A stretch of 64,000 nucleotides of DNA from Haloarcula sp. H-GB4 (lineage in GTDB: Archaea; Halobacteriota; Halobacteria; Halobacteriales; Haloarculaceae), in assembly GCF_030848575.1 (NCBI RefSeq), contig NZ_JAVDDX010000001.1, forward strand, positions 1,116,001 to 1,180,000. The letters are read 5' to 3'. Below are positions 1-64,000 of this stretch, piece by piece. The position numbers were made by a program, and so were the translations under genes. Position 1 is the stretch's first letter, and each line of letters begins with the position of its first letter. The notes beneath the pieces are model-generated. The model searched no databases. It saw only the letters and a list, made by a program, of their open reading frames with translations, and was not told the DNA's origin.

Positions 1-1
1 T

Positions 2-505
2 ACTTGTAGCAACATCGGGAACCGAGTCATCCAGCGGACCGCCTCCGGCGAGGCGGTATCTGGTGACGTGTTGTACCCTATCGAGCACACGATGACCGAA
101 ACGGCTGTCGTCGTCGGCCACACCGGCTGTGGAGCGGTGACGGCGACCTATGACGACCTGACGGACGGCCTTGATGAGCCGGCCGGCATTGACCACTGTC
201 TCAGTGTTCTCAAGCCCCATCTCGAGCCTGCGCTGGAACATCTCCCCGAGGATATTGAGCGAGCGGCGGCCATCAACCGACTCGTCGAGTACAACGTCGA
301 CAGGCAAGTCGAGTTTCTTCGAAACAGTGACGACGTTCCCGACGCTGTCGACGTGGTCGGCGTCGTCTACGACTTTCAGGACGTGTACGGCGGCCGACGG
401 GGTGAAGTCCACGTCATCAATGTCCACGGTGAAACCGATATCGACGCGCTCCGGGCAGCCCATCCCGATATCGACTCACGGATCAACCGCCTCTGGGAGT
501 ACTAA
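2..505 (+). CDS. Beta-class carbonic anhydrase, C-terminal part (5' end outside window)
   Basis: The reading frame is open from the window edge, so the N-terminus is missing and 167 residues are visible. Beta carbonic anhydrases interconvert CO2 and bicarbonate using a zinc held by Cys, His and Cys. The HTGCGAV motif (bases about 116-136) supplies the His-x2-Cys half of the zinc site. The upstream Cys with its Asp/Arg dyad would lie before the window. An NIGNRV-like stretch follows the expected position of the family's RNAGN loop. An internal ATG at 68 is not the true start, because conserved sequence precedes it. The gene is followed by 76 non-coding bases and a convergent chorismate mutase gene. 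Family assignment is good; its physiological role (anaplerotic bicarbonate supply or pH balance) is inference. Confidence 0.85.
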   Translation, partial: TCSNIGNRVIQRTASGEAVSGDVLYPIEHTMTETAVVVGHTGCGAVTATYDDLTDGLDEPAGIDHCLSVLKPHLEPALEHLPEDIERAAAINRLVEYNVDRQVEFLRNSDDVPDAVDVVGVVYDFQDVYGGRRGEVHVINVHGETDIDALRAAHPDIDSRINRLWEY

Positions 506-581
506 CGGGACGCTGGAAGCGGTGGACAGAACGGTGAAACTAACTCTCGGACTAGACCGACTCCATCACAACAGATTCTTG

Positions 582-875
582 CTACCTGTTCTCTCGCTGT
601 TCGACCTTGTTCAGTTCGATCAGGAGCCGGAAGATCGCTTTCACGAGGTTTTCGTCGACGTCGAACTGCTCCGCATTGTCGCCAGCACGGTCCATGACGG
701 CCTGCTCCTGTTGCTCGTCGGTCGTCGGCAGCCCTTTCTCGTCTTTGACCTGTGCGATGGTGTCGGCAACGTAGGTTCGCTGAGCGATCTTCTCAACGAT
801 TTCACGGTCGATCGTCCGGATTTCGTCGCGCAGTTCGTCCAGCGACATGTCCTCTGGGTTTGGATTCGTGGTCAT
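582..875 (-). CDS. Chorismate mutase, AroQ type (monofunctional)
   Basis: This encodes a 97-residue all-helical chorismate mutase (chorismate to prephenate, for Phe and Tyr synthesis). The N-terminal helix has the family pattern LDELRDEIRTIDREIVEKI, followed by the RTYVADTIAQVK segment with the Arg and Lys expected in the active site, and a C-terminal helix FRLLIELNKVEQ. The start at 875 is preferred over the longer ORF from 914. It forms an ATGA overlap with the stop of the upstream shikimate kinase gene (872-874), and the extra 13 residues are uncharacteristic. Overlap and shared strand indicate translational coupling, placing two steps of the aromatic pathway in one transcript. Confidence 0.88.
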   Translation of the reverse strand: MTTNPNPEDMSLDELRDEIRTIDREIVEKIAQRTYVADTIAQVKDEKGLPTTDEQQEQAVMDRAGDNAEQFDVDENLVKAIFRLLIELNKVEQRENR

Positions 876-1750
876 ACTATGTGTGTCCCCTCTGTTTGTG
901 TCGTCGTCAGCCATGTCTCTCCGGGTCGCTTGTCCCAGGCGTCTCGGACGGCTTCGAGTGCCGCCCGCTCGCCGACGGCAGTAAATGACGGCCCCGTCCC
1001 AGACAGAGAGACGCCCTCAACGTGCTGGAGCGCGTCGAGAACCGGGTCCGTCTCGAAATCCAGCGCGGCCGAGAACGCGAGACCGTTGACGGTCATCGCC
1101 CGCTGGTAGTCACCATCAAGCGCGAGGTCCTCGACGAGGCGGGCCATCGGCGCGATTTGCCGGCACCGCTCGACATCCGCGTCAGCACTAAAGGACTGTT
1201 CCGGCGGCGTCCAGACGAGCACGTCCCAGTCGATTTCCTCGCGGGTCAGGAGCGCGTCGTCCTCGTTGTCGGTGACGGTGACGCCGCCGAGCATCGACGC
1301 CGACGCGTCGTCGAAAGCCCCGGTGACGGTGACGCCCACGTCGCGTGCGGCCATGACGCCGAGACGGGCCATGTCCTCGCGGCTCATCCGCTCGGTCGCG
1401 TCGAGCGCGTCGAGCGTCGCCATGACGGTCGCGTTTGCGGCCGCACTGGAGCTTTTGAGCCCCGACGCCATCGGGACCTCACTTTCGGTGCGGACGGTCC
1501 CGCCGGAGACCGCCGGGACACCCACGTTCTGTGGGCCGCCGTGGGCGTCGATGACGTACTCGACACAGCGTTCGATAAGCCGCGTGTCGGCGTCCGGCGC
1601 ACCGTCCACCTCGCCGGTGACGCCATCGGTCTCGGTCGAGAGCGTGACGGTCGCTGTCGTGTACTCGTCGATAGCAAACGCCGCGCCGCGGCCGGTCGCA
1701 AGCGCGTTAAGGACCGTCCCTGCTGCGGGCGCTGCTGCCTTCCCTTCCAT
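872..1750 (-). CDS. aroK: Archaeal shikimate kinase, GHMP kinase superfamily
   Basis: This 292-residue GHMP-family kinase phosphorylates shikimate with ATP. Archaea use this fold in place of the bacterial P-loop AroK. The start MEGKAAAPAAGTVLNAL at 1750 matches the usual archaeal shikimate kinase N-terminus, so the upstream ATG at 1807 (19 extra residues) is disfavoured. The ATP-binding GHMP motif is visible as PMASGLKSSSAAANA near residue 90. A C-terminal glycine-rich LSGTGPSFTAVG motif closes the fold. Its stop overlaps the chorismate mutase start by four bases (ATGA), so the two are an operon. Confidence in family is high. Confidence 0.92.
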   Translation of the reverse strand: MEGKAAAPAAGTVLNALATGRGAAFAIDEYTTATVTLSTETDGVTGEVDGAPDADTRLIERCVEYVIDAHGGPQNVGVPAVSGGTVRTESEVPMASGLKSSSAAANATVMATLDALDATERMSREDMARLGVMAARDVGVTVTGAFDDASASMLGGVTVTDNEDDALLTREEIDWDVLVWTPPEQSFSADADVERCRQIAPMARLVEDLALDGDYQRAMTVNGLAFSAALDFETDPVLDALQHVEGVSLSGTGPSFTAVGERAALEAVRDAWDKRPGETWLTTTQTEGTHIV

Positions 1751-1878
1751 CGACGTGTACTCCCGCACGGACCTATTTACTAACTGCGATACCCCTGTAG
1801 CGGCCATATTGACCGCAGCGGCCGACGTGGTTCTGTCTAGTTATTCGATACACCGGCGTCCGACTGCAGTACCCCGTC

Positions 1879-2013
1879 TCAGGCTGGGAACAGGAGATAC
1901 GGCAGAATAAACAGCAACAGGAACATGAATAGGAGAATGATGCCGTAGCCAGCCAGCGTCCCGGCGGCTGTCAGCCACGCCGGATGCTCAAACTGTTCGG
2001 TGAGAGTTGCCAT
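1879..2013 (-). CDS. Small single-span membrane protein (44 aa)
   Basis: A 44-residue ORF begins MATLTEQFEHPAWL and continues into one long hydrophobic helix (GYGIILLFMFLLLFILPYLLF) reaching the C-terminus. The ATG at 2013 is chosen over 2112 because the upstream extension is basic, non-hydrophobic and atypical. I recognise this as the sort of tiny membrane protein often found in haloarchaeal genomes, but no function is known to me. It is divergent from trkA, 124 bases away, so the two may share a promoter region. An accessory role for the Trk system is only a guess from position. Confidence 0.6.
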   Translation of the reverse strand: MATLTEQFEHPAWLTAAGTLAGYGIILLFMFLLLFILPYLLFPA

Positions 2014-2137
2014 ACCGTGGAGTTCAATCGGAGACAGTATAGTGGTTTGGGAGCGGCACGGCCCCGAACGACCGCAATGGGCTCGTTGCGACTGGGAACG
2101 GTAAGCTTTCAACTATCGGTTCAGTACACTGGCAAAA

Positions 2138-2821
2138 ATGTATATTGTCATCGTCGGTGCCGGCGATATCGGGTCGCCGTTGCTTGAGATTGCGACAGCG
2201 GGGGGGAACGAGGTCGTCGTCATCGAACGCGACAAGGAGCGGGCGGAACGTGCGTCGAGACAGTACGACTGTCTCGTCATTCACGACGATGCGACGTCAA
2301 AGGACACGCTGGAGGACGCCGGGGCGGACCGTGCTGACGCGCTCATCTCGACAACCGATCAGGACGCGACCAACATCATGGTCTGTCTGCTGGCACAGGA
2401 ACTGGAAGTGCCGGACATCGTCTCAGTCGTCCACAATCCTGAGCACATGAACGTGTTCCGCCAGATCGGCGTCAACACGATGCAGAACCCACAGCGGCTC
2501 ATCGCCGAGTATCTCTATCGGGCCGTCAAGCGGCCGTCTATCGTTGACTTCATGCGCATTGGCGATCACGCGGAAGTATTCGAGATAACGGTCACGCCAG
2601 GTGCTCCGATTGCTGGCAAGACGCTACAGGAAGCCAATTCGGAGAGCCTCATCGGCGGCCAGACGCTTATCGTAGCTATCGAGCGTAATGGCGATGGTGA
2701 CCCAATAACGCCCCGCGGCGATACGCGTATCGAGGCAGACGACCTCCTCACGGTCTACTCGGGAGAGGGTGCGACGCCGGAGGTGACCGATATCTTCGGT
2801 CACTCCGAGGACCACAACTGA
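2138..2821 (+). CDS. trkA: TrkA-type potassium uptake regulator (RCK domain)
   Basis: This encodes 227 residues. The N-terminal Rossmann RCK_N domain starts at residue 1 with the dinucleotide-binding motif VIVGAGDIGSPLLE and the acidic residue ending beta-2 (VVVIERD). An RCK_C/TrkA_C domain (about 140-215, with PGAPIAGKTLQEAN) follows. TrkA subunits form a cytosolic NAD(H)/ATP-gated ring on TrkH channels and control K+ uptake, the main compatible-solute strategy of salt-in haloarchaea. The stop is two bases before the trkH start at 2823, indicating a tightly coupled operon. The single RCK unit (not a tandem pair as in E. coli TrkA) implies assembly as a homo-oligomer. Confidence 0.93.
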   Translation: MYIVIVGAGDIGSPLLEIATAGGNEVVVIERDKERAERASRQYDCLVIHDDATSKDTLEDAGADRADALISTTDQDATNIMVCLLAQELEVPDIVSVVHNPEHMNVFRQIGVNTMQNPQRLIAEYLYRAVKRPSIVDFMRIGDHAEVFEITVTPGAPIAGKTLQEANSESLIGGQTLIVAIERNGDGDPITPRGDTRIEADDLLTVYSGEGATPEVTDIFGHSEDHN

Positions 2822-2822
2822 T

Positions 2823-4517
2823 ATGCCGCGACGGAACAGCGGGCTGTTCCCGACGGACCTGAAAACAATCGCCCGCGATATCGGGTCCCTCCTGCTGATG
2901 GAGGCCGGGCTGATGACGATTACGGCCGTGATTGCGCTGGGCTTTCGGGAGTTCTACGCCGCGTTCGGGTTCTTTACTGCGGCTGGGATAACAGCCGCTG
3001 TCGGCGGCATCGCAAACCGCGGGTTCACCGATGCCCCGGCCCCAGAGATGAAACACGGCATGGTCATCGCCGCCGGCGGGTGGCTGCTGGTTGCTACGTT
3101 CGGCTCGTTGCCGTTCCTGTTGACCGCGTGGTTCACGCCCCCTGCGGTCATGGATACGTTCGTTCCGGTCGGGACGGACACGAGTACGTGGGAGCCGATC
3201 AAAGTCGGCGGAACGACGACGCTCTCCAGCCTGGCGTACTTCCGGAACCCGCTCCATGCCTTCTTCGAGAGCATGAGCGGGTGGACCGGGAGCGGCCTGA
3301 CGATGGCGATTCACGAGCCCTCGCTCCCGCGCGCAGTCCAGTGGTGGCGGTCGTTCATCCAGTACGTCGGCGGCGTCGGCGTCATTGTCCTGACCGTGTC
3401 TATCCTGTCACGGCCTGGCAGCGGCAGTTACGCGCTCTACCAGAGTGAGGCCCGCGAGGAGAAGATCCACCCGAGCGTCGTCTCCACCGTCCGAACGGTC
3501 TGGAAACTCGTCGCCGGCTACACGGTTCTCTCGTTCGCGCTGCTGTTCGGTGCTATCCTCGCCAGCGACAGCGAGTACGCGGAGTCGCTGCCGCTGTGGG
3601 AGGCCGCTTGGCAGGCGCTCAATCACGCCATGACTGGGCTCACGACCGGTGGGTTCTCGGTCACGGACAACTCGATTGCGACGTATAACTCGCCGCTCGT
3701 CGAGACCGTGCTGTTGCCGATTATGATTCTCGGTGCGATTGCGTTCCCGGTCCATTATGTTGTCCTGCACGACAGGCAGATTCGCGAACTAGTATCGGAC
3801 CTGCAGACCCGCTGGCTGTTCATTCTGCTCGCGCTCGGCGTCTTCGGCCTCTCAGTACAAAATGCGTGGTCCGTTCCCGCGACGACTGAGGCGTTTGCCA
3901 CCCAGTCGTTCCTGCCCTTTTCGGTACCGATGCTTGACGCCGCACAGATCGATGCGGTCCGGGACTCGACGTTCCAGTGGGTCAGCGCACTCAGCTGTAC
4001 TGGCTTCCAGTCGGCACCGATCGGTCGCTGGCTCGCCGGCGGCAAGGTGCTTGTGGCCGGCGCGATGGTACTTGGCGGCGCCGCGGGGTCCACTGTCGGG
4101 GGCATCAAAATCATCCGGGGGTACACCATCGTTCGCGGCATCATCTGGCAGTTCTCGCGGGTGTTCCTCCCGACAAACGCGGTGATTACGGCCCGCATCG
4201 GCGACCGGACGCTGGACCGTGAATCGATGGAGCGGGAGTTCAGCGAAGCGGCCATCGTGACACTGCTGTGGCTCATCATTCTCGTCACCAGCAGCGTCGT
4301 CCTCACCAACGTCGCGGGACCGGGGTTCGGCTACGCCGATGCCCTGTTTGAAGTCGCCAGCGCGCAAGGGAACGTCGGCCTTTCCTCGGGCATCACCGGG
4401 CCGTCGATGTCCCCACTCGCGGAGGGGATGTTCGTGTTGAACATGTGGGTCGGCCGGCTGGAGATTATCCCGATACTCGTGTTCATCCGCGCCGGACTGT
4501 ACGGGCTAGACCCGTAA
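2823..4517 (+). CDS. trkH: TrkH-family potassium transporter (first copy)
   Basis: This is a 564-residue polytopic membrane protein of the Trk/Ktr superfamily with four pore-loop repeats. The filter glycines are visible in FESMSGWTGSGLTM, GLTTGGFSVTDNS, LSCTGFQSAP and GNVGLSSGITG. Other family marks are GGAAGSTVGGIKIIR after the third repeat and MWVGRLEIIPI near the C-terminus. It starts one base after the trkA stop, so it should be co-translated with its regulator. It is longer than the second copy at 4974-6512, with an extended loop between the first helices (about residues 95-135). Role: K+ uptake driven by membrane potential. Confidence 0.95.
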   Translation: MPRRNSGLFPTDLKTIARDIGSLLLMEAGLMTITAVIALGFREFYAAFGFFTAAGITAAVGGIANRGFTDAPAPEMKHGMVIAAGGWLLVATFGSLPFLLTAWFTPPAVMDTFVPVGTDTSTWEPIKVGGTTTLSSLAYFRNPLHAFFESMSGWTGSGLTMAIHEPSLPRAVQWWRSFIQYVGGVGVIVLTVSILSRPGSGSYALYQSEAREEKIHPSVVSTVRTVWKLVAGYTVLSFALLFGAILASDSEYAESLPLWEAAWQALNHAMTGLTTGGFSVTDNSIATYNSPLVETVLLPIMILGAIAFPVHYVVLHDRQIRELVSDLQTRWLFILLALGVFGLSVQNAWSVPATTEAFATQSFLPFSVPMLDAAQIDAVRDSTFQWVSALSCTGFQSAPIGRWLAGGKVLVAGAMVLGGAAGSTVGGIKIIRGYTIVRGIIWQFSRVFLPTNAVITARIGDRTLDRESMEREFSEAAIVTLLWLIILVTSSVVLTNVAGPGFGYADALFEVASAQGNVGLSSGITGPSMSPLAEGMFVLNMWVGRLEIIPILVFIRAGLYGLDP

Positions 4518-4545
4518 GCCGTCAAACGTCCCTTTAGTCCACCTC

Positions 4546-4850
4546 TCACTCTTCGTCAGGGTACACTTCGCCAAGAAACATCCAGCGGACTTTCGTGCCA
4601 CCTTCGGGTCTAGTCTCCTCTTTGACGTGGTAGAGATACGGTCCGTGTGGGCAGTCATCTCATTCTTCAGCACAGTAGTCCACTTCACTACCTCGGTGTA
4701 GCCGTCGCGTTTGGTCGCGCGAAGGATTTCCTCATTGGGGTCCGGCTCCACCGATGAGGCTGTCTCATCGTGGAATTGCAACAGCTCCTGCGCATGGATG
4801 ACCGTATTGTGGAGTTCATCAGGCGTCAACTGTGGCAGTTCCGCTGTCAC
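4546..4850 (-). pseudogene. Frameshifted small protein with CPHGPY-type motif
   Basis: The N-terminal frame (start 4850, MTAELPQLTPDELHN) reads sensibly to about ...VVKWTTVLKN near 4662. It then turns into a Lys/Arg/Thr-rich tail that runs past the gene space into the 3' end of trkH (stop 4506). In another frame, from about 4656 downward, there is a clean continuation DDCPHGPYLYHV followed by KVRWMFLGEV, ending at a stop at 4546-4548. The (C)xHGPY...Y...G motif is a familiar ending of small haloarchaeal proteins of unknown function. Inserting one base near 4655-4665 joins the two halves into one protein of about 100 residues that no longer overlaps trkH. This is either a real frameshift mutation or a sequencing error. 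Confidence 0.7.
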
Positions 4851-4973
4851 TTTATCCGGGACCCCCTCAGTTAGTGTCGGTTCGTTTTAGGACTGGACAT
4901 ACTGACATCTCCATGTGGGAGATACATAACTGAACTGGCAGCTACAGATAGCGACGGAACGAGTCTCCCGGAC

Positions 4974-6512
4974 TCACTCGTTCCAGAACGCTCCGGTAAA
5001 TATCACGAACACTGGAATGATCTCTAATCGGCCGATCCACATCAAGAAGATCATCAGCAGTTTGCTGGTCTCCGGGAAGAGTTCATAGGTCCCGAACGGC
5101 CCCAGAAACCCGAACCCGGGACCGATGTTCCCGATGGTCGCCAAGCTTGCGCTGATGGCTTCGAAGACAGTCAGCTCAAGCCCGACACGGCCGGCATCGA
5201 GGAGGAGAAACACCGTCGCGATACCGAACGTGAGCAGGTACAGCAGCGTGAACCCGTATATCGCGTTGATAACGTCCTCGTCAATGACCTGCCCGCCGAG
5301 CCGAACTGGTTTGACGGCGCTGGGATGGGCTGTCGTGAACAGTTGGCGTCGGATGCTCTTGAGCACGACGAGCCATCGGACGATTTTGACGCCGCCACCG
5401 GTTGACCCCGCGGAGCCGCCGATGAACATCGCGAACAACAGGACTCCCTGTGCGGTGTTGCCCCACTGGGCGAAGTCGCTCGTCGCGTACCCGGTCGAGT
5501 TCAGCAACGAGGCGACCTGAAACGTGGCTTGCCGGAGCGAGTTCTCCAGTGCCCCCTGTGTAATGCCTCCGAGTTCAAGCGGCGGCGCGGACCCGGTAAA
5601 GAGCAGACCCCAGAGGATGACGGCCACGCCGGCGTTTGCACCGAGGTACGCCTGCAGTTCACGGTCCTGGAGGAAGGCGGCGTACTCGTCCTGCAACAGG
5701 AGGTAAAACAGCGCGAAGTTCATCCCGGCGATGAGCATGAACGGAATGACGGCCCACTGGACGGCCGGTGAGAAGTAGGCGATGCTCTCAGCCTGTGGGG
5801 AGAAGCCGCCGGTCGGCAGGGTCGTGAACGCGTGGGCAACGGCGTTGTAGGCGTCCATATTCGGTGCATAGCCTGTGTAATGGAGGCCAAGCAGAATGAG
5901 GATATACAGCACGGTAAAGCCCAGATAGAACAGCCAGAGGAGTCGGGCAGTCTCGGCTATCTTCGGCGTCAGTTTCTGCAGTTCGGGGCCTGGTGCCTCC
6001 GATTCGATCAACTGTGCCCCGTTGACGGCTGCCTCTGGAAGAATGGCGACCATCAGAACAATAATACCCATCCCGCCGAGCCACTGGGTGAGCTGTCGCC
6101 ACATCAGCAGCGCGTGGGAGTGGCGAGCAAACGATATTTCATTGGTGACGGTCGCGCCAGTGGTCGTAAACCCGGACATCGACTCGAACAGTGCGTTCAC
6201 AGGCTCACCGAGCGCTGATTCGGTCCCGTACCCGGCGATAACGTAAGGGACTGCACCGATAACTGCGACAGCCCCCCACGAGAGCCCGACGAACAGCAGC
6301 GCTTCGCGTGGCCCGAGTTCGTGACTGTCGCTGACCTGCTCCAGCGCTACGCCCAGCGTGATGGCGATTGCGATAGAGATCAGGAAGACAACAGTATCTT
6401 CTCCGTACAGCAACCCGATCCCAAGCGGGACCAGCATTGCGACGGCGAGATACTTGCTTACAGTGCCGGTCAGAGCGACACTCTGTCGCCAGTCGACGCG
6501 AACCGACATCAC
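4974..6512 (-). CDS. trkH: TrkH-family potassium transporter (second copy)
   Basis: This 512-residue polytopic transporter belongs to the same superfamily as 2823-4517 but diverges in sequence. Filter motifs are FESMSGFTTTGATV, TLPTGGFSPQAES, LLNSTGYATSD and LATIGNIGPGFGFLG, and there is the same GGSAGSTGGGVKIVRW and MWIGRLEIIPVFV ends. The start has two adjacent ATGs (6512 and 6509); the first is taken. It faces the first trkH tail to tail with the broken gene between them, and has no adjacent trkA. It may use the trkA at 2138 or a distant RCK protein. Keeping two TrkH types is common in salt-in haloarchaea; different affinities are inferred, not shown. Confidence 0.94.
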   Translation of the reverse strand: MMSVRVDWRQSVALTGTVSKYLAVAMLVPLGIGLLYGEDTVVFLISIAIAITLGVALEQVSDSHELGPREALLFVGLSWGAVAVIGAVPYVIAGYGTESALGEPVNALFESMSGFTTTGATVTNEISFARHSHALLMWRQLTQWLGGMGIIVLMVAILPEAAVNGAQLIESEAPGPELQKLTPKIAETARLLWLFYLGFTVLYILILLGLHYTGYAPNMDAYNAVAHAFTTLPTGGFSPQAESIAYFSPAVQWAVIPFMLIAGMNFALFYLLLQDEYAAFLQDRELQAYLGANAGVAVILWGLLFTGSAPPLELGGITQGALENSLRQATFQVASLLNSTGYATSDFAQWGNTAQGVLLFAMFIGGSAGSTGGGVKIVRWLVVLKSIRRQLFTTAHPSAVKPVRLGGQVIDEDVINAIYGFTLLYLLTFGIATVFLLLDAGRVGLELTVFEAISASLATIGNIGPGFGFLGPFGTYELFPETSKLLMIFLMWIGRLEIIPVFVIFTGAFWNE

Positions 6513-6719
6513 TGATCACCGACCATTAAGTGACGCTCACACCCCCGATATGAAAAAGCCTCGCGTTCCAGTAGCGCCGTTTCCGGCGAATCTACCCGTG
6601 CACAGTGTCGGTTCGATGCGGTCGCTGTTCCGTTCTGGCAGCGCACCGAATGCGTATGCAGTCGCGTCGTCCGATGTGAGTTTTGCCGTAGAAACTGCTG
6701 GAGACGCTGAAATGGCGAT

Positions 6720-7142
6720 TCAGGCGTGACCCTGTTCCTTCGCCCCCTCGCGGATTTTCTTCGACCGCTTGCGGACGCGTGAGACGTACCGTTCGATTTT
6801 CTCTGGTTTCTCACCGTAGAACGACGCGGCCCAGTGGACATCGACGCCGTCCTGTGTGAGGAAGTAGGCGACAAGCGTATCGCGGCCCGCTTGGATGACC
6901 GTCGGCGGGACACCGCGCTCGCCGGTCCCAGCTTCTTGGAAGCCGTTCACGTCGAAGTACACATCAGCGTATAGTGTCGCCATCTCGGGGTCATCGAACT
7001 CGATGCCCTCGTGGTCTGGGGCCTCGAATCGGTAGCGTGTGTCGCCCTCGTCTGTCGGTCGTTCGGTGATGCGTATGTCGAGGATGTACTCACGATAGGT
7101 CGAACAGTCCATCGGTACAGCAGTGGTGTCTGATTGTGGCAT
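6720..7142 (-). CDS. Hypothetical cytosolic protein (140 aa)
   Basis: This is a soluble 140-residue protein without signal peptide or membrane helix. It has a mixed alpha/beta pattern, one internal acidic stretch (EGIEFDDPEMATLYADVYFDV), and a basic helical C-terminus (YVSRVRKRSKKIREGAKEQ) that could bind nucleic acid. I do not recognise a named domain. An alternative start at 7112 (MDCSTYREYILD) is possible. It lies 17 bases after the stop of the cohesin-like anchor gene on the same strand, so it is probably the third gene of that operon. Its link to the surface proteins is unexplained. Confidence 0.65.
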   Translation of the reverse strand: MPQSDTTAVPMDCSTYREYILDIRITERPTDEGDTRYRFEAPDHEGIEFDDPEMATLYADVYFDVNGFQEAGTGERGVPPTVIQAGRDTLVAYFLTQDGVDVHWAASFYGEKPEKIERYVSRVRKRSKKIREGAKEQGHA

Positions 7143-7159
7143 GGATAGTTGGGCTGGTG

Positions 7160-7912
7160 TTATGATTGTCGGCTCGTTCTGGCTGCGAATGCTGCCACCG
7201 CGGCGAGTGCGGCAATGGCCAGCGCTATCGGGAGTGACCCGTTCGCGCCGGTCGTCGACTGGTCGTCACCATCCGCGGCCTCGTCATCTGAGGTATCTGC
7301 GGCGGCCTCGGTGCCCGCTGACTCGGCGACGGACTCGCTGGCAGGTGAAGATGCTTCGGTCGCGGCGGCTACTGTCTCCGTCGTCGCACTCGCCGAAACC
7401 GCGACCGCTGTCGACTCGGTCGCAGGCTCGACCACTCCGCCGCCGTCCGCGTCGACCTGGCTCGACGCGACGGTCACCTCTGTCTCGCCGCCATCGACGC
7501 CGGCAAGCTGGACCGTCGCGAGCGTCACATCGCTCGCTCCAGGTTCGATCTGTCCGTCAAGGTCGGCCGCCTCGAGCGTGACTGTCCCGCCGTCTGAACT
7601 AATGACAGGGTCAGTCGTGAGGCCGAGGCGGTCGGGGTAGCTCGCGTTCTCGAATCGGGCGACAGCGGGGTCATCGACGACGAGTTCGAGTTGGTAGCCG
7701 GCCAGTCCGTCCGGTGCGCTGGTGAGGATGACCGGCACAGCCATCGTTTCACCAGCAGCGACGGAGCTGGTCTCGATGTTGATTGCTGGCGTGCTCTGCC
7801 CTGCAGCGAGCGCGGGGACTGTCCCCGCGAGGAGGATGAGTGCGACGAGCGCGAGGGGGAGGCGAGCGCTTCGGACGTAGCCGCGTATCGAAAGGTGAGT
7901 GTCGTCTGTCAT
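7160..7912 (-). CDS. Secreted, C-terminally anchored protein with cohesin-like domain
   Basis: The 250-residue protein has four parts. An N-terminal signal sequence has a hydrophobic core (PLALVALILLAGTVPALA, about residues 19-37). A beta-rich domain at about 41-165 has cohesin-type features: an opening INIETSSVAAGETMAVPVIL strand, a GYQLELVVDDPAVARFE strand, and a later hydrophobic strand LATVQLAG. A Ser/Ala/Glu/Thr-rich low-complexity linker covers about 170-222. One C-terminal membrane helix is followed by Arg residues (about 224-247). It should display the domain on the outer face of the cell membrane. There is no PGF-type sorting motif. It lies 43 bases downstream of a protein bearing a dockerin-like module, suggesting receptor and ligand. 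The cohesin call is by pattern only. Confidence 0.75.
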   Translation of the reverse strand: MTDDTHLSIRGYVRSARLPLALVALILLAGTVPALAAGQSTPAINIETSSVAAGETMAVPVILTSAPDGLAGYQLELVVDDPAVARFENASYPDRLGLTTDPVISSDGGTVTLEAADLDGQIEPGASDVTLATVQLAGVDGGETEVTVASSQVDADGGGVVEPATESTAVAVSASATTETVAAATEASSPASESVAESAGTEAAADTSDDEAADGDDQSTTGANGSLPIALAIAALAAVAAFAARTSRQS

Positions 7913-7955
7913 TGTGTTCCTGTATGGAAAGATGAGAGGTACTCGGTCGGGGTCG

Positions 7956-10634
7956 TCAGTTGACTTCTTCGTAGAGTGCCGTCACGTCCGCGAAGTCGAG
8001 TTTACCGTTCTCGTTGAAGTCATACGCGCCGGTGTTCAGCTGGACGCTGTCGGAGTCCATGTTCGAGAACAACACCTGTACGTCCTCGTAGTCGAGACGG
8101 CCGTTGCCGTTGAGGTCCTCGAAATGACCGTCGCCGTCGGGATCGGTCGGCGCGGTGTCACCGACGACCGTCTGCGGGCCACCCACAACGATACCGTTTC
8201 GGGCTTCTGCCTCGATGGCGTTCCCGTTCTCGTCGTCCATTTGTTCGATGGAGACAGTCAGGTCGGTCGTGCCGCCGCCGTTAGCGCGGACATCGAGCGT
8301 TGCGAGTGACGCGTCCATCGCGCCGGACTGGACGTTCGTATTGACATCGGCAACACGGATTGTCGCCGACGAGCCGTCGTCGCTGATCGAACTCTCGGTG
8401 AGACCGAGCGCGTCGGGGAAGGAGACACCGGTGATAGACGCGATCTCGGGGTTGGAGACGCTGACGGTGAGTCGAGCGCCGGAGAAGCCAGCAGGGAGCG
8501 ATGAGGCGGTCAGCGAGACGCTGCCCGTCGATCCACTTCCGACCGCGGCGGAATTGGCGCTGACTGTGACGGTGGGCTGGTAGACATAGAGACCGTCGTT
8601 CGGGTACGAGCGCGCAGGGCCACCGAAGCCGTCCTCACAGCAGAGAACGCGACCATCGCGCATCGTATAGACGTTGTCGACGTTCCGGAGCGCGTCGTTT
8701 GCGTCTTCCGGCGAATCGGTGAAGTCGGGGCCGGTGATGACTGGTTCGAGCCTCGAAACGTTGTAGTCCGCTTCCAGCACACCGCGGTAGACGACGCCGC
8801 CGTCGACGCGGTCGAGTTGGATATCGCCTTCGTCGTCTGCGAGTGCGTCGTTGAACTCCGAGATGCCGAAGTAGATGAAGTCGCCGGGCTGGGAGTCATC
8901 CACGGTGTCGACGCCCTCGGCCTTGTTGAACTCGATGGACGCACCGATTTCCTTGGCGGCTGCGCGGGTCTCAAGGAACGGGACGCGACGGAGTTCCTCG
9001 TCGACGCCGTCCGGGCCGTTTGCTTCGTACTGTTCGGCCCACTCGACGATTTCCTCGTTCGTGATGTAACTCTGATTGCCGCTTGCGCTCTGGAGGACTG
9101 TAAGGTCGGCTTCCCTGACTGCGTCCGACACCGAGACATCCGTTCCGATTTCGTCCACACTGTATTCGGTGTGCTCCGTGATGTAGTCGGCCTGCGTGAC
9201 GTCGTCGTACTCCGCGATCCACTCAGCAGCCTCGCCGTTCGTGGCGTGACCGAGCTTCATCCATTCGATCTCAAGTGGTGTCTGTGCCGGGGAGTTCCGC
9301 CCGTCGGATTCGGCGGCGTTGGCCGCGTCGTTGGTAATCTGTGGCGCGTACAGCGTGCCTGCGATGTCGTCGGTGTTGTCGTACTCCGGAATTGGCTCGT
9401 CGGCGACGAACTTGTAGATACCCTTGCTATCGCCGTCCGAACAGCCGTAGACCGTCTTCTGGTCGCCCTGAATATCAGGTGCTTCCCAGGCGGCCCGACC
9501 CATGACATAGTACTTCATCGGACTCGGCGTTTCGGCAGCCGGTTCCCGGATGTCGACGAAGTACCCGTAGCGGTACGGGTTCGGGTAGACGTCATCGATG
9601 AGCGTCATATCGTTCCCGTCCTCGGTCTGGTCGACCGTGTCCGCACCGAGGTAGTACGCCGCCTTCTCGACACCGGCCTGGGACCAGTAGCCCTGAATGG
9701 TGAACTCCTCCGCAATGTCACCGGCCTCAACGTAGTCACCCAGTGCCTCCCCGATTTCCGACGGGTTCGGACGGTTCCAGAACTGACAGCCACCGATTTT
9801 GCCGACACCGGTTCCAGACTCCACGATGTCGCCCACTGTGTACGTATATGAGACGCGCGGGTGGCTGTAGTTCTCCTCGGCCGAGATCATCGTTTCCCAC
9901 GGGCTGAGGTCACCATAGCAGTTGACCCACGTCCCGCCAAGATTGCGGAACGCCTCGGTATTGACGACGTTGAGCGTCATGTCCGAACCGACGTCGGCAC
10001 TCCACTCGCCGCTCTCGTCCCGGCTTATCGGGACCCGCGAGATGCACCCCGGGTAGTTCTCCCAGTTTGTGAATAGATACCCTTCAGTGCCCTCGTCGTC
10101 TGTTGCGACGAACTGGTTGCAGTCTGGATTTTGCCCATAGCCACCACTGCTTCCATTGAGCGCAGTAAGGTCGACACCGTCAGGTGTCTGTGGGACACCG
10201 AGGCGTTCCTCGCCGCCCTGAATCTCTTCGCGGCCCTGAATAAGGACCTCGTAGTTACCAGCTTCGGACCGGACCTGACGCTGTTTCTCCTCGGTGTCCG
10301 GAATCCCCACCTCGGAGAAATCGTCGTTACTCCCGTCGAACTCGAACTGGAAGCCGCTGAAATAGCCCACCGCGGCCCGTCCGAACGGTTCGGGGTTTTC
10401 TCCCTCCGGGTGCTGGAGGCTGTACAGCAGTGACCCGTCCTCAAAGACGAACGGTCCCGTCACCTCCGCGCCGAACGCCGTCGTCGAGAACCGTTTGAGA
10501 CTACCGGCAACACTCGGTGCCCCGGGTGTGTCTGTCTCTTCGACCTCTTCCCCACTTGCCACGCCGATGACGCTGGCCCCAAGTGCAGCAGCCACCGACT
10601 GTGAAAGTACCTGCCGTCGAGTGAAATCGACCAT
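7956..10634 (-). CDS. Tat-exported PhoX-like (DUF839) phosphatase with cohesin-like and dockerin-like modules
   Basis: The protein has 892 residues. Residues 4-30 are a Tat signal (FTRRQVLSQSVAAALG). Residues from about 40 to 686 resemble PhoX/DUF839 beta-propeller alkaline phosphatases, with NWENYPGCISRVPISR, GTWVNCYGDLSPWETMISAEE and VLCCEDGFGG segments; this family is Ca/Fe-dependent and exported by Tat. Residues about 687-820 form a beta-rich cohesin-like domain similar to the one in the next gene. Residues about 831-892 carry two EF-hand-like calcium loops (DLNGNGRLDYED and DFNENGKLDFAD), the duplicated signature of type I dockerins. A TATA-like element at 10655-10664 suits leaderless expression. 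Phosphate scavenging at the surface is inferred; no active-site residue was verified. Confidence 0.82.
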   Translation of the reverse strand: MVDFTRRQVLSQSVAAALGASVIGVASGEEVEETDTPGAPSVAGSLKRFSTTAFGAEVTGPFVFEDGSLLYSLQHPEGENPEPFGRAAVGYFSGFQFEFDGSNDDFSEVGIPDTEEKQRQVRSEAGNYEVLIQGREEIQGGEERLGVPQTPDGVDLTALNGSSGGYGQNPDCNQFVATDDEGTEGYLFTNWENYPGCISRVPISRDESGEWSADVGSDMTLNVVNTEAFRNLGGTWVNCYGDLSPWETMISAEENYSHPRVSYTYTVGDIVESGTGVGKIGGCQFWNRPNPSEIGEALGDYVEAGDIAEEFTIQGYWSQAGVEKAAYYLGADTVDQTEDGNDMTLIDDVYPNPYRYGYFVDIREPAAETPSPMKYYVMGRAAWEAPDIQGDQKTVYGCSDGDSKGIYKFVADEPIPEYDNTDDIAGTLYAPQITNDAANAAESDGRNSPAQTPLEIEWMKLGHATNGEAAEWIAEYDDVTQADYITEHTEYSVDEIGTDVSVSDAVREADLTVLQSASGNQSYITNEEIVEWAEQYEANGPDGVDEELRRVPFLETRAAAKEIGASIEFNKAEGVDTVDDSQPGDFIYFGISEFNDALADDEGDIQLDRVDGGVVYRGVLEADYNVSRLEPVITGPDFTDSPEDANDALRNVDNVYTMRDGRVLCCEDGFGGPARSYPNDGLYVYQPTVTVSANSAAVGSGSTGSVSLTASSLPAGFSGARLTVSVSNPEIASITGVSFPDALGLTESSISDDGSSATIRVADVNTNVQSGAMDASLATLDVRANGGGTTDLTVSIEQMDDENGNAIEAEARNGIVVGGPQTVVGDTAPTDPDGDGHFEDLNGNGRLDYEDVQVLFSNMDSDSVQLNTGAYDFNENGKLDFADVTALYEEVN

Positions 10635-10654
10635 GCGAGTGAGGGGTAGCAGTG

Positions 10655-10664
10655 ATTATTAAAG
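10655..10664 (-). promoter_or_regulatory. TATA-like promoter element for the PhoX-like operon
   Basis: On the minus strand this reads CTTTAATAAT, centred about 26 bases upstream of the ATG at 10634. That is the spacing expected for archaeal TATA boxes on leaderless transcripts. The surrounding stretch 10635-10800 is notably AT-rich against the genome background. A second AT-rich run at 10669-10679 lies somewhat farther than usual. Nothing else was recognised between 10680 and 10916. Confidence 0.5.
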
Positions 10665-10916
10665 CAAGTTTATAATATTTGTATGATGTATTCAGAGCGC
10701 TCTTATGAGATCAGTTCTCACCGTACTCCTAACCTATAGGACATATCACAAATACTGCTATTTTTACAGAATACGTGCTGACTGACTCCGATAACATCCT
10801 CTGATGAATCGATCGGTCATCACCTACTTACCAGTGGGCGAGTCGGATAGTCAACACAGTGCGAACCCGCCCTATGTCACATCACAAGTCGAACGAGCAG
10901 TCACCGTGACGCGGTG

Positions 10917-11204
10917 TTACATCCCCATGTCGGCGGCCGGGTCGGGGACTGGAAGCGTGTTCGGGGACACGCCAAGCAGTTCTGCCGCGTGATCGAGTGC
11001 CATATCGAAGCCGTAGTATCGTTCCAGTTCGTCGCCGTCAGCTGTCGGTCGGACCTTCAGCATTGCGTACCCCTCGATATTCTGTGCGACCGCGGCGCTC
11101 CCGCCGTTACTCTCGAATATCAGTAGCCGTTCCTCGTCGGTCTCTCGGTAGGTGGCCGTGATACCGTCGGCCGACGCCTCGACGGGGAGTTCGGAATCGG
11201 TCAT
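10917..11204 (-). CDS. Conserved-looking hypothetical protein (95 aa)
   Basis: From the ATG at 11204 (MTDSELPVEASADGITATYRE) the product is a 95-residue acidic soluble protein. It has alternating beta strands (ERLLIFESNGGSAAVAQNI, YAMLKVRPTADGDELERYYG) and a C-terminal Pro/Asp-rich tail. The longer ORF start at 11282 adds a basic, phenylalanine-rich stretch and runs into the promoter space of the divergent PadR-like gene, so it is rejected. No known domain was identified. The 86-base gap to the divergent regulator at 11291 leaves room for a shared control region. Confidence 0.65.
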   Translation of the reverse strand: MTDSELPVEASADGITATYRETDEERLLIFESNGGSAAVAQNIEGYAMLKVRPTADGDELERYYGFDMALDHAAELLGVSPNTLPVPDPAADMGM

Positions 11205-11290
11205 CGGCGGGACTATGAACCGAGGGAATGCGAACCTGACGGTCCGATCGAAATCATAAACGCGAAGCGGACGGACCGCCACGAACGCCC

Positions 11291-11581
11291 ATGGCGAAGT
11301 GGCTCCAGAGTGGTCGCCGACGTGATATGTGTGTTCTGCTGGCCGCCGCCGAAGACGGGGAACTCTCCGGCCAGCGGCTAAAGACGCGGCTCGAACGCCG
11401 GTACGACACGCGGATCGAACCGAAGAGTTTCTACGGCGCGCTTGATGCGCTGGAGTCGGCTGGGTTCGTCGAACACCGTGAGGACGGCATCGCCGACAAG
11501 TACTCCCTGACCGGCGCCGGCGAGCGACGGCTTCGAGCCCAGTTCAAATGGATGCGGGAGGCGCTTGGCGAGGACGGCTGA
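11291..11581 (+). CDS. PadR-like winged-helix transcriptional regulator
   Basis: The 96-residue protein has a winged-helix fold. Helices include RDMCVLLAAAEDGELSGQRLKTRLE, a recognition-helix region SFYGALDALESAGFVEHRE, and a wing DKYSLTGAGERRL ending in a helix that could dimerise. The pattern (L..LEs.GLv....dg....Y.lT..G...L) is that of PadR/MarR-type regulators. It is divergent from the 95-residue hypothetical gene, which is the obvious candidate target along with itself. The effector is unknown. Confidence 0.8.
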   Translation: MAKWLQSGRRRDMCVLLAAAEDGELSGQRLKTRLERRYDTRIEPKSFYGALDALESAGFVEHREDGIADKYSLTGAGERRLRAQFKWMREALGEDG

Positions 11582-11671
11582 CGCTGCTGCTCGACGGCTC
11601 CTGCCGAATTTCGTTTCGCCGGCACTGATTGATGGGATATTCTTTTGTGAGCGGTCCCACAGAACACAGGT

Positions 11672-11926
11672 ATGTCCCTGTCCCGCTCGCTCCTCCTGGC
11701 AGGCCTGGACGCCCTCCCGTTTGCGGCGCTCGCCAGCGTCGCAACGTATGTCTTCGCACGCACAGCTATCCAGCCGTCAGCAGTTGTCGGCATGCCCGCC
11801 GCAACAGTCGGCGTGGCCGTGCTCCTCGCGCTGGGAACCATCAGCGCGAACCGGTACCGTGCCGACGGAAAATCATTCTACTTCACGCGTGCGGTCGTCG
11901 TCGAAGGACTCCTCTCGCTTCCCTAA
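11672..11926 (+). CDS. Small two-helix membrane protein (84 aa)
   Basis: This 84-residue hydrophobic protein has two predicted membrane helices (about 8-28 and 38-57) separated by a short polar loop, then a short cytosolic or external tail with Tyr/Arg residues and a final hydrophobic LLSLP. There is no recognised domain. It ends convergently with the acyl-CoA dehydrogenase gene, overlapping its stop by four bases. Codon use looks haloarchaeal, supporting a real gene. Confidence 0.6.
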   Translation: MSLSRSLLLAGLDALPFAALASVATYVFARTAIQPSAVVGMPAATVGVAVLLALGTISANRYRADGKSFYFTRAVVVEGLLSLP

Positions 11927-13071
11927 TCGAGAAGCTCGCTGGCAATCGTATTCCGAAGGACCTCGCTGGTGCCTTCGTAAATCTCGTTGAGTTTGGCGTC
12001 GCGGTAGAATCGCTCAGCCGGGAAGTCCTTCGTGTAGCCGTAGCCGCCGTGGACCTGAATGCCCTCGTTCGCCACTTCTCGGGACACCTCTGAGGCGTAC
12101 AGTTTGGCCTGTGCGGCCTCCTTGACGAACGACTCGCCGGCCATCTTCTTATCGGCGGCCTGGTGCATCAGTAGGCGGGCCGCCTGCGTCTTCGTGTCCA
12201 TGTCGGCGAGTTTGTGCTGGATAGCCTGGAAATCGCTAATTGGCTGGTCGAACTGCTCGCGGTCCTGGGCGTATTTCAGTGCCTCGTCCAGCGCGGCTTG
12301 GGCGATGCCGACACCGCGGGCCGCGATAGTGATGCGTCCGCCGTTGAGCGTTTTGAGCGCGTGGACGAACCCACGGCCCTCCTCACCGAGCATACGGTCG
12401 GCAGGGATGCGCATCTCGTCGAACCGGAGTTCGGCGGTTGGACAGCCCTTGTCGCCGAGTTTGTGCTCGGTCCCTTCAACGATGAAGCCGTCGTCCTCCT
12501 CGGGGCGGACGATGAACGAGGAGATGCCCTTGTTGCCGGCCTCAGGGTCGGTCTTCGCGAACAGGACGACAGTGTCGGCGACGGACCCGTTGGAAATCCA
12601 GAGCTTGCCGCCGTTGACCAAATAGGCGTCACCGCCGTCGACCGGTTCGGCGGTGGTGTCCATCGCTGGCACGTCACTGCCCGCGCCCGCTTCGGAGAGG
12701 GCGAACGCGCCGATTTCCTCACCCGCTGCCAGCGGCGTAAGGTAGGTCTCTTTCTGGGCCTCGTTGCCGAACTCGTAGATCATGTTACAGGCCAGCGAGA
12801 TGTGTGCGGCGACGATTGTGCCGAGTCCGCCGCTTCCCCGCGAAATCTCTTCGAGGGCCATGGCGTAGCTGTGATAGTCCAGTTCGGCCCCGCCGTACTG
12901 CTCCGGAATCGGCATTCCCATCAGGCCGAGCTCGGCCATTTCGTCGACAAGGTCCCACGGGAATTCGTCAGTTTCGTCAATCTCCGCTGCTCGCGGCTTG
13001 ACTTCGTCGTCGACGAACTCCGAGACCATGTCCTGTATCTGGCGTTGTTCCTGTGTGGGGCTAAAGTCCAT
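11923..13071 (-). CDS. Acyl-CoA dehydrogenase (short/medium-chain type)
   Basis: This 382-residue FAD enzyme introduces the alpha-beta double bond in acyl-CoA. The family signature ALSEAGAGSDVPAM and the LWISNG strand bind substrate and flavin. GYGYTKDFPAERFYRDAKLN and IYEGTSEVLRNTIA form the C-terminal helical domain, with the catalytic-base glutamate in the YEGTSE motif. The length is typical. The 3-hydroxyacyl-CoA dehydrogenase gene lies 105 bases upstream on the same strand, so the two act in successive parts of fatty or branched acyl-CoA oxidation (or reversal) and may be co-expressed. Confidence 0.95.
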   Translation of the reverse strand: MDFSPTQEQRQIQDMVSEFVDDEVKPRAAEIDETDEFPWDLVDEMAELGLMGMPIPEQYGGAELDYHSYAMALEEISRGSGGLGTIVAAHISLACNMIYEFGNEAQKETYLTPLAAGEEIGAFALSEAGAGSDVPAMDTTAEPVDGGDAYLVNGGKLWISNGSVADTVVLFAKTDPEAGNKGISSFIVRPEEDDGFIVEGTEHKLGDKGCPTAELRFDEMRIPADRMLGEEGRGFVHALKTLNGGRITIAARGVGIAQAALDEALKYAQDREQFDQPISDFQAIQHKLADMDTKTQAARLLMHQAADKKMAGESFVKEAAQAKLYASEVSREVANEGIQVHGGYGYTKDFPAERFYRDAKLNEIYEGTSEVLRNTIASELLD

Positions 13072-13176
13072 GATAAATCCTAACGCGGGTTGGGTCTTTA
13101 CTGTTGGCCAACGCGCGGCCCGTTGCCGGGTATCGTACTCGGCCCGCTACTGTCGGCGTTCGTCACCGCCGCTCTG

Positions 13177-14034
13177 TCAGTCGTAGTCGTAGAAGCCCTG
13201 CCCGGATTTTTTCCCGAGGTCGCCGGCCGCGACTTTCCGTTTGAGAAGGTATGCGGGCTTGTAGCGGTCACCCAGCTCTTCATACAGCGTTTCAGAGGCG
13301 TCGAGAACCACATCAAGGCCGATGTGGTCGGCCAGTTCGAGTGGCCCCATCGGGACGTTCGTCCCGAGGGTCAGCCCGCGGTCGATGTCAGCCTTGTCGG
13401 CGACACCCTCGTCGTACGCACGAATGCCTTCGTTGATCCAGGGCATCAAGACACGGTTCACGACGAAGCCGGGCTTGTCGTCGGCCTCCCACGTCTCTTT
13501 GCCGATGTCGTGGGCGAACTCCCGGCCCAGCGTCACTGTCCCGTCGCTGGTTTTCTCACCGACGACGAGTTCGACGCCTTTCATGACCGGTACGGGGTTC
13601 ATGAAGTGCAGTCCGAGGACCTGTTCCGGTCGCTCAGTGACACTAGCGATTGTCGTAATCGAGAGGGTGCTCGTGTTGCTGGCTAGCACCGTGTCCGGCC
13701 CGCAGACTGCGTCGAGGTCCTCGAACACAGACTGCTTGATGTCCATGTTTTCTGTTACGGCCTCGACAACGAGGTCGGCATCCGCAAGGTCGTTCATCTC
13801 GGTGGTTCCGGTGATACGGGCTGTTGCCGCTTCCGCCTCCTGTTCTGTCACTGTGTCGCGCGCAACGAGTGTTTCAAAGCTCGACTGAATCTCCTCGAAC
13901 CCGGCGGCAACCAGTTCTTCCGTCACATCACGCATGACGACATCGTAGCCGGCCGTCGCTGCGACCTGGGCGATGCCATTACCCATCGTTCCAGCCCCGA
14001 CGACGCCAACGGTGTCGACTGTTTCGAGATGCAT
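13177..14034 (-). CDS. hbd: 3-hydroxyacyl-CoA (3-hydroxybutyryl-CoA) dehydrogenase
   Basis: This 285-residue NAD(P)-dependent enzyme oxidises L-3-hydroxyacyl-CoA. The Rossmann motif GVVGAGTMGNGIAQ is at residues 9-22. The catalytic His lies in LGLHFMNPVPVMKGVE, and the substrate-binding C-terminal domain has FVVNRVLMPWINEG and NVPMGPLELADHIGLD. The size matches the monofunctional short form. Neighbouring acyl-CoA dehydrogenase genes at 11923 and 21775 and an enoyl-CoA hydratase start at the window end show beta-oxidation capacity, though not in a single operon. The following 184 bases (14035-14218) hold no gene. Confidence 0.95.
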   Translation of the reverse strand: MHLETVDTVGVVGAGTMGNGIAQVAATAGYDVVMRDVTEELVAAGFEEIQSSFETLVARDTVTEQEAEAATARITGTTEMNDLADADLVVEAVTENMDIKQSVFEDLDAVCGPDTVLASNTSTLSITTIASVTERPEQVLGLHFMNPVPVMKGVELVVGEKTSDGTVTLGREFAHDIGKETWEADDKPGFVVNRVLMPWINEGIRAYDEGVADKADIDRGLTLGTNVPMGPLELADHIGLDVVLDASETLYEELGDRYKPAYLLKRKVAAGDLGKKSGQGFYDYD

Positions 14035-14188
14035 ACCCGCGTCTTCGTCGGGTGGTTGTGTAAGTCTGCCGACGGTATCGGAGCATCACGGGGCTGAAAT
14101 TCTACCGAGAGAATCTGTCACAGGCTTAGCGGCAAGCACTGCCCCGCGGCTGAATATTCACTCGAAATGTAGTAAATGTCAGCAAAAA

Positions 14189-14197
14189 GATACTTAT
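14189..14197 (+). promoter_or_regulatory. TATA-like element upstream of the fbp leader ORF
   Basis: GATACTTAT lies in an A-rich context (AGCAAAAAGATACTTATGG) and is centred about 26 bases before the ATG at 14219. This would place the transcript start at or near that ATG and leave an 85-base leader in front of fbp. The element is a weak match and rests on spacing alone. Confidence 0.4.
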
Positions 14198-14218
14198 GGT
14201 GTGCCGGAGAACCAACTG

Positions 14219-14311
14219 ATGATGAGAAACCCTGCGGGCAGCAGGCTCGGAGAAAGATTCGACTGGTCACTGAATGGCCAGTCTCTGCCCCTACATCTGA
14301 CAAATGAGTAA
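14219..14311 (+). CDS. Possible 30-residue leader ORF overlapping the fbp start
   Basis: This ORF starts with ATGATG (MMRNPAGSRLGERF) and ends with a TAA at 14309-14311. The stop overlaps the first codons of fbp (ATG at 14304) in another frame. It sits at the right distance from a TATA-like element to be translated from a leaderless mRNA, and its stop would bring ribosomes to the fbp start. Third-position GC is only about 60 percent, lower than in neighbouring genes, so coding status is doubtful. It may simply be a 5' untranslated leader. Confidence 0.35.
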   Translation: MMRNPAGSRLGERFDWSLNGQSLPLHLTNE

Positions 14312-15179
14312 GTCACTCGACATCTCGACCACCGAAGCCGAGCAGACAGTCACGGAAGTCATCGACACCATCGTCGCGACGACACCGGACGTCCGCCGCG
14401 CTGTTGCCGATTACCGTGGCCAGAGCAACTCCGTCAACCCCACCGGCGACGACCAGCTCGCGGCTGACCTGCGCGCCGACGAACTGTTCGAACAGCGGGT
14501 GCTGGGCATCGACGGCGTTGCCTCCTACGCCAGCGAAGAACGTGCAGAGGTGAAAACCACAGACGGCCGTCTCCACGTCGCGATGGACCCCCTCGACGGG
14601 TCGAGCAACCTCGAACCCAACAGCGGGATGGGGACAATTTTCGGCGTGTACAGCGAGCAGCCGCCGACTGTCGGTACCAATCTCCTCGCCGCCGGGTTCG
14701 TCATCTACGGCCCGATCACCTCGATGGTCGTTGCCCGGAACGGCAGCGTCCGTGAGTATATCCTCGAAGACGGCGACAAGCGGGTCGTCGACGACGAGGT
14801 GACGGTCCCTGAAGACCCCACAGTGTTCGGGTTCGGCGGCGGCGTCGACTCCTGGACCGACGAGTTCGAATCCTATGCCGAGGAAGTCCGTCACGAACTG
14901 AAACTCCGCTACGGCGGGGCAATGGTCGCGGACATCAATCAGGTACTCACCTACGGTGGCATCTTCTCGTACCCCGCACTAGAGTCACACCCCAAGGGGA
15001 AACTTCGGGTCCAGTTCGAGGGACATCCGATGGCCTACATCCTTGAGTCGGCCGGCGGTCGGTCCTCCGACGGCGACCAGTCACTGCTTGAGATAGAACC
15101 CGGCGAACTACACGAGCGGACGCCGCTGTATCTCGGGAACGACGACCTGATCGACCGACTCGAAGCGAGCATCGACTGA
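14304..15179 (+). CDS. fbp: Fructose-1,6-bisphosphatase, class I type
   Basis: The product is 291 residues of the inositol-phosphatase/FBPase superfamily. The metal-binding motif is MDPLDGSSNLEPNSG at about residues 93-107, and an acidic EERAE site lies just before it. GAMVADINQVLTYGGIF and KLRVQFEGHPMAYILES contribute to the sugar-phosphate site, and the GGRSSDG turn is a class I feature. It hydrolyses fructose 1,6-bisphosphate in gluconeogenesis. Haloarchaea use this class rather than the bifunctional archaeal aldolase/phosphatase. The upstream leader is unusually long for this group. Confidence 0.93.
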   Translation: MSKSLDISTTEAEQTVTEVIDTIVATTPDVRRAVADYRGQSNSVNPTGDDQLAADLRADELFEQRVLGIDGVASYASEERAEVKTTDGRLHVAMDPLDGSSNLEPNSGMGTIFGVYSEQPPTVGTNLLAAGFVIYGPITSMVVARNGSVREYILEDGDKRVVDDEVTVPEDPTVFGFGGGVDSWTDEFESYAEEVRHELKLRYGGAMVADINQVLTYGGIFSYPALESHPKGKLRVQFEGHPMAYILESAGGRSSDGDQSLLEIEPGELHERTPLYLGNDDLIDRLEASID

Positions 15180-15197
15180 TACGCCCGACTTTGTCAT

Positions 15198-17207
15198 TCA
15201 GTAGCCGAGATAGATCGCCAGCGCTTTGAGAACGCCGTACAGCCCGACAGCGACGCCCAAGAGCCCGCCGAGAACGGTTCCGACGATGCCGTCAGGCCAC
15301 AGCGAGAGCGGGTTCGGAACGCCGATCGAGGGGAGCGCTGGAATCGGGAGGCCACCGCTATCACCAGTCACGTTCCCGACGCGCTGCCCGTCGACCGTCA
15401 GCTCGCCGGTCCTGTTTTCCGGAACGGAGCGGGCGAACTCCGTCGTTCGCATCTCGCCAGCAGGGACGGTGACCGTCCGTGTTGTCAGTATCGAGGTGTT
15501 GAGCGCAACGATCACGTTGTGGTCGCCGCTCGCAGTGCCTCGGTTTTCCAACTCGACAGTGATAACGGTCGGGTCGCCAGGGCCGAGCGTCGATGGAGCA
15601 GCCGTGGTATTCGTGACCACGATATCCGGCTGCCCGGGGTCTTCTATCGGTGGCTCGGTCGTTTCTGGTTCGAACGGCGATGTTTCCGAGTCGGTTGTCG
15701 CCGCCTCTGCATCCATGTCTGTCACTATCGTCTGATCGACGCCGACGACAAACGTCGAGAGCCCCGGAGAGTCAGCCCGATAGACGATGTGTGACTCGCT
15801 CCGGCCGGCGATGTCAGTCGCCAGCGGCGTCCACCCGTCGTTGTTCCGGTACAGTGCCACGGCATCGGGTTCTGCACCGACCGCCGCCAGCGCGTCACGG
15901 TCCACAGTAAATGTAACCGTCGCGTCCTTAGCCTGGGCGGAGCCATGGTCAACGTCGAACTGGCTGACGCCGGTGTGACCAGTTGCAGCAGCGAACGCCG
16001 GTCCGGGCCGACGGGAATTGATGGTGAGTGTCGTGGATTCGTTACGCGGAAACGACACGGCAAGCCGCTCCAGCGTGCCGTTCTGACCGGTAACGAGTGC
16101 CCCCTGCGGGGGCTGAATTCGCTGTGTCTGGCCAGTCCCGTTCACCGACACGCTCGCTGTCGTTGCGTTCAACTGCCGTACGGTTATGTTCCCATTGGTT
16201 CCATTGCCCATCACAGAAACAATTCTGGTTACTGTCGCCGTGTTTCCGAGTGAATCAGCGGCCGTCATCGTGACTTCGTGGCTGCCGGGTGAGGCGAAGG
16301 CCACGGTAATGTTCTCGCCGGTCAGAATCGTGTTGCTCCCCACCTGCCACCGGACCGACTCGACGCCCTGGTCGTCTGTTGTCTCCGCCGCCGAGAAGGT
16401 CACCGACTCACCGACCGTCGTGTTCTCTGGTCCGGTGACGGTGACGTTCGGTGCGGAGTCGTCATAGACGAACGTCTGCTGTCGGCTAAAGGAGTTCCCG
16501 TTTCCGTTCTTATCGGTCACCGACATCAGCAGCAGCGAGTACTCGCCTTCCTCCGGGAACGTGTACGTTCGTGTATACGTGATCGAGTTACTAGTGCGCT
16601 CGGTGAACCCCGAGATGTTGAGTGTGTCTATCGACGGGCCACCGACAGAGACTCGGAGCTGCTGTATCGGTTCGTGAATCCCGACAGAGATGCGGGCGGT
16701 GGAGCTATTGATACGGCTGACCTCGAACGACTGATACTTCGGAACGACGGAGTCCATCCGGGTGGCAGTAACTGACTCCCGGGGCAGTTCGTTCCCCGCT
16801 TGATCTGTGATACTCCCGGTGTCACTGAGACTGACGGTGACGTTATCTGTGTCCAGCTTTTTGTCCAGCAGCAGCGAGACGCGTACTCCGGTCCTGTTTG
16901 CTCCGGAAGCGTTGATCGATGCAACTGAGACGTTCTCCACTCGGCCCGCAGTTAGCTCGAAATCCGCTGCCTGAATCGTACCCGTGTCAAGCGATCCGCC
17001 GTCGTCGTACAGGGACACCTCGATAGTCGTGGCGTTACCCCGCGTCGCATTGCCCCACTCCGGCGGCTCGGTGTCTTCGGCCGCGGCCGTGCCGGAAGCG
17101 ACTGCAATAAGCAGCGGGAGCAAAAGGAGTGCGGCGAGAAGCGGGAGCCACCAGCGACGACGCCCGGCCGACGGCGGCGTCTCTCGGGCGTGACCGGTGG
17201 CACTCAT
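15198..17207 (-). CDS. Large secreted surface protein with PKD-like, PGF-pre-PGF-like and CARDB-like domains
   Basis: From the ATG at 17207 the product has 669 residues. A signal sequence (RRRWWLPLLAALLLLPLLIAVA) is followed by an Ig/Big-like region (about 45-140) and a PKD-type region around 250-340 (VTGPENTTVGESVTFSAAET). A segment at about 380-490 resembles the PGF-pre-PGF domain (ALYRNNDGWTPL, ADSPGLSTFVVGV). A CARDB-like adhesion domain (about 530-620) has GDPTVITVELENRGTASG. It ends with hydrophobic helices (IVGTVLGGLLGVAVGLYGVL). N-x-S/T sites are frequent, as expected of an exported glycoprotein. It lacks the PGF-CTERM motif that usually follows PGF-pre-PGF. Confidence 0.8.
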   Translation of the reverse strand: MSATGHARETPPSAGRRRWWLPLLAALLLLPLLIAVASGTAAAEDTEPPEWGNATRGNATTIEVSLYDDGGSLDTGTIQAADFELTAGRVENVSVASINASGANRTGVRVSLLLDKKLDTDNVTVSLSDTGSITDQAGNELPRESVTATRMDSVVPKYQSFEVSRINSSTARISVGIHEPIQQLRVSVGGPSIDTLNISGFTERTSNSITYTRTYTFPEEGEYSLLLMSVTDKNGNGNSFSRQQTFVYDDSAPNVTVTGPENTTVGESVTFSAAETTDDQGVESVRWQVGSNTILTGENITVAFASPGSHEVTMTAADSLGNTATVTRIVSVMGNGTNGNITVRQLNATTASVSVNGTGQTQRIQPPQGALVTGQNGTLERLAVSFPRNESTTLTINSRRPGPAFAAATGHTGVSQFDVDHGSAQAKDATVTFTVDRDALAAVGAEPDAVALYRNNDGWTPLATDIAGRSESHIVYRADSPGLSTFVVGVDQTIVTDMDAEAATTDSETSPFEPETTEPPIEDPGQPDIVVTNTTAAPSTLGPGDPTVITVELENRGTASGDHNVIVALNTSILTTRTVTVPAGEMRTTEFARSVPENRTGELTVDGQRVGNVTGDSGGLPIPALPSIGVPNPLSLWPDGIVGTVLGGLLGVAVGLYGVLKALAIYLGY

Positions 17208-17236
17208 AGTGCATGAGTAGTCCGGCACCCGATATC

Positions 17237-17253
17237 AATGGTGCGCCACCATT
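17237..17253. repeat. Inverted repeat in the upstream region of the surface protein gene
   Basis: AATGGTG-CGC-CACCATT is a perfect 7-base inverted repeat with a 3-base centre. It is located 30-46 bases upstream of the ATG at 17207. At that place it would sit on or next to the TATA/BRE region, so a repressor or activator operator is plausible. It is not followed by a T run and lies upstream of a gene, so it is not an obvious terminator. Confidence 0.4.
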
Positions 17254-17444
17254 ATGAGACGTGATAATCGCGTGCGCGGTAGCGACTACATCACACGCAC
17301 CGGAGCATTGAACGCGCCGTTGATAGTCAACCCGTTGGCATCGTGTTTCCCCGGAGTATGTACTCCCTACTCCCTCAGTTTCAGTAGTAAACAGTGTGTA
17401 TTTAATACGGTGGGTGAAAACGGGATAACAGACCACGTGGGGGC

Positions 17445-17828
17445 GTGGTTGCGGAGGGTGACGTGTTCACAACAGACCGAACGGTCCCGATAGGGACCAT
17501 TGACGGGTGGTGTAGCGCCCTGCTCGACGAACTCGCAGCCGTCGAGCGAGAACTATGGCTGGTCGTCGCCGTGACGCTCATCGTCGACGTGTGGTTGACA
17601 CACGTCGGCCTCCAGCACGGCCTACACGAGGGAAACCCCGTGATGCGGGCCGCGATAGAGACGTTTGGAATTGCTGTTCTCGGCCTGACGAAGATCGGCG
17701 TTCTCGGGCTGGCAGGGCTGACCCGCCAGCTACTGAGCGACCAACGTGGCGTCGTTGTGCCGCTCGGGCTGGCGCTCCCGTGGGTGGCGGCCGTCGTGAT
17801 CAACGCGGCCCTCTTGATTAGCCTGTAG
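17445..17828 (+). CDS. DUF5658-like small membrane protein
   Basis: This 127-residue protein has about three membrane helices (roughly 40-58, 74-92 and 103-126). The hallmark is a first helix followed by LTHVGLQHGLHEGNPVMR, the xE(G/S)NPxxR pattern I associate with the DUF5658 family of haloarchaeal membrane proteins. The start codon is a GTG at 17445; a later GTG at 17463 is also possible. A TATA-like TATTTAATAC at 17399-17408 precedes it. Function is unknown. The long reverse ORF covering this gene is a shadow. Confidence 0.68.
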   Translation: MVAEGDVFTTDRTVPIGTIDGWCSALLDELAAVERELWLVVAVTLIVDVWLTHVGLQHGLHEGNPVMRAAIETFGIAVLGLTKIGVLGLAGLTRQLLSDQRGVVVPLGLALPWVAAVVINAALLISL

Positions 17829-18021
17829 CCGCCCTGGGATTGCGCTGTCCCGGGCTTTACCCGTTCGCTCGCTGGACCACTATCCTGCATGTATCGTGTC
17901 GTCATGGACGATTCAGGCGCAGACATTCCGCCTGACCGATAATTCCGTTGTGGGTAGTCGTCATCTGGAAAATCCCATGGACGGCGGTACCCTTTTCCCC
18001 ACAGTCTGAGATATTGCCCGT

Positions 18022-19278
18022 ATGTCGCCTGAGGTAAACCCGTTTGAGAGTTTACAGGAGCAGATCGACGACGCGTCGGACTATCTCGAATATTCGACCG
18101 ACGTGCTCGAACGGCTGAAACACCCCGAGCGAGTACTGGAGACGAACCTCTCCGTGGAGATGGACGACGGCTCCGTCGAAGTGTTTCGTGCCTACCGGTC
18201 ACAGTTCAACGGTGACAGGGGGCCGTACAAGGGCGGGATCCGCTATCATCCACAGGTCACACGCGACGAGGTCAAGGCGCTGTCTGGCTGGATGGTGTAC
18301 AAGTGCGCTGCGGTAAACATCCCCTACGGCGGCGGCAAAGGCGGTATCGAGATCGACCCGCGCCAGTACTCGGCCAGCGAAATCGAGCGAATAACGCGAT
18401 CGTTCGCGGAAGAACTCCGGCTAATCATCGGCGAGGACCGGGACATCCCTGCGCCCGATGTCAACACCGGCCAGCGGGAGATGAACTGGATCAAAGACAC
18501 TTACGAGACGCTGGAAAACACCACTGAGCCCGGCGTCATCACCGGCAAGGCTCCGGAGTCGGGTGGCAGTGCGGGCCGCGTCGAAGCGACCGGGCGCTCC
18601 GTGATGCTCACCGCACGCGAAGCGTTCGACTATCTCGGGAAGGACATGACGGATGCGACGGTGGCCGTGCAGGGCTACGGGAACGCTGGCTCCGTGGCAG
18701 CGAAACTCATTGAGGACTTGGGCGCGAACATCGTCGCCGTATCGGACTCCTCGGGTGCCGTCTACAACCCCGACGGGCTGGACGCACGCGACGCAAAGGC
18801 GTTCAAGAGTGAGACTGGGTCGTTGGCCGGCTACGAGGGGGCGACGGAGGAGTTGACGAACGAAGAGCTGCTGACGATGGACGTGGACCTGCTCGTTCCG
18901 GCGGCGCTCGAAAATGCCATCGACGGCGACCTCGCTCGGGATGTACAGGCTGACATCGTCGTGGAAGCGGCGAACGGTCCGCTGACACCGAACGCAGACG
19001 ACGTGCTCACGGAGCGCGACGTGGCTGTGTTCCCTGACATCCTCGCCAACGCCGGCGGTGTCACGGTGTCGTATTTCGAGTGGGTCCAGAACCGCCAGCG
19101 GTTCTACTGGTCCGAAGAGCGGGTCAACGACGAACTGGAGACCATCATCACGAACGCGTTTGACGACCTCGTCGAGACCTACGAGGAGACCGGCGCGCCG
19201 AACTTCCGGACGGCAATGTACGTCGTCGCCATCCAGCGTGTCGTCGCTGCGGCCGAGGAAGGCGGCATCTGGCCCTGA
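18022..19278 (+). CDS. gdh: Glutamate dehydrogenase (Glu/Leu/Phe/Val dehydrogenase family)
   Basis: The 418-residue enzyme reductively aminates 2-oxoglutarate or deaminates glutamate. The substrate domain has KGGIRYHP, with the catalytic-lysine region [19 protein letters not shown] at about residues 93-111. D-V-N-T-G ([13 protein letters not shown]) is the conserved Asp loop. The nucleotide domain has [16 protein letters not shown] at about 211-226. Family length is usual. The following genes on the strand are 57 bases away (SRPBCC) and are unlikely to be functionally linked. NAD versus NADP preference cannot be settled by eye. Confidence 0.95.
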
Positions 19279-19335
19279 TCTCGTTCCGGAATCAGTCGCG
19301 GCTACCGCGGGTGTTTTGCCGGCGCTTCCCCTACT

Positions 19336-19827
19336 ATGTGTATGGACGTTTACGAGCGGCAGGTTCGCGTCGAAGCCCCGCTAGCAGAAGTCTGGAAATT
19401 CCACGCGACAGGCGACGGGCTGGTCGCGCTGACCCCCGACTGGATGAACATCCGCATCGAGGAAGAGCGGGGACCAGATGGTGAGCGGAACCCCGACGAA
19501 CTGACCGCCGGGTCGGTCGTCGAATCCTCGATCAAGCCCTTTAGCGTGCCGCCGCGCCAGCAGTGGGTCTCGAACATCGTTGCCCGCGAAGAAGGCGAGG
19601 ACGAAGCGATGTTCCGCGACGTGATGGCGGAAGGGCCGTTTCCCCACTGGGAACATACACACACCTTCCGTGCATTGAGTGACAGAGAAACGCTCGTCCA
19701 TGACCACGTCGAGTTCGAACTGCCCGGCGGACCGCTCGGCCAGGCGCTCGGTCCCTTCGGCTGTCTCGGAATGGAACCGATGTTCCGGTATCGCCATCAG
19801 CAGACGAAGGAACTACTCGAAGGGTAA
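19336..19827 (+). CDS. SRPBCC-fold ligand-binding protein (polyketide cyclase-like)
   Basis: The 163-residue protein has the START/SRPBCC pattern. An N-terminal strand and helix (VYERQVRVEAPLAEVWKFHA) is followed by a run of beta strands and a long C-terminal helix (GMEPMFRYRHQQTKELLEG). Such proteins bind hydrophobic ligands in a deep pocket, and in haloarchaea many are of unknown role. The Met at 19342 (MDVYERQ) may be the true start, since the first two residues add nothing recognisable. It is followed by 143 non-coding bases. Confidence 0.75.
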   Translation: MCMDVYERQVRVEAPLAEVWKFHATGDGLVALTPDWMNIRIEEERGPDGERNPDELTAGSVVESSIKPFSVPPRQQWVSNIVAREEGEDEAMFRDVMAEGPFPHWEHTHTFRALSDRETLVHDHVEFELPGGPLGQALGPFGCLGMEPMFRYRHQQTKELLEG

Positions 19828-19970
19828 CATGGCCTGCCCGCGACGGCACGGCCCCGACTATGGTATCCGGTGTTTCTTTATCCCTATACCGGATACTGCC
19901 ACGGGATGAGTAGACGTGTCGTCGCGGGAACTGATGGGGCTGTGCTGTCTCCGCGCCACAACGGAGCAGA

Positions 19971-20879
19971 ATGGATGTGACCGAGCCGCGAATCGACCCG
20001 CGAATCGGGCTGGTCGTCGCTGTCCTCGCAGTCAGTACGAGCGCGATTCTCGTCCGCTGGAGCGATGCCGCGGCGTCGGTGGCAGCGTTCTATCGTGTCC
20101 TGTTGACGACCGTACTGCTAGCGCCGCTGGCGCTAGGTCGGCACCGGTCGGCGTTCGGGCGCCTCTCTCGACGGGACGTACTGGCGGCGGCGGCGACTGG
20201 CGTCGCGCTCGCAGTTCACTTCGCCGCGTGGTTCGAGAGCCTAGCGTGGACGAGCGTCGCGGCGTCGGTCACGCTGGTCCAGTGCCAGCCGCTGTTCGTC
20301 GCCGTCGGCGCGTGGGCGCTGCTGGACGAGCGCGTCACGCGCGGCACGACGGCTGGTATTCTGGTCGCTATCGGTGGTATCATCGTGATGTCCGTCGGCG
20401 AACTCCTCGGGAGCGGAACCATCGGCCCGCGTCCGCTGTACGGCAACGCACTAGCTCTTATCGGCGGCGTCATGGCTGCCGGCTACGTGCTCGCCGGGCG
20501 GTCGCTCCGCCAGCGGTTTCCGCTCATTCCCTACGTAACCGTCGTCTACGGCGTCGCCGCGATATGCCTCCTCGGCTTCGTCGTCGCGTCGGGCCACCCT
20601 GTGACCGGCTACCCGCCGCAGGAATGGGCATTGTTTTTCGCGATGGCTGTTGGCCCCGGCGTGTTCGGCCACACCGTCCTCAACTGGGCGCTGGCACACG
20701 TCGAATCCAGTATGGTTAGCGTCTCGCTGCTGGGTGAACCAGTCGGGAGCGCGCTGCTGGCGCTGCTGTTGCTTGCGGAGATACCCGGTCCGGCGACCGT
20801 TGCTGGCGGGGCCATCGTGCTCGTCGGCATCGGCGTTGTTGCTAGAAGCCGAGCGGTCGGAGCAGCGCCGGCGGACTGA
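19971..20879 (+). CDS. EamA/DMT-superfamily transporter
   Basis: The 302-residue protein has about ten hydrophobic helices arranged as two EamA repeats. Typical marks are AFYRVLLTTVLLAPLAL and ALAVHFAAWFESLAWTSVAASV in the first repeat. The second repeat shows the end-of-repeat pattern SSMVSVSLLGEPVGSALLALLLLAEIPGP. It is probably an exporter of small metabolites or amino acids in the cell membrane; the substrate is unknown. The next gene (kinase) is convergent, 17 bases away. Confidence 0.9.
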   Translation: MDVTEPRIDPRIGLVVAVLAVSTSAILVRWSDAAASVAAFYRVLLTTVLLAPLALGRHRSAFGRLSRRDVLAAAATGVALAVHFAAWFESLAWTSVAASVTLVQCQPLFVAVGAWALLDERVTRGTTAGILVAIGGIIVMSVGELLGSGTIGPRPLYGNALALIGGVMAAGYVLAGRSLRQRFPLIPYVTVVYGVAAICLLGFVVASGHPVTGYPPQEWALFFAMAVGPGVFGHTVLNWALAHVESSMVSVSLLGEPVGSALLALLLLAEIPGPATVAGGAIVLVGIGVVARSRAVGAAPAD

Positions 20880-20896
20880 GGTCGTTCCGGGTCGGC

Positions 20897-21691
20897 CTAC
20901 GCGTGTTTTTCTACGGCGCCACGGATTTCGGCGGCGGCGAAGTCGTGGTCCGGGCGGATATTGACGAAATCGAGGAACTCCTCCGCGGCCAGCAACTCAG
21001 ACGTATCGTAGTGGAGTGCGGCGGCGGAGACGGCGGCCGGTGCACCGATAAGCGGCTCCAGTGCGCCCAGCGCACAGGCCACGTCATAAGCGCGAGCGTC
21101 CCTGATAGCTGCCTCGCGGACGCTCGTGGCGTCGATGAAGTACAGGTCGTCATGGGCCACGAGCACGTTCTCACAGCGGAAATCGCCGTGGGCTAGACCG
21201 TCCTTGTGCATCCGGTGGAGGAAGTCAAACACTGTTGGGCTGTGTCGCTCGACGGTTTCTGGCGGGGGGGCATCCAGCGGCTCGAAGTCGGGGATATACT
21301 CCAGCACCAGTACCCCCATCCCGTCGTACTCGAAAGCCTCGATGGGTTCGGGAGCGTTAACCCCTATCTCCCGCATCCGCTGAGTCGCCGCTAGTTCGTG
21401 TTCCGCCATCTCGTAAGGCGTCCCGAAGTGCTCGAAAAAGCCCTCGGTGCCCGACGAGAACGCGCCGATGTTGCGGCCAGCAGTCAGCAGCGTGTGGACC
21501 AGCGAGTTCTGCCCCGTGATGACTTTCACGAACCACTGGTCGTTGACGACCAGCGGGGTCGAGAGCCAGTTGTCTGCCTCCAGAAACGCCACGTGGGCCG
21601 CGGGCTCGTCGTACCGCTCTATTACAGCCCGTACCACGCCTTCGAGTTGCTCCCAAGGGACCGTCCCACGGAGGAGTCGCCGGAACGCCAT
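20897..21691 (-). CDS. RIO/Bud32-like protein kinase
   Basis: The 264-residue protein has a compact kinase fold. A beta-sheet lobe carries a lysine (WFVKVITGQ), followed by a helix with Glu. The catalytic loop HGDFRCENVLV (about 173-183) has the Asp and Asn of HxDxxxxN. The metal-binding Asp is in FIDATS, replacing the usual DFG as in Bud32/RIO and small-molecule kinases. Substrate is unknown; it could act on protein or a small molecule. It starts 83 bases from the divergent acyl-CoA dehydrogenase gene. Confidence 0.75.
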   Translation of the reverse strand: MAFRRLLRGTVPWEQLEGVVRAVIERYDEPAAHVAFLEADNWLSTPLVVNDQWFVKVITGQNSLVHTLLTAGRNIGAFSSGTEGFFEHFGTPYEMAEHELAATQRMREIGVNAPEPIEAFEYDGMGVLVLEYIPDFEPLDAPPPETVERHSPTVFDFLHRMHKDGLAHGDFRCENVLVAHDDLYFIDATSVREAAIRDARAYDVACALGALEPLIGAPAAVSAAALHYDTSELLAAEEFLDFVNIRPDHDFAAAEIRGAVEKHA

Positions 21692-21774
21692 TCCCTATAG
21701 GGAACGCCGTGGGCGGTCAAATGGCTTGTGTCTGTCCCCGTGTGGTATTTAATAACACAATACATAGGCCCGGT

Positions 21775-22914
21775 ATGGAGTTCGACGTTCCCAGCGAACA
21801 CCGGATGATACGGGATTCGGTCCGCAAGTTCTGTGAAAACGAGATCCAGCCGATAGCGCAGGACATCGAGGACGAGCACCGGTTTCCAGCAGAGATATTC
21901 GAGGCACTCGGCGAACTGGACGTGATGGGGGTGCCGATCAGCGAGGAGTGGGGCGGGCTGGGCGGCGATACGCTGATGTACGCGCTCGTCGCCGAGGAAC
22001 TCGGTCGCGTTTCCGGAAGCATCGGCCTCTCGTACGTGGCCCATACCTCGCTCGGGAGTAAGCCGATAGAGCTGTTCGGCACGGACGCCCAGAAAGAGCG
22101 CTGGCTCACACCGCTCGCCTCCGGCGAGCAACTCGGCGGCTGGGCGCTCACAGAGCCGGGCAGCGGGAGCGACGCCAGCGACATGGACACCGTGGCCGAG
22201 CGGGACGGCGACGAGTATGTGATCAATGGCACCAAACAGTTCATCACGAACGCGTCTGTCGCCGGGTCAGTGCTGGTCAAGGCTGTCACTGATCCCGAGG
22301 CCGGCTACGACGGTATCTCGACGTTCATCGTCGCCCCGGAGGACGACGGCTGGGAGGTGACGACCGAGTGGGAGAAGATGGGGCTGAACGCTTCGCCGAC
22401 CTGTGAACTCCAGTTCGACGACTGCCGGATTCCCACGGACCGACTGCTTGGCGAGGAAGGTGACGGCTGGGAACAGACCCTGAAGACGCTCAACGGTGGA
22501 CGCATCTCAATCGCCGCACTTTCGACTGGGCTCGCACAGGGGGCGTTCGAGGCCGCGAAGTCTTACGCCACCGAGCGCGAGCAGTTCGACCGTCCCATCT
22601 CAAAGTTCGACGCCGTCCGGGACAAGGTCGTCGAGATGGACCGTAAGGTCGAGCGCGCCCGCCTGCTGACTCACAAGGCGGCGACAATGTACGACCAAGG
22701 GGAGGACGTGACCCGGCTCTCGTCACTGGCGAAGCTCGACGCCAGCGAAATCTGTCGCGAGGTCGCTGAAGACGCCGTTCAGGTGCTTGGGGGCTACGGA
22801 TACACGACGGATTTTGCCCCACAACGGTTCTACCGGGACGCGAAGCTCATGGAAATCGGCGAGGGAACAAGCGAGATACAGCGAATGGTGCTCGGCCGGG
22901 AACTGGGGTTGTGA
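21775..22914 (+). CDS. Acyl-CoA dehydrogenase (second copy)
   Basis: From the ATG at 21775 (MEFDVPSEHRMIRDS) the enzyme has 379 residues. The ORF start at 21709 adds 22 residues lying within the promoter region and is rejected. Family motifs are WALTEPGSGSDASDMD, a GTKQFITNAS strand, LNASPTCELQFDD, and the C-terminal LGGYGYTTDFAPQRFYRDAKLMEIGEGTSEIQRMVLGRE with the catalytic-base region. It differs clearly from the first copy, suggesting different acyl-CoA substrates (branched amino acid intermediates or fatty acids). It ends 15 bases before the convergent UspA gene. Confidence 0.94.
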   Translation: MEFDVPSEHRMIRDSVRKFCENEIQPIAQDIEDEHRFPAEIFEALGELDVMGVPISEEWGGLGGDTLMYALVAEELGRVSGSIGLSYVAHTSLGSKPIELFGTDAQKERWLTPLASGEQLGGWALTEPGSGSDASDMDTVAERDGDEYVINGTKQFITNASVAGSVLVKAVTDPEAGYDGISTFIVAPEDDGWEVTTEWEKMGLNASPTCELQFDDCRIPTDRLLGEEGDGWEQTLKTLNGGRISIAALSTGLAQGAFEAAKSYATEREQFDRPISKFDAVRDKVVEMDRKVERARLLTHKAATMYDQGEDVTRLSSLAKLDASEICREVAEDAVQVLGGYGYTTDFAPQRFYRDAKLMEIGEGTSEIQRMVLGRELGL

Positions 22915-22929
22915 TACGCCGTACGGCAG

Positions 22930-23346
22930 TCACACGTCGGCGGGACTTTCTGGGACAATAGTAACAGGTACGTCGGCGGCGTCGATGACGGCGACTGCGG
23001 CGTCGCCCTCCCGAAGTCTGCCGGCCAGCCCCTTCGGCTCGTGGCCCATGACGATGTGATGGACATCCACGTCAGCCGCGAGTTCGAGCAGTTCGTTGCC
23101 GATCCGCGTGCCCGAGCGCATCGCAGAGCGGCCGACGTGTTCGATAGCGACCGTCGCCACGACGGTGGCGTCGCGGAACCGGTCACGCATCTCGTCCCGG
23201 AGTTGCATGGCTGTGCCATCAGCGGTGTTCTCGTCGACGAGGTGGACGACGTACAGTTCCTCCTCAAGCCCGTCAGCGAGTCGAACCGCCGTGTCAATGA
23301 CTGCTGGAGAGACCGAATCGTTGGCGATAGCCACAAGAATGGTCAT
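22930..23346 (-). CDS. Universal stress protein (UspA) domain protein
   Basis: The single Usp domain has 138 residues. The first strand TILVAIANDSVSP, the DEN loop after VVHLVDENT, and the C-terminal strand IVMGHEPKG...VPVTIVPE are in family order. The nucleotide-loop signature G-x2-G-x9-G-S/T is weakened: EGDAAVAV stands where a G-S/T is usual, so ATP binding is uncertain. It lies 55 bases downstream of rtcB on the same strand and could be co-transcribed. Confidence 0.82.
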   Translation of the reverse strand: MTILVAIANDSVSPAVIDTAVRLADGLEEELYVVHLVDENTADGTAMQLRDEMRDRFRDATVVATVAIEHVGRSAMRSGTRIGNELLELAADVDVHHIVMGHEPKGLAGRLREGDAAVAVIDAADVPVTIVPESPADV

Positions 23347-23401
23347 ACAGGAGACAGGGCCTTCGTGTTCTAATCACTTTCTGCCAGACCAACAGGTTTG
23401 C

Positions 23402-24865
23402 TCACTCGGTTGCCTTCAGGTTATGGACGGCGTCGACGTACTCGACGACCTCGGCCGTCGGCTGGATGGCCGAGAGAATCGCATCGGCGTCCTTGTACGC
23501 CATCGGCGCTTCGTCCCGGACACCTTCGATGACGGACTCCGAGTAGATGCCGTCCATCGCTTCGGCGAACTCGTCCATATCGACCTCGCTGTGAGCCCGC
23601 CGGCGACTCATCACGCGGCCCGCGCCGTGTGGTGCTGTCTGGTGGTACTCGTCGTTGCCCTTCCCGCGTGCGATAATCGACCCGTCAGCCATGTTGAACG
23701 GAACCAGCAACCGCTGTCCGTCGCGGGCGGGGGTTGCCCCCTTGCGGATGGTCAGGTCGCGGAAGTCGATGTAGTTGTGAATCGACTGGAAGCGGTCAAC
23801 AGGGTCGACTCCCAGCGCGTCACAGACGGCGTCGCTCATCAGTTCGCGGTTCCAGCGGGCGTACTGCTGGGCGAACAGCATGTCGACGAGGTAGCCGTGG
23901 GCCTCGCGGCCTTCAAGCCAGTCAAGGTCCGTGTTGCGGTCCTCGTCGTCGCTGCTGTGGATGGCATCCTGTACCTGTCCCAGCGCGTCGAAGGCGTTCT
24001 CGATTTCCTTGCCGTCCAGTTCGCGGCGGAGGCGGTCCTTCCGGATATAGGACTCGCCCATGCCGCCAGTGACCCAGGCGTAGAGGTCGCGGGATTCGAC
24101 TGTATCAGGGTTGAACTTCAGGTACTCGACGTACTCCTCGGGAATCTGGTCGCGGATCTCGCCGATTGTTCGGCGGTCCGTCGCCGTCGACTGCCAGTAC
24201 TCGGCGACAGACTTCCCGAGGTAGCGGGACCCGCTGTGGATGACCAGCCAGTAGTCATCCGACTCACGGGCCTGGCCGAACTCGACGAAGTGGTTCCCGC
24301 CGCCCAGCGTCCCCGCGCTCTTGATGATGTACCCCATCCCCTGGCGCTGATCCGCCAGCACGCGGTCACACAACGACTCGAAGTAGTCCTCACCGTAGCC
24401 GTCGAATTCGAACTCGACGGGGTCGATGTGCTCGCCGAACCGCTCGGCGTAGGCCGCGTCGAACTGCTCAAAGATGCGGTTCGCCCGCTCAAACGGGAAC
24501 TCCTCGACGAAGTGGACCGCATCGTCGTAGTCGTGGACATTCCGCCCCATCGGGACCGCCTCGCGGACGCGGCGCTCGCGCTCGGCGTCCTCCAGCGGGA
24601 GTTCCGGCCCGAGGTTCGTCGCGGCCATCCCACACCCCACGTCGACGCCAACGATGTTCGGTACAACGCGCTCGCTCAGCGGCATCGTGAAGCCGATGGG
24701 AGCACCAGCCCCCCAGTGCGTGTCAGGCATGATTCGGACCGGCTCGGTGAACGCCGGATGGTCGATGAGTGTCTCGATCTGCTCCCGACACCCGCTCTCG
24801 ACGAGCGATTCGTCGTCGACCATCACCCGTGCTGTGGTGTGTTCGCCCGTCAGTTCGAGTACCAT
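23402..24865 (-). CDS. rtcB: RtcB RNA-splicing ligase
   Basis: RtcB joins 2',3'-cyclic phosphate (or 3'-phosphate) and 5'-OH RNA ends using GTP and Mn, sealing tRNA exons after intron removal in archaea. The 487-residue protein carries all metal and GMP motifs: DVGCGMAA (metal Cys), GGNHFVEFGQ (His), IHSGSRYLGK (His), and PHGAGRVMSRRRA with the guanylylated His. The N-terminus MVLELTGEHTTARV is typical. The length matches the family without an intein. The downstream uspA gene may be co-transcribed. A 600-residue ORF on the opposite strand is a shadow. Confidence 0.97.
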   Translation of the reverse strand: MVLELTGEHTTARVMVDDESLVESGCREQIETLIDHPAFTEPVRIMPDTHWGAGAPIGFTMPLSERVVPNIVGVDVGCGMAATNLGPELPLEDAERERRVREAVPMGRNVHDYDDAVHFVEEFPFERANRIFEQFDAAYAERFGEHIDPVEFEFDGYGEDYFESLCDRVLADQRQGMGYIIKSAGTLGGGNHFVEFGQARESDDYWLVIHSGSRYLGKSVAEYWQSTATDRRTIGEIRDQIPEEYVEYLKFNPDTVESRDLYAWVTGGMGESYIRKDRLRRELDGKEIENAFDALGQVQDAIHSSDDEDRNTDLDWLEGREAHGYLVDMLFAQQYARWNRELMSDAVCDALGVDPVDRFQSIHNYIDFRDLTIRKGATPARDGQRLLVPFNMADGSIIARGKGNDEYHQTAPHGAGRVMSRRRAHSEVDMDEFAEAMDGIYSESVIEGVRDEAPMAYKDADAILSAIQPTAEVVEYVDAVHNLKATE

Positions 24866-25043
24866 TGGTGTCGTACCGTAGTTGCATGGAGGGTTTGAAC
24901 CTCACGGTGGCCCGTGGGTGGCTCTCATCCCGGCGAAAGCTCCTAAAAACCCACAGCCGAACAGGGTCCGAGACACGCAGCCACTGAAATGTGCCTTCTC
25001 AGCCGCTGAGATGGGTTTTCACTCTGTGGGAACACCCTCTCCC

Positions 25044-25083
25044 TTATATGTCACCGCGGTGCGGAACTCCATATGTGAGGTGA
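25044..25083 (+). promoter_or_regulatory. Promoter and ribosome binding site of the DoxX-like gene pair
   Basis: A TATA-like TTATAT at 25044-25049 is followed about 28 bases later by GAGGTGA (25077-25083), a strong complement to the 16S rRNA 3' end. That site is five bases before the ATG at 25089. This marks a short-leadered rather than leaderless mRNA and settles the start at 25089 over the long upstream ORF extension. The rest of the gap 24866-25043 holds nothing recognised. Confidence 0.6.
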
Positions 25084-25088
25084 CACAG

Positions 25089-25613
25089 ATGTCCTATCAA
25101 GCGGCGAACCCCCTGGCAGACGACTTCGAACTCGAGCTCGGCGGGGCTTGGACCGCGTACTGGCTAGCGTTCCTGCGTGTCGTAACCGGCTGGTGGTTCT
25201 TCCACTCAGGCGTAACGAAGCTCATCGAAGACGGACTGGCCTACAGCTACGGGCCGATGTATCTCAAGCAGATGACTGGCACGGCACTCGGTCCGATCCC
25301 CGTGCTGATGGGCGAACACCTGGGCTGGCTCATTCAGGCGATGGTCCCGCTCGGAGAGACGCTCATCGGGCTCGGACTGATGGTCGGCGCACTGGTCCGA
25401 CTCGCCTCCGTGTTCGGGGTCTTCTTCATGTCCCTGTTCTGGATCGGCAACGCGGAGTTCGGCCATGGGCTGGTCAACAGCGACTTCATGGGCATACTAC
25501 TGTTCGTGACGATGATCGTGCTGGCCACCGGTCGCTACTACGGCCTCGACGCGATCATCGAGAAGACCAAACTGGTCAAACGACACCCGAAACTCAGGTA
25601 CCTGCTCGGTTAA
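25089..25613 (+). CDS. DoxX-like (DoxD-type) membrane protein
   Basis: From the ATG at 25089 the product has 174 residues. An N-terminal cytosolic stretch precedes four membrane helices. The first carries WLAFLRVVTGWWFFHSGVTKLIEDG, typical of DoxX proteins; later helices include GETLIGLGLMVGALVRLAS and GILLFVTMIVLATGRYYGLD. DoxX/DoxD proteins are associated with quinone-linked redox enzymes, for instance thiosulfate:quinone oxidoreductase. Here no catalytic partner is adjacent, only a small membrane protein 14 bases downstream. The exact reaction is unknown. Confidence 0.82.
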   Translation: MSYQAANPLADDFELELGGAWTAYWLAFLRVVTGWWFFHSGVTKLIEDGLAYSYGPMYLKQMTGTALGPIPVLMGEHLGWLIQAMVPLGETLIGLGLMVGALVRLASVFGVFFMSLFWIGNAEFGHGLVNSDFMGILLFVTMIVLATGRYYGLDAIIEKTKLVKRHPKLRYLLG

Positions 25614-25627
25614 GGAAGTGACCACCA

Positions 25628-25924
25628 ATGCAACAACACACCACCGTCATCGACAAAGCGGCGATGGCACTCAGCGGCGGACTGATGCTGCTGGGCGTCG
25701 TCGTCCTCGGCATCGTGGAGATACTGGCGGGTAAGCCCTACAGCGCGGCACCGCTGACGAACGACGCGGGCGAGATCATCGCGACCCCGATGATCGATCC
25801 GACGCTCCGGACCGGGCTGGTCTTGGCCGGCCTCTTGGTCCTGGCCCTGTACGGGGTCTACAGGCTCGTCGCCCCAATGAAGGACGAGGCGGCCACGACG
25901 CAGCAAGAAATCACGGCAGACTGA
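25628..25924 (+). CDS. Small two-helix membrane partner of the DoxX-like protein
   Basis: This 98-residue protein has two membrane helices (about 13-32 and 63-83) flanking an external loop of about 30 residues (ILAGKPYSAAPLTNDAGEII) that could face the outside. A GGAAGTGACC sequence just upstream provides a weak ribosome binding site. It is 14 bases after the DoxX-like gene. The spacing mimics DoxDA-type subunit pairs, in which a large and a small subunit work together, but I see no direct homology to DoxA. Confidence 0.65.
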   Translation: MQQHTTVIDKAAMALSGGLMLLGVVVLGIVEILAGKPYSAAPLTNDAGEIIATPMIDPTLRTGLVLAGLLVLALYGVYRLVAPMKDEAATTQQEITAD

Positions 25925-26075
25925 GCAGTTCTCGTTTTCGCTGTTGTAACCCGACGTGTCGAGCCTGTCTACAGAAGTGATAGTGGGTGCCGCTCCACCC
26001 CACCGATTCCCCACTAACAATGTATTTACTGTGGCCATATTAATCAGGTGGGGTAGTTTCTAATTCTGATAGAGC

Positions 26076-26102
26076 CCACCACAACGCTCATTTCTGTGGT
26101 GG
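26076..26102 (+). repeat. Hairpin in the leader of the membrane hydrolase gene
   Basis: CCACCACA (26076-26083) and TGTGGTGG (26095-26102) form a perfect 8-base stem around an 11-base loop. The hairpin ends 13 bases before the ATG at 26116. It could be an operator, or an RNA hairpin affecting initiation. A TATA-like CATATTAATC lies at about 26035. The gap 25925-26115 shows nothing else. Confidence 0.4.
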
Positions 26103-26115
26103 TAGTGATAGCTAT

Positions 26116-26811
26116 ATGCCTTCGCTGGTGGTTCACTACGCTTTTGTTGGGTTACTCGCTGCAACGCTGCTGGGTGCTGCCTTCGATAAGCGGTCGCTGC
26201 TCCTGTCGATACTCGTCGTCACGTTCCCCGATGTAGACGCGTTCCTCGGCCTCTACTGGCAGGCCGGCCACCGGGCTGCGACGACGAATCTCGTCATCCC
26301 GGCAGTGCTGGCGCTCCTCATTGGAGTCGACCTGTACGTGCGTGAGGAATCGTATATCAAGGGCCGCTGGGGGGCGTACGGTGTTCGAGTCAGCTGGTTC
26401 TGTGTCGTGGTGTATGTGGTAGGGCACGTCCTGCTGGACCTGATTACGGGCGGTGCGAACCTCTTCTGGCCACTGTACGACCAGTTCTATCAGCTCAACG
26501 GCCACCTAGAGCTGTCGAGCCAGCGTGGGATTGTCCAGACGTTCATCGAGCTGCCTGAGCCGCCCGCTCAGACGTCCGGCGGCACTGGTACGGGCGGGGC
26601 AAGCGGCGGCTCGACCACGCAGTCGATGGGTAACTCCAACGAGGTGCAAATGAGTACCGGCATCGACCCCAATCCAGGCCAGTCGGAACCTGAGGCCGTC
26701 GACCGCGTGTTCCCAATCGCCCGGAGCGGCTGGGAACTGGTCGTCCTCGTCGTCGGGACGCTCGCCACCGCTGCTCGTCTTCGCATCGGCCACGACCTCC
26801 CGGACGAGTGA
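26116..26811 (+). CDS. Membrane-bound metal-dependent hydrolase (YdjM/DUF457-like)
   Basis: The 231-residue protein has several membrane helices. The family signature includes His and Asp residues in membrane-adjacent positions: VVHYAFVGLLAATLLG at the N-terminus, TFPDVDAFLG with the conserved PDxD, AGHRAATTNLVIP with the HR motif, and VGHVLLDLITGG with the HxxxD. A Gly/Ser/Thr-rich insert (about 152-178) separates the last helix. These residues are thought to bind metal in the LexA-regulated YdjM group; the substrate is unknown. It lies 72 bases before the phosphatidyltransferase gene on the same strand. Confidence 0.8.
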   Translation: MPSLVVHYAFVGLLAATLLGAAFDKRSLLLSILVVTFPDVDAFLGLYWQAGHRAATTNLVIPAVLALLIGVDLYVREESYIKGRWGAYGVRVSWFCVVVYVVGHVLLDLITGGANLFWPLYDQFYQLNGHLELSSQRGIVQTFIELPEPPAQTSGGTGTGGASGGSTTQSMGNSNEVQMSTGIDPNPGQSEPEAVDRVFPIARSGWELVVLVVGTLATAARLRIGHDLPDE

Positions 26812-26883
26812 TGGACCGCCGGTCGGCACTGCGGACCGTTCGCTTTCGAGTCCTTCATATACGCCGTGGCCAACCGGGGAAGC

Positions 26884-27570
26884 ATGGGCTTCGAGGTACG
26901 CCGACGACTCAGTGTCGCCGACACGGTGACGTTGTTCAACGCCGTCGTCGGGTTCGTTGCCGGAGCCATCGCCTTCACTGACCCGCATCTGGCCGCTCGG
27001 CTCATTCTGCTGGCGGTTATCGCCGACGCTATCGACGGAATCGTCGCCCGGAACGGCGATAGCTCGGCGGTCGGCCCGCTGCTTGACTCTGTGACTGACG
27101 TGGTCTCCTTTGGCGCGACACCGAGCCTCTTCCTGTACGTACTGTTGACAGAGGCGTACGGCGGTATCGAATCCGCCCATCCTGCCGTGTTCGTCGGCCT
27201 CGCGTTGCTCGCCTCTGCGTACGTCGTGTGCTCCATCGTCAGAACAGCGTTCTACTCGACGTATTTCGATGCACCTGACGAGCGGCCGGGAATGCCGAAC
27301 ACGCTCGGGAGTATCATCATCGCAACGGCGTATTTGAGCGGCATCACGAATCCGCTCGTCTTGAGTGTCGGCGCGCTCGCCCTCTCGCTGGCGATGATTG
27401 CACCCTTCGACTACCCCAAGCCGGGGCCGAAACACGCCATTCCGATGGGTGTTGTGCAAGCGGTCGCCGTCGTCGCGCCAACGGCGTTATTCCGTGCTGG
27501 ACCGCGAGTGATGCTTGTCATCGCTTTGCTGTTTTTCGCGCTCAGCCCGTGGTTCTATCTCGGAGACTGA
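26884..27570 (+). CDS. pssA: CDP-alcohol phosphatidyltransferase (archaetidyl/phosphatidylserine synthase type)
   Basis: From the ATG at 26884 the product has 228 residues with about six to seven membrane helices. The catalytic CDP-alcohol motif D-G-x2-A-R-x8-G-x3-D-x3-D is present as DGIVARNGDSSAVGPLLDSVTD (about residues 52-73). SFGATPSLFLY follows it, as in phosphatidylserine-synthase-like members. In archaea such enzymes attach serine or a similar alcohol to CDP-archaeol. An alternative start six codons upstream at 26866 is possible. The specific head group is inferred from resemblance to the PssA branch. Confidence 0.85.
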   Translation: MGFEVRRRLSVADTVTLFNAVVGFVAGAIAFTDPHLAARLILLAVIADAIDGIVARNGDSSAVGPLLDSVTDVVSFGATPSLFLYVLLTEAYGGIESAHPAVFVGLALLASAYVVCSIVRTAFYSTYFDAPDERPGMPNTLGSIIIATAYLSGITNPLVLSVGALALSLAMIAPFDYPKPGPKHAIPMGVVQAVAVVAPTALFRAGPRVMLVIALLFFALSPWFYLGD

Positions 27571-27694
27571 GCTACCTGCAACAGAAGCCGTTCGTTTTCC
27601 GTCATACTCGCCACACCACCATCTTCCGCACTATGTCTGGTGGTTTAAAGTCTGTTAACCGCATACACGTGGAGTACGGAGCTCAACAGTAGGA

Positions 27695-29428
27695 ATGGAC
27701 TTCCAGTTCTCTTGGTACCTGTATATCCCGCTTCTATCCGCTGTAGTTTCGCTTCTCATCGCTGGCGTTGGCGTGCATTACCGCGAGTGCACGGGTTCTC
27801 GCTCGCTCGCTTTTTTGATGCTTGCAATCGCATGGTGGTCAGTAATCTCTCTGATTGAACTCGGGTCGACTGACCTTGCAACCAAGCGCCTTGCACTCAA
27901 GCTCATGTATCCGGCAATTGGCGTCGTTCCTGTCGTGTGGCTCCTGTTTGCCATCCAGTACACGGGCCAGACCCGCCTTCCGACTCGCAAGGTACTGGGA
28001 GGCATACTCCTTGGGCCTGCCCTGATGGTTCTGCTCGCATGGACGAACCAATACCACGGGCTGTTCTGGTCCTCGATGGAGCTGACGTTTCAGGGATCAC
28101 TTGTCGTTCTGGCGACAGAGCGAGGGCCCGCGTTCTGGGTATGGACCGCCTACGCGTATGTCGTGATGGCTGTCGGGACCGGTCTCATGTTGAAGTTGGC
28201 GCTGTTCTCAGGACGTGTCTACCGTAGCCAGGCCATCGGACTCAGCTTAGCAGCACTCCTCCCGTGGACGGGGAACATTCTCTATCTGACTGGCGTTTCA
28301 AGCGTGTTTGACCTGACCAAGATAGGATTCGTATTCAGTGGGGTCCTTCTGGGGGGTGCTATTTTTCGCCGGCAATTGCTGCAAGTCATTCCTGCAGCCC
28401 GAGAGATTGCCCGAGATGAGATCGTCGCCTCAATGGCGGAGGCCGTCATCGTCGTCGACGAACAGGGGACCATAGTCGATCTCAATCCACAGGCAAAAGA
28501 CATTATGAGCGCCTCACGCTCGGAATGTATTGGCCAACCTCTCAAGGATTTGCTCCCCAGTCTGGCAGCTCTCCGTGACGCACCAACCGACGACCCCCCG
28601 GACCGAGCCGAACTTACCATCTCTGTAGATGGCGAAGACCGAGCATACGAAGTCCGGTTGACGCCGCTATACCGTGGCTACGGTACAGTCACCGGACAGC
28701 TACTCACACTCACTGACGTAACCGAGCGCAAAGAGCGCGAACAGCGCATTGATCGCCAGCGCCAGCGACTGGAGGTCGTCAACCGTGTCCTTCGTCACGA
28801 CATCCGTAACGATATGCAGGTTATTCTGGGGACCGCTGAGAACCTTCTCATGTCACAGCAAGACCAGCCACAAGTGAAGCGAATCAAACGGAAAGGCGAG
28901 GACATTATTACATTAAGCGAGAAGGCCCGCGATCTTGAACGGTTTGTCGGGAACGGGACAGCCGAAACGACGACTGTTGATATCAGTGCTGTCATTGCAG
29001 ACGTAGTTGCTGACCTCGAACAAACGTATCCAGACGCGGAATTTCACGTCGAGCGACCCGAAACGGCGGCGGTGTCCGCTATTGATTTGGTTGACTCCGC
29101 GCTGCGAAACGTTCTGGAAAACGCGGCCGAACACAATGATCAGGCGGTCCCGGAGGTAGCGGTGACGGTTAGGAGGGACACTGATGGACACGGGGACGTC
29201 ATAATCGAGATTGCCGACAACGGTCCTGGGCTCCCTGACCGGGAACAGGAGGTGATCGAAACGGGGACAGAAACGGCACTCAAGCACAGCAGTGGACTGG
29301 GTCTCTGGATCGCCTACTGGACGATCACCAACTCCGGGGGAGCGATCACGTTTACCGAGAATACGCCACGGGGCTCGGTCATCACGATTCGCCTGCCACC
29401 TGCTTCAGCAGCACAGCCGCAGCCGTGA
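27695..29428 (+). CDS. Sensor histidine kinase with N-terminal 7TM sensor domain and PAS domain
   Basis: The protein has 577 residues. Seven hydrophobic helices fill about residues 7-225 (histidine-kinase N-terminal 7TM type). A PAS domain follows at about 245-345 (VASMAEAVIVVDEQGTIVDLNPQAKDIM). The H-box is VLRHDIRNDMQVILG at about 367-381. The ATPase domain has an intact N-box (NVLENAAEHN), G1 DNGPGLP and G2 SSGLGLWIAY. It should autophosphorylate in response to a membrane or intracellular signal. No response regulator is adjacent, as is usual for haloarchaeal kinases. The signal is unknown. Confidence 0.92.
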   Translation: MDFQFSWYLYIPLLSAVVSLLIAGVGVHYRECTGSRSLAFLMLAIAWWSVISLIELGSTDLATKRLALKLMYPAIGVVPVVWLLFAIQYTGQTRLPTRKVLGGILLGPALMVLLAWTNQYHGLFWSSMELTFQGSLVVLATERGPAFWVWTAYAYVVMAVGTGLMLKLALFSGRVYRSQAIGLSLAALLPWTGNILYLTGVSSVFDLTKIGFVFSGVLLGGAIFRRQLLQVIPAAREIARDEIVASMAEAVIVVDEQGTIVDLNPQAKDIMSASRSECIGQPLKDLLPSLAALRDAPTDDPPDRAELTISVDGEDRAYEVRLTPLYRGYGTVTGQLLTLTDVTERKEREQRIDRQRQRLEVVNRVLRHDIRNDMQVILGTAENLLMSQQDQPQVKRIKRKGEDIITLSEKARDLERFVGNGTAETTTVDISAVIADVVADLEQTYPDAEFHVERPETAAVSAIDLVDSALRNVLENAAEHNDQAVPEVAVTVRRDTDGHGDVIIEIADNGPGLPDREQEVIETGTETALKHSSGLGLWIAYWTITNSGGAITFTENTPRGSVITIRLPPASAAQPQP

Positions 29429-29623
29429 TGCCTGCTATTGCCGGCACCTGTCATTGGTACCCTGAAATATGCAAGGGACAATCGGGTGGCAAACACATTC
29501 TCTGTGCGCCCACCTCAGAAGTAGTCACAGACGGTAGACAGCCAACGGATTGCCTTTCTGGCTCTTGTACGCTGTCAGCAGGTGTGAATCTCAACAGCGC
29601 CGATTCAGTAGACGCCGAATCAC

Positions 29624-30400
29624 TCAGACCGCATCCTCGATAAACGACGCCATACTGTCATTGAACGCCTCAGCTTGTTCGACCATCGCTAAGTGGGCGG
29701 CATCGGGGACAAACGATACCTCCCCGTGAGGTGTCTCACGGGCCAGCGTCTCGTGATACGCACGCGGGGTCAGTTTGTCGTGCTCGCCACAGATGGCCAG
29801 CACAGGGACATCAATCTCGCCGAGTCTGTCGCGCACATCGAACTCGTGACAGGTCATGAAATCGCGCCGGGTCACGGCCTGCCCGACCGCCGCCATCTGC
29901 TCGCGGGAGCGGGCGAGGGCCTCGTGATCCGTGTCGTGGAACAGGCGGTCCCGTTCGTGTAAGAACTCGACAGCACGGTCCCAGTCGGTTGCAAGCCACT
30001 CCTGCAGTCCTTCGAACACCGGGAGTTCAGGGCCAGTTCCAAGTAGAACCACCGCTTCGGGCATCCAGTCTCGCTCAAGTACGACCCACTGGGCAACGGC
30101 CCCGCCCAGTGAATTACCGATCAGCACGTCCGCATCTGTCTCCCGCCCCACAGCGACCACATCGTCCGCGTAGGCGTCGAGTGTCGTGGTGCCGGCCTCG
30201 CTATCGACGTCATCGGAGTCTCCATGGCCTGACAAGTCCAGCGCGACGGCAGGATGGGTCGGTCCGGACGGGGCGTACTGGCGGCCCCACACGCGGTGTG
30301 TCGCCCCGCTGCCGTGGACATACAGCGCTGTTGGTCCGGTGGCAGTAGACTGCGTCTGTCTGTACGCTGTGACTCGCCCGTTGTGACTGACCCGTTCCAT
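29624..30400 (-). CDS. Alpha/beta hydrolase fold protein
   Basis: The 258-residue protein has the alpha/beta hydrolase layout. The oxyanion strand-loop is LYVHGSGATHRVWG at about 26-39. The nucleophile elbow is GNSLGGAVAQW with Ser at about residue 95. The acid region is AICGEHDKLTP, and the catalytic His lies in AAHLAMVEQAEAFN near the C-terminus. The triad appears complete, so it should be an active esterase, lipase-like or C-C hydrolase; the substrate is unknown. The 195 bases between this gene and the histidine kinase (29429-29623) contain no convincing gene. Confidence 0.88.
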   Translation of the reverse strand: MERVSHNGRVTAYRQTQSTATGPTALYVHGSGATHRVWGRQYAPSGPTHPAVALDLSGHGDSDDVDSEAGTTTLDAYADDVVAVGRETDADVLIGNSLGGAVAQWVVLERDWMPEAVVLLGTGPELPVFEGLQEWLATDWDRAVEFLHERDRLFHDTDHEALARSREQMAAVGQAVTRRDFMTCHEFDVRDRLGEIDVPVLAICGEHDKLTPRAYHETLARETPHGEVSFVPDAAHLAMVEQAEAFNDSMASFIEDAV

Positions 30401-30514
30401 GCGACACCGTTCGGAAGCGGTGTGGATAAAACGTTGGCGCGCTCAAAGAGAGTGTGAACCGCATTCAAGCAACTCCACTTATTTTTCCGCCGTATGGCGT
30501 ATTTTGGCGATGGG

Positions 30515-30522
30515 TTTATATA
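30515..30522 (+). promoter_or_regulatory. TATA box of the Hsp20-like/cdc48 operon
   Basis: TTTATATA lies about 29 bases before the ATG at 30548, a strong TATA match at leaderless spacing. There is no Shine-Dalgarno-like sequence in front of the ATG. This suggests robust constitutive transcription of the downstream chaperone genes. Confidence 0.65.
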
Positions 30523-30547
30523 CTTGTATCGCTTACTTTGAGTTAGC

Positions 30548-30793
30548 ATGACTTCAGAACAGCAGTTGTTCGACGAGACGCCCCTCCGCCGATTCGAGTA
30601 CGACGACAGTGTCGTGTTCGCGGCGGACGTGGGACCTGCCGCCGATGCGAGTGTCGATGTGGTCGACGGGACCGTCATCGTCGTCGCTGACGGCCACCAG
30701 TACGAACAAGAAATCCCCGCTGGCGACGCACGAGCGTTTATCAACCACGGGGTTCTCACTATCGAACTGTCAGAGAGCGAGGGAGATTACTGA
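30548..30793 (+). CDS. Hsp20/alpha-crystallin-like mini-protein
   Basis: The 81-residue acidic protein is almost entirely short beta strands: [39 protein letters not shown], and [13 protein letters not shown]. The last strand matches the small heat-shock pattern FxNGVLTIxL, and the order of strands is that of a reduced alpha-crystallin domain. There is no C-terminal IxI motif, so large oligomers are unlikely. Its stop overlaps the cdc48 start (TGATG, one base shared), so the two are translationally coupled. A role as adaptor or client-presenting co-factor for Cdc48 is inference from this linkage. Confidence 0.6.
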
Positions 30794-33066
30794 TGAGACT
30801 CACTGTTAAACCACTCAAACAGAAAGACGCCGGCCGAGGCCTCGCGGCTATCGACCGCGCCGCGATGGACGAACTCGAACTCGAGAACGGCGACTACATC
30901 GTTCTCGAAGGGAAACAGGACAGCCGCGCAGTCGCCCGGGTCTGGCCCGGTTACCCCGAAGACGAGGGGAAAGGCATCGTTCGTATCGACGGGCAACTTC
31001 GACAGGAGGCCAACGTCGGTATCGATGACCCGGTCAATATCGAAAAGGCCGATGTCAACCCCGCGACCTCGGTCACCGTCGCGCTGCCCCAGAACCTCCG
31101 GGTTCGGGGCAACGTCGGGCCGATGATTCGCAACAACCTCAGCGGCCAGGCCGTCACGCAAGGGCAGACAGTTCCGGTGAGCTTCGGCCTCGGACCGCTT
31201 TCCTCGATGTCCGGCCAGAAGATTCCGCTGAAGATCGCCGAGACAGAACCCTCCGGCACGGTCGTCGTGACTGACTCCACAGACATCCAGGTCAGCGAGA
31301 TGCCCGCCGAACAGGTCCACAGCGGCGAGGGCGCACCCGAAGCTCGCGACACGCCTGACGTGACCTACGAGGACATCGGCGGCCTCGACCGCGAGCTTGA
31401 ACAGGTCCGTGAGATGATCGAGCTGCCGATGCGCCACCCCGAACTGTTCCAGCAGCTCGGTATCGAGCCGCCGAAAGGCGTTCTCCTGCACGGCCCGCCC
31501 GGCACTGGCAAGACACTGATGGCGAAGGCCGTCGCCAACGAGATCGACGCGTACTTCACCACGATCTCCGGGCCGGAGATCATGTCGAAGTACTACGGCG
31601 AAAGCGAGGAGCAACTCCGCGAAGTCTTCGACGAGGCGTCGGAGAACTCCCCCGCGATCGTCTTCATTGACGAAATTGACTCTATCGCCCCGAAGCGCGG
31701 CGAGACGCAGGGCGACGTGGAACGCCGCGTCGTCGCCCAGCTGCTCAGCCTGATGGACGGGCTTGAAGAGCGTGGGCAGGTCATCGTCATCGGCGCGACG
31801 AACCGCGTCGACGCCATCGACCCGGCGCTGCGCCGTGGTGGCCGCTTTGACCGCGAGATCGAGATCGGTGTCCCAGACAAGGAGGGCCGCAAGGAGATCC
31901 TGCAGGTCCACACCCGCGGGATGCCCCTCTCCGAGGCGATCAACATCGAGAACTACGCCGAGAACACCCACGGCTTCGTCGGCGCTGACCTCGCCTCTCT
32001 CACGAAAGAAGGGGCGATGAACGCACTCCGCCGTATCCGCCCCGAACTCGACCTCGAATCCGACGAGATCGACGCCGAGGTGCTTGAACGCCTGGAAATC
32101 AGCGACAAGGACTTCCGCGAGGCGATGAAGGGCATCGAGCCCTCCGCGCTCCGGGAGGTCTTCGTCGAAGTCCCGGATGTCACCTGGGACTCTGTCGGCG
32201 GACTCGAAGGCACCAAGGAACGGCTCCGGGAGACCATCCAGTGGCCCCTAGAGTACGAAGACGTATTCGAGTCGATGGACCTCGAAGCCGCAAAGGGCGT
32301 GCTGATGTACGGCCCACCCGGCACTGGGAAGACGCTGCTGGCGAAGGCCGTCGCCAACGAGGCCCAGTCCAACTTTATCTCTGTGAAGGGACCGGAACTC
32401 CTGAACAAGTTCGTGGGCGAGTCCGAGAAGGGCGTCCGCGAAGTGTTCAGTAAGGCCCGCGAGAACGCCCCGACTGTGGTGTTCTTCGACGAGATCGACT
32501 CCATTGCTGGCGAACGTGGCGGCGGCACGACCGACTCCGGCGTCGGCGAACGCGTCGTCTCCCAGCTCCTGACGGAACTGGACGGCATCGAGGAGATGGA
32601 GAACGTCGTGGTCGTCGCGACCACGAACCGGCCGGACCTCATCGACGATGCACTCCTGCGCCCCGGGCGGCTCGACAGGCACGTTCACGTGCCCGTCCCG
32701 GACGAGGAAGCCCGGCGCGCCATCTTCCAGGTCCACACCCGTAGCAAGCCGCTGGCAGACGGCGTCGACCTCGACGAACTGGCCAGCCGAACGGACGGCT
32801 ACGTCGGCGCAGACATCGAAGCGGTCGCCCGCGAGGCATCGATGGCCGCGACCCGGGAGTTCATCAACAGCGTGGACCCCGAGGAGATCGGCGACAGTGT
32901 CAGCAACGTCCGCGTGACGATGGACCACTTCGAGCATGCGCTCTCCGAAGTCGGCCCCAGCGTCACCGAGGAGACCCGCGAGCGCTACGACGAGATCGAA
33001 CAGCGCTTCGACCGGGCAGAACCCGGCGTCACCGACGAAAGCACGGCCAGCCGAACCTTCCAGTAG
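30793..33066 (+). CDS. cdc48: Cdc48/VCP-type AAA ATPase (copy 1)
   Basis: The 757-residue protein has a CDC48 N-domain (about 1-185: double-psi barrel beginning [16 protein letters not shown]) and two AAA modules. D1 has GPPGTGKT at about 236-243, Walker B IVFIDEID and pore loop KYYG. D2 has [16 protein letters not shown] and pore loop KFVG. Each module carries the arginine-finger stretch ending RRGGRFDRE or RPGRLDR. The hexamer unfolds proteins, probably feeding the archaeal proteasome. Translation is coupled to the Hsp20-like gene. A paralogue lies at 44148-46265. Confidence 0.97.
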
Positions 33067-33123
33067 CGACGGTCGGCACACCACCGCTGATTTTTCCGCA
33101 CTGTAGGCACGTTTCCTGCTGCG

Positions 33124-33876
33124 TTATTGATCGTCAGCCCTGTCAAGCGTGATTTCGCGACATTCGTAGGCTTCCTTGGTCGCACCGGACCCGCCGACAG
33201 TGACTGGTCCATCGTCGGTCTCGATGGTGAGTGACCGTTCAGCCGGGTTCTTGCTCGATGCGGGATAGACGAGACTCTGCCGGGCGTTTATCACCGGTCC
33301 AGATATCGTCGTTTCAGTACGGTCCGGAGTCGAGAGTACCCGAGCGCGGGCAGTGATCGGTGTTCCTGCCCGTAGCGCCAGCGCCGCCATGAGCACTGCG
33401 AACTGAAACGCGGAAAAGGTCCGCGGGAACGCACATACGTCGGCGACATAGCGTTCCGTCCCCATCAGCCAGTGACTACCGAGAAACATCGTGAATTCGT
33501 CGTGTGCGAGATTCCTGTTGTCGAATTCAGTCGCCTGATAGTCTGCTATCGAATCAGTCAGCATATCGGAATGACCAGTGAGTCCACGCTGGGTATCGGC
33601 GGTGACGAGCAGTGGGGTGATGCCGCTCTCGATTGTCCTGACCGCCGTTGCGATATCCTCGTATGCGGGCGTCGGTCCTGTCTCATCGCCATGGACCAGT
33701 AGCAACACCAGCACATCCCGCTTGATAGCGGCGCTGAGTTGCGGCACAAACTCTGAGAGAGACAATTTCGGGACCGCAATCGTGAGGCTCCCCTCGGCAC
33801 TGTCGATAAGCGATTGTATTGCATCGATGACTGCCGACTGGGTCCGATGGATTTCCAGCCCCGGTTGTGCCATCAT
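33124..33876 (-). CDS. TrmB C-terminal sensor-like protein lacking an HTH domain
   Basis: From the ATG pair at 33876 the product has 250 residues. The first half (LEIHRTQSAVIDAIQSLIDSAEGSLTIAVPKL) resembles the PLD-like effector-binding domain that follows the winged helix in TrmB sugar-sensing regulators. A second beta-rich half contains TVGGSGATKEAYECREITL. No helix-turn-helix precedes it. The ORF extends upstream to 34092, but that part runs through the promoter and into the divergent kinase gene and looks non-coding. A TATAAA at 33898-33903 (minus strand TTTATA) is 25 bases upstream of the start, supporting 33876. It may act as a non-DNA-binding sensor. Confidence 0.62.
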   Translation of the reverse strand: MMAQPGLEIHRTQSAVIDAIQSLIDSAEGSLTIAVPKLSLSEFVPQLSAAIKRDVLVLLLVHGDETGPTPAYEDIATAVRTIESGITPLLVTADTQRGLTGHSDMLTDSIADYQATEFDNRNLAHDEFTMFLGSHWLMGTERYVADVCAFPRTFSAFQFAVLMAALALRAGTPITARARVLSTPDRTETTISGPVINARQSLVYPASSKNPAERSLTIETDDGPVTVGGSGATKEAYECREITLDRADDQ

Positions 33877-34006
33877 CAGAGGATACACTGCCACGTGTAT
33901 AAATCGTCCCCTGAATTGGGCGCTACCGTCGCTGAGACAGGGAACTGTCATCAATAGATATGGTCGTGGTGTAACTTCTTTATGCGTGTGTCTCCTCGAA
34001 AAGGTG

Positions 34007-35542
34007 ATGAAGTCACAGCCCACCGTCCTGTTCGTCCGTAGTCCGAGCCAGGACAGGGCCGCGATTTCGATGCTCCGGGACAGTGGTCTCACCGTCCACG
34101 AGTTCGACGGTGTTCGTGATCTTGAGTGTGCGCTTGGCGACTACGACACTGACTGCGTCGTCACGAACTGCGAAGTCACGAATCCGGACGGAACACAGTA
34201 TCTCGGTGGGCTGACGGTTATCGACCGACTGCGGGAAAGCCATCCCGAACTCCCAGTCGTCCTCTTTGCTGAGGTGACAAACGGGGACATCGCCCGTGAA
34301 GCCTACAGCCGCGACGTGTTTGGCTACGTTCCGGGCACAGTGGGCGACGCCAACCAGCGGCTTCTGGCGCAAGTCGACGCGGCCGTCGCGTCCAGTCCGG
34401 CCCGTCAGCGGGCGAATAAGCGAAAACAGCTCAATGAGGCCGTCCGGCTGGTCAATCAGGCGCTCGTCCGCTCACAGTCGCGGATGGATATCGAACACGA
34501 CGTCACGGCGGTTCTGGCGGGCACAGCCAGATACAGCGAGGCCTGTACGGTGACCTGTCAGCACGACAGGCCGGTCGTTCGAGCGCTGGGGTCACAGCGT
34601 GACCGTGTTTCTATCACCGCGCCGGAGCCATTGCGCCGCGCCGAGTCGGAAGACCGACTGGTCGTTGCAGACATTGACCCAGCAACGTTCGCGGATGACG
34701 CGGACGCACTGGAGACGGACTGTGCCCGAGTTCTCGCTGTCCCACTGGTGTACGATGGGGTGTCGTACGGCGTCCTCGGAGTATACGCCGACCGTGTCGA
34801 TATCTTCGACACAGAAGAACAAGATACGTTCCGGGAGGTCGGCCACAATATCGCGCTGGCTATCGATGCAAGCCAGACGAAAGACGCGCTCCAGCAGCGG
34901 ACGACGGAACTGGAACGACAGAAAGAGCGACTCCGAGAGCTCGCACGGATCATCTCACACGAACTCCGGAATCCCCTTCAGGCAGCGATGGGGCGGGTCG
35001 AACTGCTAGCCGCTGAACACGCCGCCGAGGAGTTTGATGCTATCCAGCGAAGCCACACCCGTATTTCGTTTCTTATCGATGACCTCATGGAAATCGCCCG
35101 ACAGGGCAGTCGACAGTACACCGTCGAGCCAGTCACGCTCTCCAACGTGATGGCGGACGCCTGGACGACGGTCGACACCGCTGGGTCGACCATCGAAATC
35201 GACTGTACCGAGACGATACTGGCCGATAGCAACCGACTGCGTCAGCTTGCGGAAAACTTCTTCCGGCTTGCCACGGAGCAGGGCGATACCGGGAAGATAA
35301 CAATCACAGACACGGCCACTGGGTTCGCCCTCGAGCACGACGGCCCCCCGCTGGAGGCGGGTAATGAGGGACCGTTTGAACTCTACTACGCCACCAGTGA
35401 CGAAGGGGTCGGGCTCCACCTCGCCGTGATCCGGGAAATCGCCCACGGCCACGGATGGGAAATCGCCCTTTCCAACGAACCGACTGGACAGGTCCGTCTG
35501 CACGTTACCGGCGTCGAGCAGCCGTCAGCGAAAACTACGTAG
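34007..35542 (+). CDS. Histidine kinase-like protein with pseudo-receiver and GAF domain, degraded ATP site
   Basis: From the ATG at 34007 the product has 511 residues. Residues 5-125 form a receiver-like domain whose acidic pair is replaced (VLFVRSPSQD) and whose phosphoacceptor position is Asn54 (VVTNCEVTN). A GAF domain lies at about 155-290. The H-box IISHELRNPLQ retains His318. The ATPase domain has an N-box LAENFFRLATEQ with Leu421 where the second, Mg-coordinating Asn is expected, and a G1 region HDGPPLE instead of DxGxG. G2 (EGVGLHLAV) is partly kept. A TATA-like CTTTATG at 33978-33984 sits 26 bases upstream. It may signal by binding rather than catalysis. Confidence 0.85.
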   Translation: MKSQPTVLFVRSPSQDRAAISMLRDSGLTVHEFDGVRDLECALGDYDTDCVVTNCEVTNPDGTQYLGGLTVIDRLRESHPELPVVLFAEVTNGDIAREAYSRDVFGYVPGTVGDANQRLLAQVDAAVASSPARQRANKRKQLNEAVRLVNQALVRSQSRMDIEHDVTAVLAGTARYSEACTVTCQHDRPVVRALGSQRDRVSITAPEPLRRAESEDRLVVADIDPATFADDADALETDCARVLAVPLVYDGVSYGVLGVYADRVDIFDTEEQDTFREVGHNIALAIDASQTKDALQQRTTELERQKERLRELARIISHELRNPLQAAMGRVELLAAEHAAEEFDAIQRSHTRISFLIDDLMEIARQGSRQYTVEPVTLSNVMADAWTTVDTAGSTIEIDCTETILADSNRLRQLAENFFRLATEQGDTGKITITDTATGFALEHDGPPLEAGNEGPFELYYATSDEGVGLHLAVIREIAHGHGWEIALSNEPTGQVRLHVTGVEQPSAKTT

Positions 35543-35603
35543 CTACCCCGTCTCGCCGTACGTGACTCGAAACCGTATTTTGGGTCCAGTCCGGAGTTAT
35601 GGT

Positions 35604-36164
35604 ATGGATCTTCAGGCTCGGTATCGCGTGCCAGCACTCACTGGCCTATTGACGATCGTGTCGCTCGCGCTCGTGTTCGGGGCTGTGCTCGGGGCGATTC
35701 CCCAGTCGGCTCTCCCCGCTGCGCCCGCGAGCATTCTCGGGGCGATCCCCCACGCCAACGCCGTGGTCAGCGCCCTCGCTATCGGAACAATCGTTGGCGG
35801 TATCCGAGCGATACGCCGCGGCAACGTCGCCCGACACCGGAAGCTGATGCTCTCCTCGTTTGGCCTGTTCGCCCTGTTTCTCGTGCTGTACCTCTATCGG
35901 ATAACGCTCGAAGGACCGACGGACTTCACCGGCCCGTCAGTCGTCGAGACCTACTTCTACCTGCCGTTTCTCGCCGTCCACATCCTGCTTGCCATCATCG
36001 CCATCCCAGCGGTGTACTACGTCTTGCTCTTGGCCTACACGTACCCCGTTTCAGAACTGCCGTCAACGAACCACCCGCGTGCCGGGAAAATGGCCGCAAG
36101 CCTGTGGCTGATCTCCTTCTCGATGGGAATCATCGTGTACGCGATGCTGTATCTGGTCTGGTAA
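35604..36164 (+). CDS. DUF420 membrane protein
   Basis: From the ATG at 35604 the product has 186 residues and about five membrane helices (near 12-32, 45-65, 75-98, 115-138 and 150-175). The family signature is the paired His sites in AILGAIPHANAVVSALAI and LMLSSFGLFALFLVLYLYR, VAVHILLAIIAIPAVYY-like helices, and a closing LWLISFSMGIIVYAMLY helix. In Gram-positive bacteria a DUF420 protein (CtaM) is needed to mature haem-copper oxidases, so a respiratory assembly role is plausible here. The upstream ORF extension from 35562 is rejected. Confidence 0.82.
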   Translation: MDLQARYRVPALTGLLTIVSLALVFGAVLGAIPQSALPAAPASILGAIPHANAVVSALAIGTIVGGIRAIRRGNVARHRKLMLSSFGLFALFLVLYLYRITLEGPTDFTGPSVVETYFYLPFLAVHILLAIIAIPAVYYVLLLAYTYPVSELPSTNHPRAGKMAASLWLISFSMGIIVYAMLYLVW

Positions 36165-36166
36165 GC

Positions 36167-36723
36167 TTACTCGCGATCCGCTCGAAGCAGGCCGAACCAC
36201 AACATATCGCGCCACCCGCCGTCGAGAAACCACTCCGCCCGGTGTGTTCCTTCGTGAATCCCAGCCGTTCGATCACCGCGACAGAGCGGTCGTTTCCGCC
36301 CACAATCTTTGCCGACCACTTCCGGAGCGCCCGCTGGTCGAAGCCATACTGGACCAGCCTGCCCGCCGCCTCAGTGGCGTACCCCTCGCCCCAGGCGTCC
36401 GGGTCGAGCCAGTAGGCCAGTTCGGCTGTGCCCCGCTCCGTGTCGTGGTCCGTCATGGCGACGAGTCCGACCGGCTCGGTCCGGTCCTCGACTGGACCGG
36501 GATTCCCAGCCGGGTCGATACAGATCAGTAGATGGACCGAGTCTTCGTCGGACAGAGTCTCCTCGTAATAGGTCTCCATCTGGTCGGTAGTCGGCGGGCG
36601 GGCATATGTCCCCAGCCCCCAGACCTGCTCCTCGTGAAAGACGTGCTGTATCCAGTCGAGATCGTCTCGTTCCGGGGACCGGAGGGCGGTTCGGTCGGTC
36701 GCGAGGAAGGACGGTCCTGGCAT
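36167..36723 (-). pseudogene. GNAT (RimJ/RimL-type) acetyltransferase with a frameshift near the C-terminus
   Basis: From the ATG at 36723 the frame encodes a GNAT protein: TDRTALRSPERDDLDWIQ, ELAYWLDPDAWGEGYATEAAGRLVQYGF (acetyl-CoA site), then VIERLGFTKE. After that the frame reads an unlikely GRSGFSTAGGAICCG tail and overlaps the convergent DUF420 gene by 35 bases. In another frame, from about 36246 downward, the expected family ending HRAEWFLDGGWRDMLWFGLL is found, stopping at 36167-36169, just two bases from DUF420. One base inserted around 36245-36255 would restore a 186-residue enzyme. It is either a true mutation or a sequence error. Substrate may be a ribosomal or other N-terminus. 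Confidence 0.78.
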
Positions 36724-36779
36724 GGACGATGCCTCGCTCGGACTGGGCAAAAATGTAGTGCTGTGCAGCACCGACGACG

Positions 36780-38222
36780 CTAGTCGTCAGCCGGCCTCGA
36801 CTGCGTCCCGATATCCGGGCGGGCAACGTCACGGTCCGTCGCCTCGCCCTCGATATCGTAAGGATACTCGCCGGTGACACAGCCGAGACAGAGGTCAGTC
36901 CGGCTCTTGTCCAGCGTCTCCGCGATGGCGTCGATAGAGAGGTACGATAGCGAGTCCGCCTCGATTTCCTCGCGGATCTCGTCGACAGACTGGTTCCCGG
37001 CGATGAGTTCATCGCGGGAGGCCATGTCGATTCCCATGTAACACGGGGCAACAATTGGCGGTGCGCCGATGCGGACGTGGACCTCCTCGGCACCGGCGTC
37101 TTTCAGCAACTTGATCAGCTGCGTCGAGGTGGTCCCGCGGACGATAGAGTCGTCGATGATGGTGACGCTTTTGCCCTCGATTGTTGACTTGATGGGGTTG
37201 AGCTTCAGCCGAACGGCCCGCTCGCGTTCGTCTTGGGTCGGCATGATGAACGTGCGGCCGACGTAGCGATTTTTCATCAGCCCTTCAGCGAACTCGATGT
37301 CCGAGCCGTCGTCCTGTGCGGCCTCGGCGTACCCGGAGGCGAACGCACGCCCGGAGTCTGGCACCGGCAACACCACGTCTGATTCGACGCCGGACTCCTC
37401 CCAGAGTTTCCGACCAAGCTCGCGCCGGACCTCGTAGACGAGATTTTCGTCGATGGTCGAGTCCGGTCGCGCGAAGTAGACGTGCTCGAAGAAACAATTG
37501 GCCGTGTTCTCTGGTTCGACGAGCTGATAGGTATCGTAGCCGGTTCCGTCGGCGTGCAGGACGACGAGTTCACCGGGCTTGACGTCACGGATCAGCTCGC
37601 CGTCAAGCGTGTCGATAGCTGCTGATTCGGAAGCAAGGACGTAGCCGTCCTCGAGTTCGCCGATACACAGCGGTCGGTTCCCTTGCGGGTCGCGCACGCC
37701 GAGGACTGTCTCGTCGTGCATGATGGTCAGAGAGTACGACCCGTGGATGCGGTTCATCGTCCGCTTGACAGCCCGAACCAGATCCTCCTCGAGAAGATTA
37801 CGCGCAAGGTCGTGGGCGATGACCTCGGTGTCGCCGTCGGACGTGAAGGCGTGACCAAGGTCGGCCAGTTCGTCGCCGATTTCGTCAGCGTTGACGAGGT
37901 TCCCGTTGTGGGACAGTCCCAGCGACCCCGACTTGAACGAGACGGAGAACGGCTGGGCACAGCAGGCGTTGACGCTTCCGGCCGTCGGGTATCGGACGTG
38001 ACCGATACCGTTGGAGCCGTTGAGCGCCTCCAGATCGCCGGGGTCGAATGCGTCACCGACGAGTCCCATTTCGACGTGGCTGTACTGCTGGAACCCGTCG
38101 TGGGTGACGATACCCGCTGATTCCTGGCCGCGATGCTGGAGCGCGTACAAGGAGTAGTAAAGCGGTCGGGCGGCGTCACGGTCCTCCAAAGAGATGCCAA
38201 CAACGCCGCACTTCTCGTGCAT
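36780..38222 (-). CDS. purF: Amidophosphoribosyltransferase
   Basis: PurF makes 5-phosphoribosylamine from PRPP and glutamine, the first step of purine synthesis. From the ATG at 38222 the product has 480 residues. The nucleophile Cys5 of the glutaminase domain (MHEKCGVVGI) follows a very short propeptide. LQHRGQESAGI and NGNLVNADEIG are class II amidotransferase marks. The PRPP motif is VTIIDDSIVRGTTS, and LCLGCVTGEYP plus an upstream CYMGIDM supply Fe-S cluster cysteines. It is the last gene of an lsm-rpl37e-purF operon, with 14 bases to rpl37e. The ORF extension from 38261 overlaps rpl37e and is rejected. Confidence 0.97.
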   Translation of the reverse strand: MHEKCGVVGISLEDRDAARPLYYSLYALQHRGQESAGIVTHDGFQQYSHVEMGLVGDAFDPGDLEALNGSNGIGHVRYPTAGSVNACCAQPFSVSFKSGSLGLSHNGNLVNADEIGDELADLGHAFTSDGDTEVIAHDLARNLLEEDLVRAVKRTMNRIHGSYSLTIMHDETVLGVRDPQGNRPLCIGELEDGYVLASESAAIDTLDGELIRDVKPGELVVLHADGTGYDTYQLVEPENTANCFFEHVYFARPDSTIDENLVYEVRRELGRKLWEESGVESDVVLPVPDSGRAFASGYAEAAQDDGSDIEFAEGLMKNRYVGRTFIMPTQDERERAVRLKLNPIKSTIEGKSVTIIDDSIVRGTTSTQLIKLLKDAGAEEVHVRIGAPPIVAPCYMGIDMASRDELIAGNQSVDEIREEIEADSLSYLSIDAIAETLDKSRTDLCLGCVTGEYPYDIEGEATDRDVARPDIGTQSRPADD

Positions 38223-38236
38223 TTGTGTTGAGTGTG

Positions 38237-38410
38237 TTATTCGCCTGCTTTCGACTGCCACTCGTAGTCACGCCGCTTGGCCGACTTGCCGAAACCGCAC
38301 GACGAGCAGACCTTCTTTTTCGTGTGATACGACTTTTCACCACACCGTCGGCACTTCGTGTGCGTCGTGGTGTTTTTCTTGCCCTGACTCGGAGTTCCTG
38401 CGCCAGTCAT
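38237..38410 (-). CDS. rpl37e: Ribosomal protein L37e (eL37)
   Basis: This 57-residue ORF reads [20 protein letters not shown] and continues with [20 protein letters not shown]. It is rich in Lys/Arg and has a C4 zinc ribbon (Cys20, Cys23, Cys35, Cys38). This is the standard archaeal L37e, a zinc-binding large-subunit protein that contacts 23S rRNA. Its ATG overlaps the stop of lsm (ATGA, 38407-38410), indicating translational coupling. The lsm-L37e pairing is a conserved archaeal arrangement. Confidence 0.96.
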
Positions 38411-38589
38411 GGAGTAATTGAGACGACGTTATCGCCGCGTATAATCGTTGTGTCTTCATCCTCAACGACGAGGTTCATGTGTTGGTCGTAGCCGGTGAGT
38501 TCCCCCTCGAACAGCTCGCCACCCTTCAGCTGTACGGTGACTGTCTCACCGAGGGACGCTTCGAGTACATCCAGCGGTCGTCCACTCAT
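38407..38589 (-). CDS. lsm: Sm-like RNA-binding protein (LSm)
   Basis: The 60-residue protein has the Sm1 motif ([25 protein letters not shown], with the conserved N in HMNLV) and Sm2 ([10 protein letters not shown]). It is shorter than typical archaeal LSm proteins (about 70-75 residues), with a minimal N-terminal helix. Heptameric LSm rings bind U-rich RNA and act in RNA metabolism. It is the first gene of the lsm-rpl37e-purF operon. A TATA-like GCTTAAAC (38613-38620; minus strand GTTTAAGC) lies about 27 bases upstream, fitting a leaderless transcript. Confidence 0.95.
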
Positions 38590-38612
38590 GTACGGTTTGG
38601 ATAGTGATGGCC

Positions 38613-38620
38613 GCTTAAAC
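38613..38620 (-). promoter_or_regulatory. TATA-like element of the lsm-rpl37e-purF operon
   Basis: The minus-strand sequence GTTTAAGC is centred 27-28 bases upstream of the lsm ATG at 38589. There is no ribosome binding site before the ATG, so the transcript is probably leaderless. The element also lies only about 45 bases from the stop of the upstream M42 peptidase gene, so the operon likely has its own promoter. Confidence 0.5.
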
Positions 38621-38660
38621 GTACCGTTTGTCTGATGGCGCGCAAGACCGTTCCGCTATC

Positions 38661-39719
38661 TTACACGTCGACGCTAAACGGCGCTCGCTCGGCCGCTCGG
38701 ACGGCGAAGCCAGCTAGTAGGTCCGCGAGCGCGTCGAGATCGTCCGGGTCGATAACTTCGACCGGCGTGTGCATGTAGCGGTTCGGGAGGCCGACGTTGA
38801 CCGATGGAATCCCACCGCGGGAAGTGTAGAAGGCGTCCGCGTCGGTCCCGGTCCGGATACCGGTCGCCTGCAACTGAATGTCGATGTCCTCGGCGTCGCT
38901 CGTCTCGCGAAGGGCGTCGACAGCGACCGGATGGTTCGCGCTCCCGCGAGCAACGACCGGTCCCCCGCCGAGTTCCACACCCGTCGCGGCTTTGCCAGGC
39001 GAGCCCGGTGAGTCCGTTGCGTGTGTTACGTCCGCCGCGATGGCGACATCCGGCGCGAGGTCGAACCCAACCATCTTCGCACCTTGCACGCCGACCTCTT
39101 CCTGCACTGTCGAGACAGCGTACACCGTCGCGTCCGCGTCTGACTCTGCCGCGCGGCGGAGGCCCTCTGCGGCCGCCCAGATGCCGATACGGTTGTCCAT
39201 CGCCCGTGCAGCGAGGCGGCCGTTCTCCAGTTCACTCAGCGTCTGGACGAACGTCACCGGGTCGCCGCGGTCGACAAGCGATTCTACCTCGTCGCCGTCC
39301 TCAGCCCCGACGTCGACGTGCTGTTCAGCGATCTCCGGCACGGAGTCGTCGTCCGAGTCCCGGAGGTGAATCGCGGTCTGTCCCACGACACCCGAGACGG
39401 GACCGTCGGCCGTGTGAATGGTGACGTGTTGTCCGCGCGAGACGGTCTTGTCAGAGCCGCCGATACGGCCCAGTTTGATGAACCCGTCGTCCGTGAAGTC
39501 CCGAACGATGAATCCAATTTCGTCGCCGTGGCCGGCGAGTGCAACAGTCGTGTCGCCGCCCTCGACCTTTGCGACAGCGTTCCCGTAGTCGTCCGTTCGG
39601 ACCTCGTCGGCGAACTCGCTGACGTAGTCGAGCCACACGCGCTGGCTGTCGGCCTCGTATCCAGACGGGCCGGGCGTTGTCAGCAGCGATTCAAGGAACT
39701 CTCGTCGTCGTGTGTCCAT
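38661..39719 (-). CDS. M42-family aminopeptidase (TET-like/deblocking aminopeptidase)
   Basis: From the ATG at 39719 (MDTRRREFLESLLTTPGPSGYE) the product has 352 residues. Metal-binding and catalytic motifs are LAGHGDEIGFIVRDF (first metal His and Asp), ARAMDNRIGIWAAAE (bridging Asp), STVQEEVGVQGA (catalytic Glu pair) and AIAADVTHATDSP. The final metal His is in RYMHTPVEVID. This dinuclear metallopeptidase family forms TET dodecamers that trim peptides released by the proteasome. The extension from 39791 is non-conserved and rejected. Confidence 0.93.
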   Translation of the reverse strand: MDTRRREFLESLLTTPGPSGYEADSQRVWLDYVSEFADEVRTDDYGNAVAKVEGGDTTVALAGHGDEIGFIVRDFTDDGFIKLGRIGGSDKTVSRGQHVTIHTADGPVSGVVGQTAIHLRDSDDDSVPEIAEQHVDVGAEDGDEVESLVDRGDPVTFVQTLSELENGRLAARAMDNRIGIWAAAEGLRRAAESDADATVYAVSTVQEEVGVQGAKMVGFDLAPDVAIAADVTHATDSPGSPGKAATGVELGGGPVVARGSANHPVAVDALRETSDAEDIDIQLQATGIRTGTDADAFYTSRGGIPSVNVGLPNRYMHTPVEVIDPDDLDALADLLAGFAVRAAERAPFSVDV

Positions 39720-39832
39720 ACACGAGATAATTGCCCCGTGGTCATGAAAACAACGGAGGGCATACGGTCTGGGACATCTCAGCGTGGCCATGGTACCGCC
39801 ACGGCTAAGAGTCGCGGCGCTGAACTGTCACT

Positions 39833-40117
39833 ATGGCAGAATTCACCCTCCTCGAACTGCATCTCGACGGCGCGGAGTTCACTGCGAACGCCCCGTTCAG
39901 CGCTGCCGACGATGACGACGAATCGGAGCGCAAATCGCGGTGGTCGCGGTCCCGGACAGACGAATCGAGCGACGAAACAGACGCAGAAGACGGCGGTGAC
40001 CTCAGCGTCGGTCGCCTCGTGCTCGCGGTGCTCGGTGTCGTCACAGTTGTCGCGCTCGTTCTACGCCTGTACTTCGGTGGGTCCGAAGGCGCTGACGACA
40101 GCGATGTCGACCTGTAG
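39833..40117 (+). CDS. Acidic small membrane protein (94 aa)
   Basis: The 94-residue protein starts with a short beta-like segment (FTLLELHLDGAEFTANAPF). A highly charged Asp/Glu/Arg/Ser stretch (about 25-57) and a single membrane helix (LVLAVLGVVTVVALVLRLYF, about 61-80) follow, then a short acidic tail. No domain is recognised. It is divergent from the M42 peptidase gene, 113 bases away, and 84 bases upstream of a zinc metalloprotease gene on the same strand. Confidence 0.62.
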   Translation: MAEFTLLELHLDGAEFTANAPFSAADDDDESERKSRWSRSRTDESSDETDAEDGGDLSVGRLVLAVLGVVTVVALVLRLYFGGSEGADDSDVDL

Positions 40118-40201
40118 CGGATAGGTCCTGCTTCCGAACCGGATGCGGGGAGTCGTTTTCACAGGGAGAAGGCCTATTTTCTCCCGCCACATTTCAGACG
40201 T

Positions 40202-41152
40202 ATGGGATTATACCACAGCGTTCAGGCTGTCGCCGGCGCGACCGGCGACGGCCCCATCGACTGGAGTGCTGTCGCAGACGCCGCGAAGGGCGCCACGGAC
40301 ACGGGAGACCTCACCGTCGAGACGCCCGAACGCGACGGCTACGCGACCGACGTTCGGGACGCACGAGATCGCGTCCGGGAGGTCGGCGAACTCGCCTTTG
40401 ATTTGCCCGAAACCGTCGAAATCCAGAACCGACATCACTGGATCGACGCCAACGTCGCCACGTTCAGCCGTGTGATGGAGCCGATAGAACAGCAGGCCGA
40501 GTATATGCCCGGCATCGCCCGCGTCGTCAACACCGGGTCGATGGCCGTTGCGCTGTCGTTTCTCGGGAACAACGTTCTGGGCCAGTACGACCCCGTCTTG
40601 CTCGCGGACAACGACGCCCACGCGCTGTACTTCGTGCGCCCCAACATCAACCGGGTCGCCAGCCAGCTGAACGTCGAGCGGGACCGCTTCCGCCGCTGGA
40701 TCGCCTTCCACGAAGTCACGCACGCGGCAGAGTTCGGTGCGGCCCCGTGGCTGTCTGACCACCTCGAAACGGCGATGGAGGACGCCATCGACAACCTCAC
40801 CGACGGCAACATCGACCGGACAACACTTGGCGAACTCGATACGACGATGACCGCCGTCGAGGGGTACGCGGAGCTGCTGATGGACCGTGCCTTCGATGAC
40901 GAGTACGACGACCTGCGGCGGAAAGTCGACGAGCGCCGACAGGGACGTGGCCCCATCGCGTCGCTCATGCGCCGACTGCTCGGACTCGGGATGAAACGGC
41001 AACAGTACGAACGCGGGAAAGCGTTCTTCGACACGGTCGCAGACGCCCGCGGCGTTGCCGCGGCCGGGCGTGTCTGGGACTCTCCGGACACACTACCAAC
41101 TGAAGACGAGATAGAGACGCCGACGCTGTGGATCGACCGCGTCGATCCCTGA
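40202..41152 (+). CDS. Zinc-dependent metalloprotease of the DUF2342 / F420-associated family
   Basis: The 316-residue protein has an HExxH-type motif FHEVTHAAEFGAAPWL at about residues 169-184, with a downstream Glu-containing helix (VEGYAELLMDRAFDDEYDDL). N-terminal features (ETVEIQNRHHWIDANVATFSR, LLADNDAHALYFVRPNI) match the family sometimes annotated as coenzyme F420 biosynthesis-associated, so called from phylogenetic distribution rather than shown activity. The substrate is unknown. No F420 gene was recognised nearby. Confidence 0.82.
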   Translation: MGLYHSVQAVAGATGDGPIDWSAVADAAKGATDTGDLTVETPERDGYATDVRDARDRVREVGELAFDLPETVEIQNRHHWIDANVATFSRVMEPIEQQAEYMPGIARVVNTGSMAVALSFLGNNVLGQYDPVLLADNDAHALYFVRPNINRVASQLNVERDRFRRWIAFHEVTHAAEFGAAPWLSDHLETAMEDAIDNLTDGNIDRTTLGELDTTMTAVEGYAELLMDRAFDDEYDDLRRKVDERRQGRGPIASLMRRLLGLGMKRQQYERGKAFFDTVADARGVAAAGRVWDSPDTLPTEDEIETPTLWIDRVDP

Positions 41153-41188
41153 AATCGCTACAGCACGCCCCGTGGCCGCACGGAACGG

Positions 41189-41719
41189 TTATTTCTCCGG
41201 TTCTTCTACAGGTCCTTCTATTTTCGCGACATCGAGGAGGATTTCGCTGTTCGATTCGTCGACAGCGACAACCGTCCCGGCGACGACGAGCTTCGAGATC
41301 GGCGTCGGGCCGAGAATGACGGCCTGTCCCTCGCTGAAGCCCTGCACCGAACTCTGGAGGTGGAACCGGGCGCGACACTTCTCAGGGTCGTGAACGTTGG
41401 TGAAGTTGATTTCCTCGACGGTGACGTCGACCCGATCGTAGTCGTGGGCAACGACGACGCTCTCGGCCTCGTCTATCTGCTGGCGGTCGATTGCGTCGAA
41501 CGCCTCAGATGTCGGCTTGTACCCACCCGTTGGGCCGGGAATTCCTTCGACAAGTCCCAGCGAGGTCAGACTCTGCATCTGGTTCCGTACCGTTCCTGGA
41601 TTCCGGTCGATCTCCTCCGCGATTGTCTCGCCGGTAACTGCCTCACCGGTCTGTTGATACCTGTTTACCAGCGTCGTAAGCATCGTTCGCTGGCTGTTGT
41701 TCAGATCGATGCTAACCAT
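41189..41719 (-). CDS. Winged-helix regulator with C-terminal beta domain
   Basis: The 176-residue protein has an N-terminal winged helix (about 5-70). Helices read NSQRTMLTTLVNRYQQTGEAVTG and ETIAEEIDRNPGTVRNQMQSL, with a wing around GLVEGIPGPTGGYKPT, resembling HrcA/Rrf2-type HTH domains. The rest is beta-rich (VDVTVEEINFTNVHD, AVILGPTPISKLVVAGTVVAVDESN), perhaps a CBS-like or ligand-binding domain. I recall the arrangement from haloarchaea without an assigned effector. Convergent with the zinc protease gene, 36 bases apart. Confidence 0.75.
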   Translation of the reverse strand: MVSIDLNNSQRTMLTTLVNRYQQTGEAVTGETIAEEIDRNPGTVRNQMQSLTSLGLVEGIPGPTGGYKPTSEAFDAIDRQQIDEAESVVVAHDYDRVDVTVEEINFTNVHDPEKCRARFHLQSSVQGFSEGQAVILGPTPISKLVVAGTVVAVDESNSEILLDVAKIEGPVEEPEK

Positions 41720-41794
41720 ACCGGAGTGTATCGGGAGCGGCTACTTATCCCATTGGGTTCACTCATTCACCGCCAGTCGCTCTCACGGAGATGG

Positions 41795-43339
41795 CTACTC
41801 CATGTATCCCAGTTGTTTCAGGCGGTCTTCGACGGCGTCGCCCTCATCGCTTCCGAGAGCGTCATCGATACCGAGCGGTTCACGCTCGCCGACGGCGGGG
41901 TCCTCAGAGAACACCGGGAGCACTTCGCCGCGCATATCAGTTGGGATAGCACAGCCATGGGCGGCCAGCACCGTCGGCGCGATATCGAGGATGCTGATTC
42001 TGTCGAGTTCGCCCTGTGGCTCGAAGTCCGGGCCGCTGGCGGCGAAGATTCCATAGGGTGTATTCTCGGCCGCCCAGCGGTCGGGGCCGCTCTGGATGGT
42101 CCCGCCGCCGATGCCGTCGTTGACGTGGACGCCCGGGCGCTGGTCGACGACCACGTCGGGGCCCGCGTCAACGTAGGGGCCGTTGTACACGTCTTCGCCC
42201 CTGTACACGTCAGTGAACAGCGACCCGTGCTCGTCTTCAACCTCGCGGAGGTCGGCCATCAGCGACTCGCGGACCAATTCCACGTCGAAGCGAGGGTTGA
42301 TGTACACCGGTCCCTGCCCGCTGGCGACGACCTTTGTCTGCTCTAAGTCGACGGCTTCGAGCTTCCGGTCCCGTTTGACGCCGTCGCGCTGCGGGACGAG
42401 TTGCTGGATGGACTCGGGGACGACGCGGGCAAGCGTGTCCACCAGTCCGGCCCGCTTTGCGACCGCAAGCAGGTTCTCACGGTCGAGTCCGATTCGTGTG
42501 AGGACGGCGTCGACGCTCGTATCCCGGACCTGATAGCCGTTCTCGGCCAGCCATTCGTTGATGTAGAACTCCGTCTGGGTCGCGTCACAGCCGTGGTCGG
42601 ACATCAGGACGAGGTTCAGGTCCTCGCGGTCGTCGAGCCGACCGACCCACTCGTCGACCAGTTTCCACGCGCGCAGACTGGGCTCGTCGTCCCAGAAGAA
42701 GTGATGCAGGACGTTGAGATAGAACAGCGTGACGTGGACGAAATCGAGGTCCCGCTCGTCCATGAGTGTCGTCGCCACCTCGAAGCGCTTCTCTAGCAGG
42801 TCCAGAATGGCCTCGACCTCCGCGCCGCGTTCGTCATTCGAGGACAGCAGCGGATCCGGGTGGACGCTGTAATCGAAGCGGGACTCTAGCTCCTCGGCCA
42901 GTCCCGGCGGCGAGGTGTAGCCGGAACTGATCGAGCGGTACTCCCCCTCAACGGCGTCTGGGCCGCCGGCAACCACGAGGTCGTCGATGTCCCGCGGGGG
43001 GTACATCGTCGGCATGTTGACGACGCCGGCCGACTGCCCATCGTCGTTGAGGTAGTCCCACAGCTCGGCGGTGTGGTAGTCGCCGCCGTTCATCACGTTG
43101 ATCTCGCCCGCGGCGAGGTCGACGTTCTCGAACCAGAAGACGCCGAACCCGCCGGGGTCCTTACCCGAGGAGTAACACTTCCAGTTCGGGAACGTGACTG
43201 GCGGCAGACAGCTCTGCGTCCCCGCCCAGGTGCCGGTGTCCCGCAGCGCGGCCAGGTTCGGGAGCTCGCCGGCCTCGATCCACGGGTCGAGCAGTTCCCA
43301 GCTCGCGCCGTCGAGTCCGACGACGAGGGTCTTCGTCAT
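41795..43339 (-). CDS. Alkaline phosphatase-superfamily phosphodiesterase/nucleotide pyrophosphatase
   Basis: The 514-residue cytosolic protein begins KTLVVGLDGASWELL, the first metal-binding Asp of the type I phosphodiesterase/NPP fold. The nucleophile Thr is probably that of SCLPPVTFPNWKCYSS. Later motifs are DLDFVHVTLFYLNVLHHFFW and LNLVLMSDHGCDATQTEFY (metal Asp-His), with ISILDIAPTVLAAHG and the family end GEVLPVF. No signal peptide is present, so it acts inside the cell. Many archaeal relatives hydrolyse phosphodiesters or cyclic/sugar phosphates; the substrate here is unknown. Confidence 0.88.
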   Translation of the reverse strand: MTKTLVVGLDGASWELLDPWIEAGELPNLAALRDTGTWAGTQSCLPPVTFPNWKCYSSGKDPGGFGVFWFENVDLAAGEINVMNGGDYHTAELWDYLNDDGQSAGVVNMPTMYPPRDIDDLVVAGGPDAVEGEYRSISSGYTSPPGLAEELESRFDYSVHPDPLLSSNDERGAEVEAILDLLEKRFEVATTLMDERDLDFVHVTLFYLNVLHHFFWDDEPSLRAWKLVDEWVGRLDDREDLNLVLMSDHGCDATQTEFYINEWLAENGYQVRDTSVDAVLTRIGLDRENLLAVAKRAGLVDTLARVVPESIQQLVPQRDGVKRDRKLEAVDLEQTKVVASGQGPVYINPRFDVELVRESLMADLREVEDEHGSLFTDVYRGEDVYNGPYVDAGPDVVVDQRPGVHVNDGIGGGTIQSGPDRWAAENTPYGIFAASGPDFEPQGELDRISILDIAPTVLAAHGCAIPTDMRGEVLPVFSEDPAVGEREPLGIDDALGSDEGDAVEDRLKQLGYME

Positions 43340-43461
43340 GTTGAGACGGAGACAGGGGAGTCACTAGTCCCTTTCGCACCCCGTCCGATGGGGTTGCACA
43401 ATGTCCGCTCGGCTGAGACTGACAACGCGTCACTTTTGAGCGCGCCGCCGGAACAGTTGGT

Positions 43462-43887
43462 ATGAGCAACCGGTCGGACATCGCACCGGACACCGTCTCG
43501 GTCGAGTTGACCGAGGACGGCGTCGTCGTGGAGTACCTCGACGGCCGCCAGGCGTTCTATCACGGCGTCCCAACGGCGGTCGAAGGGAGTATCCAGACTT
43601 CGCCGGGCAAAGACACACACGTCCTGATAACCGACAAAACGGAGACATCAGGTATCCTCGTGTACGTCAACGACCTCCGGACACATGACGATATTCTCGA
43701 AGAGACAGGCGTCGGGCGGGTCATCCTCGACGACGGCGAGGAGGACGAACTGTTCCCGGGCGTCACGGTCCGGGACAATCAGATGCGGACGGCAGTTGAG
43801 GTGGACTACGACGTGACGAACGGCCGGGTGTTCGTCTTCGAGGAGGACGAACTCGGCGAGCGGAGCTTCGAAATCGTCGAGGGGTGA
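43462..43887 (+). CDS. DUF5796-like small acidic protein
   Basis: The 141-residue acidic soluble protein is almost all beta strands: SVELTEDGVVVEYLDGRQAFYHG, DTHVLITDKTETSGILVYVN, GRVFVFEEDELGERSFEIVEG. It matches my memory of the DUF5796 haloarchaeal family, whose role is unknown. The start MSNRSDIAPDTVS is preceded by a spacer of 122 bases from the divergent phosphodiesterase gene. It is convergent with the zinc-finger gene at 43928. Confidence 0.68.
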   Translation: MSNRSDIAPDTVSVELTEDGVVVEYLDGRQAFYHGVPTAVEGSIQTSPGKDTHVLITDKTETSGILVYVNDLRTHDDILEETGVGRVILDDGEEDELFPGVTVRDNQMRTAVEVDYDVTNGRVFVFEEDELGERSFEIVEG

Positions 43888-43927
43888 GCCCTGCAGTGGG
43901 GCAGGCGCGACTGCGGGGCGAGGACCG

Positions 43928-44062
43928 TTACTGGATGTAGGACGGGTCTTCGTCGTCGCAGTTCTCCTCGTGCTGGCGCGCGTCGCTCTGGTCGTCGAAC
44001 ATCAGGCCACACGTCTCGCACTTGTACCACGTGACCTCGTCTCTCTCGGTTTGGACAACCAT
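43928..44062 (-). CDS. Small C2HC zinc-finger protein (44 aa)
   Basis: This 44-residue ORF runs from [20 protein letters not shown] to DPSYIQ. It has one zinc-ribbon-like finger with ligands Cys15, Cys18, His31 and Cys35 (CxxC-x12-HxxxC), related to C2H2 fingers. The start at 44062 is chosen because upstream codons of the longer ORF (to 44401) are shadows of the divergent cdc48 gene, and an ATG plus 85 bases of spacer separates them. Small single-finger proteins of this type are common in haloarchaea; targets are unknown. Confidence 0.75.
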
Positions 44063-44147
44063 ATCAGAGACTCGAATTGCCGCCCGTATATTATTTTCCC
44101 GCAACACAACGGGAACCCTCAAGGGAGTCGGATTGCAAGAAGGCGGC

Positions 44148-46265
44148 ATGAGCGGGTCCACTGAGGCCGGTGTCGAACTCACCGTTGAGGGTGCGAACAA
44201 GCGCGACGCCGGGCGCGGTATCGCACGACTGCCGGAGTCCGCACGGACTGAGCTGGGCGTGTTGAGCGGGTCGCCCGTCATCATCGACGGGGATGACATG
44301 ACTGTCGTGAAGGTCTGGCCGGCTGACGACGACGGCTCGTTCGTCCGTATCGATTCGGACACCCGGGCGAACGCCGGTGTCAACATCGGTGACACGGTCA
44401 CAGTGACAAGCGGGTCGGTCTCAGAGGCTACCGAAATTGCCGTCCAGCCGGTCGAACCGATGCCGGGCAGCGAGGACTACGAGAGTCTGGTCCGGAAGCG
44501 TCTCGTCGACCAAATTATTCAGGCTGACGAGCGGACCCACATCGATGGATTGGGGACCTTCCTCGTCCGCAAAACGTCTCCGTCGGGGCCAGTCCGGGTT
44601 ACCGACGCGACGGCGGTGACCGTGCTGCCAGGGCTCGACGGCGGCAGCGATGCGGGCCAGTCGTCACCCGAGGAGGGAACAACAGCGAACACGCCGACCG
44701 CCGAAACGGAGTCCGGGGTGAGCTACGAGGACATCGGCGGCCTCGACGAGGAACTGGACCGTATCCGCGAGATGATCGAGATGCCTCTCTCGGAGCCCGA
44801 AGAGTTCCGCCGTCTGGGTATCGACCCACCGAGCGGCGTGTTGCTCCACGGCCCGCCCGGGACAGGGAAAACCCTCATCGCCCGTGCCGTCGCCAACGAA
44901 GTCGACGCCTACTTCGACACCATCTCCGGCCCCGAAATCGTCTCGAAGTATAAGGGCGAAAGCGAGGAACGACTCCGGGAGGCCTTCGAGAAAGCCGAGG
45001 CGAACGCGCCGGCCATCCTCTTCGTCGACGAAATCGACTCCATCGCTGGCTCTCGGGACGAGGACGCGGACATGGAGAACCGCGTTGTCGCCCAGTTGCT
45101 CACGCTGATGGACGGCCTCGAAGACCGAGGTCGCGTCGTCGTCATCGGGGCGACGAACCGCGTCGACGCCATCGACCCGGCACTGCGCCGTGGCGGCCGC
45201 TTCGACCGCGAAATCGAAATCGGCGTTCCCGGTGAGCACGGCCGCCGCGAGATTATGGATGTCCACACGCGGGACATGCCGCTGCACGACGACGTGGATC
45301 TTGACCGCATCGCCGCCCAGACTCACGGCTTCGTCGGGGCTGACCTCGCGTCGCTGACCACCGAGGCCGCGATGGCCGCACTCCGGGCCGACCGCGACAA
45401 CGGCGATGTCCATCAGGACGACTTCGAAACCGCGCTTGCCACTGTCGACCCCAGCGCGATGCGGGAGTACGTCGCCGAGTCGCCAACGGCGACCTTCGAC
45501 GACGTGGGCGGGCTGGCCGAGGTCAAGCAGACGCTGACTGAGACCATCGAATGGCCGCTGTCGTACGGTGAACTGTTCACCGCAACGAACACCGACCCGC
45601 CGAGCGGTATTCTACTCTATGGCCCTCCGGGAACCGGCAAAACCTTGCTCGCTCGGGCCGTCGCCGGTGAGAGCGACGTGAACTTCATCCACGTCGCGGG
45701 CCCCGAAATCATGGACCGCTACGTCGGCGAGAGCGAGGAAGCGGTCCGGGAACTGTTCGAGCGTGCCCGCCAGACCGCACCGAGCATCATCTTCCTCGAC
45801 GAGATCGACGCCATCGCCAGCCACCGCGGTCAGGGCAACGAGGTCACCGAGCGCGTCGTCTCCCAGCTACTCGCCGAACTGGACGGCATCACCGAGAACC
45901 CCAATCTGGTCGTCTTGGCCGCGACCAACCGCCGGGACATGATTGACGATGCGCTACTGCGACCGGGTCGCCTCGAACAGCACGTCGAGGTCCCGAACCC
46001 CGACCGTGACGCCCGCGAAGAGATTCTTTCCGTCCACACCGCCGGGAAGCCGCTCGCTGCTGACACCGATATCGAGGACCTTGCTGAAGAGACCGACGGC
46101 TTCTCGGGCGCAGAACTGGAGGCCGTCGTCCGCGAAGCATCGATGCTGGCTATCCGGGAGGTCGCGTCCGCCTACGGACCTGAAGAAGCCACCGAGAACG
46201 CTGAGGAAGTGGAGATCACGCCAGAACACTTCGGCGAGGCGCTGGAGCGGGAGCGCACGCGGTAG
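44148..46265 (+). CDS. Cdc48/VCP-type AAA ATPase (copy 2)
   Basis: From the ATG at 44148 ([15 protein letters not shown]) the product has 705 residues. The CDC48 N-domain is divergent (about 8-190), with an acidic linker (about 190-215). Then two AAA modules follow: D1 with GPPGTGKT, Walker B ILFVDEID and pore loop KYKG; D2 with [16 protein letters not shown] and pore loop RYVG. Compared with copy 1 it is about 50 residues shorter, lacks an acidic C-terminal tail and has different pore residues, so clients may differ. The upstream ORF extension to 44022 overlaps the zinc-finger gene and is rejected. Confidence 0.93.
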
Positions 46266-46381
46266 CTCGGTGGACGTAGGGTATCCATCTTGGTTGTACT
46301 ATCTGCTGAGCGAGAGCATTCTGTCGATAGTATCCGAAAGGCGAGGAGAGGCGAAAGGGTCGACTCCGGGAGAGGAGTGAA

Positions 46382-46401
46382 AAGGCTGTCCGGACAGCCT
46401 T
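46382..46401. repeat. Perfect 20-base palindrome downstream of the second cdc48 gene
   Basis: AAGGCTGTCCGGACAGCCTT is an uninterrupted palindrome centred between 46391 and 46392, about 117 bases past the cdc48 stop and in the 265-base gap before the convergent lipoprotein gene. As RNA it could form a hairpin with no proper loop, so a DNA-binding dimer site is at least as likely as a terminator. The rest of the gap (46266-46530) has purine-rich runs and a second small inverted repeat around ACTCGTAGCGAGT (about 46487-46499), and no gene that I can support. Confidence 0.5.
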
Positions 46402-46530
46402 GGCGGACGAGCGACGCCGAGTGGCCGAGCAGCGAGACGGGCGTTAGCGCCGGCATCGACGTGAAAAGCGCCTTGCCGGCAGATACTCGTAGCGAGTGCA
46501 CACGCAAAAAAGGCCCGGTGTCAGGCCCGC

Positions 46531-47544
46531 CTACGTGTCGCCATCGGACGACGACGAATTCGGTTCGTCGGTGGGTTCCTTCTGAGGGCCGTCACCGCCG
46601 CCGTCACCGTCTTCTGTGGCTGATTCAGACGTGCCACGTCGGCCCAGCAGCGGGAGCGACCGACGGCGGAGGAGTCGGCGGCCGCCGACAACTGGGACGG
46701 CGAGGACGACAAGCCACGGCGCGAGGCTCGCGACGGTCACCAGCAGCCCACGGGTGAACACGTACACGTCGGTCACTGACGAGAGGAACGCAGCGACAAG
46801 CGACCGCTCGTGGTACGGCACTTGCTGAGCCGACGGCTCCGGGGCCGGTTCATGAATCTCGACACGCAGCGTCGAATAGGCGACCCGCTGTTCGAGCGAG
46901 CGCTTCTGTGCTTCGAGGCGTTCGATATCGCTCTGGACCGACGACAGTTGTTCCTCGATACGGAGCAGTTCCTCCGTGCTGTTGGCCTGTTCGTAGAAGG
47001 TCCGCAGGCGGTCGCGGCGCTCCCGGAGGTTAGTCAGCCGTGCTTCGAGGTCGACGAGCTTGTCGGTCACGTCTTTTGTCGTTGTCTCCTCGGAGCGGAC
47101 CGTCCCCTGCTCGGCCACCATCGACTGCGTCGGTTCGTACTCCTCGCTTGGCACTCTGACGACGATGTAGCCGGTGTACCACGTCTCGCCGTCGTCACGG
47201 TGGAGTTCGCGGTTCGAGTCGCTAACATATCCGCCGGACGTGCGAGCGCGGGCGGCGATTGCGTCGGCTGTCGTGGAGTAGTTCTCCACTTCGACCACCA
47301 TCCGCCCGTTGCGGATGATGGCCCGGTCAGCCGCCGCGTCGCCGGCCTGGATGTTCTCGCTATCACCCACATTTGCGCCCGAATCAGCCGCTTCGGGTTG
47401 GCTCGACCCGCCGTCGCCGCTGGACATCTGTGCGCCGTCACCGCCGCCCTGTGCCTCGCCCGCATCGCCGCTCCCACCCATGCCGGTACAGCCGGCAAGG
47501 AGGAGGAGACCGACAACAGCGAGGACCCTGACTCGAGAAGCCAT
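46531..47544 (-). CDS. DUF4349-type lipoprotein
   Basis: From the ATG at 47544 the protein has 337 residues. An N-terminal signal with lipobox VVGLLLLAGCTG predicts lipidation at Cys. A Gly/Asp/Ser-rich linker follows, then a conserved core with IIRNGRMVVEVENYSTTADAIAARA and GGYVSDSNR, the DUF4349 pattern. A long coiled coil at about 165-220 (DLEARLTNLRERRDRL, EEQLSSVQSDIERLEAQKR) precedes VAYSTLRVEIHEP. One or two membrane helices then occur near 245-290, and the protein ends in a charged tail. Surface role unknown. The extension from 47592 is rejected. Confidence 0.82.
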   Translation of the reverse strand: MASRVRVLAVVGLLLLAGCTGMGGSGDAGEAQGGGDGAQMSSGDGGSSQPEAADSGANVGDSENIQAGDAAADRAIIRNGRMVVEVENYSTTADAIAARARTSGGYVSDSNRELHRDDGETWYTGYIVVRVPSEEYEPTQSMVAEQGTVRSEETTTKDVTDKLVDLEARLTNLRERRDRLRTFYEQANSTEELLRIEEQLSSVQSDIERLEAQKRSLEQRVAYSTLRVEIHEPAPEPSAQQVPYHERSLVAAFLSSVTDVYVFTRGLLVTVASLAPWLVVLAVPVVGGRRLLRRRSLPLLGRRGTSESATEDGDGGGDGPQKEPTDEPNSSSSDGDT

Positions 47545-47622
47545 ACGGCACGTACTCGTTCTGAGAGCAGTATAACGACAGCGAACGCTCAAAAACCGCT
47601 TTTTGTCAAATAGCGACTGCAG

Positions 47623-48441
47623 TTACGGCCAGTCCGTCCGGCGGTCAGCAAGCGCCGGGAACTCATCGCGGATCTGTTCGACGCGCGTAGGGTCGAGGGT
47701 CGCGGTCACCAGCGCCGGGTGGTCGTCGGCGCTGGCGAGCGTCGTCCCCCACGGGTCGTACACCGTCGACCGACCCAGCAGTTCCGCGTCCTCGAACTGT
47801 CCGACGCCGTTCACCGCGGCGACGTACAGTTGGTTCTCGACGGCGCGGGCACGACCGAACAGTTTCCAGTGCTCGACGCGCGGATACGGCCACGCACTGG
47901 GCACGAGCGTCAGCGTCACACCTTCGTCCACGAGGTGACGGTACAGTTCCGGGAACCGGAGGTCATAGCAGGTCGTGACCCCCACAGTGAATCCCTCGAA
48001 GTCGACGGTCGGAACCGTCTCACCCGGCTCCAGCAACTGGGATTCCGCGGAGTCGTAGCCAAACAGGTGGTGCTTTCGGTACACTGCCCGTCGCTCCCCG
48101 TCGCGGTCGAAGAACACAGCGGTGTTCGCCAGCCCCTCATCTGCGGGCACGTCGAACCCACTGTCGGCGCTCGTCGATAAATCCTCAACGACGCTCCCGG
48201 CCAGCACCGCCACCTCGTTGTTCGCGGCGACGCTTCGAATCTGGCTGAGCGTCTCGCCGTCCAGCCCCTCCGCGTCCCGAGCGTAGCGATCAAAAGCGAA
48301 GTAGCCGACGTTGAACAGTTCTGGGAGTACAACGAGGTCCGCGCCGTCTGCGGCCGCGTCCCTGATGGCGGTCGTCGCGCGGCCGACGTTCTCGGCAACC
48401 GAGCCCGACGACACGTCTATCTGGGCAAGCGTGAGCCTCAT
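47623..48441 (-). CDS. Carbon-nitrogen hydrolase (nitrilase/omega-amidase superfamily)
   Basis: The 272-residue protein carries the Glu-Lys-Cys triad of nitrilase-superfamily amidases: LVVLPELFNVGYF (Glu), VYRKHHLFGYDSAESQ (Lys) and GVTTCYDLRFPELYR (Cys). Substrate might be omega-amides such as 2-oxoglutaramate, or N-carbamoyl compounds; this cannot be decided here. Its start overlaps the stop of the upstream SRPBCC gene (ATGA at 48438-48441), so the two genes are translationally coupled. Confidence 0.93.
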   Translation of the reverse strand: MRLTLAQIDVSSGSVAENVGRATTAIRDAAADGADLVVLPELFNVGYFAFDRYARDAEGLDGETLSQIRSVAANNEVAVLAGSVVEDLSTSADSGFDVPADEGLANTAVFFDRDGERRAVYRKHHLFGYDSAESQLLEPGETVPTVDFEGFTVGVTTCYDLRFPELYRHLVDEGVTLTLVPSAWPYPRVEHWKLFGRARAVENQLYVAAVNGVGQFEDAELLGRSTVYDPWGTTLASADDHPALVTATLDPTRVEQIRDEFPALADRRTDWP

Positions 48442-48869
48442 GCTTCGACTTCGAGGTCGTCACGCAGAGCCTGTTCGAGGTTCTGCATCTCGTCGTCGAG
48501 GTTCCGCTTGAAGAAGCGCTCAACCCCCGGGAGTTTGCCGTCGACGATGAACCGGTTGGTCAGTTTCGTGCCGCCGTCGGCCGTCTCTTCGAGTTCGTGT
48601 TCGCCCTGGACGGTCATCACTTTTGAGCGACCGATGAAGCGGGCATACTCCGGACGGCGCTGCTCGACATCCTCGGTTTTCACCGTCATCGTCTGGCTGA
48701 CCACCGGAATCGGGAGCTCGATCGACCAGTTCGCGTGTGTGTCGTCGATGACTTTCCAGTCAGTGACGACGCTGATCGGCCGGGCCCGTTTATCCGGGTC
48801 GGTGATGAATTCCCAGACACGTTCCGGTGTGGCCGGCACAGTCATCGTTCGTTCGACCCGGACAGTCAT
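48438..48869 (-). CDS. SRPBCC-fold protein (carbon monoxide dehydrogenase G-like)
   Basis: The 143-residue protein begins MTVRVERTMTVPATPERVWEFITDPDKRARP, the strand-helix opening of SRPBCC proteins. It continues with antiparallel strands (RFIGRSKVMTVQGEHELEE, TKLTNRFIVDGK) and a C-terminal helix (RFFKRNLDDEMQNLEQALRDDLE). This matches the CoxG/polyketide-cyclase-like group, which bind hydrophobic ligands. It is the first gene of a two-gene operon with the nitrilase; a shared substrate is conceivable but unproven. Confidence 0.85.
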   Translation of the reverse strand: MTVRVERTMTVPATPERVWEFITDPDKRARPISVVTDWKVIDDTHANWSIELPIPVVSQTMTVKTEDVEQRRPEYARFIGRSKVMTVQGEHELEETADGGTKLTNRFIVDGKLPGVERFFKRNLDDEMQNLEQALRDDLEVEA

Positions 48870-48936
48870 GGAAGGTACTGAGGACTACTGGCCGATGAAT
48901 CCACCGATTGTAACAGTGCGTAAAACCCGACGGGGG

Positions 48937-49164
48937 CTATCCGGTCGGTGTGACGCGCCACGTTGTCGACCGTGCTCGACCCCACTTCTCGATTTCGACT
49001 TCGTCGGCCTCCTCAGCTAAGCGTGGGAGCCGCGCGCCCACTTGCTTCGACGAGAGGCCGAGCTGCTCAGCGATGTTCTTCGCGCGGAAGTAGCTCTCCC
49101 CACGCGAGACGCTGTCCCGGAGATATTCGAGAATGCGTCGGTCTTCCTCGCTGTAATCGGCCAT
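48937..49164 (-). CDS. Small winged-helix DNA-binding protein (75 aa)
   Basis: The 75-residue protein is a single HTH: EEDRRILEYLRDSVSRGESYFRAKNIAEQLGLSSKQVGARLPRLAEEA with a short wing ARSTTWRVTPT. The helices and turn fit a MarR/ArsR-like winged helix reduced to its core. I recall it as a common haloarchaeal stand-alone HTH protein, possibly DUF7123. It lacks any ligand domain, so it may bind DNA constitutively or work with a partner. It starts 63 bases before the next reverse gene stop. Confidence 0.75.
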   Translation of the reverse strand: MADYSEEDRRILEYLRDSVSRGESYFRAKNIAEQLGLSSKQVGARLPRLAEEADEVEIEKWGRARSTTWRVTPTG

Positions 49165-49227
49165 ACTAAAGATACGGTCTCAGCGTTTTTAACGGTTCCC
49201 TTCACAGTCTCGTGGCTGATACCAGTC

Positions 49228-49458
49228 TCAGGCGTCGTAGGCGTGAATCGCCACGATGGCCACGGCCGCGGCCAGCATCGCGAGCCCGAACGCGCCGCCA
49301 GATGTCACGAGCAGGTTCCCCGTTTCAAGCTCCTGTGCGTGCAGAATCGCGTAATTATAGCTGTTGGTTGCTGTAAACAGGGCCGCGCCGACCGAGACGA
49401 GCCCGAACAGCAGGGCCAGGCCCATCCCCATGTCGCTTTTGGACGCCTTGGAACTCAT
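49228..49458 (-). CDS. Small two-helix membrane protein (76 aa)
   Basis: The 76-residue protein has a short charged N-terminus and two membrane helices (about 12-31 and 50-71) joined by a loop with NSYNYAILHAQELETGN. No domain is recognised. It is on the reverse strand, divergent from the LEA-type protein gene 87 bases away. Confidence 0.62.
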   Translation of the reverse strand: MSSKASKSDMGMGLALLFGLVSVGAALFTATNSYNYAILHAQELETGNLLVTSGGAFGLAMLAAAVAIVAIHAYDA

Positions 49459-49545
49459 GTACCACGCTTTCGGTGTTGCCCACTTAGTTCATTCGGGCTC
49501 GGGCCACAGGACATATACCGACCCGTCGAAGATGGGAGAGCAACC

Positions 49546-50763
49546 ATGGGCCGGTTGAAACAAGTTGGTGTGCTACTCGTCGCGATCGGCGCTGTCGCAG
49601 GAGGCAGCGTCGCGCTCGGTGTACTGGGGACGCCAAGCGTCGCGTCCGTTGATAATCACTTCTCGGATGTCTCGAACCAGACGACCACGGTGGGAACGAA
49701 CCTGACTGTGACTAATCCGAACCCTGTCGGCGTCCAGCTGGGCGGCGTCGGACTCAATTACACTATCTCAATGAACGGCGTAGAGATGGCACGGGGCGAC
49801 AGGCAGGGCGTCGGTCTCGGTACCGGCAACTCGACGTTGCAGTTCACCACCGAGATGCAAAACGACCGTATTCCGCCGTGGTGGGTCACCCACATCAACA
49901 ATGGCGAGACGACGACAGTGGGCATCGACGCAACCATCACGTCCTCGACGCTCGGCGGTCGGTCAGTGTCGTTTAGCCAAGAACGAACTATCGAGACGGC
50001 CCTCCTCAGCCAGTTCAACTCCACCGAGACGCGGCCCGTCGAGGCAGACCAGCCGCTCGTCTCGGACCCCGTCCTCTACATCAACGAGACCCGCGGCGCG
50101 TGGGACCAGACGAATCTCACACAGTCCGAGACGCCGCTGAACCTCGCCTTCGACGTGTACAACCCAAAGCCGTACCCCTACACAATCACCAAAGTCGGCT
50201 ACACCATCCGGATGAACGACGTGACCGTCGGCGAAGGCGAAACGAATCGAGGCTACGTCCTCAGGCCAGGCGAGAAGACGACACTCGAAGCGAACACCGC
50301 TATCCAGAACGAGAACCTTGACCGCTGGTGGGTGACCCATCTCCAGCGAAATCAGCAGACGGATCTCTACATCGATTTCTACCTCGTGCTTGAGGGCGGC
50401 GGCGAGCAGTTCAGAGTCGATCTGGACTCCATCGACTACCAGCAGGAGATAGAGACAGATATCTTCGGCACCAAGACGCAGTACCCGACCGGCGATGGGA
50501 CTGCTGGCAGCCCCAGCGATGGGTCCGATAGTTCGACAGGCGACAGCATGACTGCAACCCCGACGCCGACACCCACGGAAACCGAAACAGACGGCGGACT
50601 ACTGGGCGAAGAGGACTCAGAGACGGATGACGGCCTGTTTGACGGCGGAGAGACGGACACGGAGGCCACGACTGAAACGACGACCGAGAAACCCACAGCG
50701 ACCCCAACGGAGACGGCCACGCCGACTGAAACCGAAACAGACGATGGCGGCCTCCTCGGGTAG
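49546..50763 (+). CDS. Secreted/membrane-tethered protein with tandem LEA14/WHy-like domains
   Basis: From the ATG at 49546 the product has 405 residues. An N-terminal hydrophobic helix (VGVLLVAIGAVAGGSVALGVLG) either anchors it or is cleaved. Two related domains follow: about 40-150 with TNLTVTNPNPVGVQLGGVGL and a final WWVTHINN, and about 190-310 with LAFDVYNPKPYPYTITKVGY and a matching WWVTHLQRN. Each has the NP motif of the water-stress and hypersensitive (WHy/LEA14) fold. The rest is low complexity: Thr/Pro/Glu/Asp repeats (TPTPTETE) with an acidic GGLLG tail. WHy proteins relate to desiccation and stress tolerance; role here is inferred. The extension from 49042 is rejected. Confidence 0.82.
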   Translation: MGRLKQVGVLLVAIGAVAGGSVALGVLGTPSVASVDNHFSDVSNQTTTVGTNLTVTNPNPVGVQLGGVGLNYTISMNGVEMARGDRQGVGLGTGNSTLQFTTEMQNDRIPPWWVTHINNGETTTVGIDATITSSTLGGRSVSFSQERTIETALLSQFNSTETRPVEADQPLVSDPVLYINETRGAWDQTNLTQSETPLNLAFDVYNPKPYPYTITKVGYTIRMNDVTVGEGETNRGYVLRPGEKTTLEANTAIQNENLDRWWVTHLQRNQQTDLYIDFYLVLEGGGEQFRVDLDSIDYQQEIETDIFGTKTQYPTGDGTAGSPSDGSDSSTGDSMTATPTPTPTETETDGGLLGEEDSETDDGLFDGGETDTEATTETTTEKPTATPTETATPTETETDDGGLLG

Positions 50764-50785
50764 TCAGTACTAGTAATCCGCTCCC

Positions 50786-51016
50786 TCAGTTCTCGACATA
50801 GAGCGTCCCCGTGCCATCGATCGTTATCGTGTAGCCGCAGTACTGGAACAGCATCGGCAACTCTCCCGGTGGGATATCCGATACTGCGTCCAGTCGCTCA
50901 CCGTCGATAACCATGTCAAGGCTCCCGAGTTGCGTGGGGTGACAGTCCTCAAGCGCCGCGATGGTCTCTTTGACAGTGATATGAATGGGTGTCGGTGGAC
51001 CGACAGGCCGCTTCAT
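50786..51016 (-). CDS. HalOD1-like output domain protein (76 aa)
   Basis: From the ATG at 51016 (MKRPVGPPTPIHITVKETI) the product is 76 residues of one domain: an N-terminal helix (ITVKETIAALEDCHPTQLGSL), a strand (DMVIDGERLDAVSD), and a C-terminal two-strand end (LFQYCGYTITIDGTGTLYVEN). This is the HalOD1 pattern, an output domain often fused to haloarchaeal receivers, here stand-alone. It is probably a signalling partner. The upstream extension to 51049 is rejected. Confidence 0.75.
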   Translation of the reverse strand: MKRPVGPPTPIHITVKETIAALEDCHPTQLGSLDMVIDGERLDAVSDIPPGELPMLFQYCGYTITIDGTGTLYVEN

Positions 51017-51159
51017 ACTGGACCGTTCACAATGCCCACTGAAAGGCACAAGTGTTTTTCACCGCAGTTTGTCGTGGCAGTGAACCTGCTAAATTAGATG
51101 GTGGAGTCCGAAAACAGGACTGTTGCTGCAAACCGCAACCGCGGGCCGCGGTAGCCGCC

Positions 51160-52194
51160 TTACTCGATTGTTGTGTGCTCGGACTCTTCGTTGAGTGCGA
51201 GGTTCGTCGCGATCTCGGCGCTCCGGACAGCAAACTCAGCCGTCTGCTGGAGGCTGACAAGCACTTCACGCACTTCTAGCAGCGCTTCGTTGTCCATCTC
51301 CGGCAGGTCATCGAGGATCTCGTGTTCCTTGTCGCCGATGTCCTTGTACAGCTCTCGGACCTGAATCGCGGTGTCGTAGTTGCGGTCGACGGCCGCCTGA
51401 ACCGCCAGTTCGGTAATGTCGTTGACCTGATCGGTGAACTCACGGATGCGACGCATGGTCGAACTGTCGACGTTGAGGGAGTGGTCGTCGGTCTCAAGCG
51501 CGATCTCGGCGATATCCTCGGCGTTGTCCGCCGTCAGTTCGAGGTTCTTCGCAATCGATCGATAACCGATGAGCGGGAAGCCGTCGTTGAGGCCGATAGC
51601 TCGCGCGAGATTAGGGTTCTGGTAGGCCGTGAAGATGAGGCGGAGTAGGAGGACGAATATCTTGTTGGCCTGTCGCTCGCGGTTGAGCGCCCGCTGGGCG
51701 AGGTCGGGATTGCCGTGGGCGAGAGATTTCACCGCTTCATTTCGCATCGTCGAGCCAGTGGATTCCAGCCGTTCGAGGAGGTTGTTAAGCGTGAAGTCCT
51801 CCGGGTCGACGGAGCAGCGAATCGCGATCCGGTCGGGCGTCTCCTCGATGACGCCGAGGCCCATCAACTGGGTTTCGGCGTTGTAGACGGCGTTGATGTG
51901 CGAGGATTCCAGTGTCTCGCCCTCTGGGGCTTCGACGTGGATGACGCGCCGGCCGAGCACGTACTGGGCGACGATAGCCCGTTCGACGGAATCGGCGTCG
52001 AGATTCTCCGCGTGGATGATAGCTTCTGATTCCTCGGTCTGGACGGACTCGGGCATGACTGTCAGCGTGCCTTTGCCGCCCATTCGTAGCGACACCTCGT
52101 CGCCTTTCTCAACGTCGTGCTCACTGGCCCACTCCGCCGGCAACGTCATCGCGAGCGTCGACGGCCCCAATCGCTGGACTTTCCGGGTTTCCAT
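51160..52194 (-). CDS. AbrB/SpoVT domain plus PhoU-like regulator
   Basis: The 344-residue protein has an N-terminal AbrB-type DNA-binding fold (METRKVQRLGPSTLAMTLPAEWASEHDVEKGDEVSLR, about residues 1-50) and a helical PhoU-like core from about 120. The core includes ERQANKIFVLLLRLIFTAYQNPNLA, an Asp/Glu-rich helix pattern and DNAEDIAEIALETDDH, and a second PhoU repeat follows. In archaea such fusions regulate phosphate genes. No pst genes are in the window. A TATA-like stretch around 52235-52250 lies upstream. Target and ligand are not evident. Confidence 0.88.
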   Translation of the reverse strand: METRKVQRLGPSTLAMTLPAEWASEHDVEKGDEVSLRMGGKGTLTVMPESVQTEESEAIIHAENLDADSVERAIVAQYVLGRRVIHVEAPEGETLESSHINAVYNAETQLMGLGVIEETPDRIAIRCSVDPEDFTLNNLLERLESTGSTMRNEAVKSLAHGNPDLAQRALNRERQANKIFVLLLRLIFTAYQNPNLARAIGLNDGFPLIGYRSIAKNLELTADNAEDIAEIALETDDHSLNVDSSTMRRIREFTDQVNDITELAVQAAVDRNYDTAIQVRELYKDIGDKEHEILDDLPEMDNEALLEVREVLVSLQQTAEFAVRSAEIATNLALNEESEHTTIE

Positions 52195-52292
52195 ATGTCC
52201 TTTGTGGGGCGTGAGATACCTTAATCTTGACTATACATGATAAAATACCGCAGCCGATATATCATGGTTCATTTCGCTCGGCTGGAGAAGCT

Positions 52293-53363
52293 TCAGACGA
52301 CCTCGACAAGTCTGCGTTCGTGCCGCCCGACACGGACTCGCAACCAGCCGCGAAGCTTCTCGTCCAGTTCCGGATCGCCTGTGTCGACACGCAACGTGCC
52401 AACGCCGTCCAGTTTCCGCCGTGAGGCGACCACTTCGAGGTCACACTGTCTGATGACCGCCGGCGATAGCTGCTGGTTCCCCCGACCGAACACGAACCCC
52501 TGTCCGCCGATCGGCGAGACGACGATGACGTTCCGGTCGCCGAGGGCGTCGAGGATATCTGCCTCGGCGGCGTCGCGGGCAAGCACCTCCCCGTCACGCC
52601 ACACGTCCACGCCAAGCGTCGTTCCGTCGAACCCCAGTTCTTCTTTGATAGCGCCGACGGTACTCCCTGGCCCAAGGACGTAGGTAACATCTGGGTCAGC
52701 GGCATTGGCGACGCTTTCGGCAAGCGATTCGACACTGCCGCCGCCCAGTTGCTTGGCCGACTGGCGCTGGTCAGCTACGGGGACCTCCGCGACGGCTCGG
52801 AGTTCGGTGACTACTTCCCCACCTCTAAACGCGTCCTCGTCGATATCGTTCACCTCCGCGCGCTCTGTCTCAGAGAAGCGGGCGACGATGCGCCCGGCCG
52901 CACGCGGCGACACACCAAACACGGAGGAATACACTTTGACCCCGGCTGGGACGCCCAGAATCGGGATAGCTGCGTCCAGGTCATCAAGCGTCGTTGCGAC
53001 GTCGACAGCCGTGCCGTCGCCACCGACAAACAGGATCACGTCCACATCCGCCTCAACGAACGCTCGAACCGCATCTTGGGTATCCTTGCTCGTCGTTTCG
53101 TCAGTACTCCCCGGAGTGCCAACGACCGTCGGATCGAACTCTGCCTCACGAGCGATACCGTCCCCCATCGGGTCGCCGTACGTGAGCAGTTCCACGTCCG
53201 TCCCGACTTCGGCGAGTGATGCAAGCGCCGTCCGTGCGCGGTCCGGTGCGCGTTGCTCCGCGCCGCGGCGGCGCGCCTCCCCGACTTTCCCGTCAGTGCC
53301 CTTGAGGCCGACGCGGCCGCCCATGCCGGCGATGGGGTTGACCACGACACCAATTCGTCGCAT
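52293..53363 (-). CDS. ATP-NAD kinase-like protein (COG3199 type)
   Basis: The 356-residue protein begins RRIGVVVNPIAGMGGRVGLKG and has the conserved NAD kinase/diacylglycerol kinase glycine motif VILFVGGDGTAVDVATTLDD at about residues 115-134. ILGVPAGVKVYSSVFGVSP follows, then a beta-rich C-terminal domain (GGQGFVFGRGNQQLSPAVI). This family (distinct from canonical PpnK) probably phosphorylates NAD or a related molecule; the acceptor is uncertain. It ends 98 bases downstream of the AbrB-PhoU start and is on the same strand. Confidence 0.82.
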   Translation of the reverse strand: MRRIGVVVNPIAGMGGRVGLKGTDGKVGEARRRGAEQRAPDRARTALASLAEVGTDVELLTYGDPMGDGIAREAEFDPTVVGTPGSTDETTSKDTQDAVRAFVEADVDVILFVGGDGTAVDVATTLDDLDAAIPILGVPAGVKVYSSVFGVSPRAAGRIVARFSETERAEVNDIDEDAFRGGEVVTELRAVAEVPVADQRQSAKQLGGGSVESLAESVANAADPDVTYVLGPGSTVGAIKEELGFDGTTLGVDVWRDGEVLARDAAEADILDALGDRNVIVVSPIGGQGFVFGRGNQQLSPAVIRQCDLEVVASRRKLDGVGTLRVDTGDPELDEKLRGWLRVRVGRHERRLVEVV

Positions 53364-53442
53364 TCGCCGTCGCTACGCGACCCCGCGGCAAAAGAGGCCC
53401 GGGAGCGTGCCTTTCAAGCCACCCCACGCAGAACGCACAGCT

Positions 53443-53559
53443 ATGTCAGTCGTACTCCAGAGCGGCGTTCAGACAGGGATTATCAACGCGTCCGGCGCGG
53501 CCATCACGCTCGGTGGCCTACTGCTTACGTTTCTCTGGCTGAACCACCTCTACCGGTAG
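53443..53559 (+). CDS. Tiny membrane protein (38 aa)
   Basis: This 38-residue ORF begins MSVVLQSGVQTGIINAS and consists mostly of one membrane helix (GAAITLGGLLLTFLWLNHLYR). It ends on a TAG at 53557-53559, abutting the convergent CinA stop. Small single-helix proteins of this kind seem recurrent in haloarchaeal genomes, and the ORF codon use is compatible with coding. No function is known. The longer frame that includes it (from 52705) is a shadow of the ATP-NAD kinase gene. Confidence 0.5.
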   Translation: MSVVLQSGVQTGIINASGAAITLGGLLLTFLWLNHLYR

Positions 53560-54255
53560 TCACTCTGCCGTCGGTGACTCGACGCGTTCGCTGAACCACG
53601 CCGCCGCCTCCTCGACTAGCTCCTCCTCTGTCCCCTCGAACCGGACGGTCACGTGCTCGCCCGGATAGCTCCCGACCTTGACCGGGAACTGCTCTTGGAC
53701 CTCTGCCAGTCGGTCGAGCAGTGCGCTCTCGGGCTCGGCGGCGTCGACGGTGTGAACGTACCGCTGCTCGCCGGCGAACTCTTCTGCGACCTCCTCGAAC
53801 ATCCGCTTCATCTCGCCCGGCACGCCCGGCAAGACGTAGCAGCTCTCGACGACACAGCCGGGCGCAACGCCCTCGTGGTTTGGCAAAACGCGGGACCCTT
53901 CCGGCACCTCGCCGGTGCCGTCGGTCAGGTCATCGCGTGTGTACCCGCCGTGTTCTTCCAGCCACGCGATGGCGTCCTCGCTCTCGACGACGTCCCGCCC
54001 GAATGCAGCGGCGACGGCATCGATTGTTTTGTCGTCGTGCGTCGGTCCAAGGCCACCGGTGACGATGACAGCGTCGAACTCTGCGTGGTACTCGTTGACC
54101 ACGCGGGCAATGTCCGAGATCTCGTCGGGGACAACCGTCGTCCGACCGACGGTGACGCCACGCTCCGCGAGCTGTTGTCCAAGCCACGCAGCGTTCGTGT
54201 TGACCGTCTCGCCACTGAGCAGTTCGTCTCCGACGGTGACTACCGCGACGCGCAT
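53560..54255 (-). CDS. CinA-type molybdopterin-binding domain protein
   Basis: From the ATG at 54255 (MRVAVVTVGDELLSGETVNTN) the product has 231 residues. The MoCF_BD domain motifs are GDELLSGETVNTNAAWLGQQL, VIVTGGLGPTHDDKTIDAVAAAFG and the closing region VPGEMKRMFEEV. The length matches the single-domain form of CinA, without the C-terminal deamidase. Related proteins hydrolyse ADP-ribose or salvage NAD by-products; the exact reaction is uncertain here. The extension from 54282 is rejected. Confidence 0.85.
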   Translation of the reverse strand: MRVAVVTVGDELLSGETVNTNAAWLGQQLAERGVTVGRTTVVPDEISDIARVVNEYHAEFDAVIVTGGLGPTHDDKTIDAVAAAFGRDVVESEDAIAWLEEHGGYTRDDLTDGTGEVPEGSRVLPNHEGVAPGCVVESCYVLPGVPGEMKRMFEEVAEEFAGEQRYVHTVDAAEPESALLDRLAEVQEQFPVKVGSYPGEHVTVRFEGTEEELVEEAAAWFSERVESPTAE

Positions 54256-54335
54256 ACCGCCCGATTGGACTGGCAGACACAAATACTGTCGGTCACAGAA
54301 CGTGGTAACTGTGTATGCGTTGAATCGGAGAGAAA

Positions 54336-54410
54336 TGCTCCGTCAGGGATTTGAACCCTAGTCATCACCGTGAGAGGGTGATATGATTGGCCGGACTACA
54401 CCAACGGAGC
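54336..54410 (-). tRNA. tRNA-Glu (anticodon CTC)
   Basis: The 75-base minus-strand sequence folds into a cloverleaf. The acceptor stem is GCTCCGT paired with ACGGAGC. The D arm has TGGTGTAGTCCGGCCAAT. The anticodon stem TCACC/GGTGA encloses the loop CTCTCAC with anticodon CTC. The T arm has AGGGTTCAAATCCCT. The discriminator base is A (54336); CCA is not encoded. The identity (Glu) comes from the anticodon. A TATA-like TATACGTA at 54433-54440 lies about 27 bases upstream. Confidence 0.96.
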
Positions 54411-54432
54411 GTACACAAATCCGTAGCGAGGA

Positions 54433-54440
54433 TATACGTA
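54433..54440 (-). promoter_or_regulatory. TATA-like element for tRNA-Glu
   Basis: TATACGTA lies 23-30 bases upstream of the tRNA 5' end (54410), in an AT-rich patch. This is the position of archaeal tRNA promoters. The rest of the gap to the next gene (54441-54538) contains nothing recognised. Confidence 0.45.
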
Positions 54441-54538
54441 TAATCATTGCGTTTCAGCCCCGCCCTGTGCTGGTTTATCATACTGTTGGCTGTAACTATT
54501 GCAAGGTATTCCGCTATACAGACGGACAGCCGACAGTA

Positions 54539-55726
54539 TCACTCGTCGTCGAACGGTGACCCCGCAGCGTCGGGTTCCTGACCGGCGAGGCTAATGATGT
54601 TCTCGCGGCCGACTCTGAGCTTCGAGATTTCGCCGTCGTCCTCCATATCCGAGAGGAGCATACTCACCTTCGACTTTGACCAGTCGGTGCTGTCGACGAT
54701 GTCGACCTGCTTCATTCGGCCCCCGTTTTCCTCCAGCAGTTTGCGGACGCGGTCGCTGTCGGTGAGCAGTTCCTCGTCGGGGACTGCCGGGTCCTCAGGG
54801 GTGTCGGTGTCTGCCGTTGCATCGCCCGAGGAAGCCGTCGACGGCTTCTCAGTGCCGCCTGTGGCCGACGGCGACGGAGCGGACGGCTCGTCATCGTCGG
54901 TTCCCAACACCCCTCTCAGCGCGCCGGACCGCCACGCGGCCACGCCACCGGCGACGACAATGAGACCGACGATGGCGACCGGGAGCATCCACGACAGCCC
55001 ACCAGCGGCCTCGGCAGGTGTGTCACCACCCGCTGTGGTGCGCTGTTCAGCGCCAGCGCTCTGCCCGGTTTCGCGCGGCTGCAACTCCACATAGGGCCGA
55101 CGGTCGTTGAACGACTGCTCGCCGTTCCACGTAACACTCTCGCTGTTTTCGAGCGAGTCAGGTTCGCTCTGTGAGTTGGGGTCCGGTTGGACGTCGACGA
55201 ACGCAAGTTCGGGGCCGCGCTCGAAGACGAACGACTGGCTCGGCCCGATGTAGAACCCGCCATCAAACACGTCGCTGACCACAACCGCGTCGCCCTCGAC
55301 AACCGCGAAGTTACGCCAGTGGAACGACATCCGCACGGTTCCAGTGTTCTGGAGCGGGTCGACCGTCGCCGACCGGGCGTAGTTGGTCGCACTCATGTTC
55401 CGGCCGGTCACGTTCGTCCCGTACTGTGTCAGCAGCGTCGACTGCTCGACGAAATTCTGGTACAGTGGCTGCTCCGACTGCTCGAATTCCTCAGCGAACT
55501 CCTCGAACTGCTGTTGTTCGGTGTCGTTTGCGAGCGGTGTCCGGTGGACGATCGCCCACTTCGCCGACCCGTTCTGATACAACGTGACCTGAAACGTCGT
55601 CCGGTCGAACCTGTCGGGCGTCTGGACGCCCACGCTCTCGTCGGCCGGCTGTGACATCGCCAGTGGCGCGGCACCGCTTCCCAGCAGGAGAGCCAGCACG
55701 AGACTGGCGACGACCAGGCGTACCAT
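54539..55726 (-). CDS. Membrane-anchored winged-helix regulator with exported N-terminal domain
   Basis: From the ATG at 55726 the product has 395 residues. A signal peptide (VRLVVASLVLALLLGSGAAPLAMS) precedes an exported domain (about 35-215) containing TTFQVTLYQNGSAKWAIVHR and VTWNGEQSFNDRRPYVELQ. A membrane helix (SWMLPVAIVGLIVVAGGVAAW) lies near 245-265. A low-complexity Ser/Ala/Thr/Pro linker leads to a cytosolic winged helix (DSDRVRKLLEENGGRMKQVDIVDSTDWSKSKVSMLLSDME). Thus an external domain is linked to a DNA-binding domain across the membrane. A TATA-like CTTTTATG (55751-55759, minus strand) 29 bases upstream supports this start over 55753 or 55855. Confidence 0.8.
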   Translation of the reverse strand: MVRLVVASLVLALLLGSGAAPLAMSQPADESVGVQTPDRFDRTTFQVTLYQNGSAKWAIVHRTPLANDTEQQQFEEFAEEFEQSEQPLYQNFVEQSTLLTQYGTNVTGRNMSATNYARSATVDPLQNTGTVRMSFHWRNFAVVEGDAVVVSDVFDGGFYIGPSQSFVFERGPELAFVDVQPDPNSQSEPDSLENSESVTWNGEQSFNDRRPYVELQPRETGQSAGAEQRTTAGGDTPAEAAGGLSWMLPVAIVGLIVVAGGVAAWRSGALRGVLGTDDDEPSAPSPSATGGTEKPSTASSGDATADTDTPEDPAVPDEELLTDSDRVRKLLEENGGRMKQVDIVDSTDWSKSKVSMLLSDMEDDGEISKLRVGRENIISLAGQEPDAAGSPFDDE

Positions 55727-56071
55727 CTGTCGTATATCATCGATGGACCGCATAAAAGCGCTGTGAATAGCACCGTTCTCCGTCGGTATCGGGCCGATGG
55801 CCGGTGATTTCTCGATACGGCTACAGCTTAAAACACTGGTAACCGATGACAGCATCGGGTGCTGTGCGGGCGCTCACCCTCACGTTCCTCACCGAGTTCG
55901 AAGTAGCTCCATTCGCTATCTTTCTCGTGGTATCAATGGTCTCTCGACCGATACCTGACCATGGGAGGGGTTAATTCCTGTTTTCACAGCGGTATTTTGG
56001 CTTCTACATGGTTATTCCGCAAGAATTTCCGGTGGGTTATTTACAAAGGAAGGTCCAACGAACGGTAACCT
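55727..56071. other. 345-base intergenic region between divergent promoters
   Basis: The region contains the TATA-like element of the reverse gene (55751-55759) and that of livH (TTATTTAC, 56037-56044, about 31 bases before the ATG at 56072). The middle, 55770-56030, includes an AT-richer stretch (TTAATTCCTGTTTTCACAGCGGTATTTTGG, given here only by position 55971-56000). I find no ORF with haloarchaeal codon use, and no stable long hairpin was recognised. Confidence 0.6.
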
Positions 56072-57187
56072 ATGGGAATTGCTGAGTTCGCAAGAGACGG
56101 CCGCGTAGTGGTGGGCGATCGGCCGGGAGCAGCAGTGGTAGCCGCGGTCAGTGGCTTCCTCTTGCTGGATTTAGTTGCAAAGCTCGCTGGGACAACCGTG
56201 TTTTTCCTCGGAGCCAAGTTACTGGGGGGGTCTCTCACCGTGAGTTCGTTGCTCTCAATGGTGGTGGACGGACTGCTCGTCGGACTGGCGGTCGGACTCG
56301 CCGGCATTGGTCTGTCAATGACATATAGCATTCTCGACTTCGCCAACTTCGCGCACGGGGACACGGTGACTGTCGGGGCGTTCCTGGGGTGGGTCGCCGC
56401 GTACATCACCGCTGGCCTCGGGACCGGAGCCCCGATTTCAGAACTGTTCATGCTCAATTCGGGGCGACAGTTGAGCACCGTTTCGACGTTCATTCCGGTG
56501 CTTCTCGGCCTTGTCATCGCCGGTGTCGGGTCGATTGGGATCGTGTTACTCATCGACCGACTCACCTATCGCCCCATGCGCGATACGGACAACATCTCCT
56601 TGCTGATTGCGTCAATCGGTGTTGCCCTCGCGTTGCGATACCTCATTGCGTTCGTCTTCGGCACGCAGACAAGCGGGGTCGCAAGCGGCGGGCTCCGGGT
56701 GACGCTATTCTCGATGATTTCAATCACCGACAACGAAATCACCCTGCTGGTGGTGTCGGTCCTGTTGATGCTCGGCGTCCACCTGCTGTTACAGCGGACG
56801 AAGCTTGGCAAGGCAATGCGGGCGATGGCCGACAACGAAGATCTCGCACGCGTGACCGGGATTCCGACCGAACGCGTGATCCGACTTACCTGGATCCTCG
56901 GTGGCGGCCTGGCAGGCATCGGCGGCTACCTGCTCGTGCTGGAAAGCGGCACGATATCGTTCAACTTCGGCTGGATTCTGCTCCTGCTCATCTTCGCCGC
57001 GGTCATCGTCGGCGGCATCGGCTCGATCTACGGGGCGATGGCTGGCGGGATTCTCATTGGGCTAGTCGATAGTCTGGCCCTGATCTGGCTGCCATCCGGG
57101 CTGACGCGGGCCTCTGCGTTTCTGGTGCTCATCGTCGTCTTGCTGTTGCGCCCGTCCGGCATCTTTGGGGGGGTGTCGACTGCATGA
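56072..57187 (+). CDS. livH: Branched-chain amino acid ABC transporter permease, LivH type
   Basis: The 371-residue permease has the LivH layout with about eight membrane helices. A longer cytosolic or periplasmic N-terminal stretch than the E. coli protein adds residues 1-60. Family motifs include GLALALVGIGLSMTY-like IGLSMTYSILDFANFAHGDTV and the conserved RPMRDTDNISLLIASIG, with KAMRAMADNEDLARVTGI near the cytosolic coupling loop. The start is leaderless, with TTATTTAC about 31 bases upstream. It overlaps livM by four bases (ATGA). Confidence 0.95.
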   Translation: MGIAEFARDGRVVVGDRPGAAVVAAVSGFLLLDLVAKLAGTTVFFLGAKLLGGSLTVSSLLSMVVDGLLVGLAVGLAGIGLSMTYSILDFANFAHGDTVTVGAFLGWVAAYITAGLGTGAPISELFMLNSGRQLSTVSTFIPVLLGLVIAGVGSIGIVLLIDRLTYRPMRDTDNISLLIASIGVALALRYLIAFVFGTQTSGVASGGLRVTLFSMISITDNEITLLVVSVLLMLGVHLLLQRTKLGKAMRAMADNEDLARVTGIPTERVIRLTWILGGGLAGIGGYLLVLESGTISFNFGWILLLLIFAAVIVGGIGSIYGAMAGGILIGLVDSLALIWLPSGLTRASAFLVLIVVLLLRPSGIFGGVSTA

Positions 57188-58467
57188 GTAATGTTGACAC
57201 TGTTCGAAACCGTCTGGACGCACTCCCGGACGTAGGGCTGGTCATCGGCTTCATCGCCAGTATCTGGGCCGTTATGCTCGTACTGGCGATCGCTGTCGGG
57301 GGGGCGAACTGGGCGAACCTCGCTGCCGGCTTCATCGGCAGCGTGACCGTTCTCATTGGTGGCTACGCCATCCTCGCGCTGGCGCTGAATCTTCAGTGGG
57401 GGTATACCGGTCTGTTCAACATCGGCATTGCAGGGTTCATGGCCGTCGGCGCGTACACGACAGCGATTCTCACTGCGCCAACTGACCCGGCGGCCGGGGC
57501 AGTCCCGGGGCTCGGCCTCCCGCTATGGGTTGGCCTCATCGGCGGCATGGCAATGGCCGCTATCATCGGCGGTCTCGCGGCGCTGCCGGCACTCCGACTG
57601 AAGGCTGACTACCTCGCCATCGTGACGGTCGCGTTCTCGGAGATAATTCGGCTCGTCGTCAACTGGGACGGCCTCGCCGAGTTCTCGCTGTTCGGAGCGC
57701 CGGTCGGAACCGGCGGCGCGACCGGTATCTCGTTCAAGTCCGCAAACGAGGTCGCGTCGACGCTCATCAATGGCGTCGGGCAGCCACTCGTAACTGCTGC
57801 GGAGGGCGTCGGCGTTTCCGGGCCGAATCTGGCGAATCTCACGTACGGGATACTTCTCCTGCTGGTCGTGGCTGCGAGCTACTGGGTGCTCGCCCGAATC
57901 ACCAATTCGCCGTTCGGCCGCGTGCTGAAAGCGATTCGTGAGGACGAGACCGTGACCCAGTCACTGGGCAAGGACACCCGCCTGTTCAAGATCAAGACGT
58001 TCATGATCGGCTGTGCGCTGATGGGGCTGGCCGGTGTCCTGTTCCGCGGCCAGGCGGGCTACGTCAGCCCACAGCAGTTCAGACCGACGATTACGTTCTA
58101 CGTGTTCGCGGCGCTCATCATCGGCGGCTCCGGATCCAACACCGGGAGCATCATCGGCGCAGCGACGTTCTCGGGACTGCTGTTCTACCTGCCGGCGCGG
58201 CTGGGCGAGAACGTCTCGCTTGGCGGCACTCGCGCACCCGGCAACATCGTGGACGCGGTTGCCGGACTCGGGTCGCTGGACCCGCTTCCACTCCTCGCAT
58301 ACACCATTAGCAACGTCAGCACGCTCCGGTTTGTCCTCATCGGCGTCGTGCTGATATATATCATCCAGAACCAGCCAGAGGGGCTGCTCGGCCACCGGAA
58401 CGAACCCGCAACGAGCGTGAGCCTTGACAGAGCGCAGTCCGGATCCGGAGGTGAGACAGATGAGTGA
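57184..58467 (+). CDS. livM: Branched-chain amino acid ABC transporter permease, LivM type
   Basis: The 427-residue permease has about nine membrane helices. Family features are YAILALALNLQWGYTGLFNIG, ALRLKADYLAIVTVAFSEIIRL, and the coupling-helix region FGRVLKAIREDETVTQSLGKDT. GGSGSNTGSIIGAATFS marks the end of the domain. The ATGA overlap with livH and the 8-base overlap with livG show tight coupling. The C-terminal tail (ATSVSLDRAQSGSGGETDE) is acidic and cytosolic. Substrate is probably branched-chain or short amides; not fixed by sequence. Confidence 0.95.
   Translation: MSNVDTVRNRLDALPDVGLVIGFIASIWAVMLVLAIAVGGANWANLAAGFIGSVTVLIGGYAILALALNLQWGYTGLFNIGIAGFMAVGAYTTAILTAPTDPAAGAVPGLGLPLWVGLIGGMAMAAIIGGLAALPALRLKADYLAIVTVAFSEIIRLVVNWDGLAEFSLFGAPVGTGGATGISFKSANEVASTLINGVGQPLVTAAEGVGVSGPNLANLTYGILLLLVVAASYWVLARITNSPFGRVLKAIREDETVTQSLGKDTRLFKIKTFMIGCALMGLAGVLFRGQAGYVSPQQFRPTITFYVFAALIIGGSGSNTGSIIGAATFSGLLFYLPARLGENVSLGGTRAPGNIVDAVAGLGSLDPLPLLAYTISNVSTLRFVLIGVVLIYIIQNQPEGLLGHRNEPATSVSLDRAQSGSGGETDE
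58447..58454 (+). promoter_or_regulatory. Strong ribosome binding site for livG
   Basis: GGAGGTGA, a full match to the anti-Shine-Dalgarno sequence, lies five bases before the ATG at 58460 and inside the end of livM. It settles the livG start at 58460 rather than the longer ORF at 58424. Confidence 0.75.
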
Positions 58468-59290
58468 ACCCGATGCTGCACCGCAACAGGAAACTGCCGT
58501 CACGAGCGACGCGATCGAGTCGCCGCTGCTGGAAGTCGACGGCCTCCGCAAGGAGTTCGGCGGCGTTGTCGCAGTCGACGGGGCGACGTTCTCCGTGGCA
58601 GAGGGGTCGCTCACCGGCCTCATTGGCCCGAACGGGGCCGGCAAATCGACGACGTTCAACTGTATCACTGGCATTCACGAACCAACTGGTGGCCGGGTCA
58701 CCTTTGACGGCCAGAGCATTACTGGGCTCCCGTCATACACACTCGCAAATAAGGGGCTGGTCCGGACGTTCCAGATCGCCCGTGAACTGTCCGAGATGAC
58801 GGTCCTGGAGAACGTGATGCTCGCGCCGGGTGGACAGGTCGGCGAGTCGGTCATCCAGTCGGTGACGCCAGGGCTTCGCGGCAATGTCATCGACGACGAG
58901 ACGGCTGTTCGGGACCGCGCGTGGGAGACGCTCGAGTTCTTCGAGATCGACCATCTCGCCCACGAGAACGCCGGCAATCTCTCCGGTGGCCAGCGGAAAC
59001 TGCTGGAGATGGCGCGGGTCCTGATGACCGACCCCGAGATGATTCTACTGGACGAGCCGCTGGCCGGCGTCAACCCGACGCTGGAAGAGAAACTACTGGA
59101 GCGGATTCACGAACTCCGTCGAGAGCAGGGCCTGACCTTCCTGCTGGTCGAACACGACATGGACGTTATCATGAACAACTGCGAACACATCATCGTCATG
59201 CATCAGGGGAGCATCCTCGCCGAAGGGGACGCCGAGACTATCAAGTCGGACGAGCGGGTACTTGAGGCGTACCTAGGAGGTGACGTATGA
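58460..59290 (+). CDS. livG: Branched-chain amino acid ABC transporter ATP-binding protein, LivG type
   Basis: From the ATG at 58460 the product has 276 residues. ABC motifs are Walker A GPNGAGKSTTF, the LivG-type Q-loop region RTFQIARELSEMTVLEN, signature NLSGGQRKLLEMAR, Walker B MILLDEPLAGVNP and the H-loop LLVEHDMDVIMN. The order and size match LivG. It forms the ATPase dimer with LivF, energising the LivHM permease. It is coupled to livF by ATGA overlap. Confidence 0.96.
   Translation: MSEPDAAPQQETAVTSDAIESPLLEVDGLRKEFGGVVAVDGATFSVAEGSLTGLIGPNGAGKSTTFNCITGIHEPTGGRVTFDGQSITGLPSYTLANKGLVRTFQIARELSEMTVLENVMLAPGGQVGESVIQSVTPGLRGNVIDDETAVRDRAWETLEFFEIDHLAHENAGNLSGGQRKLLEMARVLMTDPEMILLDEPLAGVNPTLEEKLLERIHELRREQGLTFLLVEHDMDVIMNNCEHIIVMHQGSILAEGDAETIKSDERVLEAYLGGDV
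59276..59283 (+). promoter_or_regulatory. Ribosome binding site for livF
   Basis: GGAGGTGA at 59276-59283 lies in the end of livG, with the livF ATG at 59287. It supports internal initiation of livF in the operon. Strong Shine-Dalgarno sites appear here and at livG, unlike the leaderless first gene livH. Confidence 0.7.
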
Positions 59291-60042
59291 GTCCGCGCGC
59301 GACAGAGTCAGAGGCTATCACGCTCCCCGACCCAGCCGAGCGGCTCCTCGCCATCCGAGACCTTGATGCGGGCTACGGCGATCTGCAGGTCCTCAGTGAT
59401 GTCCATATGGACGTTTCCGACGGTGAGTACGTCGTCATCGTCGGGCCAAACGGGGCTGGCAAGTCAACGGTGATGAAGTCCGTCTTCGGCCTGACAACGT
59501 ACATGGGTGGAGAGGTCATCTTCAGCGGGGCTGATATCAGCCAGCGCAATCCCGACGAAATCATTTACGAGGGAATCAGCTACGTCCCCCAGACCGGCAA
59601 CGTATTCGGCTCGCTGAGTGTGCGCGAGAACCTCGAAATGGGTGCGTACATCCTCGACGAAGTGCCGGAAGACCGGATTGAAGACGTGTACGACAGGTTC
59701 CCCATTCTCCGGGAGCGGTCCGACCAGTCGGCCGGGACGCTGTCGGGCGGCCAACAGCAGATGCTCGCCATGGGCCGGGCGCTGATGCTCGACCCCGACC
59801 TGCTGTTGCTCGACGAGCCCTCCGCCGGGCTCGCCCCGGACCTGGTCGACGATATGTTCGATCGCATCGACCGCATCAACGACGACGGCACGGCTATTCT
59901 GATGGTCGAGCAAAACGCAAAGGAGGCACTCCGGCGGTGTGATCGGGGCTATGTGCTCGTGCAGGGTCAGAATCGCTACGAGGACGAAGGGACGGTCCTC
60001 CTCAACGACGAGCAGGTTCGCCAAGACTTCCTCGGCGGATAG
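59287..60042 (+). CDS. livF: Branched-chain amino acid ABC transporter ATP-binding protein, LivF type
   Basis: The 251-residue ABC protein has the N-terminal AIRDLDAGYGDLQVLSDVHM, Walker A GPNGAGKSTVMK, the LivF signature LSGGQQQMLAMGRALM, Walker B LLLLDEPSAGLAP, and H-loop ILMVEQNAKEAL. It ends RQDFLGG. It pairs with LivG. It is the last gene of livHMGF and is followed, 31 bases on, by the convergent substrate-binding protein gene. Confidence 0.96.
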   Translation: MSPRATESEAITLPDPAERLLAIRDLDAGYGDLQVLSDVHMDVSDGEYVVIVGPNGAGKSTVMKSVFGLTTYMGGEVIFSGADISQRNPDEIIYEGISYVPQTGNVFGSLSVRENLEMGAYILDEVPEDRIEDVYDRFPILRERSDQSAGTLSGGQQQMLAMGRALMLDPDLLLLDEPSAGLAPDLVDDMFDRIDRINDDGTAILMVEQNAKEALRRCDRGYVLVQGQNRYEDEGTVLLNDEQVRQDFLGG

Positions 60043-60073
60043 CTCGAAAAAAGGATCAGCGCTGACAGCCCTG

Positions 60074-61450
60074 TTACTGGTTCATCGCGCTGTTGATCTC
60101 AGACGTGTAGGAGGACTGCTGTTGCTCGAAGCCGACCTGATTGACGATAGTCCCGCCCTCCGCTTCAAATGCGCCGGCGAACGCCTCTTGCAGTGCTTGC
60201 CCGTAGCTGTTGTTCACGTACAGCGTCGATGCGGTCGCGGCACCGAGTTCGTCCACGCCGACTTGCGCAAGGACCTGTCCCTGCAGGGCGTCGCTGGGCG
60301 GGGTGCGGAACATGTAATCGTTGTCTTCGAGGTCAGTAATCGTCGGCGACGTAGACGCTGGCGAACACCCGACGACGCTGCTGTCGATGAGCACGTTTCT
60401 GGCGACCTGTATCGACGTCTCGGAGCTGGCCGCTCCGGTAATTGACGGATAGCCCGCGCTGACAAGAGAGTTGGCGGCGTCGATGCCCGCCTGCGCCTGG
60501 GTCTGGGTGTCTCCGACCTGATAATCGAACTCGAAGTCGACTTGGCCTTCGAGTTGCAGGGCCGGGAGTAGCGCTCCGTCACGGATCGGCCTGCCGAGCG
60601 GTCCGAGGTCGCCGGTTTCGGGCATCAACACACCGAACTTGACCGTCCGTCCGGAGTCGCTCCCAGAGCCGTTCGGTTCCGGCTGTGGGATGTCGTCGCC
60701 AGCGCTGAAGTCGACGGTGCTGAGCGTATCGACGCCCCCACCGTCTTGGAAGCCGAAGACCTGATACTGCGCCGAGGCCATATCCCCGTTTTCGTCGAAG
60801 TTGACCGCACTCGAGGCCCCCTCGTACTGGATGTTCTCGCCCGCGGCGGCCGCTTCGACGGCCGCTGGCAACTCGGAGGGACCGTACGACTCGCCGCCCG
60901 GATTGGCGACGACGCGCATGTGATTCCGGACGGCCTGCCCGTCGTTTTCGCCGGCCAGCAGGTTTGCGAGAATCTGGACCGCCGTCGCGTCGTATGCCTG
61001 TGACGTGAACACGCCGGCCTCGTCGTAATCGAACTCGGAGGTGAACTGCTCTGTGAAGGTATCGACACCAGGCCCGGCCGCTGACGGGGCCGTGCCGCGG
61101 ACGTTCGACATATCGTCGCCGACGTTACTCGGCAGTTCGCCGTCCTGCAGGCCATCGGTGACGAGGATGTCGGCGGCATCGTCGCCGTAGTCGGCGTAGA
61201 AGTCCTTGAACAGTTGCACACCGCTCTGAGGATAGCCGACGACCATCAGCACGTCCGGTGACTCCGGACCGCTGTCGCCACCGGACTCGGTCCCGGTTCC
61301 GGTCATCCCACCATCGCCGCCGTCTCCGCCGTCCCCGCCGTCACCGCCGGTCTGTTCGGTTGAACAACCTGCCAACCCACCAAGCAGACCGACAGTGGTT
61401 ACCGCCCCAGTTCGCTTCAGGAACGCTCGCCGATTGGTATCGCGACTCAT
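60074..61450 (-). CDS. Liv-type substrate-binding lipoprotein with swapped lobe halves (circular permutation)
   Basis: From the ATG at 61450 the protein has 458 residues. A Tat signal (NRRAFLKRTG) with lipobox LAGC (Cys29) is followed by a Gly/Asp-rich linker (31-62). Next comes a block at about 65-248 that in LivJ-type proteins is the C-terminal half (PDVLMVVGYPQSGVQLFK; ASSAVNFDENGDM). A linker (249-268) leads to a block at about 269-458 that is normally the N-terminal half (VKFGVLMPETGDLGPLGRP; ITGAASSETSIQVARN; YTSEINSAMNQ). So the order is swapped and the chain ends where the usual break before the second lobe would be. It is convergent with livHMGF. A TATA-like element at 61474-61481 lies 28 bases upstream. 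Confidence 0.85.
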   Translation of the reverse strand: MSRDTNRRAFLKRTGAVTTVGLLGGLAGCSTEQTGGDGGDGGDGGDGGMTGTGTESGGDSGPESPDVLMVVGYPQSGVQLFKDFYADYGDDAADILVTDGLQDGELPSNVGDDMSNVRGTAPSAAGPGVDTFTEQFTSEFDYDEAGVFTSQAYDATAVQILANLLAGENDGQAVRNHMRVVANPGGESYGPSELPAAVEAAAAGENIQYEGASSAVNFDENGDMASAQYQVFGFQDGGGVDTLSTVDFSAGDDIPQPEPNGSGSDSGRTVKFGVLMPETGDLGPLGRPIRDGALLPALQLEGQVDFEFDYQVGDTQTQAQAGIDAANSLVSAGYPSITGAASSETSIQVARNVLIDSSVVGCSPASTSPTITDLEDNDYMFRTPPSDALQGQVLAQVGVDELGAATASTLYVNNSYGQALQEAFAGAFEAEGGTIVNQVGFEQQQSSYTSEINSAMNQ

Positions 61451-61473
61451 ACCACTTACCACTGATTCACATC

Positions 61474-61481
61474 TTATAAAA
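61474..61481 (-). promoter_or_regulatory. TATA box of the Liv substrate-binding protein gene
   Basis: The minus-strand TTTTATAA is centred 28 bases upstream of the ATG at 61450, giving a leaderless transcript. The gene therefore has its own promoter, independent of livHMGF. The rest of the gap to the sod stop (61482-61636) contains no recognised gene. Confidence 0.6.
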
Positions 61482-61636
61482 CTATATCCTCCCGTGACAC
61501 TGCCGTTCCGTAGTCTGCTCCAGTCACGCCGATATTTTTTGTCGGCATAGTTAGATATTAACGGTGGGTCAGACACTATCGGCACAGACATCTCTCAGGC
61601 TTTTACACGTCCGCAAAAAACGTCGAGTGTCGCCCC

Positions 61637-62248
61637 TTATTCGACGCGACCGACGACCTTCTCGTACTCTTCAGCAGCCTTGTCCCAGTCGACAACCTCG
61701 AAGAAGGCGTCGATAAAGTCACCGCGAGCGGGGCCGTAGTCGTAGTAGTAGGAGTGCTCCCAGACGTCGAGGGCGAGGATGGGATGGGAGCCCCAGAGCG
61801 CGCCCTGGTCGTGCTTGTCGACCGGCACGTTGCGCAGTTGCTTGGCAACGGGGTCGTACACGAGCAGCGCCCAGCCGCCGGCAGCTGATGCGGCGGCTTC
61901 GAACTCGCCCTTCCAGCCTTCGTAGGAGCCAAAGTCCTCCTCGATGCGGTCGAGGAGTTCGCCCTCCGGCTCACCGCCGCCGTTGGGGTCCATGTTCTCC
62001 CAGAACAGCGTGTGGAGATAGTGACCACAGCCGTTGTGGGTGACATTGCCCATCGCGGCGGCACTCGAACCAAAGTCACCGGATTCGCGGTTCTCGGCGA
62101 GCGTCTCCTCGGCCGATTCGAGACCGTTTACGTACCCCTGATGGTGGGTGTCGTGGTGCCAGGTGAGCACCTGCTCGGAGATGTGTGGCTCCAGCGCATC
62201 GTAGTCGTACGGGAGCGGTGGCAGTTCGGGATTTGAATGTTCGGACAT
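61637..62248 (-). CDS. sod: Superoxide dismutase (Mn/Fe family)
   Basis: The 203-residue enzyme removes superoxide. The N-terminal domain has LPYDYDALEPHISEQVLTWHHDTHHQGYVNG with the metal His residues. The C-terminal domain contains HPILALDVWEHSYYYDYG, holding the Asp and His ligands. The haloarchaeal Mn type is likely, but Mn versus Fe cannot be fixed here. A GGAGG-type site lies upstream of the ATG (about 62257-62263), so it has a leadered mRNA. It is divergent in function from the neighbouring photolyase, but both protect from oxygen and light damage. Confidence 0.95.
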   Translation of the reverse strand: MSEHSNPELPPLPYDYDALEPHISEQVLTWHHDTHHQGYVNGLESAEETLAENRESGDFGSSAAAMGNVTHNGCGHYLHTLFWENMDPNGGGEPEGELLDRIEEDFGSYEGWKGEFEAAASAAGGWALLVYDPVAKQLRNVPVDKHDQGALWGSHPILALDVWEHSYYYDYGPARGDFIDAFFEVVDWDKAAEEYEKVVGRVE

Positions 62249-62430
62249 ATGAAAACGCCTCCATCATTACCTGTCGCGCGGCTGCCTGTTAAACGTTTAG
62301 GAGCCATTTGGTAGCACTCAACAAGGACGGCGGGACGAAGCCGTATCTGCCCGCGGTACTGATGCCACCAAGCGGCGTCAGCTCGCGTGTAAGCACCCGG
62401 GAGAGTTCAATTAGACGGAACGAAACCGCG

Positions 62431-63828
62431 CTACTCGTCTCCTCTGGCCCGCTTGTACATCGCCAGCGCCTGCTCGCGGCGCTCGCTGTGGTCGACAACG
62501 GGGTCCGGGTACTCCGGCGCAGCGTTGCGCCGCTGCGTGAGCGAGCACTCGTTCCAGTCGTGGATAATTTCCGGCGCGGCGTCCCGTAGCTCCGGGACGT
62601 ACTCCTTGATGTATTCGGCATCCGGGTCGTAGTCTTCGCCCTGTGTCATCGGATTGAAGATGCGGAAATAGGGTTGCGCGTCGGTCCCCGTGGAGGCCGC
62701 CCACTGCCAGCCGCCGTTGTCGTTGGCTGTGTCGTGGTCGACCAGCTTCTCCCGGAACCACTCGTAGCCGTGTCGCCAGTCGATGAGCAGGTCCTTGGTG
62801 AGGAAGGAGGCGACAATCATTCGGACGCGGTTGTGCATGTACGCCTCGTCACGAAGCTGGCGCATCCCGGCGTCAACGATGGGATAACCCGTCTCACCGT
62901 CTTTCCAGGCCTGCAGCAGTTCCTCGTCGTTCTCCCACTCAATTGGGTTCTCGTATGATTTGTAGTTCGCGCTAACGACGTGTGGATGGGCAAACAGCAC
63001 CTGCGTGTAGAACTCCCGCCAGGCCAGCTGGGACTGAAACTCTCGGACGGAATCGCGGCGGTCACCGCCGGTCCCCTCTTTGGCGTCCTGCGTCCGGTCG
63101 TACACTTCTCGGATGCCGATGGTCCCGAACTTCAGATGGGCCGAGAGCCGCGAGGTGCATTCGTCGGCCGGGAAGTCCCGGCGCTCCTCATACTCGTAGA
63201 CGTTCTCATCGAGGAAGTCATCGAGCAGGGCGCGTGCGTCGTCGGTTCCCGCCGCGGGCACGTCCGCTTCTGGCTCCTCGAAACCGAGGTCAGCTAGCGT
63301 CGGGAGCGCGTCACCGTCGACATCAACTAACTCGTCAGTTGACGGCGGATCGTAGGGGGCTGCCTTCTCGCGGTCGTGCCACTTCCGGCCGAAGTAGGTG
63401 AAGACGCTGTAGGGGTCGCCATCGTTCGTCGTAATCTCTCCGGGTTCGTGTAATATGGCGTTCTGGAGGGCCTCTCGGGCCACGTCCGCGTCGTCGAGCG
63501 CTTGCCGGACGGCCGCGTCGCGTTCCCGTGCAAGTCCGGAGTAGTCCTTGCCCCAGGTGACTTTCTCCGCGCCGTACTCGGCTGCCAGTTCTGGCAAAAC
63601 GGATGTGGGGTCTCCCTCGGCAACGACGAGGTCGCTACCGTGGTCACGGTACCACTCGCGCAAACTGTCGAGCGCGTCCAGCATAAACGCGACCCGGGGC
63701 GGGCCGGCGTGGTCGAGAACGGCCGTGTCGAAGATGAACACCGGGACGACCGGGTCAGACGGAGTCGCCGCGGCGAGGCCGGCGTTGTCCGTCGCCCGGA
63801 GGTCACGGCGGTGCCAGTGCAGGCGCAT
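62431..63828 (-). CDS. phr: Deoxyribodipyrimidine photolyase (CPD photolyase, class I)
   Basis: From the ATG at 63828 (MRLHWHRRDLRATDNAG) the product has 465 residues. The N-terminal antenna domain (1-130) binds a folate or deazaflavin chromophore. The C-terminal FAD domain has conserved motifs: FQSQLAWREFYTQVLFAHP, AWKDGETGYPIVDAGMRQL, EAYMHNRVRMIVASFLTKDLLIDW and NDNGGWQWAASTGTDAQPYFRIFNP. It repairs UV cyclobutane dimers with blue light. Haloarchaea use this actively. The extension from 63936 is rejected. It is divergent from the crotonase gene at 63935. Confidence 0.96.
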   Translation of the reverse strand: MRLHWHRRDLRATDNAGLAAATPSDPVVPVFIFDTAVLDHAGPPRVAFMLDALDSLREWYRDHGSDLVVAEGDPTSVLPELAAEYGAEKVTWGKDYSGLARERDAAVRQALDDADVAREALQNAILHEPGEITTNDGDPYSVFTYFGRKWHDREKAAPYDPPSTDELVDVDGDALPTLADLGFEEPEADVPAAGTDDARALLDDFLDENVYEYEERRDFPADECTSRLSAHLKFGTIGIREVYDRTQDAKEGTGGDRRDSVREFQSQLAWREFYTQVLFAHPHVVSANYKSYENPIEWENDEELLQAWKDGETGYPIVDAGMRQLRDEAYMHNRVRMIVASFLTKDLLIDWRHGYEWFREKLVDHDTANDNGGWQWAASTGTDAQPYFRIFNPMTQGEDYDPDAEYIKEYVPELRDAAPEIIHDWNECSLTQRRNAAPEYPDPVVDHSERREQALAMYKRARGDE

Positions 63829-63934
63829 ACCTAGTACACGGACTAGCCCGGGCAAAAGGTACTGCCCAACGATGTTGGTCTGGCAGGCGCTGACGGACAC
63901 CACTGTTATCTTTCCGCCGGTCAAGGGCCCACAC

Positions 63935-64000
63935 ATGGAAGACGCGACCGTGACGCTATCTGTTGACGACGGGATCGCTACAGTGACGCTGAACCAGCCA
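63935..64000 (+). CDS. Enoyl-CoA hydratase/isomerase family protein, start only
   Basis: Only 22 residues are visible: MEDATVTLSVDDGIATVTLN then QP. This is the usual opening of crotonase-fold enzymes (a beta hairpin ending in VTLNQP). The gene runs off the window. Its N-terminus and the gene direction, divergent from phr, fit a haloarchaeal enoyl-CoA hydratase that could act with the acyl-CoA and 3-hydroxyacyl-CoA dehydrogenases elsewhere in this window. Confidence 0.7.
   Translation, partial: MEDATVTLSVDDGIATVTLNQP

Follow-up and report, generated by a model that had tools for sequence, protein, structure and literature searches.

How might a haloarchaeal cell keep a secreted phosphatase at its surface, and what does a neighboring gene for a membrane-held cohesin have to do with it? 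The question is raised by three consecutive genes on the minus strand of the window, by which we mean the whole 64,000-nucleotide stretch of Haloarcula sp. H-GB4 DNA analyzed here. Their order is PhoX-cohesin-dockerin, then cohesin anchor, then a gene for a 140-amino-acid protein. The original prediction held that a phosphatase, rather than a cellulase, carries the cohesin and dockerin modules, and that the next gene, 43 bases away in the same operon, encodes a membrane-anchored protein with a cohesin as its only domain. These points stood: the coordinates were confirmed, with an intergenic gap of 43 bases at 7913-7955, and the features are as follows.

10669..10676, minus strand: TATA-like box ATTATAAA upstream of PhoX (by consensus only)
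7956..10634, minus strand: PhoX-cohesin-dockerin protein, 892 aa (open reading frame; PF05787, 65.2 bits; orthologues)
10545..10634, minus strand: Tat-type signal sequence, residues 1-30, with TRRQVL (from sequence)
8577..10532, minus strand: PhoX catalytic core, residues about 35-686 (PF05787; fold match 3zwu)
8169..8576, minus strand: cohesin domain of PhoX, residues 687-822 (fold match 6kge_A; Foldseek)
7959..8150, minus strand: dockerin module of PhoX, residues 829-892; calcium loops, 840-851 and 872-883 (loops, profiles, modelled loop-helix pairs)
7160..7912, minus strand: cohesin anchor protein, 250 aa (open reading frame; cohesin as sole domain)
7799..7912, minus strand: signal peptide at the anchor N terminus, about residues 1-38 (hydrophobic stretch in sequence)
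7388..7789, minus strand: anchor cohesin domain, residues 42-175 (modelled close homologue L006)
7184..7234, minus strand: C-terminal hydrophobic segment of the anchor and short Arg-containing tail, residues 227-243 (from sequence)
6720..7142, minus strand: small protein, 140 aa, no known family, accompanying PhoX (co-occurrence)

The phosphatase is 96% identical to the PhoX of H. vallismortis, and both Pfam and fold comparison identify it as PhoX. It matches PF05787 at 65.2 bits (cut-off, 24), and its core aligns with Pseudomonas fluorescens PhoX, 3zwu, over 405 residues (Z 15.2, rmsd 4.2, 18% identity). Of the two, the Pfam match carries more weight, because beta-propeller proteins of other families reach similar Z scores in the fold search with the core. 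The AlphaFold model of the full protein, built from 25 sequences, had a mean pLDDT of 71.3 and a pTM of 0.72. PhoX Cys179 and Glu273, which we take to be metal-binding residues, have their aligned counterparts in window residues Cys239 and Glu384, both invariant in 25 sequences. No residue list of PhoX metal ligands was found in the literature searched, including the available part of PMC11098088. A twin-arginine pattern lies near the N terminus in 65 of 67 PhoX proteins that carry the cohesin-dockerin extension. The box ATTATAAA occurs in the 260 bases upstream of 10 of 13 such PhoX genes and 6 of 12 other PhoX genes, and comparison of these 260-base stretches revealed nothing beyond this TATA-like element.

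The two cohesins were assigned chiefly from predicted structure. PhoX residues 687-822 matched 6kge_A with a Z of 16.9 (rmsd 1.8, 127 aligned; Foldseek E 1e-9). For the anchor domain we used a model of the close homologue from locus L006, for which cohesins made up 49 of 50 entries among the matches listed, a count that includes 2o4e, 3kcp, and 4fl4, presumably cohesins although their titles do not say so. The best match was 2vo8 (Z 15.8, rmsd 2.2, 129 residues), and the archaeal cohesin 2xdh followed closely (Z 15.4, rmsd 2.0, 124 aligned). On these models, both operon cohesins belong squarely to the cohesin fold. They are paralogues, with 34% identity (E 2e-16). Searching solved structures by sequence with the anchor alone gave no match, and the anchor profile gave a single chance match (E 0.81). 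A C-terminal hydrophobic segment was present in 61 of 63 anchors and in none of 86 cargo proteins, among the matches listed. In an annotated Salarchaeum plasmid record, the anchor, the gene after PhoX, is labelled a hypothetical protein.

The dockerin assignment is based on calcium loops, profile matches, and predicted loop-helix pairs. Asp or Asn is kept at positions 1, 3, 5, 9, and 12 of both loops, and across 71 aligned dockerins the ligand columns either do not vary or show conservation of 90% or more, so that the duplicated calcium loops of the original prediction were borne out. In the predicted L006 read-through model each loop is paired with a helix, as in the loops of type I dockerins. 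Against solved structures, the dockerin profile matched dockerins (CelS, E 7e-4) and matched some other EF-hand proteins better. Pfam profiles, which had been proposed as a check, gave sub-threshold scores. Dockerin_1 (PF00404) scored 17.7 bits on whole PhoX and 22.6 when the 64-residue stretch was scored alone, against a cut-off of 22.9; Cohesin (PF00963) scored 16.6 bits on the whole anchor and 19.1 on the isolated domain (E 0.0016), against a cut-off of 24.1, and was absent from the matches listed for whole PhoX. At E 0.01 or better, PF00404 matched 69 of 71 dockerin relatives, 67 of which match EF-hand pairs too, and PF00963 matched 11 of 58 anchors. Because both modules score below their cut-offs, the names would be leads only by Pfam alone; the predicted folds support the cohesins.

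Structure prediction of the dockerin with the anchor cohesin had also been proposed as a check. The AlphaFold read-through model joined the L006 dockerin, the leader peptide, and the anchor cohesin in a single chain (mean pLDDT 77.6). It reproduced the cohesin fold and the loop-helix pairs, but gave no confident interface between them: the pTM of 0.53 is about that of the cohesin alone, in a model with the leader peptide lying between the domains and only 21 aligned sequences.

Comparative genomics addressed whether the two genes belong together. The sample comprised 292 Halobacteria genomes, 291 of them with completeness of 90% or more and contamination of no more than 5%; these are related genomes, and counts of them are not counts of independent events. 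At most 10 cohesin-dockerin and 9 anchor candidates were scored per genome. At E 0.001 or better, the cohesin-dockerin profile count was 130 and the anchor profile count 124 among the matches listed, figures that also take in distant systems and cases in which one cohesin matched the profile of the other. Stricter cut-offs, set after the lists were inspected, kept cohesin-dockerin matches down to 136 bits and anchors at 130 bits. There were 86 strong cohesin-dockerin genes among the matches listed, and their cargo was PhoX in 67, PhoD in 8, and other proteins in 11, a tally that leaves out one open frame each in L136, L144, and L181, these being truncated or duplicated. An anchor gene lay downstream on the same strand of 63 of the 86, including 58 of the 67 with PhoX (among the matches listed), at match-to-match distances of -14 to 302 bases. 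Chance pairing is excluded because the pair is so conserved. Nor is it a one-genome oddity or the unusual single case that had been supposed, since an anchor adjoins PhoX-cohesin-dockerin in 58 of 292 genomes and similar pairs with other cargo occur inside and outside the class.

The anchor follows the extension and not PhoX as such. PhoX was found in 106 of the 292 genomes, 64 of which have the cohesin-dockerin form. An anchor of 130 bits or more was present in 58 of those 64, in 0 of 41 genomes with PhoX lacking the extension (one of which, G172, holds a decayed operon remnant), and in 0 of 186 genomes without PhoX. Among individually inspected loci, an anchor adjoins 11 of 12 complete PhoX-cohesin-dockerin genes, all but Halogranum L012, and 0 of 12 PhoX genes without the extension; L016, which starts at a contig edge inside the operon, was left out of both groups. 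The adjacent anchor is also missing in G194, G215, G237, G254, and G276. In all of these genomes except G254 the 140-amino-acid gene directly follows PhoX, which suggests that an anchor gene either disappeared from between them or never arrived there. The G117 anchor is split over two frames, and in G196 and G180 tandem PhoX-cohesin-dockerin genes are followed by a single common anchor. PhoX proteins without the extension have a C-terminal tail that is of low complexity or, in L021 and L022, hydrophobic, which fits the extension being one among several means of retaining PhoX. The 140-amino-acid gene accompanies PhoX generally (103 of 106 PhoX genomes, 0 of 186 genomes without PhoX); its product had no Pfam match, and in the search for its family every match was at chance level (best E 0.04). 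Sequence and predicted fold together establish the domains and the operon, and show that the anchor gene depends on the cohesin-dockerin extension.

Our preferred reading, to which we assign a probability of about 0.72, is that calcium-dependent docking of the PhoX dockerin to the anchor cohesin tethers the phosphatase to the membrane. PhoX would be exported by Tat in the folded state, while the anchor would leave by its own signal peptide and stay embedded in the membrane through its C-terminal segment. Outside the cell, the C-terminal dockerin of PhoX would take up calcium and plug into the anchor cohesin encoded by the neighboring gene. This non-covalent plug and socket would keep PhoX at the surface, so that phosphate is freed close to the cell. 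We infer calcium loading, binding, and surface location from the domain families. Many haloarchaea seem to keep a secreted phosphate-scavenging enzyme on their surface in this way, by a cohesin and a dockerin encoded in adjacent genes.

A different use of the same modules, in which the PhoX dockerin mainly binds a PhoX cohesin, whether on a second molecule or on its own, to form chains or dimers that the anchor caps or seeds, is unlikely but is the best placed of the alternatives; the original prediction had raised such chains as a possibility. All 67 PhoX dockerins found among the matches listed are preceded by a cohesin, and in Archaeoglobus fulgidus a single dockerin reportedly binds both cohesins. 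However, high profile scores required both modules, which makes the 67 PhoX dockerins a biased test. Dockerin-only cargo also exists, namely a phosphoesterase of the source genome (L038) and a GH5 protein in L199, and the cohesin within the cargo is therefore dispensable. Somewhat less probable again is that the domains serve as passive spacers, or as binding modules for glycans or the S-layer, with no mutual binding. The dockerins of haloarchaeal enzymes have been described as substrate-binding in the available portions of PMC13260240 and PMC10963439, and the read-through model folded without docking; against this, the anchor tracks the cohesin-dockerin extension rather than PhoX, and the solved structural neighbors of its domain are cohesins. 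That the anchor receives other dockerin proteins and only shares a transcript with PhoX is very improbable, for although PhoD and 5'-nucleotidase-like proteins bear related dockerins without an adjacent anchor, 58 of 59 anchor genomes have PhoX-cohesin-dockerin, and the 59th, G269, is an assembly split in which a contig break cuts the operon, leaving PhoX at one contig edge and the anchor at the start of the next.

Tethering of PhoX by the anchor leaves room for further cargo on the same socket. The Pfam dockerin model finds three dockerin genes in the source genome, all encoding phosphatase-type enzymes. Besides PhoX these are a PhoD, whose cohesin-dockerin region is 52% identical to that of PhoX and has no anchor nearby, and the calcineurin-like phosphoesterase of L038, whose stop codon overlaps the beginning of a gene for another cohesin protein. 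PhoD with cohesin and dockerin occurs in 8 genomes and never adjoins an anchor; a shared socket is plausible because 7 of the 8 carry a PhoX-type anchor elsewhere (Fisher p 7e-5, with relatedness ignored). Genome G239 has PhoX, PhoD, 5'-nucleotidase-like, and choice-of-anchor proteins with such modules and one strong anchor, and its PhoD dockerin is 84% identical to its own PhoX dockerin, the closest of 67. Over seven genomes, the own-genome PhoX ranked 1, 3, 5, 5, 6, 15, and 35 of 67 in similarity to the PhoD dockerin; it is not consistently the nearest, and sharing is therefore only plausible in general. In some genomes, the socket that would hold PhoX is probably used as well by PhoD and by further secreted phosphatases or nucleotidases that bear related dockerins. 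The extra cohesin inside PhoX may recruit additional dockerin-bearing phosphatases. A full ecto-phosphatase complex, with the membrane cohesin as common socket for PhoX, PhoD, and sometimes 5'-nucleotidases or others, and with cargo cohesins extending it, is a tentative proposal that we hold to be possible, with the odds somewhat against it. If true, such a complex would cluster several phosphate-releasing enzymes and be a phosphate counterpart of the cellulosome.

The arrangement reaches well beyond PhoX. In other haloarchaeal cohesin-dockerin genes, with PKD, nuclease-like, or 5'-nucleotidase cargo, a cohesin-type gene often lies directly downstream; the distant systems were sampled as 14 hand-picked, lower-scoring matches. 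More distant anchors, at about 77 to 120 bits, accompany other cargo. In the same phylum outside Halobacteria, at least 10 genomes, judged by eye, have a cohesin-dockerin gene followed by a close same-strand cohesin match. Since the pair occurs in distant systems too, it is a general archaeal arrangement, and within it the PhoX form makes up one branch that is strongly conserved.

Among known systems, several offer a comparison. P. fluorescens PhoX (3zwu) is a phosphatase of the same fold whose aligned solved chain has neither cohesin nor dockerin. Choice-of-anchor families (NCBIfam) join one core to differing C-terminal anchoring devices, and one such protein (L155) bears a cohesin and dockerin of the PhoX type; no choice-of-anchor model matched the window PhoX. 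Outside most subscription journals, which were beyond the scope of the search, we found nothing joining choice-of-anchor with dockerin, and for PhoX together with dockerin and cohesin, for PhoX in Haloarcula, or for a haloarchaeal pair, only unrelated or general literature, from which we claim no absence from print. The role of cohesins and dockerins beyond cellulose degradation is described as an open question in the accessible part of PMC5244752. The ANME dockerin and cohesin proteins are likewise archaeal, extracellular, and unlinked to cellulose, but differ in that dockerins are common on transporter substrate-binding proteins and some proteins have multiple cohesins, according to the available text of PMC9012536.

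The bacterial cellulosome with its anchoring scaffoldin resembles the present pair in having an enzyme-borne dockerin and a surface-held cohesin protein. In contrast, the operon has no multi-cohesin scaffoldin, carbohydrate-binding module, or glycoside hydrolase. Cellulosome membership was rejected, as the anchor has one cohesin, the cargo is a phosphatase, and no carbohydrate enzyme is present; the pair would work in the manner of a cellulosome anchor without being a cellulosome. Its nearest precedent is the non-cellulosomal pair AfuDoc75/AfuCoh76 of A. fulgidus, which is archaeal and has a cohesin of the same fold (2xdh; Z 15.4 against the anchor). There, a cohesin-plus-dockerin gene lies next to a cohesin gene, and the same direct succession is found here. 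AfuCoh76 and AfuDoc75 bind each other strongly, as reported in the part of PMC9705933 available. The haloarchaeal pair differs in its PhoX cargo, in the C-terminal membrane segment of the partner, and in recurring across a class. Genetic tools exist for Haloarcula, and this pair, simple and conserved across many genomes, has a well-defined enzyme and an evident membrane socket; it is open to direct test and points to attachment modules that function in strong salt. The module is real and conserved, and it extends a known archaeal kind rather than founding a new one.

Beside the genes for PhoX-cohesin-dockerin and its anchor lies a small gene whose product belongs to no known family.

Window 6720-7142, minus strand: gene for the 140-aa protein
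Window 2823-6512, opposite strands: two long open frames, putative TrkH potassium transporters, named by eye

Across the Halobacteria survey, strong copies of the 140-aa protein (100 bits or more) were found in 103 of the 106 genomes with PhoX and in none of the 186 genomes without it. Where a PhoX gene and a 140-aa gene share a contig, they lie within 3 kb of each other in 106 of 109 cases, their relative order varying between loci. No signal peptide was found in the 140-aa protein when its sequence was judged by eye, and our guess is that it might serve as a PhoX-specific export or cofactor chaperone. The Haloarcula genome G269 carries two copies, together with a second PhoX that lacks the cohesin-dockerin module.

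L209 178-4306 (G269): consecutive genes for anchor, 140-aa protein, second PhoX, second 140-aa protein

The putative TrkH pair, so named by eye, adjoins the PhoX operon in the window.

Dockerins are also attached to other phosphatase-type enzymes in the window's genome.

L038 5038-8201: calcineurin-like phosphoesterase and cohesin protein
L037 4325-6550: PhoD with a cohesin-dockerin module

The calcineurin-like phosphoesterase carries CBM96/DNRLRE and a dockerin, and its gene overlaps that of the cohesin protein, which has a C-terminal hydrophobic segment; no anchor gene was found adjoining the PhoD gene in its locus. A further cohesin/dockerin gene cluster occurs in another haloarchaeal genome, G264.

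L199 5605-14093 (G264): cohesin/dockerin gene cluster

This cluster is cellulosome-like: its 1032-aa protein combines a dockerin with five cohesin matches, and next to it are encoded a cohesin protein and two dockerin-bearing proteins of the GH5 cellulase type.

Follow-up and report, generated by a model that had tools for sequence, protein, structure and literature searches.

A circularly permuted LivJ-type substrate-binding lipoprotein in Haloarcula and the recurrence of its chain order in Halobacteriales

Natural circular permutations of proteins are usually single ancient events whose intermediates have been lost. A precedent from 2016 is TpMglB-2 (Tp0684) of Treponema pallidum, a type I lipoprotein that binds sugars and is naturally permuted. 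Its chain is cut in the N-lobe, the first three strands have been moved while the strand order of the C-lobe is unchanged, and the moved part matches poorly; its authors propose a "Type Ic / Cluster Bc" that includes Gram-positive relatives and suggest tethering as the cause (PMC4990184). For DNA methyltransferases and for saposin/swaposin the route is regarded as permutation by duplication, that is tandem duplication, fusion and truncation at both ends (PMC3320104). The protein reported here is likewise a circularly permuted type I binding lipoprotein. TpMglB-2 is bacterial, belongs to a sugar cluster and is cut in the N-lobe, whereas the Haloarcula protein is an archaeal Tat lipoprotein of an amino-acid cluster with its cut in lobe 2 (near residue 192 of the 348 in 3ipc, by alignment to solved structures; family Peripla_BP_6), its sequence match is high and its order has changed repeatedly. 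With LivJ/LivK-type proteins (PF13458; 3td9, 3ipc, 4gnr, 1usg) it has the fold family, the pocket-region motifs and the LivHMGF partners in common; unlike them, its chain starts and ends in the middle of lobe 2, contains an extra linker and carries the anchor, as we infer, on lobe 2. The preliminary description of this DNA knew of no described case in the LivJ family. We also found no description of a permuted LivJ-type protein or of a haloarchaeal case in the literature searched, which left most subscription journals outside its scope, but the precedent of TpMglB-2 among type I binding lipoproteins has to be acknowledged (PMC4990184).

The window, i.e. the whole stretch of 64,000 nucleotides that was analysed, stems from Haloarcula sp. 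H-GB4 and contains the permuted livJ-type gene at 60074..61450 on the minus strand (ATG at 61450..61448, stop codon at 60076..60074). It encodes a substrate-binding lipoprotein of 458 amino acids, as judged from the open reading frame, a Peripla_BP_6 match in two stretches and a profile test; the preliminary description had the same coordinates and omitted the strand. The chain begins with a Tat signal (RR) and a lipobox LAGC (MSRDTNRRAFLKRTGAVTTVGLLGGLAGC, residues 1-29, 61364..61450, minus strand), both kept in orthologues, with C29 as the lipobox cysteine. A Gly/Asp-rich tether (residues 30-64, 61259..61363, minus strand), delimited by sequence and gene comparison, connects this cysteine to the new first strand. 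About 22 nt before the ATG lies a TATA-like box, TTTTATAAG (61473..61481, minus strand), which is conserved upstream of most Haloarcula orthologues examined. The earlier claim that the gene has its own promoter is in agreement with this, by consensus recognition only.

Membership in the family PF13458 (Peripla_BP_6) is supported by 82.9 bits compared to a cut-off of 31.7, and the match splits into two stretches with profile positions 1-188 at residues 269-457. For the order test a profile of 375 positions was built from 44 standard-order haloarchaeal homologues. Residues 59-248 correspond to positions 193-375 and residues 267-458 to positions 2-192 of this profile; each half is present once, and nothing is lost or duplicated. 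If the halves are re-ordered, one continuous match to positions 2-375 with 559.7 bits is obtained. As both halves are complete and occur in swapped order, the circular permutation is complete and exact, which bears out the preliminary description of a naturally permuted LivJ-type lipoprotein. The type I fold departs here from its canonical N-to-C order; the C-half precedes the N-half, and the protein is therefore a permuted variant of the LivJ-type family and not a canonical member.

The limits of both halves, all on the minus strand, rest on gene comparison and profile test. The old C-terminal half, now first, covers residues 65-248 (60707..61258), starts with PDVLMVVG and opens with PDVLMVVGYPQSG. 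The old N-terminal half, now last, covers residues 267-458 (60077..60652), in accordance with Pfam positions 1-188; it opens with GRTVKFGVLMPETGDLG and ends in SAMNQ, so that NSAMNQ is followed by the stop. In between, a linker of 18 residues (249-266, 60653..60706, minus strand) leads from the old C-terminus to the old N-terminus. It is supported by a length of 16-20 residues in nearly all permuted relatives and by conservation within clades; such a joining linker had been recognized before, at 20 residues (249-268), which our measurement shortens.

The cut site was compared between 44 genes of standard order and 53 permuted ones. In all 53 of the latter, the new ends lie in one loop of three residues that links a helix to a strand: the standard pattern SAL-xDD-PDVLVVIG occurs in the permuted genes as tether-PDVLVVIG ... 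SAL-xx-stop. One linker outside the usual length (L116) was scored shorter because the domain match extends into it. From the topology known for LivJ-type proteins, the cut position in 3ipc is inside lobe 2 and the old N-terminus is strand 1 of lobe 1. With the cut in lobe 2 the membrane anchor probably now sits on this lobe instead of lobe 1, an inference for which there are no tethering data. We further report that several livJ proteins of permuted or standard order (L075, L077, L105, L115, L140) keep the Tat motif without the lipobox cysteine, so that the anchor may be absent there.

A first structure prediction with a thin alignment of 11 close relatives was poor (pLDDT 47). In a second AlphaFold prediction the halves of standard relatives were added to the alignment; the best model reached a pLDDT of 72.1 and a pTM of 0.71 (the other four ≤46.7) and shows the expected alternation of strands and helices. 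Residues 1-61 are disordered in the model (pLDDT <50), while its residues 268-458 can be superposed on 1-192 of 3ipc (Z 11.8); Foldseek matches only approximately 190 columns because it is sequential. With all segments of the profile present once, and with this pTM, the two-lobed domain is taken to be complete. The pocket-region residues S342, S343, S363, P364, T367, D99, G100 and Y416 are conserved to ≥90% in both orders, and fold and ligand pocket are probably retained. Binding of branched-chain or other amino acids may be proposed from this conservation alone, without ligand data.

The partner genes are located on the plus strand and comprise a LivH-type permease (56072..57187) and a LivM-type permease (57184..58467), both by a BPD_transp_2 domain match, a LivG-type ATPase (58424..59290; ABC_tran and BCA_ABC_TP_C) and a LivF-type ATPase (59287..60042; ABC_tran, best NCBIfam match LivF). 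This livHMGF set (56072-60042) is convergent with the permuted gene, and the convergent locus is found across Halobacteriales with either chain order. Within one genus (g5) one genome (L062) is permuted and its neighbours L083, L084 and L092 are standard. The genome of H-GB4 itself possesses, on another contig (L138, C4:182403-198402), a livJ paralogue of standard order, accompanied by a livHMGF set of its own on the same strand, not convergent.

A close permuted relative occurs in 159 out of 392 Halobacteriales genomes (36 of the 95 genera) and a close standard-order relative in 178 out of 392, both orders being present in 43. The permutation is thus not the single oddity it had first seemed to be; it is widespread and recurrent across the order. 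A sample of 345 genomes from the phylum contained no permuted relative outside Halobacteriales at E≤1e-76. A plasmid search, with no bacterial chromosomes in scope, returned standard-order haloarchaeal copies in two pieces each for seven of its eight matches, and the eighth, from Tistrella, is standard-order too. This Tistrella protein (L141, plasmid pTM3 of Tistrella mobilis) shares 45% identity with the haloarchaeal protein in its N-half; on the basis of sequence resemblance a transfer between archaea and Alphaproteobacteria is possible.

To count the changes of order, two trees were used: one of the binding proteins with the halves first put in a common order, and one of LivH, LivM, LivG and LivF, which uses no binding-protein sequence. 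The binding-protein tree needs five order changes, with at least four forced by strongly supported branches, and none of its 200 bootstrap trees gets along with only one; the transporter tree likewise needs five and forces at least four. A single clade of all permuted forms is rejected by both (AU test, p 1.6e-4 and p 1e-36, respectively), which means that the order changed at least twice. Both trees place clade B (L064, L065, L067, L071, L117) as sister to the standard-order L097 and L100; grouping it with clade A is rejected. The unions C+D+E, A+C, D+E and C+E are not rejected by the binding-protein tree; A+C+D+E is not rejected by it either (p 0.16) but is rejected by the transporter tree (p 0.001). 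Since several unions are not rejected, the exact number of origins stays open, and it is undecided whether the Haloarcula clade, L048/L063 and L062 each arose separately. A conservative count is two changes from the binding protein alone and three with the transporter tree; our best estimate is that the order probably changed four to five times.

A second kind of permutation, type II, is observed in five genes (L142-L146), in which just the initial ~40 N-lobe residues have been transferred to the C-terminus. Their order is tether, N-half from ~38, native N-C junction, C-half, linker and the first ~41 residues of the N-half, which is closer to TpMglB-2 than the first permutation. They carry the clade A linker and branch within this clade at two separate places (one clade rejected with p 1.3e-4), in the convergent locus. 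This indicates that genes which were permuted already underwent a further permutation on two occasions.

We also found tandem pairs of permuted livJ genes beside livF (L077:8544-11155 and L115:6764-9374), one gene per pair being without the lipobox cysteine. Such tandem copies represent the intermediate required by permutation by duplication (PMC3320104), and the type II genes, with the clade A linker and their place within that clade, also speak for this route. A fused double gene N-C-N-C was not found in the loci read.

We consider it very probable that the Haloarcula protein is a working substrate-binding lipoprotein of a HAAT LivHMGF importer for branched-chain or polar amino acids whose gene has been circularly permuted; ligand and expression are inferred. 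The inferred route would start with a tandem duplication of livJ, the end of copy 1 would then be fused to the start of copy 2, and the redundant outer parts would be lost. As is observed, the Tat/lipobox signal stays in front, and a linker of 16-20 residues bridges the old ends. The anchor would shift from the outer end of strand 1 in lobe 1 to lobe 2, leaving the docking on LivHM tethered by the other lobe. A potential advantage, which is a guess, is that strand 1 and its ligand loop are freed from tether strain, or that the docking geometry is improved. The proposed route is the same as for the DNA methyltransferases and saposin/swaposin; the haloarchaeal case differs in showing several events in one orthologous operon and a second cut site that arose from the first. 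That permutation in the same loop happened independently three to five times, with two or more re-permutations at a second site, by repeated tandem duplication and trimming and because an anchor away from the start of lobe 1 is advantageous, is a proposal to which we give an even chance.

An alternative is that the gene was permuted once, early, and several lineages reverted to the standard order by the same duplication-deletion route. The type II genes demonstrate that permuted genes can be permuted again and thereby restore the native N-C junction, and the above-mentioned p of 0.16 leaves room for one clade of permuted forms from which only clade B is excluded. There is a proline among the last ten residues of the linker in 52 of the 53 permuted genes, compared to 4 of the 44 pre-domain tethers of standard genes; as a feature of sequence alone, this could point to a common ancestry of the linkers or to a structural requirement that they share. 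A single gain would nevertheless have to be followed by seven reversions in the outgroup-rooted binding-protein tree and nine in the midpoint-rooted transporter tree, compared to five changes, and the outgroup is standard-order, though distant. The linkers, moreover, are conserved within clades and differ between them, with a similarity rarely above that of shuffled sequence (the A-E and C-E pairs slightly exceed it). We therefore regard one early permutation with reversions as unlikely, while keeping it in mind. Still more doubtful is that the halves were split and re-fused in the other order without tandem duplication: fission and fusion, the second known route in the review (PMC3320104), would lead to the same end product, but no split livJ halves exist among the loci read, tandem copies do exist, and a single fission followed by a fusion would hardly produce the type II order.

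The view that the permuted copy has decayed or lost its function has nothing positive in its favor except that a permutation could break binding, and it appears very improbable. The dN/dS among Haloarcula is 0.03-0.10 in both folded halves, on which a pseudogene was rejected; the pocket region is conserved, and in most of the permuted loci read the gene still has livHMGF next to it. For an artefact of assembly or mis-joining no supporting evidence was found, and we give it practically no weight. The permuted order occurs in 28 of the 32 genomes of the genus, as one match that spans practically the full length of the protein, and in published assemblies of seven species (H. sebkhae, argentinensis, vallismortis, amylolytica, japonica, mannanilytica and salina). 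As these independent assemblies have the order across both junctions in common, the junctions are genuine and mis-joined genes are ruled out, just as the preliminary description had expected from the sequence. The permuted arrangement is old, widespread and under purifying selection.

The anatomy given in the preliminary description is right and unusual, and the recurrence is the more interesting fact. Repeated change of order in one operon appears as a natural repeated experiment in protein rewiring. As standard, permuted and re-permuted forms are present in one operon of related culturable archaea, the route, cost and benefit become directly testable, and so does the 2016 suggestion from TpMglB-2 that membrane tethering is the driver. 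Biosensors based on binding proteins usually rely on engineered permutation, and permuted livJ proteins offer natural scaffolds for them. A warning concerns automatic annotation, which gives both chain orders one name.

Two loci deviate in detail. One standard-order livJ (L148:2339-3778), from a partial genome, is without ~36 residues of the N-half (profile positions 92-127), either by deletion or by an assembly fault. In Halomicroarcula sp. SYNS111 (L047:6390-8214) approximately 1.8 kb of extra DNA separates the permuted livJ from livF, compared to tens of bases elsewhere.
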